Assembly: GCA_028277025.1 (NCBI GenBank)
Contig: JAPYVG010000011.1
Coordinates: forward strand, 1 to 48,668
DNA length: 48,668 nucleotides
Source: Sulfolobaceae archaeon
GTDB lineage: Archaea; Thermoproteota; Thermoprotei_A; Sulfolobales; Sulfolobaceae
Direction: 5' to 3'
The position numbers and the translations under genes were made by a program. The notes below the pieces were generated by a model. It did no database searches. It was not told where the DNA came from and saw only the letters and a list, made by a program, of their open reading frames with translations. Below, one piece after another: positions 1-48,668 of this stretch. Each line of letters opens with the position of its first letter. Within the stretch, counting starts at the first letter, position 1.

Positions 1-1
1 T

Positions 2-3000
2 CTAGACGGAATACAGTTAACAGCATCCGGTACATTCACCATAAATGGTCAGACCTTCTACTTATACTTACTAACACTATCACCAAGCATAACAACAAAT
101 GGCAGCATTATAGAACATGTTAGTAACTTATACATACAGTATTCTACCGTAGTTGGTACCACAACTACAGTTAATACAGTAGAAGTCTTATCTTATCGGA
201 CCGGTACTCCCACGTTACCCGTATATGGATACAACATCCTAGAACCAACACAATTAACTGGTACATTCTATACTCAAACCTATACTGTTACTGTATCACA
301 ACCTTCAACCCCAACCCTAGTCTTCTATACTGGGTTAATACAGCTCAAAGCTACAGCATATGAAGGAGTTTACGAGATAGCTGGTACTAACTATCCAGAT
401 TACTTTGGAGGCTTGTTATCGACACCACCATCTACTTTATCAATTACTGGGACTAGTGGTGTATCTGCTCAAGGATTCTTAACCTCAACCTATGCTAAAG
501 CATCAGTAACATTACTAACTAATGCAACGTTACAATACCCGATGGTTCCGGCTGGTGATTACAGCTTTAACGGGATTATAGTAACCCCGGCATATCCGAT
601 AATTAATGGTACTAGCGCAATGACATATATGTTAACTGCAAACTACGTTACACCTCCAACTATAAACGAGTACGAGCTATCTATAATTGGTACACAAGAG
701 CCAATGATAGTGCAAAACATGAACTTAGAGGGAGTGCAGCTATTACCATACTTCCAGTTAACTTTAGCTGCACCTACTGTACCAGCAACAACCACCGGTA
801 GTGCACCGCTGACTCTAGAGTTTGTGACAGTTCCACAATACGCTTATATTACATTAGTTGAATTAGGGTTGTGGGGTAATGAGACAAGCGTTGTAGTTAC
901 TGCTTTTGGAACTGATGACCAAGTATCTGTTAACAGTGGGTACTTCTATGGTATTATTATACCTCCAAGAATATCTGTAACAACTCCAGTATCTCCGGTT
1001 AATTTCATATGTTATAACTCACCATCGTTGTACATTTACGACCCAGACTCAATATTAGTTCCGGGTTATGCAAATGGTACTTTCAGTATTGCAGACTTAA
1101 TGTTGAACTTTAGTAACGAATTCTTCTATGGTGCACTAGTACTATATCAAGGTAGTAGACAAGTAGGCACAATGTATCTACCTATACAAGGAAACACAGT
1201 GTATATGGCATCTGGTTACTTCCCAGAGAACTACAACCAAAAAGTATATACTACGTTAACACCAGAAGTAAAGTATGAGTATATAACTAATCCAGCCTTA
1301 CCATTTGAGCCAACTCAATTAGAAGGATATGATTATGGTACAGGCAATAGCGCTCCAATTTACATAACTACTCCGGGTACACCAACTGATGCAGATCTCC
1401 TGTACTATCTACCGCAATTTGCTAGTAACAACCCAACAGTTAATTACTTCTTCGAGCAAGGAGTTTACATGAATTCACCGAATGGTATGTATGCGGTTCC
1501 AGTCTATATGTCTGGCCTTAGCGTAACTGGTATTTTAGCTGGTAATTTGGTTCCAGCATTTAATGAGCCCGGGACACCGCCACAAGTAGGTTACATTGAA
1601 TTAGTGCCTCCAGCGGCACCACCCACCGCACCGTATCCTGGTGCTGCAATTCCGAACATTACCGTATCAATGTACGTGACCTACAAGGTCGTTAATGCAA
1701 CAGTTGGCACTACTATGGTGAATGCTGGGTTATATGTAGGTTCTTCAAATTCAATGTACATGGTAACTACTAACTATACGTTTGTTAACTCCGGATACAG
1801 TATAGTGTACAAGTCTACTGACTATGCAGTATTCCATGCATTTATGACTACTAAGTTATACAAAGCTATTGCACAGATAGAAGTGCCAAACGTAACCGAT
1901 ATGTTCTACTTCCCAGGCGGAGTTATACCATTGTATTCAACTACTGCAGACTTAATATTATATGAACCATACTATGCATCAGTTAACCCAACATACTTGT
2001 CAATAGGTAGTAATAATGTAATATCACTAGAAATATGGAATTCCCCATTATACAAGTTAGTTAACGTACCGGCAACTGCCCAGTTCCTAGGATTTATAAA
2101 GAGCATATCTGTAACCTATCCAAATGGACAGACTGTAAGCATTGCATTAACAAATGCTAACTTGTCAACGTTCTTCACTCAGTTAGTGGCTGAGCAGTTC
2201 ATAGCCTGTAACGGTACTTTCACATTTGAAATCAATGTACAGGGAATTGCTCAAATATTACACACCAACGTAATTTCATTAAACGGAAGTAATTTAACAG
2301 TGGTATACTATGACTATGTAACTCATGAGTTGTTAACTGCTAAAGTCAAATTGGTTGCTCTAACCGGTATAGTACCAATTGCTATAAAGCCTGGTCAAGT
2401 GGAGTACTTCTTAACAGCGTATCCGTTCTATCCAAATATAACTTTCGCACCGCCATGGTTCATAGCTGAGAATGTAAGCATTCAACCATTCCTAAGCGTT
2501 AGTGATAAGCAATTTGCTCAATCCAACCCAACTGCTATATTAACAGAAGAACTAACTAACATAACTGTTGTAGGTCCTCACGGGAAAGCAATGGTATACT
2601 ATAATGCTACGAGCGGTATTACAATCGTTGTTAATGCATATGGTGTTAAAACTAATATATCCGGTAATGTAATGCCTACTATACCGGAGACTGGTCCAGG
2701 TACTGGTGTATTTAATGGTACTATTCCGTTCGTAATAGTTGAGAACAACACGATTATTCCAGTGCCGGTAACTTCAAGCTTTACTGCCTATACTAACGGA
2801 AGCTTAGCTATAGTCTTAAACGGCAAACCATACATATTAGGCCCGGCTGGTGACTTTGTATTACCCTTCGTAACTTATACTGGTGTTGCTATGGGTTATA
2901 ATGCTACAGTGTATGTAACAGTAGCTAACCTAGTGCAGTCTGCGACATTCATGACTCAGTTAGCACCGATTAACTTCACACCAATTAGATTAGCTCCATT

Positions 3001-3421
3001 CACTGTTCCACCTGTAGTACCAATTCCGCATGCTCCCAAGCTATACTACGAATATAATGGTTCGATAGTAATCACCCCAACTGCACAAGTAATTAAGATA
3101 TTTGTGAGCAGCGTTATACCGTATCCACTGGAGTTCCAGATACAGGCATTCGTATATCCAAAGAGCGGATTTAATGTGCAGACTGCAACTCCAACAGTGA
3201 CTGCTGTGTACTTCTCGTACCAGGCTGTCAGATCCTATCCGGCATTAGGTATTGGAACTCCAGTACCATACTTGCTAGTATATGTACAATTAGAGGGTAT
3301 ATCGTCACTACCAGCTGGACAATATGTGATAGTGCTAAGTGCAGTACCGTTTGCGCAAGGTCCAGTACTATCAGAGTATCCGACTGAGTTAATATTCACT
3401 AACGTAACTATAACCTCATGA
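2..3421 (+). CDS. slaA: S-layer protein SlaA, 5' end outside the window
   Basis: Large outer S-layer subunit that forms the protein lattice on the cell surface. The frame is open from base 2 to the TGA at 3419-3421, giving 1139 visible residues. Characterised SlaA proteins are about 1,400 residues, so roughly the first 250-300 are missing. The visible part is rich in Thr, Val, Tyr, Pro and Asn, almost free of Cys and charged residues, has many N-glycosylation sequons (for example NGTS, NETS, NLTV) and no membrane segment, as expected for a secreted beta-rich lattice protein. A TTG at 413 is an internal codon, not the start. The next gene encodes the stalk SlaB in the same direction, the usual SlaA-SlaB order. 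The family call rests on composition, size and this neighbour rather than on a catalytic motif. Confidence 0.93.
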   Translation, partial: LDGIQLTASGTFTINGQTFYLYLLTLSPSITTNGSIIEHVSNLYIQYSTVVGTTTTVNTVEVLSYRTGTPTLPVYGYNILEPTQLTGTFYTQTYTVTVSQPSTPTLVFYTGLIQLKATAYEGVYEIAGTNYPDYFGGLLSTPPSTLSITGTSGVSAQGFLTSTYAKASVTLLTNATLQYPMVPAGDYSFNGIIVTPAYPIINGTSAMTYMLTANYVTPPTINEYELSIIGTQEPMIVQNMNLEGVQLLPYFQLTLAAPTVPATTTGSAPLTLEFVTVPQYAYITLVELGLWGNETSVVVTAFGTDDQVSVNSGYFYGIIIPPRISVTTPVSPVNFICYNSPSLYIYDPDSILVPGYANGTFSIADLMLNFSNEFFYGALVLYQGSRQVGTMYLPIQGNTVYMASGYFPENYNQKVYTTLTPEVKYEYITNPALPFEPTQLEGYDYGTGNSAPIYITTPGTPTDADLLYYLPQFASNNPTVNYFFEQGVYMNSPNGMYAVPVYMSGLSVTGILAGNLVPAFNEPGTPPQVGYIELVPPAAPPTAPYPGAAIPNITVSMYVTYKVVNATVGTTMVNAGLYVGSSNSMYMVTTNYTFVNSGYSIVYKSTDYAVFHAFMTTKLYKAIAQIEVPNVTDMFYFPGGVIPLYSTTADLILYEPYYASVNPTYLSIGSNNVISLEIWNSPLYKLVNVPATAQFLGFIKSISVTYPNGQTVSIALTNANLSTFFTQLVAEQFIACNGTFTFEINVQGIAQILHTNVISLNGSNLTVVYYDYVTHELLTAKVKLVALTGIVPIAIKPGQVEYFLTAYPFYPNITFAPPWFIAENVSIQPFLSVSDKQFAQSNPTAILTEELTNITVVGPHGKAMVYYNATSGITIVVNAYGVKTNISGNVMPTIPETGPGTGVFNGTIPFVIVENNTIIPVPVTSSFTAYTNGSLAIVLNGKPYILGPAGDFVLPFVTYTGVAMGYNATVYVTVANLVQSATFMTQLAPINFTPIRLAPFTVPPVVPIPHAPKLYYEYNGSIVITPTAQVIKIFVSSVIPYPLEFQIQAFVYPKSGFNVQTATPTVTAVYFSYQAVRSYPALGIGTPVPYLLVYVQLEGISSLPAGQYVIVLSAVPFAQGPVLSEYPTELIFTNVTITS

Positions 3422-3436
3422 AGGGATGGGAAAGGA

Positions 3437-3445
3437 TTTTTAAGT
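3437..3445 (+). promoter_or_regulatory. TATA-like element for slaB
   Basis: ATTTTTAAG sits in the 60-bp gap between slaA and slaB, about 50 bases before the ATG at 3492. It would give slaB its own transcript, in keeping with slaA and slaB being made in different amounts. Inferred from position and composition. Confidence 0.4.
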
Positions 3446-3448
3446 CAA

Positions 3449-3468
3449 GGTTTTTTTATTTATTTCTT
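3449..3468 (+). terminator. T-rich tract after slaA
   Basis: GG followed by a run of T and A (TTTTTTTATTTATTTCTT) directly downstream of slaA. Archaeal terminators are commonly such T-rich tracts without a hairpin. Confidence 0.4.
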
Positions 3469-3491
3469 AAATTAAATGGGTGATGTTGTAT

Positions 3492-4892
3492 ATGAATGTC
3501 CGTTCTTTATTAATAACTCTTATAATAGGATCTTTAATATTAGCTTCAATACTATCAGCACAAGTGAATGTTAGTGGGATAGTATTTTATAGCCCAGTAC
3601 CAAATGAGGTCTTCCATTATGGTCAGCCATTGGTTTTGAACATAAGCACTGGAATACCTAATGCTACTGTAACAGTTTATGTCGACTACGGAACTACAGA
3701 GATTTACTTTAATAATTATCAAGCAAACGCTCAAGGTAATTTAGCTGTGACACTGTTTACTTTCGGTACTGGTGCTGCTTCAAAGCCTGGTACCTATACA
3801 GTTCTAGTAGATGTTAATTCCGGTGTAAAATCTGCTGCAGTTACTGTAAAGTACTTACCATATATAGCAACTATTATTGTGGACGTGACTAATGGTGAAA
3901 CTGGTTTACCTTTTGCTGGGGTCAATGTGACTTTATACAATATAACTAGAGGGGTGCAGTATATAGCTTCTAATACTACAAATGTTAACGGGCAAGTACA
4001 ATTTAGTGTGGTGTCTTTCAATTCCACTGCTTCTCAGACTTTTAAGGTTGTTGCTTCTTATCCAGGTTATGTTAGTGCTTCTACTCAAGTTAGTATTAAA
4101 GGTAATGAGACTGAGACAGTATCCCTTACTCTGTATCCGGCAGTGTTAACTATAGTCCCCTACGAGGTAAATCAGAACGGTACTGCTATTGATAGCCCTA
4201 ACCCAGTGGGTTATTCTAGTGTGGTCGTAGTTGAAGGCCTACCGGCTAGCATGTTAGTCCAAGTAATGTTTGCTGGTAAACCTATAACTAATGCGACCTT
4301 ATATGTTAGTACTACATCACCAGAATTCCAGAACCTTCACTATTCACTAATAACTACTGGGCCTTTTGCTAATTACTATAATATCTCATTCCTACCACAA
4401 GTTAATAGTCTTTACCCAGCATATACTGGAGTGATAAACATAACTGCAGTTTATAGTGGTCTAACTAAGACGGTATTTGTAACTGTTACTGCTTATTACC
4501 CCACACCTCTTGCGATATCTTCTCTCAATGGTTCGATATTAGAGTTAGAAACTGAGGTTAACCAATTGTCAACTGAAATCCATAATTTAGAGACCGAAGT
4601 TCAAAGCATTAATAGCACGTTATCCTCCATAACGAGCCAGATTAATACGTTAAATAATGAAATTACTACGTTAAAGAGTGAGATCAGTACTAGTAGCGGT
4701 CAAATAGGTAGTTTGAACAGTAACATAACATCGCTAAAAGATTCTATATCCAGCTTAAATAGTACTGTTAATTCTCTATCCTCTGAATTAAATAGTATAA
4801 AGCCATTAGTTTACGGCGGTATTATAGCGGGTATAATTGGTTTAATAGTAGCGATAGTTGCTATAGTCCTAGTTTATAGAAAGATAAGTTAA
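3492..4892 (+). CDS. slaB: S-layer stalk protein SlaB
   Basis: Membrane-anchored stalk that carries the SlaA lattice. With the ATG at 3492 the protein has 466 residues, close to characterised SlaB. Order: signal peptide (1 to about 23, ending LSAQ), beta-sandwich domains with many N-glycosylation sequons (about 24-345), a long heptad-like coiled coil rich in SLNS, SEIS and LETEV repeats (about 346-438), one C-terminal membrane helix (about 439-462) and a short basic tail (YRKIS). GTG 3480 and ATG 3483 are possible starts. ATG 3492 is preferred because GGTGAT at 3479-3484, complementary to the 16S rRNA 3' end, lies 7 bases before it and the signal peptide then begins normally. A T-rich terminator follows. 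Confidence 0.93.
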   Translation: MNVRSLLITLIIGSLILASILSAQVNVSGIVFYSPVPNEVFHYGQPLVLNISTGIPNATVTVYVDYGTTEIYFNNYQANAQGNLAVTLFTFGTGAASKPGTYTVLVDVNSGVKSAAVTVKYLPYIATIIVDVTNGETGLPFAGVNVTLYNITRGVQYIASNTTNVNGQVQFSVVSFNSTASQTFKVVASYPGYVSASTQVSIKGNETETVSLTLYPAVLTIVPYEVNQNGTAIDSPNPVGYSSVVVVEGLPASMLVQVMFAGKPITNATLYVSTTSPEFQNLHYSLITTGPFANYYNISFLPQVNSLYPAYTGVINITAVYSGLTKTVFVTVTAYYPTPLAISSLNGSILELETEVNQLSTEIHNLETEVQSINSTLSSITSQINTLNNEITTLKSEISTSSGQIGSLNSNITSLKDSISSLNSTVNSLSSELNSIKPLVYGGIIAGIIGLIVAIVAIVLVYRKIS

Positions 4893-4917
4893 ATTTATTT
4901 TTTTATTTTTTTCTATA
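4893..4917 (+). terminator. T-rich terminator of slaB
   Basis: The 25 bases after the slaB stop are almost all T with a few A, typical for transcript release in Sulfolobales. Confidence 0.5.
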
Positions 4918-5073
4918 TTTTGTTTCCTAAAAATTTTTAGTCTTTTAGACTATCAGTTATTCTGGCTGGTTCAGCTTGGCTAAATTTGCGAGTCATTGAA
5001 CATTATAAGTGTAGATATCGTCCACAATAATGAGAGTAAAGTAGAGAAAGATAATAAGTACGGTTACGTGATT

Positions 5074-5299
5074 ATGGGCTGAATCCTTTTCCGTGTTAAT
5101 AGAAATCTTTTTACGTCGTTTATAACAAAAATTACCAAGGATGACCTCTTACGCCGACGTGGGCAAAGGGTGAGAGTGAGTATAGAGATGAAAGCCCCGT
5201 GTCGTTGGAGTCCCACGACCCACTTACTGTGGTGGTTGAGGACTAAGTCCCTACACCAGATTCTTATAATGATTGAAATGAAAGTGTAGGGACAAACAG
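5074..5299 (-). repeat. Repeat R2, copy 1 (inverted relative to copy 2 at 44163-44412)
   Basis: Non-coding sequence that reappears as its reverse complement near 44.2-44.4 kb. Shared blocks include ATGGGCTGAATCC, TAGAAATCTTTTTA, ACGCCGACGTGGGC, AGCCCCGTG, AAGTCCCTACAC and ATGATTGAAATGAAAGTG. Copy 1 has a perfect 10-bp inverted repeat: GTCCCTACAC (5247-5256) with GTGTAGGGAC (5284-5293). It is kept in copy 2 apart from one G-T pair. The nature of the element is unknown: a small non-autonomous mobile element or a structured RNA gene are both possible. The strand given is arbitrary. Confidence 0.7.
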
Positions 5300-5526
5300 A
5301 GAACTTGGATTAGATACATTGAGATGGCGTACGAGAAAAGTATTCGTCCGTCCACTAAATAACTTAACTGAAACGTGCAATAAAGTGAAGGAAAATGTAG
5401 TGGAATTTTAGAAGATATCATACGGTGCGGTAGCTGGGATTTGCGGCTTAGGAGCTGGTGAATTACGATAAGATTGTAATGAACTGTCTTAGGCATATTG
5501 AAGTTAGCGCGAACGGGTTCATCGAG

Positions 5527-5550
5527 TTCAGAGAGACACTCTGAATTTTT
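5527..5550 (+). terminator. Hairpin followed by a T run
   Basis: TTCAGAG (5527-5533), loop AGACA, CTCTGAA (5539-5545), then TTTTT. This looks like an intrinsic terminator of bacterial type and no gene ends just before it. It may be the 3' end of a lost viral or plasmid transcript, or chance. Confidence 0.35.
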
Positions 5551-5616
5551 CTCATAATCTCGAGATTCTCGCCGTCTTCTTTCAACTCTACACAAATCAC
5601 GGCAAAAATTGACGGG

Positions 5617-5646
5617 TTGCCAATGCTTATAAACGTGAATTGGCAA
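5617..5646 (+). promoter_or_regulatory. Promoter with the TATA box inside a palindrome
   Basis: The inverted repeat TTGCCAA (5617-5623) and TTGGCAA (5640-5646) brackets the TATA box TTATAAA (5627-5633). Transcription would start near 5656, about 9 bases before the inferred TTG start of the integrase fragment at 5665. A dimeric repressor on the palindrome would block TBP binding, so this looks like an operator-controlled integrase promoter. Inferred from sequence only. Confidence 0.5.
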
Positions 5647-5664
5647 AATTGCGGGGCGATAAAA

Positions 5665-5922
5665 TTGGGCGAAAAGCAACGTCGTTATAAATTCGGCGAC
5701 TATATTTTACGCGAAAGAAAAGGTCGGTATTATGTCTATAAGTTGGAAACAATAAACGGTGAGGTAAAGGAGCGTTACGTCGGCCCCTTAACTGACGTAG
5801 TCGAAACTTACCTAAAATTGAAAAATAGCAGTGGGGGTGTGGGGGTACCCCCCACAGTGCGGCCGCCGGGATTTGAACCCGGGATTACTGGCTTGGGAGG
5901 CCAGCGTCCTAATCCAGGCTAG
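5665..5922 (+). pseudogene. int: N-terminal fragment of an SSV-type tyrosine integrase, int(N)
   Basis: The peptide aligns with the start of fusellovirus (SSV) integrases: [20 protein letters not shown], then [17 protein letters not shown], then PPGFEPG where the frame enters the tRNA gene. The TTG at 5665 ([13 protein letters not shown]) gives the same N-terminal length as I recall for SSV1 integrase (MTKDKTRYKYGDY). The frame stops at 5920-5922 inside tRNA-Gly. In this class the attachment site lies inside the integrase gene, so integration at a tRNA splits the gene into int(N), left beside the intact tRNA, and int(C) at the far end. The catalytic tyrosine-recombinase domain is absent, so the fragment cannot recombine. 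An earlier in-frame start (5617 or 5623) is possible but would overlap the TATA box. Confidence 0.88.
5832..5858 (-). terminator. G/C palindrome just 3' of tRNA-Gly
   Basis: TGTGGGGG-TA-CCCCCCACA is an almost perfect palindrome between the integrase fragment and the 3' end of the minus-strand tRNA. T-rich sequence follows on the minus strand. It may help end the tRNA transcript or be part of the old attachment region. Confidence 0.35.
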
Positions 5923-5933
5923 ACGACGGCCGC
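5859..5933 (-). tRNA. tRNA-Gly (anticodon CCC)
   Basis: Read on the minus strand, a 7-bp acceptor stem GCGGCCG/CGGCCGC, a D arm, the anticodon stem-loop CTGGC-CTCCCAA-GCCAG with anticodon CCC, and the T arm CCGGG-TTCAAAT-CCCGG. The length is 75 nt, with no intron and no encoded CCA. The 3' half is also read as [13 protein letters not shown] by the integrase fragment on the other strand, which marks it as the attachment site. From memory, fusellovirus SSV2 integrates at a tRNA-Gly of this kind. Confidence 0.96.
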
Positions 5934-6225
5934 ATTACTAACTTTTGTTAATGAAATAATAAATTTTACGTTAATTTCAACCAGAGTATTTAGCGTCTTG
6001 CTTTTGTAAACTTTCATGTTATCTAATAAAAAAGTTTTGAAAACATGTCCTTAATATTAAATACTTTTTGGTAATTCCCAACTGTCTCGAAATATTTTTT
6101 TATTAACGCAAATCTTTTCCCTATTCATGGTGAATTCATGTCATCCTCTCGAACTTTGTTTTACCATATTTACGTATCGTTAGGTTCGTTTAAATTCCTA
6201 TAAACAAATATATAGCAATATTAAG
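5934..6225. other. Intergenic region between tRNA-Gly and glutamate synthase
   Basis: AT-rich. It holds the upstream region of tRNA-Gly (minus strand, TTATTATTT near 5958-5966) and the upstream part of the glutamate synthase promoter. I see no gene in it. Confidence 0.5.
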
Positions 6226-6234
6226 TATTTATAA
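6226..6234 (+). promoter_or_regulatory. TATA box of the glutamate synthase operon
   Basis: TATTTATAA is centred 24 bases before the GTG at 6254, the usual distance for a leaderless Sulfolobales transcript. This spacing favours GTG 6254 over TTG 6248 as the start. Confidence 0.5.
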
Positions 6235-6253
6235 CTCAGCGACCACTTTGATC

Positions 6254-8389
6254 GTGATAAAGGATTACCTCCCAATACCTAAACAGACAGATAACGAGTT
6301 TTGGAATGTTGAGAGGTTAGAGCATATTAGGAAGTTAGCCTTAACCGGCAAGCCTTATAAGATCTTCCCTTCATGGGGGGATTCATTAAGAGTTTTGGAT
6401 AGGGTCAGGTTTAAGCACGAAGACCCTAAAATTTCTGAAAACCCCTCCGCTAGTACAAGGACAGAGGTTGTTGGGATAGAGGTTTCTTCACCGTTATATT
6501 TAGGGGACATGTCTTATGGTGCCCTAAGCGGTAATCCTAATATAGTTATTGCTAGGGTTGCTGATCTAACTGAGACTTTAGCAGGCACTGGTGAGGGCGG
6601 CTTACACCCTGAAGTGGCTAAGTCAAAGAGGATTTTTGTTCAATGGGCTTCAGCACGTTTTGGTGTGGATATAGACGTTTTAATGCACGGTGCTGCAATA
6701 GTAATAAAGATAGGGCAAGGAGCAAAACCCGGGATTGGAGGTCATTTACCGGGGAGTAAAGTTACAGAGCCTATATCATTAACGAGGAGAATACCAGTAG
6801 GGATTGATGCGATTTCTCCAGCACCTCATCACGATATTTACTCAATCGAAGACTTGGGACAGAGGATTGAAGCGTTAAAAGAGGCTACAGGTAAGCCAGT
6901 CTTCGTAAAAGTTGCAGCTACAAATTACATTCCTTATATAGTCTCTGGGATAGCGAGGATGGGGGCTGATGGTGTTATAATAGATGGTCACGGTGCAGGT
7001 ACCGGTGCTACACCAATTGTAATAAGGGATAATGTTGGTATCCCAGTTGAGTTAGCGGTTGCTATTTCGGATAAAGTGTTAAGGGATCAAGGAATGAGGA
7101 ATAATTTTACTATTATAGCTGCCGGTAGGGTTGCTGATGCTACAGATGCGGCCAAACTGCTCGCTTTAGGAGCAGATGTCGTAAGCGTAGGTACTGGGGC
7201 TTTAATCGCTATGGGTTGTGTTATGGTTCATAAGTGCCATATCGGGTCGTGTCCTACAGCGTTAACTAATAAGATTGATGGAACTAGGATGTTGGATATC
7301 GAGTTCGGTATTAAGACTTTAAGTAACTTTATTAAGGGCTTCTCACTTGAACTGGCAAACATTTTAGATAATTTGGGTCTTAACTCTATAGAGAAGCTAA
7401 GGGGCAGAAGGGATCTTTTAATCGGTAAAGGCCTTTCAAGGGAGACCTTAGAAATTTTAGGGATAGAAGGTGAAGAAGAGGAGTTGCCCCCGAAGCTAGG
7501 GGAGCTTTGGAGTAAGAGGAGGAAGGTTTACCTTCACGAGTTAATTAATAAGGGTGATCCAGTGATCACGAGTATGGGTTCTACTGCACCCCCGGATGTT
7601 GAGAAACCGTCAAGAATAGTTGACTGGTTGAGGTCTGACGGTGCGCAAGTTACTAGACCTTCAATAGATCCGTACAGGGAGGATATAGATACTTCATTTT
7701 ACTTGGCCCATGGCAAGCTTTACTTGTCTTTGCCTATAATTTTTGACGTTTCCGAGGCAGATAAGGAAACTAAGGAGGCTTTAAGTTGGGCTTCTTTAGC
7801 CCTAAGTTCAGCCGTATTTTCAATTGAGACTGATCCTAAATATGCAGAAGTCACAATAAGTGCTGATGGTAACGGTTTCTTGACATGGAGTAAGAGTTAT
7901 AAACCGTTCACTTACCTTTACTTGCCTTCAAGCTCTGATATTCTAGATGACGTCTCAGACTATAAAGGTGTTTACGGTTTCATTATTGATGAAGATTCTG
8001 GAAATGAGGACATAGAGGTGGTTATTTCCGAAGTGGATACTAAGTTAAAGAGTATGGGGGTTAGGAGGAGGTTTGATGTTATAGCTAAGTCCTCAAGGAT
8101 AAGGGATTCTGGTGACGCATTTAAACTTGTAGCTCTGGGCGCTGACAGTGTAATTATGTCACACAAGGTGCTTGAAGTGGCTATAGGTGAAGGGAGTAAA
8201 GGCAGTCTCAAGGATAAGGCATTTAATTTGATTTCCGGTTTTAAGAAAGAGATAGCCCTCTTAGCTGGTGCTGCTGGCGTTTATAGTGTTCAATCCACTT
8301 TAACCGGTAATAGAGAACTATTAAGGGCTGTAAACCTAAATTCTTACGTGTTGAAGAAACTTAGGGTAAAGGCGGCGGGATCGTTATGA
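6254..8389 (+). CDS. gltB: Glutamate synthase, FMN/synthase polypeptide
   Basis: Makes glutamate from 2-oxoglutarate and ammonia delivered by the glutaminase encoded next. The first half (about 1-385) is the FMN-binding TIM barrel: [45 protein letters not shown], and the 3Fe-4S cysteines in [18 protein letters not shown] (about Cys322, 328, 333). The second half (about 390-711) lacks these cysteines but repeats features of the first: [20 protein letters not shown] resembles [19 protein letters not shown]. It looks like a degenerate barrel comparable to the central domain of bacterial GltB. The gene overlaps the next by 4 bases (ATGA), so translation is coupled. TTG 6248 is an alternative start. 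A GltD-type NADPH subunit is not in the window. Confidence 0.9.
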
Positions 8390-10353
8390 TTCATCCTTCT
8401 GGTTGTGGGGTTTTAGGGGTTTTAAGGAAGAGAAATGCTCCGAAGATTAAAGGAGAAGCTGTTGTTAGGGCTATACAGAGAGTTAAGTATAGGGGTAGTG
8501 ATAGAGGTGCCGGGTTTGCGGTTTTTGATTTGGACTCGTCTAATAAGTATTTTATAAAAGCGTTTTATGAGGGGGATCCGCAAGCTTTAGAAAGGGTTTT
8601 GGAGGAACACGGGATAAAAGTTGATTCTAAGGAAGTTGAATTCGTTAGTGAGGATATTTGTGATTGTAAGTTTGAAATAACGCTTGATGACTTGACGAAG
8701 TTGAAAAAGTCCTTTAGGAATATTAATGAGATTTTATGGAAGAGTAAGAGTAGAGGTAGGCTTTATAGTTTTGGTTCTAGTCTGAGGGTTTATAAGGGGG
8801 TAGGCTATCCTCTAGATGTTGCGAGGATTTATAAGGTTGAGGAGATGGAGGGTGATTTATGGTTAGCACATACTAGACAACCGACTAATTCCCCGGGGCA
8901 TTACCCTTACTGGTCTCATCCGTTCTCTTCATTTAATATTGCAATTGTTCATAACGGTGACGTAAGCTCTTTCGGAGCTAATCTTGAGTTCTTAATGGAG
9001 AGGGGTTGGGAGGGTTTTGTAGGGACTGACAGTGAGGTTATTGCTTTTCTATTTGAAGAGTTAATAAGTGAGGGTTTGACTGTTGAGGAGGCTGTCAAGA
9101 TTCTTGTAAATCCGTCAAGGCGTTTTTCGCCTTTTGATAGTATTACCGATTATCACTATAGGAATGCTAGGCTTGACGGTCCTTTCACAGCAGTTATTGG
9201 TTACGATTCTGGTGATGATCTTTATCTCATAGCCCTAGCTGATAGGTCTAAGTTTAGGCCGGCAATTATAGGTGAGGATGAAAATCACTACTATGTTGCT
9301 AGCGAGGAGAATGAGATAAGGGAGATAAGTCCTAACGCTAGGGTCTGGACTTTAAAGCCTGGGTCTTATTTCATAGCCTCTCTAAAACGTGGTGTCATAT
9401 CTTATGGGAGGGATGAAGAGGAGAGGCTTGCATTTTCTTCTCCTCCAATCTTCGTTCCTCAAAAATACGATATTAATGCCTTAAATGTGGAGTATAACGA
9501 GTTAAATAGGCTTATCGTTGAGGTGGCTAAGAAGAAGAGCGTTATTAATGTTGCAAACGTTATGGGGCATCGTTATATCGGTATTAGTTTTAAGCGTTAC
9601 GGTGTTAGAAACATTAGGGTTAATTTATACGGTGTTGTTGGAAACTCTATGGCAAACTTAAATGAGGATAATGAGTTCTATGTCTACGGTAATGTTGCTG
9701 ATGATTGCTGTGATACGATGCATGGGGGGAAAGTCGTTATTTATGGCGACGCCAGAGACGTCTTAGCTCAGACTTTCCAGAACGGTAAGATATTTGTTAA
9801 AGGTAATGCTGGTAATAGGGTTGGTATTCAGATGAGGGAGTATAAGGACAAGAGACCTTACCTAATTATAGGCGGTTTCGTTGATGACTATCTGGGCGAG
9901 TATATGGCTGGAGGTGTGATTATGGTTTTAGGTACTAATGTTAGGAGGGAGCCGGTAGGTAATTTCGTGGGTAGCGGTATGGTAGGTGGGAGGATCTATA
10001 TAAGGGGTAAGGTTTCACCCTCAAAAATAGGTCTACAACCACCTAGATACGAGACGGTAAGGTTTTTGAAGGCTTTGTTACTTGAGGGTTTAATTACTAC
10101 TGAGGAGTTTGAGGGTTTAAGAGATAAGGAGTATATTGAGATCATGGATAAACTGGAGGGTAAGGCTAAGGAATACGCAAAGAGGTTATTTGAAGAGAAG
10201 GTCGGCATACCGACTTACGAATATAGGGAGTTAACTGATGAGGAATTTAAGGAGGTATCCCCGATTATAAGAGATTACTCTGAGGAAATGGGTAGTGATT
10301 ACACCGAGTTGTTAAAGGAAAAGTTTACTGTGATTAAGGCTAGAAAGAAGTGA
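8386..10353 (+). CDS. gltB: Glutamate synthase, glutaminase plus GXGXG domains
   Basis: Class II (Ntn-type) glutamine amidotransferase that frees ammonia from glutamine, fused to the GXGXG beta-helix of glutamate synthases. The amidotransferase fills residues 1 to about 330: [43 protein letters not shown] and [14 protein letters not shown] are family signatures. The nucleophile should be Cys7 (MIHPSGC), so the first six residues must be removed, as in enzymes made with a short propeptide. Residues about 380-560 are the GXGXG domain ([32 protein letters not shown]), followed by a helical tail. With the preceding gene it supplies the parts of one bacterial GltB on two chains in a different order. 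Confidence 0.9.
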
Positions 10354-10392
10354 TTTTAGTTTTTAAGTTATAAACTCGAATAGTATTATGGG

Positions 10393-11235
10393 TTGTTGTA
10401 TTTTAGCAAAATTAAAGTAATTGGAAATAGTAGTGTTGCAGAGAAAATTAGGGACTTCTTATCCCAGTTAGGGTATTATGTAGTTGATGATGATGAAGAG
10501 GTTAGGGTTGTTGTTGGTTCTCTCTCACGTGGATTAAAATATATTGACAAGAAGCCGGTTATTGTTGTCTCACCTTCAGGTAATTACGTAATCCCGCTAC
10601 ATAAAGAGGGTAGGGTTTCGTTTTTGGCCTCAATTATTGCTGACTTAATGGACTCCACTTTAGTACTTACCTCTAAATTTGCTGAGATGGGTTTATATAG
10701 TGTTCAAGAGTTTTCATGGATTAACGGCCTTTATTGGAAAAAGTATGAGAAGGTGAAGGAGGTAAATAAGAAGTTATTGGAAAAGGGTAGGGTTTCCGTT
10801 TACGTAGATGACCACGTGAAGAGGTACTATGTTCCTAAGGAGGGAGGCTATGTTATTTCAGAATATCCTTGTGATGCAGACATCATAATTGGGGGAGATA
10901 GTAGTTGTAGTGCACTTTACCTTTATCCATATAAGGTTGTGGTAGGTTTGAAATATATTTCACCTATGCCTTTGGAGGTGATATTATACAGTATTAAGCT
11001 TACTTTAAAATCAATTTACTTGAACGAGAACAGGCTTGACGTTATAGTTTCATCTATTGGTGATAGGAGGCTTTTGGAGTTAGCTAAGCTGTTTAATGCT
11101 GAAGTGGTTAAAGTGAGTGGTGATACTTGCGAGTCTCTACTCCTTCAATACGGTGGTAAGATCATCCTAAAAGGAGTTAAAAGGGCTTTTGGATTAGAAA
11201 CTTGTTTGGGTGTGGCACAAGTTGAAGGTTTATAA
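10393..11235 (+). CDS. CbiG-like protein (cobalamin biosynthesis)
   Basis: 280 residues resembling CbiG, the cobalt-precorrin-5A hydrolase of the anaerobic B12 pathway. The central part KKPVIVVSPSGNYVIPLHKE, followed by a conserved GRVSFLASIIAD, matches the CbiG core, where a hydrophobic strand with VxxSGxYVIxL precedes a helix. The C-terminal part (DVIVSSIGDRRLLELAKLFN to the end) resembles the CbiG C-terminal domain. Both are recognised by pattern, without alignment. The start is TTG 10393 or 10396; an ATG at 10388 is out of frame. It overlaps by 26 bases the BtuF-like gene, which also points to corrinoids. A diverged paralogue with another role is possible. Confidence 0.6.
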   Translation: MLYFSKIKVIGNSSVAEKIRDFLSQLGYYVVDDDEEVRVVVGSLSRGLKYIDKKPVIVVSPSGNYVIPLHKEGRVSFLASIIADLMDSTLVLTSKFAEMGLYSVQEFSWINGLYWKKYEKVKEVNKKLLEKGRVSVYVDDHVKRYYVPKEGGYVISEYPCDADIIIGGDSSCSALYLYPYKVVVGLKYISPMPLEVILYSIKLTLKSIYLNENRLDVIVSSIGDRRLLELAKLFNAEVVKVSGDTCESLLLQYGGKIILKGVKRAFGLETCLGVAQVEGL

Positions 11236-12040
11236 TGAAGTTTTAGATGATTACGTTGAAATCAAGACACCAATAGAGAGAATAGTGAGTTTGGATCCGG
11301 CAACTACAGAAACAATTTTTCTTTTAGCTTTGGGGGATAAAGTTATTGCAACTGATGCATTTAGCTATAGACCGGAAGAGGCGAGGAAAAAACCTAAAAT
11401 AGGTAGTTATACTCATGTTAATTTAGATTTTTTAAGGGATAACAAACCAGATATTATTTTTACTACTATGGGCGCTCAGAAGTTTCTCACTAAGAAATTG
11501 ATAGATGAGGGGTTTACAGTTTACCCAGTCCCAGTCCCCACCTCAGTTTCTAAGATACTTGATAATGTATTATTAGTGTCTTTAGTATTAGGCGTTCACG
11601 ACAAGGGAAGAGAGCTTTACTCAATTCTTTTATCTGAGATTAACAAGTACAGAAGGAATGTTGATAAGAGGGTTAAGGTGTATATTGAATTTGATTTAGG
11701 CGGTCCTATTACTGCGGGGTTTCCTTCTCATGTCAGTGATGCGGTTTATATTGTTGGTGGTATTAACATTTTTGATGATAACCCTAACGCGTATTTTACA
11801 CCGTCCGATGATGAGGTAATAAGGAGGAACCCAGATGTTGTTGTTTATGAACCTAAAAGGCTTACCGATTACGAAAAGGAAAGGTTTTTACTAAAACTTA
11901 AGGAGAGGGGGTTAGAGGCTTTATCTAAGAAGGTAGTGCTCACTAAGGGAGATTTCTTAGCGCATCAAGGGCCTAGTTTTATTACTGAAGGGCTGGGCTT
12001 CTTATATTCGGTTTTAACCAAAATTCATTATAGGCAGTAA
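11210..12040 (+). CDS. BtuF-like corrinoid/metal-chelate binding protein
   Basis: 276 residues with the fold of periplasmic binding proteins for vitamin B12 or iron chelates: RIVSLDPATTETIFLLALGD near the start, NLDFLRDNKPDIIFT, a C-terminal lobe with DAVYIVGGINIFDD and RRNPDVVVYEP. There is no signal peptide or lipobox, unlike transport-linked BtuF, so it may act in the cytosol as a corrinoid sensor or chaperone. The GTG at 11210 lies within the preceding CbiG-like gene (26-base overlap), giving translational coupling. No ABC permease or ATPase lies next to it. Confidence 0.7.
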   Translation: MWHKLKVYNEVLDDYVEIKTPIERIVSLDPATTETIFLLALGDKVIATDAFSYRPEEARKKPKIGSYTHVNLDFLRDNKPDIIFTTMGAQKFLTKKLIDEGFTVYPVPVPTSVSKILDNVLLVSLVLGVHDKGRELYSILLSEINKYRRNVDKRVKVYIEFDLGGPITAGFPSHVSDAVYIVGGINIFDDNPNAYFTPSDDEVIRRNPDVVVYEPKRLTDYEKERFLLKLKERGLEALSKKVVLTKGDFLAHQGPSFITEGLGFLYSVLTKIHYRQ

Positions 12041-12115
12041 TATGAAACAGAATAGAAAGAGTTGAATTTATATCTTTTAGATACATAAAAAGTTTACAGA
12101 TTTGTATAGACACAT

Positions 12116-12661
12116 TTACCTCTTTTTTGTGATTTTATTTACAGCTGAGGAAATCTTTCTGCCCAAGAGAGTCTTTATAATAGAATATCCAGCTATAACT
12201 ACTCCTAAGGCCATAAAGAATTCTGTTACCGTGGATATAATACCAGAATATGTATAGAATTCATTCAAATGGGAATATGGTAATACTGCATAATGTACGT
12301 TTACGTATTGTTGGTTAGGTGTTGGGTTATTTAGCGCAACAATATAATTTCCCGGATTTACTTCTATTGCTATATATCCACTATTGTTTCCGATCAATGT
12401 TAGTCTATTATTAAAAACATATACATTAACATTACTTGAATTTGTGATTACATACACTGTATTATTATAATTATTAGCTGTCAAATTAACTATTTTTATT
12501 GTTGATTGTGGTGGCACTTCTATTTTATTTTCATGAGAAATTAAGGCGGTGTCAATTTCATGGTAATAGGGTAAGTATAAAGGCATTGCAATATATAGTG
12601 CGAATGAAATGAAAAATATTAATAAGCCCACGATTATTAGTAGTAAATTTTTCGACATCAT
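12116..12661 (-). CDS. Small bitopic membrane protein, function unknown
   Basis: 181 residues. An N-terminal membrane helix (about 6-28), an extracellular beta-type domain with sequons (NLTANN, NNTV, NSSN, NNSG) and a second membrane helix (about 140-163) followed by a basic cytoplasmic end (NKITKKR). The layout suggests a protein displayed on the outside of the membrane below the S-layer. It stands alone, convergent with the BtuF-like gene and divergent from cimA. I recognise no family. Confidence 0.8.
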   Translation of the reverse strand: MMSKNLLLIIVGLLIFFISFALYIAMPLYLPYYHEIDTALISHENKIEVPPQSTIKIVNLTANNYNNTVYVITNSSNVNVYVFNNRLTLIGNNSGYIAIEVNPGNYIVALNNPTPNQQYVNVHYAVLPYSHLNEFYTYSGIISTVTEFFMALGVVIAGYSIIKTLLGRKISSAVNKITKKR

Positions 12662-12719
12662 AACGTTTTAAACTAACCCAAAGCTTAAATTCTTATATTT
12701 TAATCATAGCCTATGCAAG

Positions 12720-14288
12720 GTGTTTACGAAATCTGTTGAGGTGTTGGATACAACATTAAGGGATGGGGCACAGGCAGCTAATGTATCCTTTACTTTAAAT
12801 GATAAAATAAGGATAGCACTACTTTTGGATGAATTAGGAATAGATTATATTGAAGGAGGTTGGCCTGGATCAAATCCAAAGGACGAGGAGTTCTTTAAAG
12901 AGATAAAGAAGTACTCCTTATCACATTCTAAGATAGCTGCCTTCGGAAGTACCAGGAGGAAAGAGTTTAGTGCGGATAAAGACCCTAGTTTAAATGCTAT
13001 TATAAAATCAGATGTAGATGTTGCTGTGATATTCGGTAAGTCATGGGATTTACATGTGAAAGAAGTACTAAAGGTATCATTAGAAGATAATTTAGACCTA
13101 GTCTATGACAGTATCTCGTATCTTAAATCCCATGGTATGAAGGTAATATTTGATGCGGAACACTTTTATCAAGGCTACAAGGAAAATAAGGAGTATGCTC
13201 TTCAAGTATTAAAAACTGCAGAAAGTGCAAAAGTAGACGTTTTGGTTTTAGCAGATACTAACGGGGGGTCTCTACCCCATGAAGTTTACGAAATTACAAG
13301 CGAAGTTGTGAAAAATGTTAAGACTACTATAGGGCTTCATATGCATAATGATTCTGGTTGTGCTGTGGCTAATACTCTAATGGGTGTTTTAGCTGGGGCT
13401 AGGCATGTACAAGGTACTATAAATGGAATTGGGGAGAGGACTGGGAATGCTGATTTAATACAAATTATACCCAATTTATCGTTAAAGATGGGGTTCAAGG
13501 TTTTAAAAGGTAATGATGGCCTTAAGAAACTTAAGGAAGTCTCTAGGATTGTTTATGAGCTTGCCGGTTTACATCCTAATCCATATCAACCTTATGTAGG
13601 CGATTTTGCTTTCGCCCATAAGGCTGGGGTTCATGCTGATGCCGTAATGAAGGTTACAAGGGCTTATGAACACATTGATCCTTCTTTAGTAGGAAATACA
13701 AGGAGGTTTGTAATTTCTGAACTTTCTGGTACTTCCAATTTGCTTACTTACTTAGACTCCCTTGGTTTAAAGATAGATAAGAAGGATCAAAGGTTGAAGA
13801 ATGCACTCCAAAAGATTAAGGAGTTAGAAAATAGAGGTTATAGTTTTGATTTAGCACCTGCATCTGCCCTCTTAGTGGTTATGAAAGAGATCGGTCTTTA
13901 CAAGGAGTTAATAAATGTTGAATATTGGAAAGTGATTAACGAAAAAGACTTGGCAATAGCTGTCGTTAAGGTTAATGGGAACTTAGAGGTTGCCGAAGGC
14001 GTTGGGCCAGTGCACGCGGTTGACATAGCTTTAAGGAAAGCTTTACAAAAAGTTTACCCAGAACTTTCTAACGTTAAGCTCACTGATTACCGTGTAATTC
14101 TACCCGGTGAAATCAAAAATACTGAAAGTGTTGTTAGGGTTACTATTGAGTTCACTGACGGCAAGATTAGCTGGAGGACTGAAGGTGTTTCAACTAGCGT
14201 TATTGAGGCTAGTGTAATCGCTCTGATCGACGGGCTTGATTATTATCTTCAGTACAAGAAGTTAAAAGCTGAAAAGGTTATTAATTAA
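12720..14288 (+). CDS. cimA: (R)-citramalate synthase (isopropylmalate synthase family)
   Basis: Condenses pyruvate and acetyl-CoA to citramalate, the first step of the threonine-independent route to isoleucine. The HMGL-like TIM barrel has DTTLRDGAQ near residue 10, GGWPGSNPKDEEFF, DAEHFYQGYKEN, the metal-binding GLHMHNDSGCAVAN and the signature GTINGIGERTGNADL. A LeuA dimer/regulatory domain fills the C-terminal part (about 395-520; AEGVGPVHAVDIALRKAL). DAEHFYQGY and the 522-residue length fit the CimA branch better than LeuA or homocitrate synthase. GTG start at 12720 after a short A+T-rich leader. The UbiA gene follows after one base. Confidence 0.88.
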   Translation: MFTKSVEVLDTTLRDGAQAANVSFTLNDKIRIALLLDELGIDYIEGGWPGSNPKDEEFFKEIKKYSLSHSKIAAFGSTRRKEFSADKDPSLNAIIKSDVDVAVIFGKSWDLHVKEVLKVSLEDNLDLVYDSISYLKSHGMKVIFDAEHFYQGYKENKEYALQVLKTAESAKVDVLVLADTNGGSLPHEVYEITSEVVKNVKTTIGLHMHNDSGCAVANTLMGVLAGARHVQGTINGIGERTGNADLIQIIPNLSLKMGFKVLKGNDGLKKLKEVSRIVYELAGLHPNPYQPYVGDFAFAHKAGVHADAVMKVTRAYEHIDPSLVGNTRRFVISELSGTSNLLTYLDSLGLKIDKKDQRLKNALQKIKELENRGYSFDLAPASALLVVMKEIGLYKELINVEYWKVINEKDLAIAVVKVNGNLEVAEGVGPVHAVDIALRKALQKVYPELSNVKLTDYRVILPGEIKNTESVVRVTIEFTDGKISWRTEGVSTSVIEASVIALIDGLDYYLQYKKLKAEKVIN

Positions 14289-14289
14289 T

Positions 14290-15183
14290 ATGCATTCGTG
14301 GGATCCAGGAGGAGCGACTGAAAGTAAAAGTAAGTTATATATTTATCTAAGGTTTCTGAGGATAGAACAGACGTTTTTCAGTTTGCCAATGGCGTATTTA
14401 GGTGCCTTTGTTGCAATCAAAAGAATCCCGCCAATTCCTATCTTAATATTAATTTTCCTTTCTTTATTCTTTTTGAGGACTGCTGGGATGACTAATGATA
14501 ATTTGGCTGATAGGGAGATAGATGCTAGAAATCCTAGGACGAGGACAAGGCCTTTAGTTACCGGGAAAATTAGTGTTAAAGAAGCTAAAATCATAATTGC
14601 ATTATCTTTAGTACTTTTCTTTATTTCAGCATATTTCGTGAACTTTTATGCATTCATTTTATCACCGTTAGTAGCCTTAGTCGTAATGAGTTATCCTTAT
14701 ATGAAAAGGTATACCGCGTTTGCTAACTATCATTTAGCTAGTATTCAAGGTTTAGCAGTGTTCAGTGGGGCTGTGGCGGTTTTAGGTTTGTATTACAACT
14801 CTTTCGTTCAAGTTATGGAGGGAATTCCGTGGTTTTTCGTTATCGCAACTATATTTTGGGCTGTAGGGTTTGATTTATATAATCACATCCCAGATGCGGA
14901 GTTCGATAAGTCAATGGGGTTACATAGTTTTGCTGTATTATTAGGCAATAAAGCTTTGCCGTTTGCCGGGCTAAACCAACTGATCTCAGTCGTGTTAGCG
15001 TTTTTGGGTGATTGGTTTTATCATTTAGGAATTATTGCTTATATTGCAACTGTGTTACATGGCTTAATAATGTTATATGCGTTTTACTTAGCTAATAAGG
15101 GGAATTTCGGTAAGGCGTTTTATTACAATATTTACTCATCAGTAGTGTTAGGAATAGGAGTAATAATTGATATAGCTGTGTGA
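14290..15183 (+). CDS. ubiA: UbiA-family prenyltransferase
   Basis: Membrane enzyme that attaches a polyprenyl chain to an aromatic acceptor; in Sulfolobales the likely pathway is caldariellaquinone-type quinone synthesis. 297 residues, about eight membrane segments. The first Asp-rich motif is NDNLADREIDARNPRTRTRP (about 75-94) and the second is DLYNHIPDAEFDKSMG (about 196-211), both for Mg-diphosphate binding. It starts one base after cimA. Geranylgeranylglyceryl-phosphate or heme O prenyltransferases are relatives, but the motifs fit the UbiA/MenA-like group. A C/D sRNA gene on the other strand begins about 30 bases after the stop. Confidence 0.85.
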   Translation: MHSWDPGGATESKSKLYIYLRFLRIEQTFFSLPMAYLGAFVAIKRIPPIPILILIFLSLFFLRTAGMTNDNLADREIDARNPRTRTRPLVTGKISVKEAKIIIALSLVLFFISAYFVNFYAFILSPLVALVVMSYPYMKRYTAFANYHLASIQGLAVFSGAVAVLGLYYNSFVQVMEGIPWFFVIATIFWAVGFDLYNHIPDAEFDKSMGLHSFAVLLGNKALPFAGLNQLISVVLAFLGDWFYHLGIIAYIATVLHGLIMLYAFYLANKGNFGKAFYYNIYSSVVLGIGVIIDIAV

Positions 15184-15212
15184 GCAGTATCGGCAATTCC
15201 AGTGAGTTATTC

Positions 15213-15270
15213 ATCGTCAGCCTCGGGTTCTCTCTTCACCAATAAGTATAGGGCGGGCCTCATCACCAAT
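15213..15270 (-). ncRNA. C/D-box sRNA overlapping the end of the GGCT-like gene
   Basis: On the minus strand: C box GTGATGA (15260-15266), guide of about 14 nt, weak D' (CTTA), C' TGGTGA, second guide AGAGAGAACCCGAGG, D box CTGA (15217-15220). The TGA stop codon of the gene at 15263-16093 lies inside the C box. C/D sRNAs guide 2'-O-methylation of rRNA or tRNA with L7Ae, Nop5 and fibrillarin. The C' block TTGGTGAAGA is shared with the sRNA near 21.2 kb. Targets not identified. Confidence 0.72.
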
Positions 15271-16093
15271 TTAAACCAGCACTTTTACACTTATCACCCC
15301 AGCCGCTCTTTAAACCCTCAATAATAATGTTCAAGTACTCTTCCGTAGGTTTGTGTTCTTCTCCCGGGGAAGAGACGTATACATATGCATAATACTCCTT
15401 CCCTATGTTGTCTTTTACTTTTACTACATCCCTAATATATTTTATTAAATGTTGTTCAGCTTTATCTAGTGCGTTTAACTCATTTTCGAGCATTACGTAT
15501 ATATAACCACAAACTTTATCTCCCTTTTCTTCTTTTAAGTTAGCACAGTAACCCCATCTACAAGGGGTATCAAATATTATCTTATAATCTTCTAAAATCG
15601 CTGGAATCTTCTTTAGAATAGTCCTTACTCCTCTTTGAAGTAAAACCTTTTCGTTAGTGTTTTCCGCATACGCAAAATAGTTTACGAGTACTGGCATTCC
15701 TACATATTTTGCGTAATCTCCTTCATCTATTACCTCTCTCCCAGAAATGTCTTGATTATATACGTAAATGTTAACGTTATCTAGGTAATATCTCCTTTTT
15801 GGATCAAAATAGACTCTAATTTTTTCTCTAACATATAGGTCTGATGGACTTCCGGTGTAATCTTCAACCTCATCAAGTTTTCTAAGTAATTCATCATCTA
15901 TTTCATAAACTTCCCCGTAAATTACACCATCACCTTTCACTACGCCAGGATAAGCCCCTAGGTCATACATTTTAAAACCTTCAGTAAAAGCTAGTCCTAC
16001 AAATCTGCTATTTTTCAAAAAATGGTTTAGTTCAAATCCAAATCTTAACGAACCGTAGACGAATATATAAGTAATTTTAACCACCTCCGCCAC
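15263..16093 (-). CDS. Tandem gamma-glutamylcyclotransferase-like protein
   Basis: 276 residues with two GGCT/AIG2-like domains. Domain 1 (about 1-130): YIFVYGSLRFG is the substrate-loop motif, GVIYGEVYEID and LDEVEDY follow, the latter with the expected acidic catalytic residue. Domain 2 (about 131-270): LVNYFAYAENTNEKVLLQRG in place of the usual FAYGSN, then CGYIYVMLENELNALDKAEQ. The family acts on gamma-glutamyl or similar amide substrates; the substrate here is unknown. The GTG at 16093 overlaps the upstream gene by 17 bases. GGAGGTG at 16083-16089 lies just inside, so a slightly later start is possible. Its stop codon is part of a C/D sRNA. Confidence 0.72.
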   Translation of the reverse strand: MAEVVKITYIFVYGSLRFGFELNHFLKNSRFVGLAFTEGFKMYDLGAYPGVVKGDGVIYGEVYEIDDELLRKLDEVEDYTGSPSDLYVREKIRVYFDPKRRYYLDNVNIYVYNQDISGREVIDEGDYAKYVGMPVLVNYFAYAENTNEKVLLQRGVRTILKKIPAILEDYKIIFDTPCRWGYCANLKEEKGDKVCGYIYVMLENELNALDKAEQHLIKYIRDVVKVKDNIGKEYYAYVYVSSPGEEHKPTEEYLNIIIEGLKSGWGDKCKSAGLNW

Positions 16094-16367
16094 TGATGTA
16101 ATCTAACCATAACTGGAGTTCGTCTTCACTTAAGTTTTTCCTATTGTTACCTTTTACAATTTCAGCCTTAATAATTTCCACCTCTTCCCCTTTTATTTCC
16201 CCATGAATCTCTATTATAGGCATTTCCTCCTCCCCTACATCAATTCCACCAGCTTCAGAAATAGATGGGGGAGTATAATAGATCGTTAGCTTACTTCCTT
16301 CTACTACTACTGAGTAATTTTGTTGATTTTTAAGTTCTATCACCTTATTAAGATTTAATTTTAGCAC
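16077..16367 (-). CDS. Small acidic protein, function unknown
   Basis: 96 residues, soluble, with predicted strands (YSVVVEGSKLTIYYT, MPIIEIHGEIKGEEVEIIKA) and a short Gly-rich end (YISGGGG). It overlaps the nfeD-like gene by 20 bases and the GGCT-like gene by 17, so the three form one minus-strand operon. No family recognised. Confidence 0.7.
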   Translation of the reverse strand: MLKLNLNKVIELKNQQNYSVVVEGSKLTIYYTPPSISEAGGIDVGEEEMPIIEIHGEIKGEEVEIIKAEIVKGNNRKNLSEDELQLWLDYISGGGG

Positions 16368-16716
16368 GTGTATATTTTTTGACTATTAGTTTAAAATTAT
16401 CCATTCCAACTACAATTATTTCCTCATCCTTAGCTATATATTCGTCGCTTATAGCCTTCCAATACTCCCCTTCAACTATTACGTAACCCTCTTTGCCCGG
16501 TACTAAATCGTCTACTGCTTTCCCTATTTTACCAATATAAGTGTAAATATTTCTACCGCGCGTTTTCCAAATAACATAAAAAATTCTATATGAAATATAA
16601 CCTACAATTGCTAGCGATGGTACTGCAACTATGGGGTTTTGGTATTGTCCAGTAAGTACTAAAAGTAATATGACTACTACTATGATAATTACTGGAATTG
16701 CAATATGGCTTACCAT
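16348..16716 (-). CDS. NfeD-like membrane protein
   Basis: 122 residues. Two membrane helices (about 5-22 and 29-48), then an OB-fold domain typical of the NfeD C-terminus: GKAVDDLVPGKEGYVIVEGE, WKAISDEYIAKDEEIIVVGM, a strand and a basic end. NfeD proteins are usually encoded with stomatin/slipin and take part in membrane-microdomain assembly. Here a slipin lies 1.4 kb away on the other strand, separated by a thermopsin-like gene that diverges from nfeD. The long serine-protease domain of large NfeD proteins is absent. ATG at 16714-16716. Confidence 0.78.
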   Translation of the reverse strand: MVSHIAIPVIIIVVVILLLVLTGQYQNPIVAVPSLAIVGYISYRIFYVIWKTRGRNIYTYIGKIGKAVDDLVPGKEGYVIVEGEYWKAISDEYIAKDEEIIVVGMDNFKLIVKKYTRAKIKS

Positions 16717-16744
16717 AATATTTAATAGTAGTCTGGGGAAAATA

Positions 16745-18049
16745 ATGTTAATGAAAATTGTAGTTCTCGCTTTACTCTTATTATTAATTGCTCCTAGTGG
16801 CCTAATAGCGTTTTCCCAACCTGTTACGATATCTTACCCTATGGGGGTTTCATTTTTCTCTCCATTTACAATTTATTACACAAATGGAGTAGTAGGCGTT
16901 GTAAATATAACTAATATGTTTATAGGAGATTCTTATCTTCCTAATGGGCAATTCCTAACTCAAGGGAATATGTCCTTACAGCTTAACGCAATGGTTTACG
17001 GTAAATATTGGGCGCAAGACGTTATTCTCTTCCATCAAATAAATAATACTTACTTTTCCACCACTTTAGTTTTAAATCTGTGGGATTTAGAAGGGCCTTT
17101 TACCACTACTTTCCCTAAAGGTAATGTTAGCGTGTATCAGGGCTTAGGAGTTCTTTGCTATATAGGCCCTACGTTTACAGTAAATTTACCTATTAATATA
17201 GAGCTCTTTATGGTAATCAATTCCACTTCATTATCCTTCGGATATTATATCAACGGTCATAAGGGTATTTATTATACTGCCCCGATAGGTGGGCAATTCC
17301 AGATTGGAGGTTACTCTATTGCGGGTGTACCTAACGACTTAGAGTTTGTCTTTGGAGGTCCGGGGGGAGGTAGCTATGTTAAGGCCTTCGTTTACGGAAG
17401 CATGAACTTATATATACTTCAAAACGGTAATCTGCAAATAGTGCCTTACGCATTGTCGGTAGGCTTTGACACTGCCGAGAGTGTAGTTGGTATATCTTCT
17501 AATGCTGATCTAAGTAATTTATGGTCACCTTACGTAACTCTCTCCGCTGGAAGTGACGACTTACAAGTATTATGGCCTGTGAAGCCGGCTCTTAATGTGA
17601 TTCATAAGAACTCTTCCGTCATAGTTAATTTGAGTTATAATGGGAAACCTATTCCATGGCAAAATATTGAACTGGAGACTTTAAGTATAACCGGTCTTCA
17701 AGTTTCATCCACTGGCGTTACAAACTCCTCTGGTTACACTGTCTTAAATACTAATTCAAGTGTTTTCGTAGTTTATTATCCCGGGAATTTCACCTTAGCC
17801 TCTACGTATTACATCTCAGTACCGTATCTTTCTAATTTTGTTTCTGACATAGAATCAGCATATAATACTTTAGTCAACTTTATCACACACTATAACTTTA
17901 AACACGCTATTGTGTCCTTTTTTGGTAATGTGAAAAATAACGTTGTTTACAGCAATAAGGTTGCAGTAAATTACGTAATTTTAGAATATATTCTCAGTTT
18001 TATATGTGGCGTTATTATTTCAGCTATACTAATAAAATTTAAACGCTGA
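16745..18049 (+). CDS. Thermopsin-like protease with a C-terminal membrane anchor
   Basis: 434 residues from ATG 16745; ATG 16751 is equally possible. The frame continues upstream to 16631, but that part lies over nfeD on the other strand and has no signal peptide. Residues 1 to about 26 are a signal peptide (LLLLLIAPSGLIAFSQP). The core has thermopsin (peptidase family A5) signatures: YGKYWAQDVILFHQ, LNLWDLEGPF and a Gly-rich segment FGGPGGGSY. A beta domain and one membrane helix near the C-terminus (ILSFICGVIISAILI) followed by KFKR would tether it to the outer face. Thermopsins are acid proteases working outside the cell. It lies between nfeD and a slipin. Confidence 0.78.
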   Translation: MLMKIVVLALLLLLIAPSGLIAFSQPVTISYPMGVSFFSPFTIYYTNGVVGVVNITNMFIGDSYLPNGQFLTQGNMSLQLNAMVYGKYWAQDVILFHQINNTYFSTTLVLNLWDLEGPFTTTFPKGNVSVYQGLGVLCYIGPTFTVNLPINIELFMVINSTSLSFGYYINGHKGIYYTAPIGGQFQIGGYSIAGVPNDLEFVFGGPGGGSYVKAFVYGSMNLYILQNGNLQIVPYALSVGFDTAESVVGISSNADLSNLWSPYVTLSAGSDDLQVLWPVKPALNVIHKNSSVIVNLSYNGKPIPWQNIELETLSITGLQVSSTGVTNSSGYTVLNTNSSVFVVYYPGNFTLASTYYISVPYLSNFVSDIESAYNTLVNFITHYNFKHAIVSFFGNVKNNVVYSNKVAVNYVILEYILSFICGVIISAILIKFKR

Positions 18050-18066
18050 ATACATGAATATATTGT

Positions 18067-18861
18067 ATGGTATCAGTTGCTGATATAACAGGAATAGTGT
18101 TTCTGCTGATTATTGTTATAATACTGTTAGCCTTATCCCTTAGGGTTGTAGCCGAATGGCAGAGAGCTGTAGTGCTTAGGTTGGGAAGGGTATTAGGCGT
18201 TAAAGGTCCGGGAATAATAACTTTGATACCTTTTGTAGATAAGCCTTTACTAGTAGATTTAAGAATCGTTACCGTGGATGTCCCCCCGCAAACTATAGTC
18301 ACTAAGGATAACGTTACTGTCACTATAGATGCCGTAGTTTACTACAAAGTAATTGATCCCTTAAAAGTGATAGTGACGGTAAGTAATTACCAATTAGCCG
18401 TACTTAATCTAGCTCAAACTTCATTAAGGGATATAATAGGACAAATGGAGTTGGATGAGATTCTATCTAAGAGAGAGGAAATAAACAAGAAATTGCAGTC
18501 AATTCTAGATGAAGTAACAGAAGGCTGGGGAATTAAGGTGACTCAAGTCACTGTGAGGGATATAAGATTATCACCAGAGTTGCTCTCAGCGATGGCCGAA
18601 CAAGCTAAGGCAGAAAGGCTAAGGAGGGCTAAGATAATTTTAAGTGAAGGAGAAAAACAAGCCTCCACAATTTTAGCTGAGGCTTCCCAATCTTATCAAA
18701 ACAACCCAGTAGCGTTACAGCTGAGATTCTTAGAAATGCTCTCAGATATTTCTCAGAGAGGTAATATGGTAATCGTAGTCCCAGCTGGGCAAGAGTTCTT
18801 CGCTACTTTATCAACTCTCAAAGTTGTAAAATCTTTGCAATCATCAGCTGGACCAGGATAA
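18067..18861 (+). CDS. Slipin (stomatin/SPFH family)
   Basis: 264 residues. One N-terminal membrane helix (about 7-26), then the SPFH domain: RLGRVLGVKGPGI, IPFVDKPLLVDLRIVTVDVP, VDAVVYYKV-type strand (here IDAVVYYKVIDP), SLRDIIGQMELDEILSKRE, and a helical segment LSAMAEQAKAERLRRAKII. Slipins form membrane-associated oligomers that organise membrane proteins and proteases, often with NfeD. It starts 17 bases after the thermopsin-like gene, so the protease and slipin are probably co-transcribed. Confidence 0.88.
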   Translation: MVSVADITGIVFLLIIVIILLALSLRVVAEWQRAVVLRLGRVLGVKGPGIITLIPFVDKPLLVDLRIVTVDVPPQTIVTKDNVTVTIDAVVYYKVIDPLKVIVTVSNYQLAVLNLAQTSLRDIIGQMELDEILSKREEINKKLQSILDEVTEGWGIKVTQVTVRDIRLSPELLSAMAEQAKAERLRRAKIILSEGEKQASTILAEASQSYQNNPVALQLRFLEMLSDISQRGNMVIVVPAGQEFFATLSTLKVVKSLQSSAGPG

Positions 18862-18922
18862 ATCATTAAGTCATTGGAATTTTTTATCTCATCATCGTAA
18901 TATACTATTCGTGGGGGTTAAA

Positions 18923-19483
18923 ATGGATATACGGGAGGAAGTGCTGATAAGACTAAAAGAAGCTGTAGACTTGTTTATAAGTTACGATAAGGCTTACTTA
19001 TTAATTCCAGAGATTAGGACTAATATTGGTTATGCATTACCGGATGCAAAAACAAGTGATGAAGTAGCCGCAATTCCAGGTAGGTTGACCGTAGCTTTTA
19101 ATAAGGTAATTTATTGTTTACCTCCGGCATTTGGTGCCTCTGATCATGTTGCTAGAGTGATCATAACGGCTATGAAATACGATAAGAGGATGAGAAGTGC
19201 AATAAATTTAAAGTACTACAAAGAGATTGTAGACTCCCTTCCTTCAAATAACACTTTTATATTTGATAGGAGCAGTGAGCCGGAAGAGAGTAGGAGTAAG
19301 GAACATCACACTATGAATTTTATGGTAGAATCGGCTTATAAGAAGCTTGGGAAAATACCTAATTATATAGTTGATATTGGTGATTTTGGAAAGGAGCCAT
19401 CGATTTATGTTATTGATGAAGATCCTAAAAAGGTTGTGGAAAAAAGTCTGAAACTCATAGACTATATAAAGAGGTTTGAATGA
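18923..19483 (+). CDS. thiN: ThiN-type thiamine-phosphate synthase domain protein
   Basis: About 186 residues. RTNIGYALPDAKTSDEVAAI, PGRLTVAF, PAFGASDHVARVIITAMKYD and RSAINLKYY are the core of ThiN, the archaeal thiamine-phosphate synthase domain that joins the pyrimidine and thiazole moieties. It is a stand-alone domain with no fused ThiD kinase or DNA-binding part, so an enzyme is more likely than the ThiR-type regulator. ATG 18923 is preferred; GTG 18911 is possible, but GTGGGGG there better fits a ribosome-binding site. It converges with the PadR gene, with 2 bases between them. Confidence 0.82.
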   Translation: MDIREEVLIRLKEAVDLFISYDKAYLLIPEIRTNIGYALPDAKTSDEVAAIPGRLTVAFNKVIYCLPPAFGASDHVARVIITAMKYDKRMRSAINLKYYKEIVDSLPSNNTFIFDRSSEPEESRSKEHHTMNFMVESAYKKLGKIPNYIVDIGDFGKEPSIYVIDEDPKKVVEKSLKLIDYIKRFE

Positions 19484-19485
19484 TC

Positions 19486-19929
19486 TTACTTTTTGAATAT
19501 TTCTTCTATGTTCTTCTTGCATCCTTCTATGATGTTTAGAATTTTTTCGACTTTTTGATCATCGAGTTTATCTCTATTATTATATATGACTAAACCTATT
19601 TCGAACAGCGAGTCTACTAATTTCTTTTTTACCGGATTGTTTCGAATCAAATCTTTTTCAGCCTTAATCTCTTCGAATTTTTTCCTTCCTTCTTCAGTTA
19701 AAGAATAAATCTTTTTACCGTCTTTTTCCTCAACCTTTACATACCCTTGTTTTATTAACCCCCTTAAAATCGGATAAATCGACCCAGTACTAGGCTTATA
19801 TAACCCGTTAGTTTTCGCGTTAATGCTTTTGATAATCTCATAAACGTACATAGGTTTTTCTTGTAGTAAAGAAAGTATCATAAACTTTAGTGCCCCTCTC
19901 TTCATTCGCTCTAGCGATATTCGTTTCAT
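19486..19929 (-). CDS. PadR-family transcriptional regulator
   Basis: 147 residues. The winged helix (about 10-85) has the PadR pattern: MILSLLQEKPMYVYEIIKSI, TGSIYPILRGLIKQGYVKVE, GKKIYSLTEEGRKKFEEI. A C-terminal helix (about 90-145) would mediate dimerisation. It diverges from the SQR-like gene, with about 100 bases between the two starts, so it may control that gene or itself. Ligand unknown. Confidence 0.85.
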   Translation of the reverse strand: MKRISLERMKRGALKFMILSLLQEKPMYVYEIIKSINAKTNGLYKPSTGSIYPILRGLIKQGYVKVEEKDGKKIYSLTEEGRKKFEEIKAEKDLIRNNPVKKKLVDSLFEIGLVIYNNRDKLDDQKVEKILNIIEGCKKNIEEIFKK

Positions 19930-20032
19930 CTATTATACTTAGGATTTTCAAATTAAAAATAATTTTAGGTTATCCCAAAATCCTACTATTCCTAAAGTAA
20001 CTTTATATTCTAATTAAGATAGTTTACTAAAT

Positions 20033-21154
20033 ATGAAACAAAGTAGAACAGTTGTTATAGGAGCGGGAAACGCTGGTAGTGTAGTGGCAAATTCTCTTTC
20101 AAAGAGAGGTTTAAGTGTAACAGTGATTGAACCGTCAGAATACCATTTATATCAGCCTGGGCTAGTTGACGTAATTGTGGGCGATGAAAGACCCGAGAGT
20201 GTTATTAAACCTATAAATGAGGTTCTAGATCCACATATTGAATTAGTGAAGGATAGGGCTATAAAAGTATTACCAGAAGAGAGGAAAGTAATAACTAGTA
20301 CTGGTAAAGAAATAAATTACGACTATCTAGTAATCTCACCAGGGGTTCAAAACGTAAAAGGTAAGTTACCGGCATTTCACACTCTCGATGAAGCTATAAA
20401 TCTCAAGAAAATGGTTGAAAGTTTTGAGGGGAAGAACATAATAGTAGGCTATTACGGAATTATCAAATGTCCAGCTGCTCCTTTTGAACTCGCATTTTTA
20501 TTAAAACAGAAGTTTCCAAAGGCTAAAGTAACGTTACTCAATCCAGTTTCTCAACCTCCAGAATTACAGAAGCCTATGGCTGAAAAATTAGGTAAAAGAA
20601 GTAGTGAGCTAAACGTAGAAGTGATTAGAGGTGCGAAAATTAGGGACGTTGATACACAATATAAGGTAATCGAAATAGAGGATGGCCAAAGACTCAAGTA
20701 CGATTTAGCATTAATAGATACTCCTATTAAAGTAGGTAATGAGTTCTCTAATTTAGTTGATAATTCTGGCTTTATTCCAGTAGGCAAACAAAGTTTACAA
20801 TTAAGAGGATATGATGATGTTTATGTCATAGGTGATGCTACTGATATCATGTTACCTCCTAAGACAGGTGCCATTGCCCATTACGAAGCTCTACACGTAG
20901 TTAAGAGTATAGTAAATAAAATTTATGGTTACGGTAAGGTTCAATTTGATGGTAGTGCTATGTGTGCTGTTTATGGTGGTGAAGGTGACGGGTTTTTTGT
21001 ATATATGAATTATAGTAAGAGTAAGGCTTTTGGGCCTAGCCCAGTTTTCAGAAGTGCGAAAAAAGCGTTTCAAAGTCTTTACTGGCTCTCTTTAAAAGGC
21101 GTAATAGATCCGTTTTTGGAATTTTCTAAAAGGTTCCTCAGCGGTGGTCCTTAA
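20033..21154 (+). CDS. Sulfide:quinone oxidoreductase-like flavoprotein
   Basis: 373 residues. The FAD-binding dinucleotide fold is at the start (VVIGAGNAGSVVAN; glycines 10-15), a second FAD contact is VYVIGDATDIMLPPKTG (about 263-279). Two Cys in SQR-like positions are seen: Cys146 in IIKCPAAPFE and Cys311 in SAMCAVYGGEGDG. The third Cys of characterised Acidianus SQR is not in its usual place. An amphipathic C-terminal stretch (LYWLSLKGVIDPFLEFSKRF) would hold it to the membrane. Likely role: oxidising sulfide or a related sulfur species into the quinone pool, consistent with doxDA in the same window. Other members of the superfamily cannot be excluded. Confidence 0.78.
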   Translation: MKQSRTVVIGAGNAGSVVANSLSKRGLSVTVIEPSEYHLYQPGLVDVIVGDERPESVIKPINEVLDPHIELVKDRAIKVLPEERKVITSTGKEINYDYLVISPGVQNVKGKLPAFHTLDEAINLKKMVESFEGKNIIVGYYGIIKCPAAPFELAFLLKQKFPKAKVTLLNPVSQPPELQKPMAEKLGKRSSELNVEVIRGAKIRDVDTQYKVIEIEDGQRLKYDLALIDTPIKVGNEFSNLVDNSGFIPVGKQSLQLRGYDDVYVIGDATDIMLPPKTGAIAHYEALHVVKSIVNKIYGYGKVQFDGSAMCAVYGGEGDGFFVYMNYSKSKAFGPSPVFRSAKKAFQSLYWLSLKGVIDPFLEFSKRFLSGGP

Positions 21155-21181
21155 CTCATCGCTCGTTAGTGCTCGGCGTCA

Positions 21182-21236
21182 TCATCAGCTAAGGAGCGTT
21201 CTTCACCAATCTGATTCTTCCCACTTCATCATATCA
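21182..21236 (-). ncRNA. C/D-box sRNA
   Basis: On the minus strand: C box ATGATGA (21226-21232), guide AGTGGGAAGAAT, D' CAGA, C' TGGTGA, guide AGAACGCTCCTTAG, D box CTGA (21185-21188). All four boxes and both guide lengths fit archaeal C/D sRNAs of about 55 nt. It lies between the SQR-like gene and the DUF364-type gene, opposite to both. Methylation targets not identified. Confidence 0.75.
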
Positions 21237-21321
21237 GAAAATGCGGGTCAGCTCACCTATCGCTAGGGGTGGAACCTCCTCATCTAAAAGAGTTTTTAAT
21301 TTGGGAGTAGAGAGTATTTTG

Positions 21322-22026
21322 ATGTTATTAGATGATATGATTGATGAATTAAAATTTTCGCTTAAAGGTAAAAAAGTAATTAACGCTTGTGTAGGTATAT
21401 CATATACTTCAGTGTTATTAAGCGATAATAGTATGGGGATTTCCCACACAATTATTGATGGAGAAAACTCCTTAAGCGGTGAAATATTAGGGCAAGACTT
21501 AGAATATTTAACGGAGAACTTAAAGTCTAATTCATTGGAAAGAGGAATTACAGTAGCTATATTAAACGCCGTAAGCAATATGGAAAATTACGAAACTGGG
21601 GATCCTCTAGATTTGTTAGAGGGAAATAAGCTTTGTTTATTCGGTTTTTCTCCGACTATAGAGACTACTAAGTTTTCATCAGTTATTATTTACGATTTTT
21701 CAAACCCCTCTCCTCAGACAATGGGTAAAGTTATTGTTAAACCCTTCTCTTCCTTGGTTAATGAGGTTTGCAATACTGCTGTAATCTTCGGCTCAGCGTT
21801 AGTATTAGGTCATACTGAGAAAATACTAAAATCAGTTTCTGCTGACCATTTAATTCTTTCCGGGATCTCTTCAGTTTATGCACCTTCTACTTTACGCAGT
21901 TACGGGTTTGAATATGTAGGCAAGGTTGTACCATTAGATAAGATTAGGGCTTTTAGAATTATATGTGAAGGTGGGGTCGGAAGACAACTCTCAAAATATA
22001 TTGGCAAGATATATAAGAAATTATAA
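21322..22026 (+). CDS. DUF4213/DUF364-type protein (possible metal-chelate binding)
   Basis: 234 residues from ATG 21322. The N-terminal part resembles DUF4213 (VINACVGISYTSVLLSDN, GISHTIIDGE) and the rest DUF364 (LCLFGFSP, VCNTAVIFGSALVLGHTEKI, SADHLILSGISSVYAPSTL). These families are proposed to bind heavy metals or chelates and often sit with metal transport genes. The frame is open back to 21241, but TTTTTAAT at 21292-21299 is a TATA-like box about 27 bases before ATG 21322, and the extra residues do not look like part of the domain. It ends 6 bases inside the convergent next gene. Confidence 0.65.
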   Translation: MLLDDMIDELKFSLKGKKVINACVGISYTSVLLSDNSMGISHTIIDGENSLSGEILGQDLEYLTENLKSNSLERGITVAILNAVSNMENYETGDPLDLLEGNKLCLFGFSPTIETTKFSSVIIYDFSNPSPQTMGKVIVKPFSSLVNEVCNTAVIFGSALVLGHTEKILKSVSADHLILSGISSVYAPSTLRSYGFEYVGKVVPLDKIRAFRIICEGGVGRQLSKYIGKIYKKL

Positions 22027-23178
22027 TTCGCTTTTTATTTCGCTGATATCCTTATAACAGTTGTCCTTATATCTTAATTCCTCATCCGGGCAACCGTTTT
22101 CTTTTACTACCTCAACTCTTAAATCCTGGATTGGTTTCTTAGCCTTTATCAATTCATTTAACTTGACATAACTTATGGCAATTCTTGATAGTACCCTTAT
22201 ATCATCTCCTAGAGTATAACTAATGTTCATAGCCTTTTTAGCGTTCTCTTTATACTTGGTATCGTTTACTATTGCCCATAGCTTAGCAAAGAAAATTGAG
22301 GCTTCTGCATTAGCTAAGGGTTCGTAAACTATGTATGAAGTTATAAGATCCTCATTTATTGAATCCCTAAAGCCTATAGAGGTTGAGAGAGTTTTATCTA
22401 TGTATTCAGCTATTTTCTTTGCCATATTAAGGTAAGTCTCATCGAAAGTCTTTTGATAGAGGGATATAAGTGCTTCTCCAGCTAAAGCCTCATCAATCAA
22501 TAGTCCTTTTACCTCTTTCCTATTACTCCTATATACTTTTCCCTCCTCATCAATTCTCTTCAACAGCTCTTCCTTTGTAGCCTCATCAATTCCTAAAATT
22601 ATGCTGACCGCTAAATTACTAGTATAAGTATAGTCAAGCTGGGGTTTTTCACTTGTGAGCAAATATTTTGCTAAAGGATCTACGGGTTTTGCGATATCGA
22701 GAACTTTTACGTATTCCTTATGAATTGAGGAGTAAAATTTAAGGAACTCTACAGCTCTAAAATCTACTGGGTTTCCGTCTAATACATAGTTTATAATATC
22801 ATAAAAATCCACGGGATTAACTTCTTCTACTTCTTTAGGCTCTTGGTACTCTAAGGGTTTTAGTTTATCTCTTTTATAATAAATCTCTTCTAATTTATCT
22901 TCTATATATCCTATGTTTGTGGACTCTATTATGGCTAATAATTGTCCTTTAGGGTTAACTATACTAATAGTTGGTACAATTCCTCTAGTAAGCCTTACTG
23001 AATACTGCAAATGTTCTATTGCATTAAATTTAAAGATATAGTACTTCTGTTTCACAATGTTCATATCTTTGATTTTTTCAAACAATTTTTCGCACTCCTC
23101 GCAGTTATCAGTTGTAAAGAAGATCGCTATTAATTTATCATAGAACTTAGCGTCCGCGAATGTTTTTTCTGGTATCAC
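22021..23178 (-). CDS. Thioredoxin-fold protein with a six-hairpin-like helical domain
   Basis: 385 residues. Residues 1 to about 105 form a thioredoxin-like domain with a redox motif CEEC in FFTTDNCEECEKLF and a cis-proline context RGIVPTISIVNPKG. The rest is helical and resembles the toroid of the YyaL/SPATA20 group: LLIDEALAGEALISLYQKTF, YLNMAKKIAEYIDKTLS, ANAEASIFFAKLWAIVND. Typical YyaL proteins are over 600 residues with a different active-site motif, so this is a shortened relative. Role unknown, perhaps thiol redox of a bound ligand. Two Cys near the C-terminus (NGCPDEELRYKDNCYKD) could form a disulfide. Confidence 0.65.
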   Translation of the reverse strand: MIPEKTFADAKFYDKLIAIFFTTDNCEECEKLFEKIKDMNIVKQKYYIFKFNAIEHLQYSVRLTRGIVPTISIVNPKGQLLAIIESTNIGYIEDKLEEIYYKRDKLKPLEYQEPKEVEEVNPVDFYDIINYVLDGNPVDFRAVEFLKFYSSIHKEYVKVLDIAKPVDPLAKYLLTSEKPQLDYTYTSNLAVSIILGIDEATKEELLKRIDEEGKVYRSNRKEVKGLLIDEALAGEALISLYQKTFDETYLNMAKKIAEYIDKTLSTSIGFRDSINEDLITSYIVYEPLANAEASIFFAKLWAIVNDTKYKENAKKAMNISYTLGDDIRVLSRIAISYVKLNELIKAKKPIQDLRVEVVKENGCPDEELRYKDNCYKDISEIKSEL

Positions 23179-23222
23179 AGTTACCGTAATGCTTATTATA
23201 ATTTAATAACTTTCTCCTTTTG

Positions 23223-23561
23223 ATGAGCAGACCCCAAACTAAATGGAACTGCGGTCTCTGTGGAAATCCAATATATTGGGACGAGTTGTTCACATTCCTA
23301 TCTAATAAGGCAGTAGTGCACTATACATGCCTTAGAGAAAAAGCACTAAAAACAAGCAAAATAGGAGAGGAAACTATGAGAATAGTTTTAGATTCATTAG
23401 AGGACGAATTAAATAAAATAGTAGTCTACAAGCAAAGGATTGCAAAAGTGGGCGAAAATGAGGAGATTAAAAAAGTACTAGACCAAACTGAGAAAGATGC
23501 AGAGAAAAACGCTGCTTTACTAACAAGGTTAGTGGAAAAACTAAGTAGTGTAGTAAGCTAA
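23223..23561 (+). CDS. DUF2175-type small zinc-binding protein
   Basis: 112 residues from ATG 23223 (TTG 23220 is adjacent). The N-terminal part has [13 protein letters not shown] and VHYTCL, a C-x2-C ... H-x2-C zinc site. The rest is a long charged helix or coiled coil ([38 protein letters not shown]). Widespread in Sulfolobales, function unknown. It stands alone, divergent from the thioredoxin-fold gene, with a TATA-like TTTAATAA just upstream. Confidence 0.72.
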
Positions 23562-23671
23562 TTCTATACGTTAACTAATTTTTTAAGCTTTCTCTTATTT
23601 TAATAAGGATTTCCTCGTGATAATATTGCATGGGCAGTGTTTAAAATTTTCAATATACAAAAGTTAGGTAA

Positions 23672-24436
23672 ATGAAAGTTGAACTCGTATCTTATACAAA
23701 AGACGGTGAAAGGGTAGTTGCTGTTGCATCAAAGATGAGTAGGTCTAGGAAGGGTTGGGATTACCATTGGCAAAACATGACCGATGAGGAGGTCGAGGAG
23801 TGGATTAGGGACGCGATAATTCACGGGTACTGGTCTGTGCTTGAACATTCAGTTTACACTTTTTCTATCGAGGGTATCTCCAGGGTAACTTCACACCAGT
23901 TGGTGAGGCATCGTATCGCTTCGTACACCCAAATGAGCCACCGCTTTGCTAAGCCCGTGGATGAATATTATCAGCCCGTTATACCTCCTTCCGCAGAAAG
24001 GAGGGCAAAGGATGTCGTTGAGGAGGCATATACGGATGCGTATAACCACTACTACAAACTCTTGGAGGCGGGAGTACCAGAGGAAGACGCCCGTTACGTC
24101 TTACCTAACGGCGTAAACACCAACATCATCGTGACTATGAACGCACGAGAACTTTACAACTTCTTCGCCCTGCGTTTATGTTCGAGGGCACAGTGGGAGA
24201 TACGCCAGGTGGCGTGGAAGATGCTAGAGGAGGTGAAGAAGGTACACCCCAGGCTGTTCCGTTATGCTGGGCCGAATTGTATTATCCACGAGAACTTCAT
24301 TAGGGAGACACCGATAACACTCGAGGAAGTGATGAATGGTAATGTTGAGTTTATATCCCAGCGTTGTATTGAGGGGGTATACAAAGATGGTATAATTAAG
24401 TGTATAAGAAATGCAAAAAGTATTAGTAACGTTTAA
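23672..24436 (+). CDS. thyX: Flavin-dependent thymidylate synthase ThyX
   Basis: Makes dTMP from dUMP with methylene-tetrahydrofolate (or an archaeal pterin) and reduced FAD. 254 residues. The ThyX motif [13 protein letters not shown] lies at 79-91, preceded by [20 protein letters not shown]. Later come [20 protein letters not shown] and [12 protein letters not shown] for dUMP and FAD contacts. Codon use in the middle is a little richer in G+C than its neighbours. Monocistronic; the nuo operon starts about 100 bases later. Confidence 0.95.
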
Positions 24437-24537
24437 AAAGTATTTGCTAACGTTAAGCGCTAATATTTTTAGTTTATATTAATTTTTCTAATCACTTAAA
24501 AGATAAGTATTTTAGGAAACAAAACGGTATTAAGTTG

Positions 24538-24927
24538 ATGGCTTTTACCCAAGCAATGTTAGCTTTCGGTCTCCCTACGATTTTATTCCTATTGGCCGGT
24601 TATGGCGGTTATAAAATTCTTTCATTAGCGGTTGAAGGTAAGTTTAATCCTTTGAAGGTGAGTAGGTTTGAGGCCGGAAATATCCCTTTTGGAGAAGGTA
24701 GATTATGGTACCCATTACAGTACTATGGGTACTTGTTAGTTTATACTTCCATAGAACCTATTATAGTAATCCTTCTTGCAATTGCTGAGGCTTCGTATTA
24801 TTCTTCATTTATACTCTTTAGGAATCTGCTAATATTAATAACCTCAACGATAGTTCTACTATATCCAGTATTGTACTATGCTGTAAAGCAGGTAAATGTA
24901 ATAGAGTATTGGTTAATGAGGAGGTGA
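24538..24927 (+). CDS. nuoA: Complex I subunit A
   Basis: Membrane subunit of the proton-pumping quinone reductase. About 129 residues from ATG 24538 (TTG 24535 is adjacent). Three membrane helices and, in the loop, SRFEAGNIPFGEGRLWYPLQ, the NuoA signature near the quinone channel. First gene of a nine-gene operon. NuoC follows after 6 bases; the NuoB gene usually found between A and C is absent. Confidence 0.9.
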   Translation: MAFTQAMLAFGLPTILFLLAGYGGYKILSLAVEGKFNPLKVSRFEAGNIPFGEGRLWYPLQYYGYLLVYTSIEPIIVILLAIAEASYYSSFILFRNLLILITSTIVLLYPVLYYAVKQVNVIEYWLMRR

Positions 24928-24933
24928 ATTTAG

Positions 24934-25446
24934 TTGTCTACACAACAGCAACAATCAGTTCAACAGTCTCAATTAGCTAAGATAATTCAAGATTTAATAA
25001 CTAAGTTTAAAGTAACTGGCAAGGCAGAGTCTGATAGGAGAGGCTATATAGAAGTAAGCAAGGATAAAATACTTGAAGTTGCAAAATATTTAAAAGAGTT
25101 AGGCTTTGACCACGTTAAGAGTGTAACGGGGATTGACTATCCCGAAAAAGAGGAATTTGAGGTGGTTTATCACGTTTCTTCTTATTCTGACCTTGAATTA
25201 GCTAAAACTATTTTGGCTGTAAAGACTAAAACAAGTTATAAAGATCCGAAAGTTCCTTCCTTATATAGCATTTGGGAAAGCGTTTGGACTGGTGAGAGAG
25301 AGACTTATGAAATGCTCGGTATAATATTTAATGGCCACCCCGATCTAAGGAGATTATTCCTAGATGAGGATTTTGAAGGAGTTCATCCGTTAAGAAAGAG
25401 CTTTAAAGTAAAACAGGAGGGGTTATTTGTTGACAAATCCTCTTGA
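24934..25446 (+). CDS. nuoC: Complex I subunit C (30-kDa)
   Basis: 170 residues, peripheral-arm subunit. The N-terminus is a Gln-rich tail ([12 protein letters not shown]). The 30-kDa core has [59 protein letters not shown] and PLRKSF. TTG start with GAGGTGAATT just upstream. It overlaps nuoD by 20 bases. It is not fused to NuoD, unlike in some bacteria. Confidence 0.92.
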
Positions 25447-26638
25447 GCAAGCGGGAGGCTTTGAGGTAGAAATCGTACCGATTAGGGGAGAGCTTAACGT
25501 AGGACCACAGCATCCAGGCTCTGGGCATATGAGGATTTATGTTAAACTTAACGGTGACATAATTGAAGACGTTGATTTAGACGTGGGTTATGTTCACAGG
25601 GCCGTTGAGAAATTAAGTGAAGTAAGAACTTATATGCAATTAATACCATTAGTAGAAAGGCCGGCTATACTGGACTCTATACATATGAACTTAGGTTATA
25701 TAATTGCTGTTGAGAAGATTTTAGGAGTTGATGTTCCAGAGAGGGCTCAATACTTAAGGACTTTAGCTGCAGAAGTAAATAGGATAGCAAGTCATCTCTA
25801 TGGTGTTGGCATCCTTGCAATATTTTTGGGCCATTCTACAGGGTTTATGTGGGGTTTTGGTGACAGAGAGGTCTGGGTAGAAATTTTGCAAGCTATAACT
25901 GGTGCTAGGGTTACAAATTCGTATATAATCCCTGGAGGAGTTAGGAGAGACCTAACACCAGCAATAAAGGAGATGATAGAAAAAGCTATTGCATACCAGA
26001 GGAGGAAGTTAAAAGATTGGTACAAGATTTTTGTTAGAAACCCAAATATTAGGAGTAGACTGGAAAATGTCGGAGTTATGAGTAAAGAAAATGCTATAAA
26101 ATGGGGTGCTGTAGGCCCTAATTTAAGGGCTTCCGGAGTATATTATGATGTTAGGAAGATAGAGCCATACGCTGCTTATGACAAAGTAGATTTCGAGATA
26201 CCAGTTTATAAGGAGGGTGATGCTTATGCTAGATTACTCGTTAGGTTTGAGGAAGTTGAGCAAAGTATGAGGATTTTAGAACATGTTATAAAGCAAATAC
26301 CAGAAGGTAGCATATTAAGTGATAGGTTCTTTAAACAAATACCCCCAACTAGACTAAAGAAGTGGTGGGAGGGGCAAAAGAAGGTAGTTTTCCCCGGCTA
26401 TTATGCGTCCTTTAGACCTCCTAAAGGGGAAGCTGTGAGTAGAGTAGAAGCGGCTAGGGGTGAGTTAGTTTACTATGTTGTGAGTGACGGTTCGCCTAAA
26501 CCTTATAGGTTAAGGATGATAACTCCCTCATATCGCATGATATATGTTTTTAAACAATTAACTAAAGGCGCAAGGTATGCGGATTTAGTTGCGATTTATG
26601 GTAGTTTAGATTATTTCCCTCCGGAGGCTGATAGGTAA
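25427..26638 (+). CDS. nuoD: Complex I subunit D (49-kDa)
   Basis: 403 residues; forms the quinone pocket with NuoB. Signatures: [57 protein letters not shown] and a C-terminal [12 protein letters not shown]. It keeps the quinone-site His (QHPGSGH). TTG 25427 or 25430, with GGAGGGGTT as ribosome-binding site. Its stop overlaps the nuoH start (TAATG). Confidence 0.94.
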
Positions 26639-27696
26639 TGAACTTGTTATGGGATATTAGATATTATCTCTTTTATCCCTCATTTTTTGTCACAATCATA
26701 TTCCCCGGACTGATATTTACAACCATAATACTCCTATTAACGATTTGGTTTGAGAGAAAGGCCGCTGCTAGAGTTCAGATGAGAATAGGACCATTATATG
26801 TCTCCAGAAGGGTTGGGGGGATATTACAACTTGTTGCAGACGCTCTGAGATTAGTGTTTTCTGAAATAATAATCCCCAATGGTGTGAATCCTACACTTTA
26901 CGTTATAGCACCAATAATTCCATTAATTTTCAGCTTTTTACCTATGGCAGTTATACCGTTCTCTTCAATTCCTCCACAAGGTTCGATTTTTTCAGTATAC
27001 AGTAAAGCGTTCTACGATCAAGAAATAGATCAGGGAGTGTTAGTGGGGTATTTTATACAATATAATATGATAGTTGCCCTAGCAATATTAGCAGTTATAC
27101 CAATTTTTATATTACTTCAAGCGTGGAGTACTAATAACAGGTTTGCAATTTTAGCATCTGTAAGGGAGGCATTACTTTCTGTCTCTTATGATGTTTTAAT
27201 AGTTATTTCTGTGGTTGCTATAGCTATAGAATATCACACATTAGATATTGCTAAAGTAGTGGAGAGTGGGATCCCGGGAATAGTGGCAAACCCCCTGGCT
27301 GCTCTTGTCTTTCTAGTGGGGATGTTAATGGGAACCGGAAGGTTTCCGTTCGATATCGTAGAAGCTGACAGTGAGCTAGTTGTAGGCCCTGCAACGGAAT
27401 ATAGTGGATTTTTGTTTATTTTGGCCATGGGAGGAGGATATATAGCTACTTTCGCGTATTCTTTTATTTTCTCTGACCTATTTTTGGGCGGTTGGCTCCC
27501 ATTATCCGGCTTACCCGGTGCTCTAATTACAAGTATAAAGGCGATTATAGTCTTGTGGTTTGCGGTATTCCTAAGGGGCGTTTATGGTAGATATAGGTTA
27601 GATCAAGCCTTAAGGGGGTCTTGGAAGTACCTCCTTCCCGTAGCATTTGCATCTCTAATTTTAGGTTTGGTGGTGGGTGAAGTATGGATAAAGTAA
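26638..27696 (+). CDS. nuoH: Complex I subunit H
   Basis: 352 residues, eight or so membrane helices; anchors the peripheral arm to the membrane arm and lines the quinone channel. Signatures: [20 protein letters not shown] and [20 protein letters not shown], both strongly conserved. It overlaps nuoI by 13 bases. Confidence 0.94.
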
Positions 27697-28184
27697 AAGA
27701 ATATAAAAAAGAGAATCCATTCAGACTATTCGCAGACCATTTACAAGCCGTAGGTACTGGAATAAAATATATGATATCGCCACAAAGAATAACACTGAAA
27801 TACCCAGACGAAACATTGTCCTTACCTACTAATTATAGGGGCATGATAAGGCTTTACAAAGATGTATGTATAGGATGTACCCTTTGTGCTCTAATTTGCC
27901 CAGCTGATGCGATGAAAATGACTACTGACGGAGGTAAAAAATTACCTAGTATAAATTACGGTAGATGTGTATTTTGCGGTTTTTGTGTAGATGTTTGCCC
28001 AGTGGATGCATTAAAGGAAACCAGAGTTCACGATGCTGTATTTACAAATAGGAGGGATCTAGTTTTTAGGCCCGATAGATTTGGTAAAGACTTTGAAGAG
28101 CAGTCACCGTCAGAAAAAGTTGTAAGGAAGATGAGGACTGTAATAGATGAGAAGAAGGGGATAAAATATGTCCCTGACGAATGA
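27684..28184 (+). CDS. nuoI: Complex I subunit I (two 4Fe-4S clusters)
   Basis: 166 residues. Two ferredoxin-type motifs, [12 protein letters not shown] and [12 protein letters not shown], bind clusters N6a and N6b, which pass electrons towards NuoB. With no NuoEFG nearby, NuoI is a candidate docking point for ferredoxin or another reductant (inference). It overlaps nuoH by 13 bases and nuoJ by 17. Confidence 0.95.
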
Positions 28185-28674
28185 AATTCAATACGGGCTG
28201 TTTATTCTCTTTTCAGTAATTTCTATAGCGTCAGCCATATTCATAGTAAGGCAAAAAAACGTTTTTTACTCTTCTATAGCATTAGCATTTCTAGGAATAT
28301 CCGTTGCGGTACTTATAGCTTTGATTAACCCCTCAGCATACGCTTTCTATTCCGCGTTCCACTTCTTACTTTACGTAGGTTCAGCTGTAGTGTTTTTATC
28401 AATTTCACTGCTCGTTTTTAAGACCTTAACTGTAAAGGAAATAAATGTCCCTTGGGCTGGGATTACTGCAGTAGTTACTGGGGCAATATTATTTCTCATT
28501 CTTATAGTTACATTTTATAATACACCTACAGTAAGCACGGGGTTGACATTTAACCTTCAGAGTTTTGCTAATATCTTCCTCGAGAAATACTGGTTTCCCG
28601 CCTTGATAATTATTATAGCATTACTCACTACAATGATTGAGGCCCTCTCATTAGCCAGAGGTGAGAAAGGATGA
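28168..28674 (+). CDS. nuoJ: Complex I subunit J
   Basis: 168 residues with five membrane helices. The segment [20 protein letters not shown] corresponds to the conserved third helix of NuoJ. Placed between nuoI and nuoK with 17- and 4-base overlaps. Confidence 0.85.
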
Positions 28675-28955
28675 TTTTAGGTTATATGGGTTTAGTAGTT
28701 TCTCTTATATTAATCTCAGTAGGAGTTTACGGGTTACTTAATAGTAGGAATCTAGTTAGGATACTACTATCATCAGAAATAATAGTTAATGCATCAATAT
28801 TGATTATTTTTTCGGCCTCATCTCTTATAGGAAGAGTTTATTTACCAATATACTTCTCTATTTTCGCAATTTCTATGGCTCTAGTTGAAATTGTGGTTGC
28901 TTTTGCAGTTATTTTCCTTTATTATAAAATAAAAGGTACGTTGGAGGTGGAATGA
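28671..28955 (+). CDS. nuoK: Complex I subunit K
   Basis: 94 residues, three membrane helices. Carries the two helix glutamates of Nuo[14 protein letters not shown] and [15 protein letters not shown]. It overlaps nuoJ by 4 bases (ATGA) and is followed one base later by the M+L fusion. Confidence 0.88.
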
Positions 28956-28956
28956 G

Positions 28957-31900
28957 ATGCTCTCTCTATTGATTTTCATCCTCTCGTTTGTAATTTCCTC
29001 AATAATATTCTTTATAAAAGATAAGAAAGTATCTTGGATACTATCAGCAATAGCAATAGGGGTTAACATATTTTTTGTATTTAGGTATGGGTTGTTTTAT
29101 ACGTTTTTTGTAGCTAACGATATAGGTTATTTCGGATTTACTGTAAATGACTTAAATTTCCCCTTTATAATTACTATACTTGCTGTAACTATAGTTACAG
29201 TCTATTATTCTCAACGTTACATGGAAAAGAAATTCCATGAATTAGGGGGAGGGAACTGGGGGTTATACTACGCTCTATATTCGCTTTTCGCCGTTTCAAT
29301 GCTTTACGTAGTACTCTCTACTAACTTACTAGAGCTTTATATCTTTTTAGAAATTGCATTAATTACTTCATTCTTATTAATCCTTTTATACGGTTATGGT
29401 GATAGGAGGAGGATTAGCCTATTATATTTCATATGGACTCACGTAGGCACAATACTCACTTTAACGTCTATCGTCATAATAGGTTTAATAACTGGTAGGA
29501 TGGACGTTTTCTCCTCTTATGCACAAACTTACAATTACTCTGCAATTGCTTATGCGCCATTAGTCTTTATAATAGGAGTTCTGGGAATGTTGATAAAAGG
29601 TGCGATAGCGGGGTTTAACATTTGGTTACCATATGCTCACGGTGAAGCACCAACACCTATTTCAATATTATTGAGCCCTAATATGGTTGGACTAGGAATT
29701 TACGTAGTGATCTTATACTTTTACTTGTTCCCTTCATTTTCTTATCTAGCCCCAATATTCATAGCTTGGGCTATTATTACTATGATTTATGGTGGTATAA
29801 ACGCTATAGCTCAGAAGGACTTTAAGAGGTTCTTAGCTTATTCTAGTGTATCACAGATGGGTTACATGTTATTAGGTGCCTCAATAGCGTTCTTTTTAGG
29901 TTTAGAGTCTTCTATTGTCGATCTGCCTTTAGGGATAATTGCCTCTGCACTAGTTTACGTTTCTCATGGTTTCGGAAAAGCTTTACTTTTCATGAGTGCC
30001 GGCGCCGCGATAACAGAATTAGAAGAAAGAAACATAGAAAAATTAGGAGGGTTGTACTCTATTTCTCCATTACACACAACCCTAGCTTTCGTTGGCATTC
30101 TTAATCTATTAGGTTTACCACCCTCCATAGGGCTAATAAGTGAGGTATTACTATTACTTTCAGTAGGTGAGTCAATAGGCCAAATAGGTTTTGTTACATC
30201 TATCTTACTTATAGCTTTCCTAATGTTAGCAATAGTTATTTCATCAGCTTATGCAACTTATCTGTTCAAAAGAGTTTACAGTGGTGTCAAGGAGGTAAGG
30301 GCTGATATAGATAAGGCTATGGAGTACTCAGTTCCGATGTTAATTATAGCGATATTCAGTGTGTTCTTCTTTTTCTTCCCCCAGCTTTTAGTACATTCCC
30401 TTTCTAACTTCATACAAACGATTCCATTTTCTGGTATTCCATACCTATTTCTAATAGTGATCTTCCCATCTTTAGGGTCACTAATAGCGCTCATAACTCC
30501 TAAAAAGTTTAATCAAGACGCTAGGGGGGCTATCGTAGTGGCTACTATAGGTATTTCGATGATTCTCTCAGTATATAATTTGTCTCAACTGGTATCATCT
30601 TCATTGTTTGAAGTTAGTGAAGTACAAACAGTTTTCTCTTACTTCACCTTTAGTTCGTCTTTATTGCAAGCAATCCTAGGTGTTTTTGTGTCTTCTCTAT
30701 CCTTCTTTATAGCACTATACAGTATTGGTTACATGAAGGAAGATTCGGTATTAAGGAGGTACTGGGGGTTCTTCGGATTTTTCGTCTCATCAATGCTTTC
30801 AGTGGTCTTCGCTGATAATATACTATTATTCTTAGCGGGTTGGGAGGGTACAAGTTTGGCTTCTTATGGGCTGATCAGCTATTGGCTAGACGATAATGAG
30901 AGGAATGTTGTAGGTGATTTCGGAAAGAAGGTTTTAGGTATAGAATATCTCTCCAAGCCGACAACTAGTGGTATAAGAGCTATGATATTTACTAGGCTAG
31001 CCGATGTAGGGTTAATTTTAGGACTTGGTTATCTATTATTTTTATCGTCAAGTTCTCCATACCAAGGTATTACATTGATTTATCAGACGGGACTCTTCTC
31101 TTTCATACCGTTAGTTTATAAACTATCTTACGGGTGGTTTGTCCTATTTATGATAGTACTTGGTGGTTTAGGAAAAAGTGCGCAGTTCCCGTTAACGCAA
31201 TGGTTATTAACAGCGATGACGGGTCCTACTCCAGTAAGTGCCTTAATTCACGCTGCTACTATGGTCAACTTAGGTGCAATACTCACTTTCTTCCTTTACC
31301 CATATCTCTTACCTAACCAACAGACAACATTATTTGCTTCGATAGTTGTGGGAATAGCTATGTTCACAGCACTCTATACAAGTTCAAGTGCATTAGCCTC
31401 GAATGAACAGAAGCTAATCTTAGCCTATTCCACAGCGGATCAGATCTCGTTGATGATTCTATCCTCATCTGTGGGGCTTTTACTTTACTCACTCTATAGT
31501 AACATTGTTTACTTAACTTCTGGGATTATAATTGGATTAATACAAATGCTAGCTCACGGGATTTATAAAGCGTCACTCTTCATGAACGCTGGTAGCGTGA
31601 TTCACTTTACCGAAAACCGTTATGTAGGAGTATTTAACAAGCTGTACTCTAAGATTCCGATGGTGTTTGTATTACAGTTAATAGCAGCTCTCAATCTTGC
31701 GAGCTTACCACCATTAATTGGTTTTTGGGCCCATAACTTAATAGGGAATATATTAAGTGAAGAGCCAATGCTTTTCTACTTATACTCCTTAGTGGAGTTC
31801 TTAGGAGGTGTTTATATCATAAGATATATAGTTAAGGCCTTTTTATGGAAGGGTGAAGAGCTGAAAGAAGAGGGTCATATTAGTCCGCTTATGATAGTTT

Positions 31901-32376
31901 CGCCAGCAATTCTTATCTTGGCTTCGATAATCCTAGGTGCAGTGTTTCCGTTCTTCTTACTTACGAGTTTTGAGCACTTAAGCCTTTCTTCCTCACTTTC
32001 TTCATTAGATCTAACATCTTTAATAGCCGCGATGGTAGGGCTTGTCCTCGCTTTTGGTTTATATCTCAACGGTGTAGATTTCTCACTTTATGTGAAGCCC
32101 TTGGTTTATTTCTTATATTACGGTTGGTACGTTAACCCCATTTTAGATCTTTTAGGTCTCTCTGGTTTTAAGGCGTTCCAAGGCGTTTATAATAAGTTCG
32201 AATACGGTGTTATAGATCTAACTCTTAACGTAAGGCTACCACAGGGTATTGTTAAGCTAGGAGGGGATATAGTGAGGGGCACTTTCACCGGTATTTTAAG
32301 AGACTATTTACTTTTATATATAAGCGGTATCCTAGTCTTAATCTTGGTTATAATCATTCTGATAGGGGTGTTATGA
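28957..32376 (+). CDS. Fused complex I antiporter subunits M and L
   Basis: 1139 residues, about twice an antiporter-like subunit, with two complete units in one frame. Unit 1 (about 1-490) is NuoM/N-like: [72 protein letters not shown]. Unit 2 (about 510-1139) is NuoL-like: [68 protein letters not shown], and a long C-terminal stretch where NuoL carries its lateral helix. Each unit keeps the Glu of helix 5 and the Lys of helix 7 used in proton transfer. There is no stop or frameshift at the junction. It overlaps nuoN by 4 bases. Confidence 0.9.
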
Positions 32377-33767
32377 TGGATCTAATGATGTATATCCCAA
32401 TAGTAACTTCATCAATCCTTTTAGTATTATCTTCAATAGGAGTACTCTACTTAGACAATGGAAAGAGAGAAGGATATCTAGCAGCTTTTTGGCTTACGGT
32501 CTCTGTGATGCTAGTAAGTTTACTAATATTTCTTTATTCTCTATTAACGGGGAATTATAACTATGCCTTATTCTCTTCAACGCTTTATATAACCCCATTC
32601 GGTTATTTCATTTCTATTTCATCCTTATTGGCATCAATAATAGTAATTATTGGTGGACAACAAGAACTTGAAAACTGGGATACTAGGTCGTCTTTCTTAT
32701 CCCTTATTTTATTGACCAACATAGGTGTAATATATTTAGTATTCTCGTATAATGTACTAACAATACTAGCCTCTTGGGGTATAGCCTCTGCGGCTACTTA
32801 CGTTATTGCGTTCTTGAGTAAGGATTATAACTCTACCGAGTCCGGTGTAAAATATTTGATAATGGGTATATTATCTAGCTCGTTAATGATAATAGGTCTA
32901 GCATTTTACGTTCTTGGAATAAACTCTCTTTCACTTGACGCCACTGTCAGCTATCCTTTGTTGGTGTACACTGGGATATTGTTTTTCTCCATAGCGTTTC
33001 TGTTTAAGATAGGAGCTTTTCCATTTCAAGGTTGGTTGCCAGAAGTCTACTCAATGGCCAGTAGGGTTTCTGTTGCATTTGTATCTAGCGTAGGTAAGAT
33101 TGTAGGATTTGCACCACTAATAGTATTACTCTACTATTTAAAACCCCAAGGGGATTTAGGTGTTATAGTCTTTATTGTTTTCGTAATTATAACACTTTCA
33201 AGTCTAATATTTGGCAATATTTCAGCCTTTTCAAGGAAAGAGTTAGCCTCGATGTTGGCTTATAGTAGTATAACCCAGGTAGGGTTTATGCTTATAGCGA
33301 TTTCAATGATTCCCTATAATATCTCTCTGGCAATAGATTCTCTTTCAGTGTATATTTTAGCATATTCAGTAGCCCAAGCTGGATTATTTTTAGGTGTTTC
33401 GCATATAGAAAAAGTGAGCGGAACCAGTAGTTATGAAGGGCTTAACGGGTTAGCCTCTGCTGATAAAACTTTAGCTTTTTCAATGACGATTCTCTTACTT
33501 AGCCTGTTAGGAATACCTCCAATTGTCGGATTTTGGGCTAAGTTGTTCGTGTTGGAGTCTTCCTTCTCTCAACCTTGGCTTACTTTAATAGGTTTTATTA
33601 ACAGTGCCATATCAGCCGGTTATTATATTCCTCCTATTAGGGAGATGTTTAAAGAAGGAAGGTTTGAGATGGTGGAGTCAAGTGAAAGGGACGGTGTAAT
33701 AGTCGCGTCAATCTTAAGTATAATATTGGGTATAATAGCACCATTGATATTGGGTGTTTTAACTTGA
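32373..33767 (+). CDS. nuoN: Complex I subunit N
   Basis: 464 residues, about 14 membrane helices; third antiporter-like subunit. Signatures: [59 protein letters not shown]. Last nuo gene; its TGA overlaps the TTG of the inositol-phosphate synthase gene. Confidence 0.92.
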
Positions 33768-34816
33768 TAAGAGTTGGAATAATAGGAGTGGGAAATGTAG
33801 CGAGTGCGTTTTTGCAAGCCCTAGAGCTTGCGAAAAGTGGCAAAGAAATTCAAGGAGTACTAAACTTACCCTATAAAGTTGAGGAAATTGAGGTCGTTGA
33901 GGCTTTCGATATAGATAAAAGAAAGGTCGGTTTAACTTTATCAAAAGCAATATTCCAAAAACCTAACGTTACACCGAAATACGTTGAAGTTAAAAATGAC
34001 GTTATAGTTAAACGTGGTGTTACGATGGATAGCAAAGAAGGTATCTTAGGTAATATAATTGAGGAATCAGATGAGGAGCCAGTTAACGTTTCAGAAGTTT
34101 TAAAAAATAGTAAAATAGATGTTGTAATTAACTTACTTCCCGCCGGTGTTCAAAAGGCTAGTGAGTTTTATGCGGAAGAGTCGCTTAAGGCAAACTCCGC
34201 ATTTATAAATGCCACACCAGCAAGGATTGTGAGTGTCTATGAAGAGAAGTTCAGAGAGAGGAGAGTTCCCCTTTTAGGAGACGATTTGCTAAGCCAGATA
34301 GGCGGTACTATTTTACATACTGGTATTATAGAGTTTCTGAGGAGTAGAGGAGTGAGGGTGACTAGGACTTACCAGATAGATATTTCTGGGACTACCGAAA
34401 CACTTGTAACACTAGAAGATTGGAGAAAAGATTTAAAGAAGGGAATAAAGAGTAATTTCATTTCTAGCCATTCAGACGGTGCTGAAGTCGTTGCCGGTAC
34501 TTCAGATTATGTGGAATTTTTGGGGGACAAGAGGGTTAGTTATATGGTTATCGAAGGGGTTTATTCTTTCGGTGTTCCGATAAGGATAGATATCTCTTTT
34601 AAATCATTTGATTCCCCTAATGCTGTAGTCCCTCTTTTGGACTTGGTTAGGATAGGGAAGATGCTAAAGGATAAAGGTATAGGTGGTGCGGTAAAAGAGG
34701 TTTGTGGTTACTATTTTAAGAGTCCTCCAAAAATTTACAGTTCAATAGATGAAGCTAAAAAGGCTCTTATAGAGTATATTAATAAAGTGATGACAGAACC
34801 CCGGCTTGATCGATGA
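33764..34816 (+). CDS. ino1: Inositol-1-phosphate synthase (INO1 family)
   Basis: Converts glucose 6-phosphate to myo-inositol phosphate, the headgroup precursor of archaeal inositol ether lipids. 350 residues. NAD site [17 protein letters not shown] at the start; [28 protein letters not shown] and [17 protein letters not shown] segments follow the archaeal INO1 pattern, with [20 protein letters not shown] near the end. TTG start overlapping the nuoN stop, so probably co-transcribed with nuo. Its 3' end lies inside a C/D sRNA on the same strand. Confidence 0.88.
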
Positions 34817-34839
34817 TAGAGCCGTGTGAGGACTGATCT
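34784..34839 (+). ncRNA. C/D-box sRNA overlapping the ino1 stop codon
   Basis: C box GTGATGA (34787-34793), guide CAGAACCCCGGC, weak D' (TTGA), C' CGATGA, guide TAGAGCCGTGTGAGGA, D box CTGA (34833-34836). The ino1 TGA at 34814-34816 lies within the C' box. It may be processed from the nuo-ino1 transcript since it lies on the same strand. Targets not identified. Confidence 0.68.
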
Positions 34840-34840
34840 A

Positions 34841-35950
34841 TTACACTTCCACTTTCTCCGCGTTTTCTATTAATGATTCTAAATTTATCTGGATTTTCTT
34901 CTCTTCTTCTAATACCTCCTTCAAATCTGCGGATATAGTACTTTTACCGGCTAAAGTACAGTACTCGGGTAATTTGATTGACAATTCGTAAGTCTCTATT
35001 CTCTTTGCTAAATCTATAATATCGCTTTTATCAAACTCAATTAATGGTCGGAAAACTGGCCTATTTATTCCATATTCAGTAACATAAAGGTTTTTCATAG
35101 TCTGGGAAGACACTTGCGATAATGATTCCCCAGTAGTTATAGATAATGCACCAACACGTTCAGCTAATTTATCAGCGGTTAAATACATTATCCTTTTCAA
35201 CATCACAACCCTCAAGTACTCCTTAACTTTTGATAGCTGTAATAAAATAGGCATAGCATCAATGAAGTACGCCCTTAATTTATGTCCCCCGCTCCACTCC
35301 CTCAAGACTCTTAACTCGTTTATTACCATATTTTTGTGCAGTTCCCCACCAAGTTTAAAATTTAAGATAATTGGTAAAACACCCCTTTTCATCATTAGCC
35401 AAGTTGCTGTTGGTGAATCTATTCCACCACTAAATAATACCACTGTTTTACCAGTAGACCCCACTGGATATCCTCTGGGGCCGTTAAAGACTTCAGTGTA
35501 AAAATAGGCTTCATTATCTCTAATATAAACATGCACCTCAATTTCTGGGTTTTCTAGGTCTACACCCTTACTATATGGGTATAAAGCACTACCTATTATT
35601 TTTGCAACGTCTAAACTAGTAAAATTATGTCTCCCTATTCTTTTTACTCTGACGGCAAATTTTTTCCCCTTAACTTTTTCTTTAAAATACTCTTTAGATT
35701 TTTCCACTAATCGTTCTAGTGTATCGAACTCAATTCTCTCAGCTTTATAAAAATGGGCAATTCCGAATACTTTTTCTAATTTTCTGAAATCATCTTCAGT
35801 TTCAATTAAAATCAGCCCTTGCTCAAACTTATACGATTTAATGTTTAGAACTTTCGATATATTATTAAGGAGTAAATGTTCAAATCTTTTTCTAGTCCTT
35901 TCCGATTTAATTGCTATTTCCCCTGAAAGTGTAAGTATAAGAGTAGTCAA
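34841..35950 (-). CDS. thiI: tRNA 4-thiouridine synthetase / thiazole sulfur transfer ThiI
   Basis: 369 residues. Ferredoxin-like plus THUMP region (about 1-165; KSKEYFKEKVKGKKFAVRVK, SLDVAKIIGSALY), then an adenylating PP-loop domain with VVLFSGGIDSPTATWLMMKR (SGGIDS motif about 176-181), AERVGALSITTGESLSQVSS and NRPVFRPLIEFDKSDI. There is no C-terminal rhodanese domain, so the active persulfide Cys of bacterial ThiI is missing and sulfur must come by another route, as in many archaea. It converges with ino1 across the sRNA. Confidence 0.92.
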   Translation of the reverse strand: MTTLILTLSGEIAIKSERTRKRFEHLLLNNISKVLNIKSYKFEQGLILIETEDDFRKLEKVFGIAHFYKAERIEFDTLERLVEKSKEYFKEKVKGKKFAVRVKRIGRHNFTSLDVAKIIGSALYPYSKGVDLENPEIEVHVYIRDNEAYFYTEVFNGPRGYPVGSTGKTVVLFSGGIDSPTATWLMMKRGVLPIILNFKLGGELHKNMVINELRVLREWSGGHKLRAYFIDAMPILLQLSKVKEYLRVVMLKRIMYLTADKLAERVGALSITTGESLSQVSSQTMKNLYVTEYGINRPVFRPLIEFDKSDIIDLAKRIETYELSIKLPEYCTLAGKSTISADLKEVLEEEKKIQINLESLIENAEKVEV

Positions 35951-36169
35951 ACCACTCCTAATCCCCTATTCTTTTAAGTGCTAAAAAATCTGGCTGAAGT
36001 TATGAAAAAGTATTGCTCCAAAAATTGAATAAATCTTTAAATACTTTAATAAAGAATATTCAAAAATAAAGTAATATATTTAGTAAGGAACTTAATTAGA
36101 AGAAGAAAGGGATTAAAACTAAAAATAAAATAGTTAAAACAAAAAATAATTATCTTTGTGTTATTTATT

Positions 36170-38422
36170 TTATCCCCAATAACCTATAGATGATGAGTAA
36201 GTTGAAGTCGATAAGGATGAACTACTAGTTGTTGTCGTAGTATTGCTCACTAATTCGGGCAATGTCACTATCCATGGTACTGGTCTTACAAATGTTAAGT
36301 TAATTAGAACTCCGTTAGTTACAAGTATTGGATCTTCATATAAGTACTTTCCGTTAATGTAAGTCCACATTGTAACTCCATTAGTTGGTGTCATTATAAC
36401 GGTTATAAATGACTGGTTAGCTACAGCATCTGGACCCACATAGCCATTAATTGCATAGGCGAAAGCTAGTACTGGCGTTCCTCCATTAGGAGCATTAGGA
36501 ACGTTACTTAAAGCGTAGAAGACTACTGAGAAGTCATAGCTCGTTAACTTTGTACCGTTTGTAAAGGTTATCGCGGTACCAGGCTTAATTACTACTATAA
36601 TGTTACCGGCCATTATTACTCCACCAGTTTGGCCGTTGATGGAATAAGTGTATATGTTCACTGGAGTTAATCCCGCTTGTGGAGTAACACTACTTAGTTG
36701 TACTGGCATTGGTGGTGTTGCTAAGGGAGTAGGTGAGGAAACAAATATCCATATTACTGGTTTGAAGAACTGTATGTTTACCATTACGTCTTGTCCATAA
36801 ACCCAGTGATCCGCGAACTTATATGAACCTCCAACATAAGTTGTCCCATTAAATGTTCCTCCGAACCATGTCCATGATGTCCAGTAAGGTGTGGCGCCTA
36901 AAACAACTGTGTATGCTGGCATTGGCTTTCCTTGTGAGTTAACTAAGCTCCATACAGGAGATATTTGTCCGTTAATTGCGAAGGCGAATGCGTACATTGG
37001 AGTCAAATCTGTGCCATTTGGTGGGTAGACTCCAGTCATGCTGAATATTATTACTGAGAAGTTGTAAACTGAGTAAGTCATGTTAGTCTTTGCATTATAT
37101 GCATAAGTACCGGGTTGAACTATTACGACTAAGTTACCGGCTGTTAGGACTCCTCCTTTAGTAGCGTTTATAGTCTCAGTTGATTCGGTAACTACATTAA
37201 ACGTTGCTGGTCCTAACGGGTAGTAAATAGTATCTGATGGTATTGGAACTTCTTGTACGTTCCATATTTGTTCAGTTATCTCCCACATTGAGGTTGTATA
37301 GTTATAAACGAAGTATGTCATTACATTTACGTGCATATCATATATTGCTGGGAATCCAGGTTGACCTTGGTTTAAGAATACGAAAATTACAGTGTCATTT
37401 ACGTCTAAAGTTGCATTAACACCATTTGGAGATAAATTAATTTGAACTGTTGGTGGTACTGCAGTACCATTAGGTAATAAGTTCTGTAAATATTCTAATG
37501 CGAAGATAAAGTCACTATCCCACTGGTTGAAGAAGTTCTCTATGTTACTCAATCCTTGATATGTCCCGTTCTTTAGACTACCTGGTAATGGGCCATTAAT
37601 TTGTAAGACAGCATTAGGAGCAAAGTATTTTGCAGTTACTTGTCCAGGGAACTCAGCACCTAAAGCGTTTACCTCGTATAAGTATTCTTCTAATACTTGG
37701 TTAGCTTCTAATTGATGTTGTGATGGATAACCGGCTATAACAGCTGAGGGTGGTACTTCATTACCTTTCCATGTTAAACTGGTTATTAGCATCTCACCTC
37801 CTATATATTGTACGGTTATTGTGTTAGATGCATTGAATACTTGTAAATAGATGGGGTCATTCGTAGGTGCTACGAAGTATTGTACTACATCAGTTACTTC
37901 ATAAGTTGTATTAGACAATTTAGTAACTGTGGGTAAAGCTGTTGTGTAGAAGTATACAGTCTCATAAGTGCTGAAGAAATCAGCTAACCAAGTTGTGTTA
38001 AAAGTTGAAAGGCTATAAGTCCCTGGGAACGGAGCACCGGTTATTGTTGCAGTGAAGTTTGAGGCTAAGAAGGGTAATACATCTGATGGAGATTCGATTG
38101 CGATTCCATCATAGAATTGCATAACAGTTGCTAATGCTTCACCTTCCATAGGTGGGGCTACAGTAGTAACTTGTTTTTCTTTTTGCATTAGGCTCTGATA
38201 TAACTGTTCGAGAGTAGTATAATTCTTATATAGTGATGAGTATTTCTGCATTAGCGATGTATAATTTGCACTTAAAGCTGAATACGTTGAATTTAACGCA
38301 GAATATGAGGAACTTAATGACGAATACTTACTATTTACTGAGGAATATTCGTAAAAACCTACTACCGCAGCTGCTAATAAAATTATTACTACTAACACGA
38401 ATCCTATTGTTTGTCCTTTCAC
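36170..38422 (-). CDS. Surface-anchored protein with coiled coil and duplicated domains
   Basis: 750 residues. Order: membrane helix (about 5-27), coiled coil of YSSLxxxY-type repeats (about 30-90), two consecutive NTF2-like domains (about 95-235, MQFYDGIAIESPSDVLPFL; about 240-395, AKYFAPNAVLQINGPLPGSL), then two copies of a beta domain. The first begins GVLTAGNLVVIVQPGTYAYN, the second GVIMAGNIIVVIKPGTAITF; both contain YAFAFAINGQIS-like segments (AFAYAINGYVG in the second) and end FFKPVIWIF / FVRPVPWIV. A Thr/Ser-rich tail (about 727-750) ends the protein. It would stand on the outer face on a stalk, like SlaB but anchored N-terminally. No known function. Confidence 0.8.
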   Translation of the reverse strand: MKGQTIGFVLVVIILLAAAVVGFYEYSSVNSKYSSLSSSYSALNSTYSALSANYTSLMQKYSSLYKNYTTLEQLYQSLMQKEKQVTTVAPPMEGEALATVMQFYDGIAIESPSDVLPFLASNFTATITGAPFPGTYSLSTFNTTWLADFFSTYETVYFYTTALPTVTKLSNTTYEVTDVVQYFVAPTNDPIYLQVFNASNTITVQYIGGEMLITSLTWKGNEVPPSAVIAGYPSQHQLEANQVLEEYLYEVNALGAEFPGQVTAKYFAPNAVLQINGPLPGSLKNGTYQGLSNIENFFNQWDSDFIFALEYLQNLLPNGTAVPPTVQINLSPNGVNATLDVNDTVIFVFLNQGQPGFPAIYDMHVNVMTYFVYNYTTSMWEITEQIWNVQEVPIPSDTIYYPLGPATFNVVTESTETINATKGGVLTAGNLVVIVQPGTYAYNAKTNMTYSVYNFSVIIFSMTGVYPPNGTDLTPMYAFAFAINGQISPVWSLVNSQGKPMPAYTVVLGATPYWTSWTWFGGTFNGTTYVGGSYKFADHWVYGQDVMVNIQFFKPVIWIFVSSPTPLATPPMPVQLSSVTPQAGLTPVNIYTYSINGQTGGVIMAGNIIVVIKPGTAITFTNGTKLTSYDFSVVFYALSNVPNAPNGGTPVLAFAYAINGYVGPDAVANQSFITVIMTPTNGVTMWTYINGKYLYEDPILVTNGVLINLTFVRPVPWIVTLPELVSNTTTTTSSSSLSTSTYSSSIGYWG

Positions 38423-38995
38423 TTTAGGTCAGTTCTAATTGAGCCACACTATTTTTAAACTTTTTACCAAATCATGGGTCGATCTTTATGTTTTTCAACT
38501 TCTCTTTGAATAGATCTTAACATAGTAACAAACATTATGTTTTAATTATACAATATCGTGTTATAGTCAGAATGTAATATTATGCCATAAACACAAAATA
38601 ACCATGCTGATTTTGTAGCATTATTTTCATTTACGAGTGTTATACTTCAGCATTATATCAACCTCTCATCCTCTTGTTTAGTCTAGGGACTTTAAAGATA
38701 TGAGCAAGCATTTCTCCTTCTTTAATCATTATAGCTCATTATCTATGTAAATAAAAAATTTGTGAGCATCTGATAATCTAATGTAAACTTTACAACTTGT
38801 CATGATAAGTTAAAGTGTATACGTTAACTAGATTTCACGCTTTAACTATATTGTTAATATCATCAATTACTTCACTGGGGGAAATTGAGTCATTTGCATA
38901 AAAACCCGATGCCATATCGGCTGAGTATATATTACTACATATCTAGGTTTTACTTCAAATATCATAGAAATGAAGAAGAAGAGAAGAAAATAACT
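38423..38995. other. Intergenic region, AT-rich
   Basis: The promoter of the 750-residue protein lies at the left end. Apart from a short gene remnant on the minus strand (38835-38939) I see no coding sequence, RNA gene or repeat. Confidence 0.5.
38835..38939 (-). pseudogene. C-terminal remnant of a lost gene
   Basis: A minus-strand frame ending in TGA (38835-38837) encodes SADMASGFYANDSISPSEVI followed by a short helical end (DDINNIVKA). The composition is that of a real soluble protein and unlike the AT-rich surroundings. A stop lies just upstream in frame and no start is visible. Family not recognised; chance is possible. Confidence 0.3.
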
Positions 38996-40036
38996 TTATG
39001 CAGACCTAACTAGTAGAGCATTTGGTTTCTTAACGCTCATTACTAGAAGTATAACCATTGATAATGCAGTAAATAGTGACGCTAAGAACTTAATATCAAA
39101 GGAACTTATTACAGGAACCGCAACTCCTCCTAATGCCGCAGTATTCAAAGCTATTCCCATATTTCTTGCAGATGCTCCATAAGATGCTGCTAGTCTGGGC
39201 GCTACTGAATTAATTCCTAAACCAAAGGCAGTGAAAACTACTAGAACGTAAGGGGAACCAGTGAGGAAAAATGTAACTCCGCTTATTGCTGAAGTCATTG
39301 TATAAAGTAATGCGGTTCTTGTTTCACCCAATAGTGGAGATATTATTGGAACGAAAATGTACATTGGTATTGCTACTATATAACCTATTATTAGCCAAAC
39401 TATTCCTCCTTGATTTTCCACAATTGCTGGAGCTAACTGCAATGCGAATGCTGGCTCAAAGGAGAAGAAAAATATCAAAATTGAAGATATTGAAGGTATT
39501 CCGAGCTTTCCTACTTCAACTGAAAATACACTTACCCTCTTGTACAACATAGAGAAAGGCAAAGTTATTGCTCCGCTTAATGCAATTAATTGCCATTCTC
39601 CCAAAGCTAAATAAGATAATGCACCGCCTATCCATCCGAAAGCCCAACCGCTCATTGTTAAAGCAATTATTAACCTATTTCCAGATCTTACTGCCTGTTC
39701 AACTGCTAAAGAAGTAGCTATACCGAATGCAACGCCGACTAATAACCTTAAAGGTATTAATATAGGAACATTTAAAGTGCTACTTCCTATTGATAATATT
39801 CCTAAAGCTACCATTGAAGATAAGAAAGTTAACCTAGATCCTAGGATTGCAACAATTCTTTGGTAAAGCAAAGATCCAATAACTCTTCCTCCAAAAGGTA
39901 TAGACACTATTAAAAACGCTAACCATGCTGGTAATTCAAATTGTTTCACAGTAAATGCTGGTGCTACCATTACGTAAGTGGCCAAAGTATAAGCTATAAA
40001 TGAAGTAACACCGCTAAACGTCTTGCTTATACTCAT
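38996..40036 (-). CDS. MFS transporter
   Basis: 346 residues, about 10-11 membrane helices, shorter than the usual 400 or more. A loop-2-3 type motif is seen as FGGRVIGSLLYQRIVAILGS, and IPLRLLVGVAFGIATSLAVE fits helix 4. Substrate unknown. It diverges from a second, broken MFS gene. A TATA-like TTATATTTAA lies about 26-30 bases before its ATG, with the inverted repeat at 40075-40090 just behind it. Confidence 0.8.
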   Translation of the reverse strand: MSISKTFSGVTSFIAYTLATYVMVAPAFTVKQFELPAWLAFLIVSIPFGGRVIGSLLYQRIVAILGSRLTFLSSMVALGILSIGSSTLNVPILIPLRLLVGVAFGIATSLAVEQAVRSGNRLIIALTMSGWAFGWIGGALSYLALGEWQLIALSGAITLPFSMLYKRVSVFSVEVGKLGIPSISSILIFFFSFEPAFALQLAPAIVENQGGIVWLIIGYIVAIPMYIFVPIISPLLGETRTALLYTMTSAISGVTFFLTGSPYVLVVFTAFGLGINSVAPRLAASYGASARNMGIALNTAALGGVAVPVISSFDIKFLASLFTALSMVILLVMSVKKPNALLVRSA

Positions 40037-40074
40037 ACGGGTCGGTATATAGTATTCTAGGAATTAAATATAAG

Positions 40075-40090
40075 CATTACCTACGTAATG
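40075..40090. promoter_or_regulatory. Inverted repeat upstream of the leftward MFS gene
   Basis: CATTAC (40075-40080), 4-base spacer, GTAATG (40085-40090), adjoining the leftward TATA-like element. A possible operator or activator site. Confidence 0.4.
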
Positions 40091-40179
40091 TATAAACAAA
40101 AATAGATAAGTTAGATTAATAATTATCATTATAATCATCTTATCTCACTATGTCGTATTTTAAGTTACTTTTCTACAAT

Positions 40180-40216
40180 TAGATTAAAATCTGTTAATCT
40201 ATTTTCAATAGATTAA
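40180..40216. promoter_or_regulatory. Operator-like array upstream of the rightward MFS gene
   Basis: Perfect inverted repeat TAGATTAA (40180-40187), 6-base spacer, TTAATCTA (40194-40201), then a third identical half-site TAGATTAA (40209-40216) directly before the TATA box TTTTTAAAT (about 40225-40233). The ATG at 40254 is about 25 bases after the TATA centre. Three half-sites of the same 8-mer within 37 bases suggest binding of a dimeric regulator. Confidence 0.55.
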
Positions 40217-40253
40217 AAGATAATTTTTTAAATAAACACCAAAGCGTCTTAAT

Positions 40254-41173
40254 ATGAGTGAAAGACCAGTCTCCACTATATTGGTTCCTATATATCGTGG
40301 ATCATGGATTCTTATGACCTAGGGGCAGTAGTTATAACTTCAACTTTACCAGAAAAGTTGTTCTACCCGACTTTAGGAACATTAGGTGCAGTATTACCAA
40401 TAGTTTTCACGGTATTATTTAGGCCTTTAGGTGGTTTTATTTTTGGATATATAGCTGATAAATATGGAAGGAAAAGAACATTAATATTTACAGTTTTAGG
40501 ATATTCATTGTCTATAGGAATAACTTCAATTTTACCTACTTATTATCAAATAGGAATTTTAGCACCGATTCTTCTATCATTACTTAGAATCTTACAAGGA
40601 ATATTTATAGGCGGAGACGTATCTTCAAGCTTTACTACTGCAATGGAAAGCGTTAGAAAGATGAGGGGACTATTTGGCGGGATAATGCAGTCTGGAACTT
40701 TAGTTGGGTTTGTTATAGTAGACCTCCTTTTCGCTTATTTTGCTAGCATACCTAGCCTTGTACTTAATAGTTGGAGATATATTTTCGCTATCGGTGTTCT
40801 ACCTGCAGGACTTGCAGTATTCATAAGATCAAGAATGACAGAACCTAAAATATACGTAGAGAGTAAGAAGGATAACCCAATTAAAGGCTTGAAACCAATA
40901 TGGCAGACCATATTAGTAATGATAGGATTCTGGATGATGATCTATGCAGGACCGCAATTCGCTCCAGTATTCTTTGGAGAATATCTTCACTTAACTCAAG
41001 CAGAAATTGGCAAGTATGCATTTTACATGAATTTAGCAGGAATACCCGCAATGATAATAGCAGGAGGAATTTCTGACTTTCTAGGAAGTCAGATGCATAT
41101 CTTGGGCATCATAGACAGCTTGCAATGTTGTAATCCTACTATAGTAATTTTTCTAAGATATCTATTTTATTAG
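40254..41173 (+). pseudogene. Broken MFS transporter gene (metabolite:proton symporter type)
   Basis: The promoter-proximal ATG at 40254 opens [10 protein letters not shown] and stops after 22 codons. The body of the protein is in another frame: [20 protein letters not shown] onward, with the MFS motif [15 protein letters not shown] and [17 protein letters not shown] one-base loss (or two-base gain) between about 40280 and 40300 would join the two. The body runs to [12 protein letters not shown] and then continues into unrelated residues with a stop at 41171-41173, about 289 residues instead of roughly 400-450. So it is damaged at the 5' end and truncated at the 3' end. A shortened protein from ATG 40304 would lack the N-terminus and the last helices. 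Confidence 0.72.
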
Positions 41174-41450
41174 ATATTTATCTAATTCATAAAGTAATGT
41201 TGAAGATATACTAGGTTTTAAAAGAAAAATTCCTTAGACATTATTAAGTATTATAGAAAAGAGTTATTAATAAATTTATCACTGAAGTTAAATGATCAAT
41301 ATTCCAGAATTTCGGTATTAATATATTTTTGGACTAGGTTATAACCGCGTTTTAAATAAGGTTGACTTATTGATTTTCAAGCGAGTAAAAAATTACCCTA
41401 TTTACGTTGAGCGAGAAAAAAATAAAAGTGAGAAAGAAGTATTAAAAAAT

Positions 41451-41537
41451 GCCGCGGTAGCTCAGCTGGCAGAGCGCCGGGCTGTTAAAGGAAGTACAGA
41501 AACCCGGTGGTCGGAGGTTCGAGTCCTCCCCGCGGCG
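41451..41537 (+). tRNA. tRNA-Asn (anticodon GTT) with a 14-nt intron
   Basis: Acceptor stem GCCGCGG/CCGCGGC, D arm GCTCAGCTGGCAGAGC, anticodon stem CCGGG/CCCGG, T arm GGAGG-TTCGAGT-CCTCC, discriminator G. The anticodon loop CTGTTA is interrupted after position 37 by AAGGAAGTACAGAA (41488-41501). CTGT pairs with ACAG inside the intron and each side has a 3-nt bulge, the bulge-helix-bulge cut by archaeal splicing endonuclease. Mature length 73 nt; no encoded CCA. Anticodon at 41484-41486. Confidence 0.95.
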
Positions 41538-42058
41538 CTTAATGGGAAATTTTCTCGCCTCTTCTTTGTTTACTTTTAAGCTGTGTAAGGGATTATCTCA
41601 CTCTAACAAAATAATTAAGATAAAGATTTTCGAATGAACTGTTGCTTTTAAAAATTATAAAATAACTCTAGTAACATTAAGATCTATTAGGATATTTTCT
41701 TTTAGAGTAAACAGCCAGTTTACCCTATATTCGATGAGCGATCCACTTCACACTCTTTCTTACGACACTCCATTTTATGGTACTTTTTCTTGATCAGTTC
41801 TCGAAAATATATTACTAAACCCTTTACATGAGCGGTTCTTCACGAGTAAGCGGAAGAACCATCGGAAACTGCTTATAATGGCTTAATAAGAACGAGAACA
41901 GTCTCGCGGTTTAATACCATGAAACAATTAGAGAGAAGCTATTATGGCAATGTAAAATGGTTCTTAATTCAGATTTTTGCATTAGTTCTTATTGTGATAA
42001 TGTTCAGATTCCAGCTTTTACATTAAAATTTTTAATTTCCTTAAAAAATAATTTATAT
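41538..42058. other. Intergenic region with short hairpins
   Basis: No gene seen. Two hairpins on the plus strand: GGTTCTT (41834-41840) with AAGAACC (41854-41860), and CGAGA (41893-41897) with TCTCG (41902-41906). They could belong to a small structured RNA, but I cannot assign a class. The promoter of the DsrE-like gene, with a TATA-like TTTTTAAT near 42029, is at the right end. Confidence 0.45.
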
Positions 42059-42391
42059 ATGGCAAAAGTTTTATTCGTTATTTCATCTGGTGACGAAAAG
42101 TTTGATTTAGCTATAAGGTTGGCATACAACAGTTACAATAAGCACCTCTATGATGATGTAAAGGTAGTCCTTTTCGGCCCTAGTCAAAAGAGAGTTTTAA
42201 CTTTAGAAGGCGACATTAAAGATATTTTTCTGAAGCTCTTAGAAAACGGAGTTGTTGATTCCGCTTGCATAGGTGTTGCTAAGAGTAACGATTTAGTAGA
42301 ACAACTTACGGATTTGGGTCTAAGACTTGAACCCATGGGTGAGAGGATTTCGAAGTTTGTTAATCAAGGGTATGAGGTAATAACTTTTTAA
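42059..42391 (+). CDS. DsrE-like protein
   Basis: 110 residues from ATG 42059 (MAKVLFVISSGDEKFDLAIR). The frame is open back to 41957, but a TATA-like TTTTTAAT lies about 27 bases before 42059 and the family begins here. The alpha/beta fold of DsrE/DsrF-like proteins is visible: AYNSYNKHLYDDVKVVLFGP, FLKLLENGVVDSACIGVAKS. The usual sulfur-carrying Cys position seems filled by Cys in DSACIG. Such proteins carry or relay sulfane sulfur. It stands alone, so its partner is unknown. Confidence 0.68.
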   Translation: MAKVLFVISSGDEKFDLAIRLAYNSYNKHLYDDVKVVLFGPSQKRVLTLEGDIKDIFLKLLENGVVDSACIGVAKSNDLVEQLTDLGLRLEPMGERISKFVNQGYEVITF

Positions 42392-42395
42392 CTAT

Positions 42396-42689
42396 AGACT
42401 GTAACGCTTCTACGTAACTACTCGTTATTTTTAATCATTTCTAAATATCGTTTTGATTAAGTAATGTTTATATAGTATTACTGAAGTAGTTTTTATTAAT
42501 GATCCCCCTAACTGATGACGGGCTCTGCTCACGAGGTTTGGGGAGTGATAAAAGTGTGGATGGGAGGGTAGTGGTGTTTCCCTCGACCAGCCCCAATGAT
42601 TTAAGGGTGAATGTGTATGACCCCTTAAGAGGGGTGCCCGTGGTGGAATTAAAAGTAAGGAAAAGTTACGCCACGGGTAAACACCTTGT
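42396..42689 (+). repeat. Repeat R1, copy A (uninterrupted)
   Basis: About 294 bp without a convincing gene, repeated at 44002-44755. Shared blocks: AGACTGTAAC, TTCTAAATATCG, ATAGTATTAC, GATGGGAGGGTA, TGTTTCCCT, GTGTATGACC, GTGGNNGAATTAAAAG. It can form strong hairpins: TTAAGGG (42601-42607) with CCCTTAA (42622-42628), and CCCGTGG (42637-42643) with CCACGGG (42671-42677). A small non-autonomous mobile element or a structured RNA gene is likely. The 64-codon frame inside it is not conserved in copy B. Confidence 0.72.
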
Positions 42690-42693
42690 ATAG

Positions 42694-43827
42694 CTAGAAG
42701 ACACGTTCAAGTTTTGTTTGTGTTACTTTGCTCCTTTTCCTCTGATTTATCACGATATAAATTAGTAGAAATCCAATAAGAGCATTTATTAGAACGAATG
42801 TTTTAGCGTAAAATGGATTGTAAAAGTATAACATGCTGAAAATAACACCTCCTAATACTCCAGCTACTGCTTTTCCCGTGTAAAGTATGCCGTTATTTGC
42901 TGTAGCGTATTTTTCGCCGAAAATGTCTCCACTCAAAGTAAAATATAAGGTTATTAATGAACCACCGAAAAAACCCACGATTAGTACTGTTGGGATCAGA
43001 AGTCCAAAAAAGAACAGTAAGCTTCCCATAATCATTGAAATTAAGACTGCACTGATTATCTTCAGTCTACCTAAATAATCAGATAAATACCCTATTATCG
43101 GCCTGCTAGACCCGCTTAATAACGGGAAAATAGTGACTAAGAGCTCAATGTTTTCTTTAGCCAAATACCCTAGTGAGGACGAGAGAACTGTTAGAGGTAC
43201 TGCGGATGTTGCAAAAGACGCATAAATTAACCACCATGTAGAGGTTCTAACCACATCTGTCGGTTTTTCTCCCTTAGCTTTTATAGGATAATCTATAAAG
43301 TATACTAGGAGTGGAAGTACAACTATTTCTATTAACCCTATTAATAACGTGACGGTATGGTAGTTAGTAAAGGTGAAGATAATTGGGTTGGCTATTACAG
43401 CCCCTAATCCGAATCCTAGTGACACGAATCCTGTTGCAAATCCTCTTCTCTTGGGGAACCACTTCACTGCCAAATTTGCTGCTATTCCGTAAAGTATTCC
43501 TTCCCCTATACTCCCTAAGGACCAGTATATATAAAATAAGTAAATTGATTTGGTTGACGATGTCCCTAGGAAGCCTATAGCTGAGAGTACTGAAGAGATT
43601 ATCCCTATTTTTTTAGGCCCTTTATAGTCAGCTATGCTCCCTCCTACTATTTGAAAAGTCGTGGAAAATATTGTGAAGAGTGTGAAAGCTATTTCCAGTT
43701 CTACAATGTCTGTGTTAAACCCCTTTTGTAAGAGCGGTAATAATGCGTTCCATGAGTACTGGTAGAGGGAATTAAAGGACATTATTATGAATCCTATAAA
43801 GAGAAACAATGATAATCTATTATTCAT
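42694..43827 (-). CDS. MFS transporter, oxalate/formate antiporter-like (OFA) type
   Basis: 377 residues, about 12 membrane helices. YQYSWNALLPLLQKGFNTD in helix 1, GGSIADYKGPKKIGIISS (loop 2-3 motif), GSIGEGILYGIAANLAVKWF and PKRRGFATGFVSLGFGLGAV are typical of OFA and related monocarboxylate carriers. Substrate unknown. The gene lies between two direct copies of repeat R1 and ends 4 bases from copy A, so it may have arrived with, or could be lost through, these repeats. Confidence 0.82.
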   Translation of the reverse strand: MNNRLSLFLFIGFIIMSFNSLYQYSWNALLPLLQKGFNTDIVELEIAFTLFTIFSTTFQIVGGSIADYKGPKKIGIISSVLSAIGFLGTSSTKSIYLFYIYWSLGSIGEGILYGIAANLAVKWFPKRRGFATGFVSLGFGLGAVIANPIIFTFTNYHTVTLLIGLIEIVVLPLLVYFIDYPIKAKGEKPTDVVRTSTWWLIYASFATSAVPLTVLSSSLGYLAKENIELLVTIFPLLSGSSRPIIGYLSDYLGRLKIISAVLISMIMGSLLFFFGLLIPTVLIVGFFGGSLITLYFTLSGDIFGEKYATANNGILYTGKAVAGVLGGVIFSMLYFYNPFYAKTFVLINALIGFLLIYIVINQRKRSKVTQTKLERVF

Positions 43828-43931
43828 TATCTATTTGTGTGTGTTTGAATAGGTTTATATTTTTATGATTAAGGTAATGAGATATGGGTTATAAATCAAG
43901 ACTTTATCACATAGGTAGGTGGAGGTTTTTT

Positions 43932-44030
43932 ATGGCTAGATATCAATTAATGTTAAGTAGGAAATTTGCACTAAAAGTTGCTAAAAGAAGGTGGAAAGAA
44001 AAGACTGTAACACATACACGTAACTATTAG
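43932..44030 (+). CDS. Possible 32-residue basic peptide
   Basis: ATG 43932 is preceded by GGTGGAGG (43918-43925), a good ribosome-binding site. The peptide starts MARYQLMLSRKFALKVAKRR and its last residues run into repeat R1 copy B. It could be a real small protein or the end of a gene cut off by the arrival of R1. No family recognised. Confidence 0.3.
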   Translation: MARYQLMLSRKFALKVAKRRWKEKTVTHTRNY

Positions 44031-44162
44031 TCATTTTAATTACTTCTAAATATCGTCCCGATTAGTTATGTCAAATAGTATTACAATAGTTTTATTGGTG
44101 ATCTCCCAGCTGATGATTACTCACAAGGGTAGATGGGAGGGTAATGTGTTTCCCTAAACTAT

Positions 44163-44412
44163 CCGTTTATCCCTACACTTTCATTTCAATCATTTTATGT
44201 TCATTCATGATCGAGTGTAGGGACTTAGCCCTCAACCACAGGTGGGTCATGGGACTCCTTCGAGCCCAACGGCACGGGGCTCACATCTCCGCAATCACTC
44301 CCACCCTTTTGGGCATAGCCCACATCGGCGTGAGAGATCATCCTTTATTAACAAAAATTCGTTATAAACAGATATAAAAAGATTTCTATAACACGAAAAA
44401 GGATACAGCCCA
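44163..44412 (+). repeat. Repeat R2, copy 2 (inverted relative to 5074-5299)
   Basis: Reverse complement of copy 1 with about 25 extra bases and scattered changes. The hairpin is conserved: ATCCCTACAC (44169-44178) with GTGTAGGGAC (44215-44224). The arm TATCCTTTTTCGTGT, read on the minus strand, matches the other end. The CAGCCC at its right end is also found at the corresponding point of R1 copy A, so the exact boundary is ambiguous. Confidence 0.68.
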
Positions 44413-44464
44413 TTGGGAATGTGTATGACCCCCTTAAGCCCGTGGCAGAATTAAAAGTTACGTC

Positions 44465-44738
44465 GTCGCCAACAGTTTTCGATAAACCGTGAAGTTTATA
44501 TACTTAGTATGTAAATATGAGTAAAGTCACACCAGATGGGTGGCTATATCACGACGAGGTGTGACGGTGAATAAGAGATGTGCGGGTTTCCCCATCAGAT
44601 GGTAACACTCTGATGGGTGGGGTTATCCCGCTAAAGGGGCGGAGGGGTATGAACGGGGCAATGCCCCGTGACTCTGTTGAAGCCCAACGGCTGAGGATTG
44701 GATAGAAATTCATGAAAATTCAATGAAGCCCAAACCCC
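44465..44738 (+). mobile_element. Non-autonomous IS607 derivative: promoter plus guide RNA only
   Basis: The left 42 bp (44470-44511, CAACAGTTTTCGATAAACCG onward) match the left end of the full IS607 element (45761-45802) with one mismatch. The right 163 bp (44576-44738) match its right end (47514-47686), both ending GAAGCCCAAACCCC. Between them only about 64 bp remain, so tnpA and nearly all of tnpB are gone. The middle carries an 8-bp inverted repeat GTCACACC (44526-44533) / GGTGTGAC (44558-44565) that I do not see in the full element. The TATA box TTTATATA (44495-44502) would start a transcript near 44526, exactly at this hairpin and through the right end. Confidence 0.85.
44526..44738 (+). 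ncRNA. Predicted TnpB guide (omega) RNA of the small element
   Basis: Stems: GCGGG (44582-44586) with CCCGC (44627-44631); CCATCAGA (44592-44599) with TCTGATGG (44609-44616); CGGGGCAATGCCCCG (44654-44668). In TnpB systems the omega RNA covers the 3' end of tnpB and the transposon right end, and the guide is the flanking DNA just beyond it; here that would start CAATTAAACA near 44740. There is no coding constraint in this copy, so kept structure argues for RNA function. Confidence 0.65.
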
Positions 44739-44833
44739 ACAATTAAACATTTCTCTCCTTAGCTGAGCTTCATCTTCTCAAAATTCTTGCTCATGGATTG
44801 TTTAAAAGATTCTGATATAATCAATTTTTGATT

Positions 44834-45373
44834 ATGACAAAAGAGTTAGGCGTTAAGAGGATTGAAATTTATACTAATCTCCTTGAATTTAGATCCTCGA
44901 TCTCCTCTTATTATATTGTTAGCAAAATAGATAATTGGGTTAAGATAAGGGGGGTAGAAGGTGAGTATTACTATAGAATATTTGGGAACTATGCTGTCTT
45001 AGTTTCTGATAATTTCCCATTAAATAAGTTGATGGGCTTAGAGAAGATAGACATTAACAAACTTTTCGAACTCTTACAAAAACCTGGCGATGTGAGATAC
45101 GTTTTATCTCTGGATCTAATAGACGACTGGCTAATGACTACTGTAGAGAATTGTTTAGACATTTTCCCAGGTTATGATTTGGTTAATGATATTGTTTCAG
45201 ATTTTCAATTCGATACTATAGAGGAATGCTTAGTAATAAAAGCTAGGGCAGATAATGTTGTTGAGGGTATAAATAATATCATTAAAGGCATGGAATTATA
45301 CTATAAAATCGTAAAGGAACAAGAGGATCTAGCAGTTAAGATCGCTGAGAGGTTTGTCAAAGACAAGAATTGA
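44834..45373 (+). CDS. Protein of unknown function
   Basis: 179 residues from ATG 44834 (TTG 44828 is possible). Soluble, alpha/beta; begins MTKELGVKRIEIYTNLLEF, contains GEYYYRIFGNYAVLVSDNFP and a Cys-containing helix DDWLMTTVENCLDIFPGYD, and ends in a long charged helix (KEQEDLAVKIAERFVKDKN). I recognise no family. It sits between the small IS607 element and the split doxD gene and does not resemble transposon genes. Confidence 0.72.
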   Translation: MTKELGVKRIEIYTNLLEFRSSISSYYIVSKIDNWVKIRGVEGEYYYRIFGNYAVLVSDNFPLNKLMGLEKIDINKLFELLQKPGDVRYVLSLDLIDDWLMTTVENCLDIFPGYDLVNDIVSDFQFDTIEECLVIKARADNVVEGINNIIKGMELYYKIVKEQEDLAVKIAERFVKDKN

Positions 45374-45636
45374 TTTTCCACTATGGGTGGGTTAGTTAAT
45401 TTTAAAATATAAAGAACTAAAGATTAAACTTCTTTACTAGTTCATTTATTTTAATTTACTAACTTAAACTGATGATTAGAATCAGGAAAGTTAATTTTTC
45501 TTTTAAAATAAAGTAATTAGTTGATTAAATTGTTTTATGATTATAAAAAATTGTAAGGTAATAAATATTAATTAACTTTTTATAAGATAAATTTATAAAA
45601 TAAAATACAAATTAAAAGATTGGTTAATTGAAAGTC

Positions 45637-45755
45637 ATGGCAAAAGTTAGCTTTAATGAGGGTAATTCCACTAGGCTAGAATATATATGGCCTATTCGTT
45701 TTGCTGTGGGCTGGATGTTTTTAGATGGTGGTTTAAGAAAAGCAGTCTTGAAGCC
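45637..45755 (+). pseudogene. doxD: doxD, 5' part (split by IS607)
   Basis: First 39 codons and two bases of codon 40: [20 protein letters not shown], then [19 protein letters not shown]. This is the start of DoxD, the membrane subunit of thiosulfate:quinone oxidoreductase, which oxidises thiosulfate to tetrathionate and reduces caldariellaquinone. The IS element begins right after CC of codon 40; the codon is completed by A at 47687. The 263 bases upstream are very AT-rich and hold only promoter-like T/A tracts (for example TTATAAAATAAAATAC near 45594-45609). Confidence 0.9.
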
Positions 45756-45785
45756 GTAGTCAACAGTTTTCGATAAACCGTGAAG

Positions 45786-45793
45786 TTTATATA
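45786..45793 (+). promoter_or_regulatory. TATA box in the IS607 left end
   Basis: TTTATATA, centred about 27 bases before ATG 45817 of tnpA, so a leaderless transcript. The same promoter is kept in the small element (44495-44502). Confidence 0.6.
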
Positions 45794-45816
45794 CTTTGTA
45801 TGTGAGTTTAACTACA

Positions 45817-46401
45817 ATGCTTAAACCTAAGGAAGTATGCCAAAAACTAGGAATATCATACCGCACACTACAGAGCTATGTTAAAAAAGGTTACATAAAA
45901 CCCGTGATACTACAGAGTGGAAAATGGAGGTTCAAAGAAGAGGACGTAGAAAAACTCATGGGGATTGTTAGAAAGAGGAAAGTAGTATTATACGCTAGAG
46001 TATCATCAAACAAACAGAAAGACGACTTGATAAACCAAGTTAAGTACCTAGAGGAAAACGTCAAAGACTACGACCAAGTGATAACTGACGTTGGATCTTC
46101 ATTAAACATGAAGAGAAAAGGGTTCCTCAAGCTATTGAGAATGATACTAAACAACGAAGTATCGAAAGTTGTCATAGCCTACCCAGACAGACTAGTTAGG
46201 TTCGGCTTTGAAATAATTGAGGAAATATGCAAAGCACACAACTGCGAGCTCGTGGTATTAAATAAGGAGGACAAAACCCCCGAGCAAGAGCTAATAGAAG
46301 ACTTAATCTCTATATTGGTATCATTCAGTGGAAAGTTGTATGAAATGAGGAGTCACAAATATGAGAAGGTGAAGAAATGTGTCGAAGAACTTAAGGCTTA
46401 A
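45817..46401 (+). CDS. tnpA: IS607-type serine recombinase (TnpA)
   Basis: 194 residues from ATG 45817; the TATA spacing excludes the upstream TTG 45796. The N-terminal MerR-like helix-turn-helix (1 to about 48; KPKEVCQKLGISYRTLQSYV, GKWRFKEEDVEKL) precedes the catalytic domain, the reverse of ordinary resolvases and typical of IS607. The nucleophile is Ser63 or Ser64 in VVLYARVSSNKQKDDL, and DRLVRFGFEIIEEICKAHNC carries the conserved Arg residues. It looks intact and overlaps tnpB by 23 bases. Confidence 0.93.
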   Translation: MLKPKEVCQKLGISYRTLQSYVKKGYIKPVILQSGKWRFKEEDVEKLMGIVRKRKVVLYARVSSNKQKDDLINQVKYLEENVKDYDQVITDVGSSLNMKRKGFLKLLRMILNNEVSKVVIAYPDRLVRFGFEIIEEICKAHNCELVVLNKEDKTPEQELIEDLISILVSFSGKLYEMRSHKYEKVKKCVEELKA

Positions 46402-47674
46402 TGACTTTCAACCACAAGAGGAATACGTCTACCTAACTTACTCCCTAAAGAACGATAAGAAGGAGGAGAGCAAGATATTACTAGAGAACTATAAACACCT
46501 ACTACAGAAGGCTTTAGACTGGTTATGGGAGAGGACTAAGATAGAGAGGAAGGAAGTGAAAGGTAAGAAAGCCACTAAGATCAAAATAACCCTGCCTAAA
46601 AAGAAGGAGGTTTACAAGACGTTGAGAAACGAGCTTGAGAAGATTAACAATCTAGCTTCCCATTATGTTGACAAGGCTATAAATGATGCTTACTCAATAT
46701 TAAAGGGGTGGAAGAGGAGGGCTGAAAAAGGGCAAGCGTCACTGAGGAAACCTAGATTGAAGAAGGTTTACGTTAGGGTAAAGTCGACACTTAGAAAGGT
46801 TGAGGGCGAAGAAGTTAGGATTACAGTAAGACCTTACGAGTATATTACCTTCTCTTGGTCTCGCACTTGGTTTTCAAGGAGGGTTGAAGGACTTGAGTTG
46901 GGTGAGCCCATAATTAAGGAGGATAAAGTTCACCTACCATTCCGTTATAAATTACCTTGGTTTACTCCCCTAGATTTCCTAGCAATTGATAGTAACTTGT
47001 ACACATTAGACGCTTACGATGGTGATAAGTTCGTCACTTTCTCAATCAAGGAGTTGTACAGTCTAAAATTCGGTATGGAGTTGAAGAGGAGTAAAATACA
47101 GTCTTTTGCTTCAAAGCACGGTAGGAAGGGGAAGGAGTTGATGGAGAAGTATTCTCATAGGGAGAGGAACCGCGTGCTGGATTACGTTCACAAGTTCGTG
47201 AACAAGTTGCTGGAAATGTATCCTGTGACAATGTTTGCTGTTGAGAAGTTGAATAAGCAGTCAATGTTCCAAGACGCTGATGACAAGCTGTCTAAGAGGA
47301 TTTCAAGGACTGTGTGGAGGACTATACACCGCGTGCTTAAATATAAGGCTCCCTTATACGGTTCTTTCGTTAAGGAGGTGAGCCCGCACCTCACTTCCAA
47401 GTCCTGCCCCAGATGTGGATGGGTTTCCCGAAAGGTCGGCAGGACTTTTCACTGCGAGAGGTGCGGGTTCACTCTAGATAGGCAACTAAACGCATCTCTA
47501 AATATATACCTCAAGATGTGCGGGTTTCCCCACCTCTTTTTTACTCCCACTGGGAGTAGGTGGGTTGGGGTTATCCCGCTAAAGGGGCGGAGGGGTATGA
47601 ACGGGGCAATGCCCCGTGACTCTGGTGAAGCCCAAGGGCTGAGAATTGAATACAAATTCATGAAAATTCAATGA
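46379..47674 (+). CDS. tnpB: RNA-guided nuclease TnpB
   Basis: 431 residues, GTG start overlapping tnpA. RuvC-like nuclease with all three acidic residues: Asp204 ([14 protein letters not shown]), Glu289 ([13 protein letters not shown]), Asp367 ([14 protein letters not shown]). A zinc ribbon lies between the last two (CPRCG, Cys343/346; CERCG, Cys359/362). TnpB with its omega RNA cuts DNA matching the guide next to a transposon-associated motif and so favours retention of the element. It is not needed for transposition. The last roughly 55 codons (from MCGFPHLF) overlap the predicted omega RNA. Full length and probably active. Confidence 0.93.
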
Positions 47675-47686
47675 AGCCCAAACCCC
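47514..47686 (+). ncRNA. Predicted TnpB guide (omega) RNA scaffold of the full element
   Basis: Overlaps the end of tnpB and the right end. Stems: GCGGG (47520-47524) with CCCGC (47575-47579); CCCACCT (47529-47535) with AGGTGGG (47558-47564) enclosing ACTCCC/GGGAGT (47543-47548 / 47552-47557); CGGGGCAATGCCCCG (47602-47616). The guide would be the flanking doxD sequence starting near 47687 (GCTAAATTAGACC). Confidence 0.62.
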
Positions 47687-48110
47687 AGCTAAATTAGACC
47701 CTAATTTAGCATCCTTCGTAGGAGGAAAACTGGTTAACTTCTTACCTCATGCCGGTCCTTTTAAGCCCTTCCTTTTAATGACGTTAGAGAACCGCTCCCT
47801 TGACGTTACTTTCCTGACGGTCTTCAGTTATGTAGAGATAATTGTAGGTATATTGATAGTTGTTGGTTTATTAACTAGATTAGCAGCTTTAGGAGCTTTA
47901 GCCATGTCTGTTGGTTTTGCCCCAGCATACTGGTTGGGATCTACATGCGAAGATGAGTGGCAGATAGGTTCTTTACTGACTGCCGGATCGGTTGTGTTAA
48001 TGTTAACGGCTTCGGGTAGAGTTTGGGGATTGGACTACTTCCTCTATAAGAAATTTGGTGATAGACCTTTAGCTAATGTGCCAATACTCAAATGGATTAA
48101 ATTATGGTGA
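47687..48110 (+). pseudogene. doxD: doxD, 3' part (split by IS607)
   Basis: Codons 40 (last base) to the TGA at 48108-48110. It reads [31 protein letters not shown], then membrane helices with [20 protein letters not shown] and [20 protein letters not shown]. Joined to 45637-45755 it gives a continuous 180-residue DoxD, the normal size. A start inside (for example TTG or ATG near 47778) could give a 110-residue product without the first helix, but that is unlikely to be active. Confidence 0.9.
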
Positions 48111-48601
48111 TCAGCTTGGAGAAGGTTTTTATAATAGGTTTAGTTTTCAGTATCTTAGTTGCTGGTTGGATTCTAGCGACTGGACAGTGGGCTTATGGTA
48201 ATGTATTGGGGCCATTATTCAATAATTCAAAGCTTCCTAAGTTAAACATTACTTACATTAACGCATATAATACTCCGCAAGGCTTGTGCCTTATAATGAA
48301 TATTACTGACATTGATGGTCCAGATGCTTATCCTGCATCAGCCCCTCTAATGGAAATATATAATTCAACCTGGCATATATTCCTTAACTCTTCAGAAATC
48401 TCCAACGACACTGTAAAAATAATTCAAGCACCGTGGAATGCTAATAAGAAAGATAAGGTAAACTGGTACTCGGGTTTTGTTATAATTTTAGGTAGTGAGG
48501 GTCAGTTCCACTTACTAATTAAGGGACTTCACTTATCTCCGGGCCCTAGACCCCAAATTCATCACCCCGAAAATAATTCAAGGGAGTTAAAAAGTGAATA
48601 A
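48104..48601 (+). CDS. doxA: Thiosulfate:quinone oxidoreductase small subunit DoxA
   Basis: 165 residues. One N-terminal membrane helix (about 7-27, [19 protein letters not shown]) and an outer beta domain with sequons (NITY, NITD, NSTW, NSSE). It overlaps doxD by 7 bases, the usual doxDA arrangement. DoxA pairs with DoxD in the membrane enzyme that moves electrons from thiosulfate to quinone. The gene is intact, but its partner is interrupted upstream, so transcription and coupled translation may be affected. Confidence 0.9.
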
Positions 48602-48668
48602 AATAATTTAACTAAATATTCTTGCAAAATAGTAATATTATCTTGCAAGAGCAAGATAGTTAGGAGTA

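Follow-up and report, generated by a model that had tools for sequence, protein, structure and literature searches.

Protein-less IS607 derivatives of Sulfolobaceae with conserved RNA pairing as probable guide RNA donors for TnpB

Introduction

What can keep a fragment of an insertion sequence in a genome and allow it to spread once both of its protein genes are gone? The question is raised by a stretch of DNA from a Sulfolobaceae archaeon (contig JAPYVG010000011.1, 48,668 nucleotides, hereafter the window), in which a 274-bp element lies close to a full IS607 element that encodes the serine recombinase TnpA and the RNA-guided nuclease TnpB. TnpB has been described, in a model from recent work, as recording the insertion site of its element and cutting sites that do not carry the element (PMC11870625). 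An earlier note on this DNA had proposed that the 274-bp element supplies its own guide RNA to a TnpB encoded elsewhere or, alternatively, that it is just a deletion derivative moved by TnpA. We have therefore compared the element with its relatives in Sulfolobaceae genomes, with particular attention to insertion sites, RNA pairing, promoter position and partner proteins. The reading at which we arrive, and to which we assign a probability of about 0.7, is that the element is a protein-less IS607 'ghost', a parasite that would use TnpA for movement and TnpB for guided cutting of the site that it has vacated.

Results

The 274-bp element and its surroundings

The features under discussion are compiled in Table 1. 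The 274 bases have their ends in common with an IS607 element encoding TnpA, namely 60 nt on the left (87% identity to the neighbouring full element) and 125 nt on the right (95% identity). Reading frames for tnpA or tnpB are absent, and tblastn retrieved nothing more than short fragments of the tnpB tail. Loss of both proteins and retention of an IS607 left end with its TATA box, as stated in the earlier note, are thus confirmed. The same note took the whole right end to be preserved, which is imprecise: the stretch between the first hairpin of the predicted RNA, P1, and the next one is absent, and 213 nt separate the hairpin start from the right end compared to 286 nt in the full element. 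A second copy of the core dinucleotide, CC, occupies positions 44737-44738, and the coordinates fit an IS607-type core. When inverted-repeat pairs of at least 20 nt were searched for, none was found to link the two ends; IS607 elements are said to be without terminal inverted repeats and target duplication (PMC6188088). Rfam at gathering threshold returned three matches in the window and none over the 274-bp element.

Table 1. Positions of the protein-less elements, the predicted RNA and the adjacent full IS607 element in the window
Feature	Position	Strand	Basis
Protein-less element from a second IS607 family, inside a copy of another short repeat	44163-44412	-	matching ends
Left core dinucleotide TC (CC in most other copies)	44463-44464	+	sequence
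274-bp element, protein-less IS607 derivative, including one core dinucleotide copy	44465-44738	+	bounds set by comparison with copy L034 and its empty site
tnpA promoter TATA box, retained by the 274-bp element	44495-44503	+	sequence
P1, 5' hairpin, presumed RNA 5' end; arms 44526-44533/44558-44565	44526-44565	+	fold, alignment
P2, stem-loop; sequence unlike full element and sister copy L033, still pairs	44590-44617	+	
P3, small stem CCGC/GCGG	44628-44642	+	
P4, stem-loop ACGGGGC/GCCCCGT; short or absent in several other copies	44653-44669	+	
P5, small stem AGCC/GGCT	44681-44692	+	
P6, stem GGATT/AATTC; other copies GGATT/AATCC, GGGTT/GACCC	44695-44721	+	
Flank, putative guide	44739-44758	+	adjoins right end
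Full IS607 element, inserted in doxD	45756-47686	+	
tnpA, IS607 serine recombinase	45817-46401	+	NF033518, 217 bits; Resolvase
tnpB, RNA-guided nuclease	46379-47674	+	NF040570, 120.7 bits
P1-equivalent hairpin inside tnpB zinc-finger codons; arms 47401-47408/47438-47445	47401-47445	+	
Presumed omega RNA of the full element, 3' part; overlaps tnpB end	47515-47686	+	

The RuvC-II and RuvC-III parts of the TnpB encoded in the window align with solved TnpB structures, and the residues in the aligned parts are kept. The full element splits doxD of a thiosulfate:quinone oxidoreductase; the second part of doxD lies at 47778-48110 and doxA at 48104-48601. Further upstream, the window carries an 87-nt match to a tRNA gene, long enough for an intron (41451-41537), and a gene for an MFS-type transporter (40304-41173) that is probably truncated, since its profile match stops after about 300 of 400 positions.

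A mobile family in Sulfolobaceae

Matches to the 274-bp element are present in at least 22 of 31 genomes of the family, and Metallosphaera yellowstonensis, searched with the complete element, gave at least 44, of which 8 among those listed cover most of it. The exact right-end motif was encountered in the genome contigs searched only in M. yellowstonensis MK1, at two places. For a closer comparison, a right-end profile was applied to 100 fetched loci plus the window and yielded 105 right ends, a number that like all copy numbers of right ends is a lower bound. A script classified 33 of them as protein-less (left end less than 400 nt away) and 44 as located beside tnpB; from the 28 left over, three (L050, L066 and L088) were added to the protein-less group by eye and the remainder stayed unclassified. 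Removal of one duplicate (L084) and five derivatives (L024, L025, L026, L057 and L078) from the resulting 36 left at least 30 core copies of 259-305 bp at differing sites, one in the window and 29 in ten Sulfolobaceae genomes (G001, eight; G008, five; G005, G011 and G021, three each; G013 and G015, two each; G014, G016 and G030, one each). The flanks of the core copies vary from copy to copy, and among the copies compared, none was seen that keeps both its place and its guide from species to species. A genome search of the kind suggested in the earlier note therefore returned what its proposal had anticipated, protein-less copies at other sites with other flanks, and not a single decayed copy. 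One protein-less copy, L068 in G013, is interrupted by other sequence of about 1.3 kb.

Several observations indicate that the element is mobile as judged from its distribution. Near-identical elements reside at different places of one genome (L036/L056 and L005/L012), and the locus of L034 in G013 has an empty counterpart in G001 that is 98% identical. The joined flanks of L034 correspond to this empty site in 81 of 81 bases over the junction (AAGCC^TAGC), with an IS607-like CC core; L034, the sole copy to do so, thus documents that the element enters at a core dinucleotide and leaves no longer target duplication. G029 and G031 have an empty site for L033 that is 85-86% identical, but its junction is too diverged for the core to be read. 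Among 27 left flanks, G is the second-last base in 24 and C the last in 25, and the full copies printed were similar. The L034 empty site and the GC of the flanks are in keeping with a core dinucleotide of the IS607 type and with action of TnpA in trans.

Ends and target core in common with full elements are also what would be expected of a passive miniature element, which TnpA moves by the retained ends, whose RNA is functionless and whose right end is long for DNA reasons only. Deletion derivatives without P1 (L024, L025 and L026, all in G001) would agree with this alternative as well. They have one tnpA remnant in common, however, and had no copies among those examined, whereas P1 is present in 30 of 30 core copies, a set defined by its spacing, and additionally in the derivatives L057 and L078.

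Records outside the cellular genomes contributed little: the exact right-end pattern was found in none of the viral contigs, and one plasmid and seven phage records were retrieved, none of which covers 80% of the 274-bp element. Sulfolobus monocaudavirus SMV1 (L136, about positions 577-686) bears a truncated right end of the family, with no left end in the 501 bases read. The SSV10 and ATSV records contain two-gene copies sharing the family right end.

A predicted RNA whose pairing outlasts its sequence

The predicted RNA (44523-44738) folds with -78.5 kcal/mol, and of 200 dinucleotide shuffles all but one are less stable (z = -3.27). Its conserved 3' scaffold ends at the right end of the element, as is characteristic of omega RNAs, so that the adjoining flank would serve as the guide; a second match of this flank within the window was not found.

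Pairing was assessed on a structure-blind alignment of 28 copies (A2), from which the near-copies L056 and L012 were left out. RNAalifold predicted 27 pairs, 14 of them changed on both sides in at least one copy. When pairs were counted with P1 drawn to 8 pairs, again giving 27 pairs and a total of 735 cells, 90.7% of the cells were paired (shuffled mean 85.2%), and double changes affected 13 pairs and 54 cells, compared to shuffled means of 6.6 and 23.3; these statistics rest on a structure largely derived from the same alignment. Sliding by 1-3 columns left at most 49.7% of the cells paired and at most 18 cells double-changed. In P1 alone, 82.9% of 216 cells are paired and 41 of the 216 are double-changed, a value reached in none of 500 shuffles (mean 20.2) and not exceeding 17 upon sliding. 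Two weaker measures for P1 were matched more often, the number of pairs with double change by 80 and that of further types by 31 of 500 shuffles. All 27 pairs are formed in the window copy. Other copies are worn, down to 19 pairs; P1 pairing is broken in several of those aligned (3 of 8 pairs in L003, L074 and L067, for example), and P4 is gone from some.

Depending on the clade, the arms of P1 read GTCACACC/GGTGTGAC, TTGCTACC/GGTAGCAA or TTGTCACC/GGTGACAG. The first two, GTCACACC/GGTGTGAC and TTGCTACC/GGTAGCAA, are the main ones and occur in none of 42 tnpB-bearing copies with the P1 region printed, from which it follows that these changes arose without a protein to encode. In P2, the arms are AUCAGA/UCUGAU in the window and AACGGA/UCCGUU in the sister copy L033. 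Together, these comparisons argue strongly that the secondary structure of the RNA in protein-less copies is maintained by compensatory change. Such changes in P1, P2 and P6 are not expected for DNA-binding sites and speak against a passive element.

An 8-bp hairpin at the start of the predicted transcript had been noted before, and it is indeed there. The accompanying remark that it is not seen in the full element could not be upheld, for a counterpart exists within the zinc-finger codons of tnpB, where GTCCTGCC pairs with GGCAGGAC in a sequence that differs from P1 of the element. A loop sequence, CCAGATG..CCCGAAAGG, connects P1 with the hairpin of the full element and is clearest in other copies, e.g., L034 and L064. 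As judged from these alignments, P1 of the protein-less copies derives from a hairpin hidden in the codons of the TnpB zinc finger, and a newly arisen hairpin is ruled out by the counterpart. The P1 equivalent is absent from the minimum-energy fold obtained for the full stretch, and the hairpin is thus a possible, not a predicted, structure in the full element.

P1 and P2 of the 274-bp element both differ in sequence from the full element; the copy is therefore no recent simple deletion derivative of its neighbour, an origin that we discarded.

Promoter position and number of origins

From the TATA box it is 22 nt to P1 in the 274-bp element and 22 nt to the ATG of tnpA in the full element. 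The same placement is seen across copies. In full elements, the distance from the left end to the start of tnpA is 61-62 nt (12 usable left ends out of 13 rows of the full type; L018 was dropped as its left end runs off the locus, and L024 is itself a derivative), and in the core copies P1 starts at a median offset of 65 nt, with 28 of 30 copies within 59-71 and the window copy at 62, the arms having been picked by eye from alignments. P1 thus sits where tnpA starts in full elements, and the tnpA promoter should accordingly start the RNA at P1. Leaderless transcripts are common in these archaea, and if that of tnpA is one of them, the RNA would begin at P1. The TnpA of IS1535, a related element, is reported to depend on some 20-60 bp at the left end (PMC6188088), and a limit of left-hand deletions near offset 62 could therefore reflect DNA binding alone.

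In L064 (G015), 60 of the 62 left-end bases match the local full element; the left end then leads straight into P1, which is in turn identical to P1 of the full element of the same genome. A tree was calculated for 77 right ends, taken from the 30 core copies, the five other derivatives and 42 tnpB-bearing copies. The protein-less label changes nine times on this tree, with at least four changes forced by starred branches, and a single clade for the 30 core copies was rejected (AU test, p = 3.1e-5), also without five long branches. One deletion event as the origin of all protein-less copies is rejected by the same test, with the caveat that recombination between copies could mimic several origins; the tree calls either for more than one origin or for recombination involving local full copies.

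A second protein-less family in the window

The window holds two protein-less elements side by side that belong to two different IS607 families. Full copies of the second family, with an IS607 TnpA and a TnpB of 408-412 aa, are present in G013, G029 and G015, and its element has matches in 19 of 31 genomes. A hand-drawn 5' hairpin of ten pairs, picked by eye from alignments, is paired in 95.6% of 203 cells in 21 copies (20 fetched and that of the window), and six pairs show double change (shuffled mean 1.7). Measured from the left end in 20 copies, the hairpin begins at about 73-76 nt in 19 of them, and tnpA at about 63.

The short repeat into which the second-family element is inserted stems from an IS110-family transposon (NF033542). 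It is found at 42396-42690 and again at 44002-44162 together with 44413-44463, and the 274-bp element is located at the end of this second copy. The repeat has matches in 17 of 31 genomes, with at least 24 copies at 90% identity or more in G001, and might keep a guide RNA of its own (a bridge or seek RNA).

Partner proteins and competing explanations

Of the ten genomes with core copies, six encode an intact TnpB of the family (G008, G011, G013, G015, G021 and G030), and seven an intact TnpA (the same six and G001). No intact matching TnpB was found in the assemblies of the other four, G001, G005, G014 and G016. If the RNA acts as a guide, copies without TnpB should decay. The integrity of the pairs did not differ between copies with and without an intact TnpB in the genome (16 versus 12 copies, p = 0.42), nor did folding energy per base (16 versus 12 copies, p = 0.15), and the equal integrity counts as evidence against current use of the RNA in genomes without TnpB or, at the least, provides none in favour of it. 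Copies in such genomes are also in line with the passive element introduced above, which in view of the compensatory changes we nevertheless consider unlikely. The proposal of a guide RNA for a TnpB encoded elsewhere consequently stands in part: it has gained from the additional family members with different flanks, from compensatory pairing and from the coincidence of P1 with the tnpA start, and it is weakened by the four genomes just named. The other option, a mere deletion derivative, is too weak a description for a family that has spread and whose RNA evolves under a pairing constraint.

The evidence for an RNA is equally compatible with a decoy, i.e., an omega RNA that would sequester TnpB and reduce its cutting or the control that it exerts over full copies. 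Some genomes contain more copies than intact tnpB genes, as in G008 with five core copies and one intact tnpB, which would suit this possibility; the exact right end beside the flank, needless for a decoy, is kept in most copies, and we regard it as very unlikely. A takeover of the RNA for control of host genes, with the flank guiding to a host target, would have a parallel in TldRs, guide-dependent regulators derived from TnpB (PMC13418256). Against it stand the variation of flanks between copies, the lack of a second match of the window flank in the window and the residues kept in the aligned RuvC-II and RuvC-III parts of the TnpB in the window; it appears scarcely credible to us.

Discussion

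The explanation that we favour, a protein-less parasite of both TnpA and TnpB, can be laid out as follows. TnpA from full copies would act on the retained ends and move the element. The old tnpA promoter would drive transcription of an RNA that begins at P1, in place of the tnpA start codon, and passes through the scaffold into the flank, giving rise to an omega RNA in which the DNA adjoining each individual copy provides the guide. TnpB made from full copies would load this RNA and cut sites free of the element, be it the vacated donor or an empty allele, and repair from the occupied copy would keep or spread the protein-less element.

With regard to the wider picture, we consider the chances evenly balanced that RNA-guided transposons of Sulfolobaceae are shadowed repeatedly, in more than one family, by elements consisting of a promoter and a guide RNA that use their transposase and their guided nuclease. 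If this is true, a TnpB serves its own element and, in addition, a set of protein-less parasites, each of which adds a guide. If cutting of vacated sites favours elements, an element made of RNA alone should profit, which makes the purpose of TnpB testable. Natural compact guide RNAs separate from coding sequence would also become available, along with a set of compensatory scaffold mutants.

In the literature searched, which left out most subscription papers, no earlier report of such protein-less IS607 guide-RNA elements was found. In bacteria, the protein-less relatives of TnpB transposons include minimal IStrons and palindrome-associated elements. Full IS607 elements of Sulfolobus such as ISC1926 are described with the same ends, a dinucleotide core, the serine recombinase TnpA and TnpB (PMC6188088), and the 274-bp element differs from them in the lack of protein genes and in a shortened RNA region. 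It resembles the Sulfolobus MITEs SMN1 (320 bp, moved by ISC1733) and SM3A in being short, protein-less and moved in trans (PMC3718332); the available part of that account does not mention a guide RNA, whereas one is predicted here. SisTnpB7, used in Sulfolobus with a guide RNA from a second plasmid, exemplifies a TnpB that works with an RNA produced at another place in the cell, as we propose, and guide RNA made elsewhere is thus reported to work with an IS605-type Sulfolobus TnpB (PMC11043419). That case was engineered and of the IS605 type, whereas a natural arrangement is proposed here.

The nearest precedent found is provided by the Fanzor 'ghost' loci Spu-1 of Spizellomyces punctatus. 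According to the sections of the report at hand, these likewise consist of transposon ends and an omega RNA region without a nuclease gene and are present in many copies with a sequence-changed RNA stem, and their omega RNAs are reported to be functional when the nuclease is supplied separately (PMC10432273). They differ in residing in a eukaryote, in their relation to Fanzor instead of TnpB, in their size of about 550 nt and in that, in the same sections, no transposase was found (PMC10432273). The elements described here, unlike Spu-1, are archaeal IS607 derivatives with a TnpA, have the tnpA promoter at the RNA start and go back to several origins. Should our reading be true, they would be a prokaryotic counterpart to the Fanzor ghost loci.
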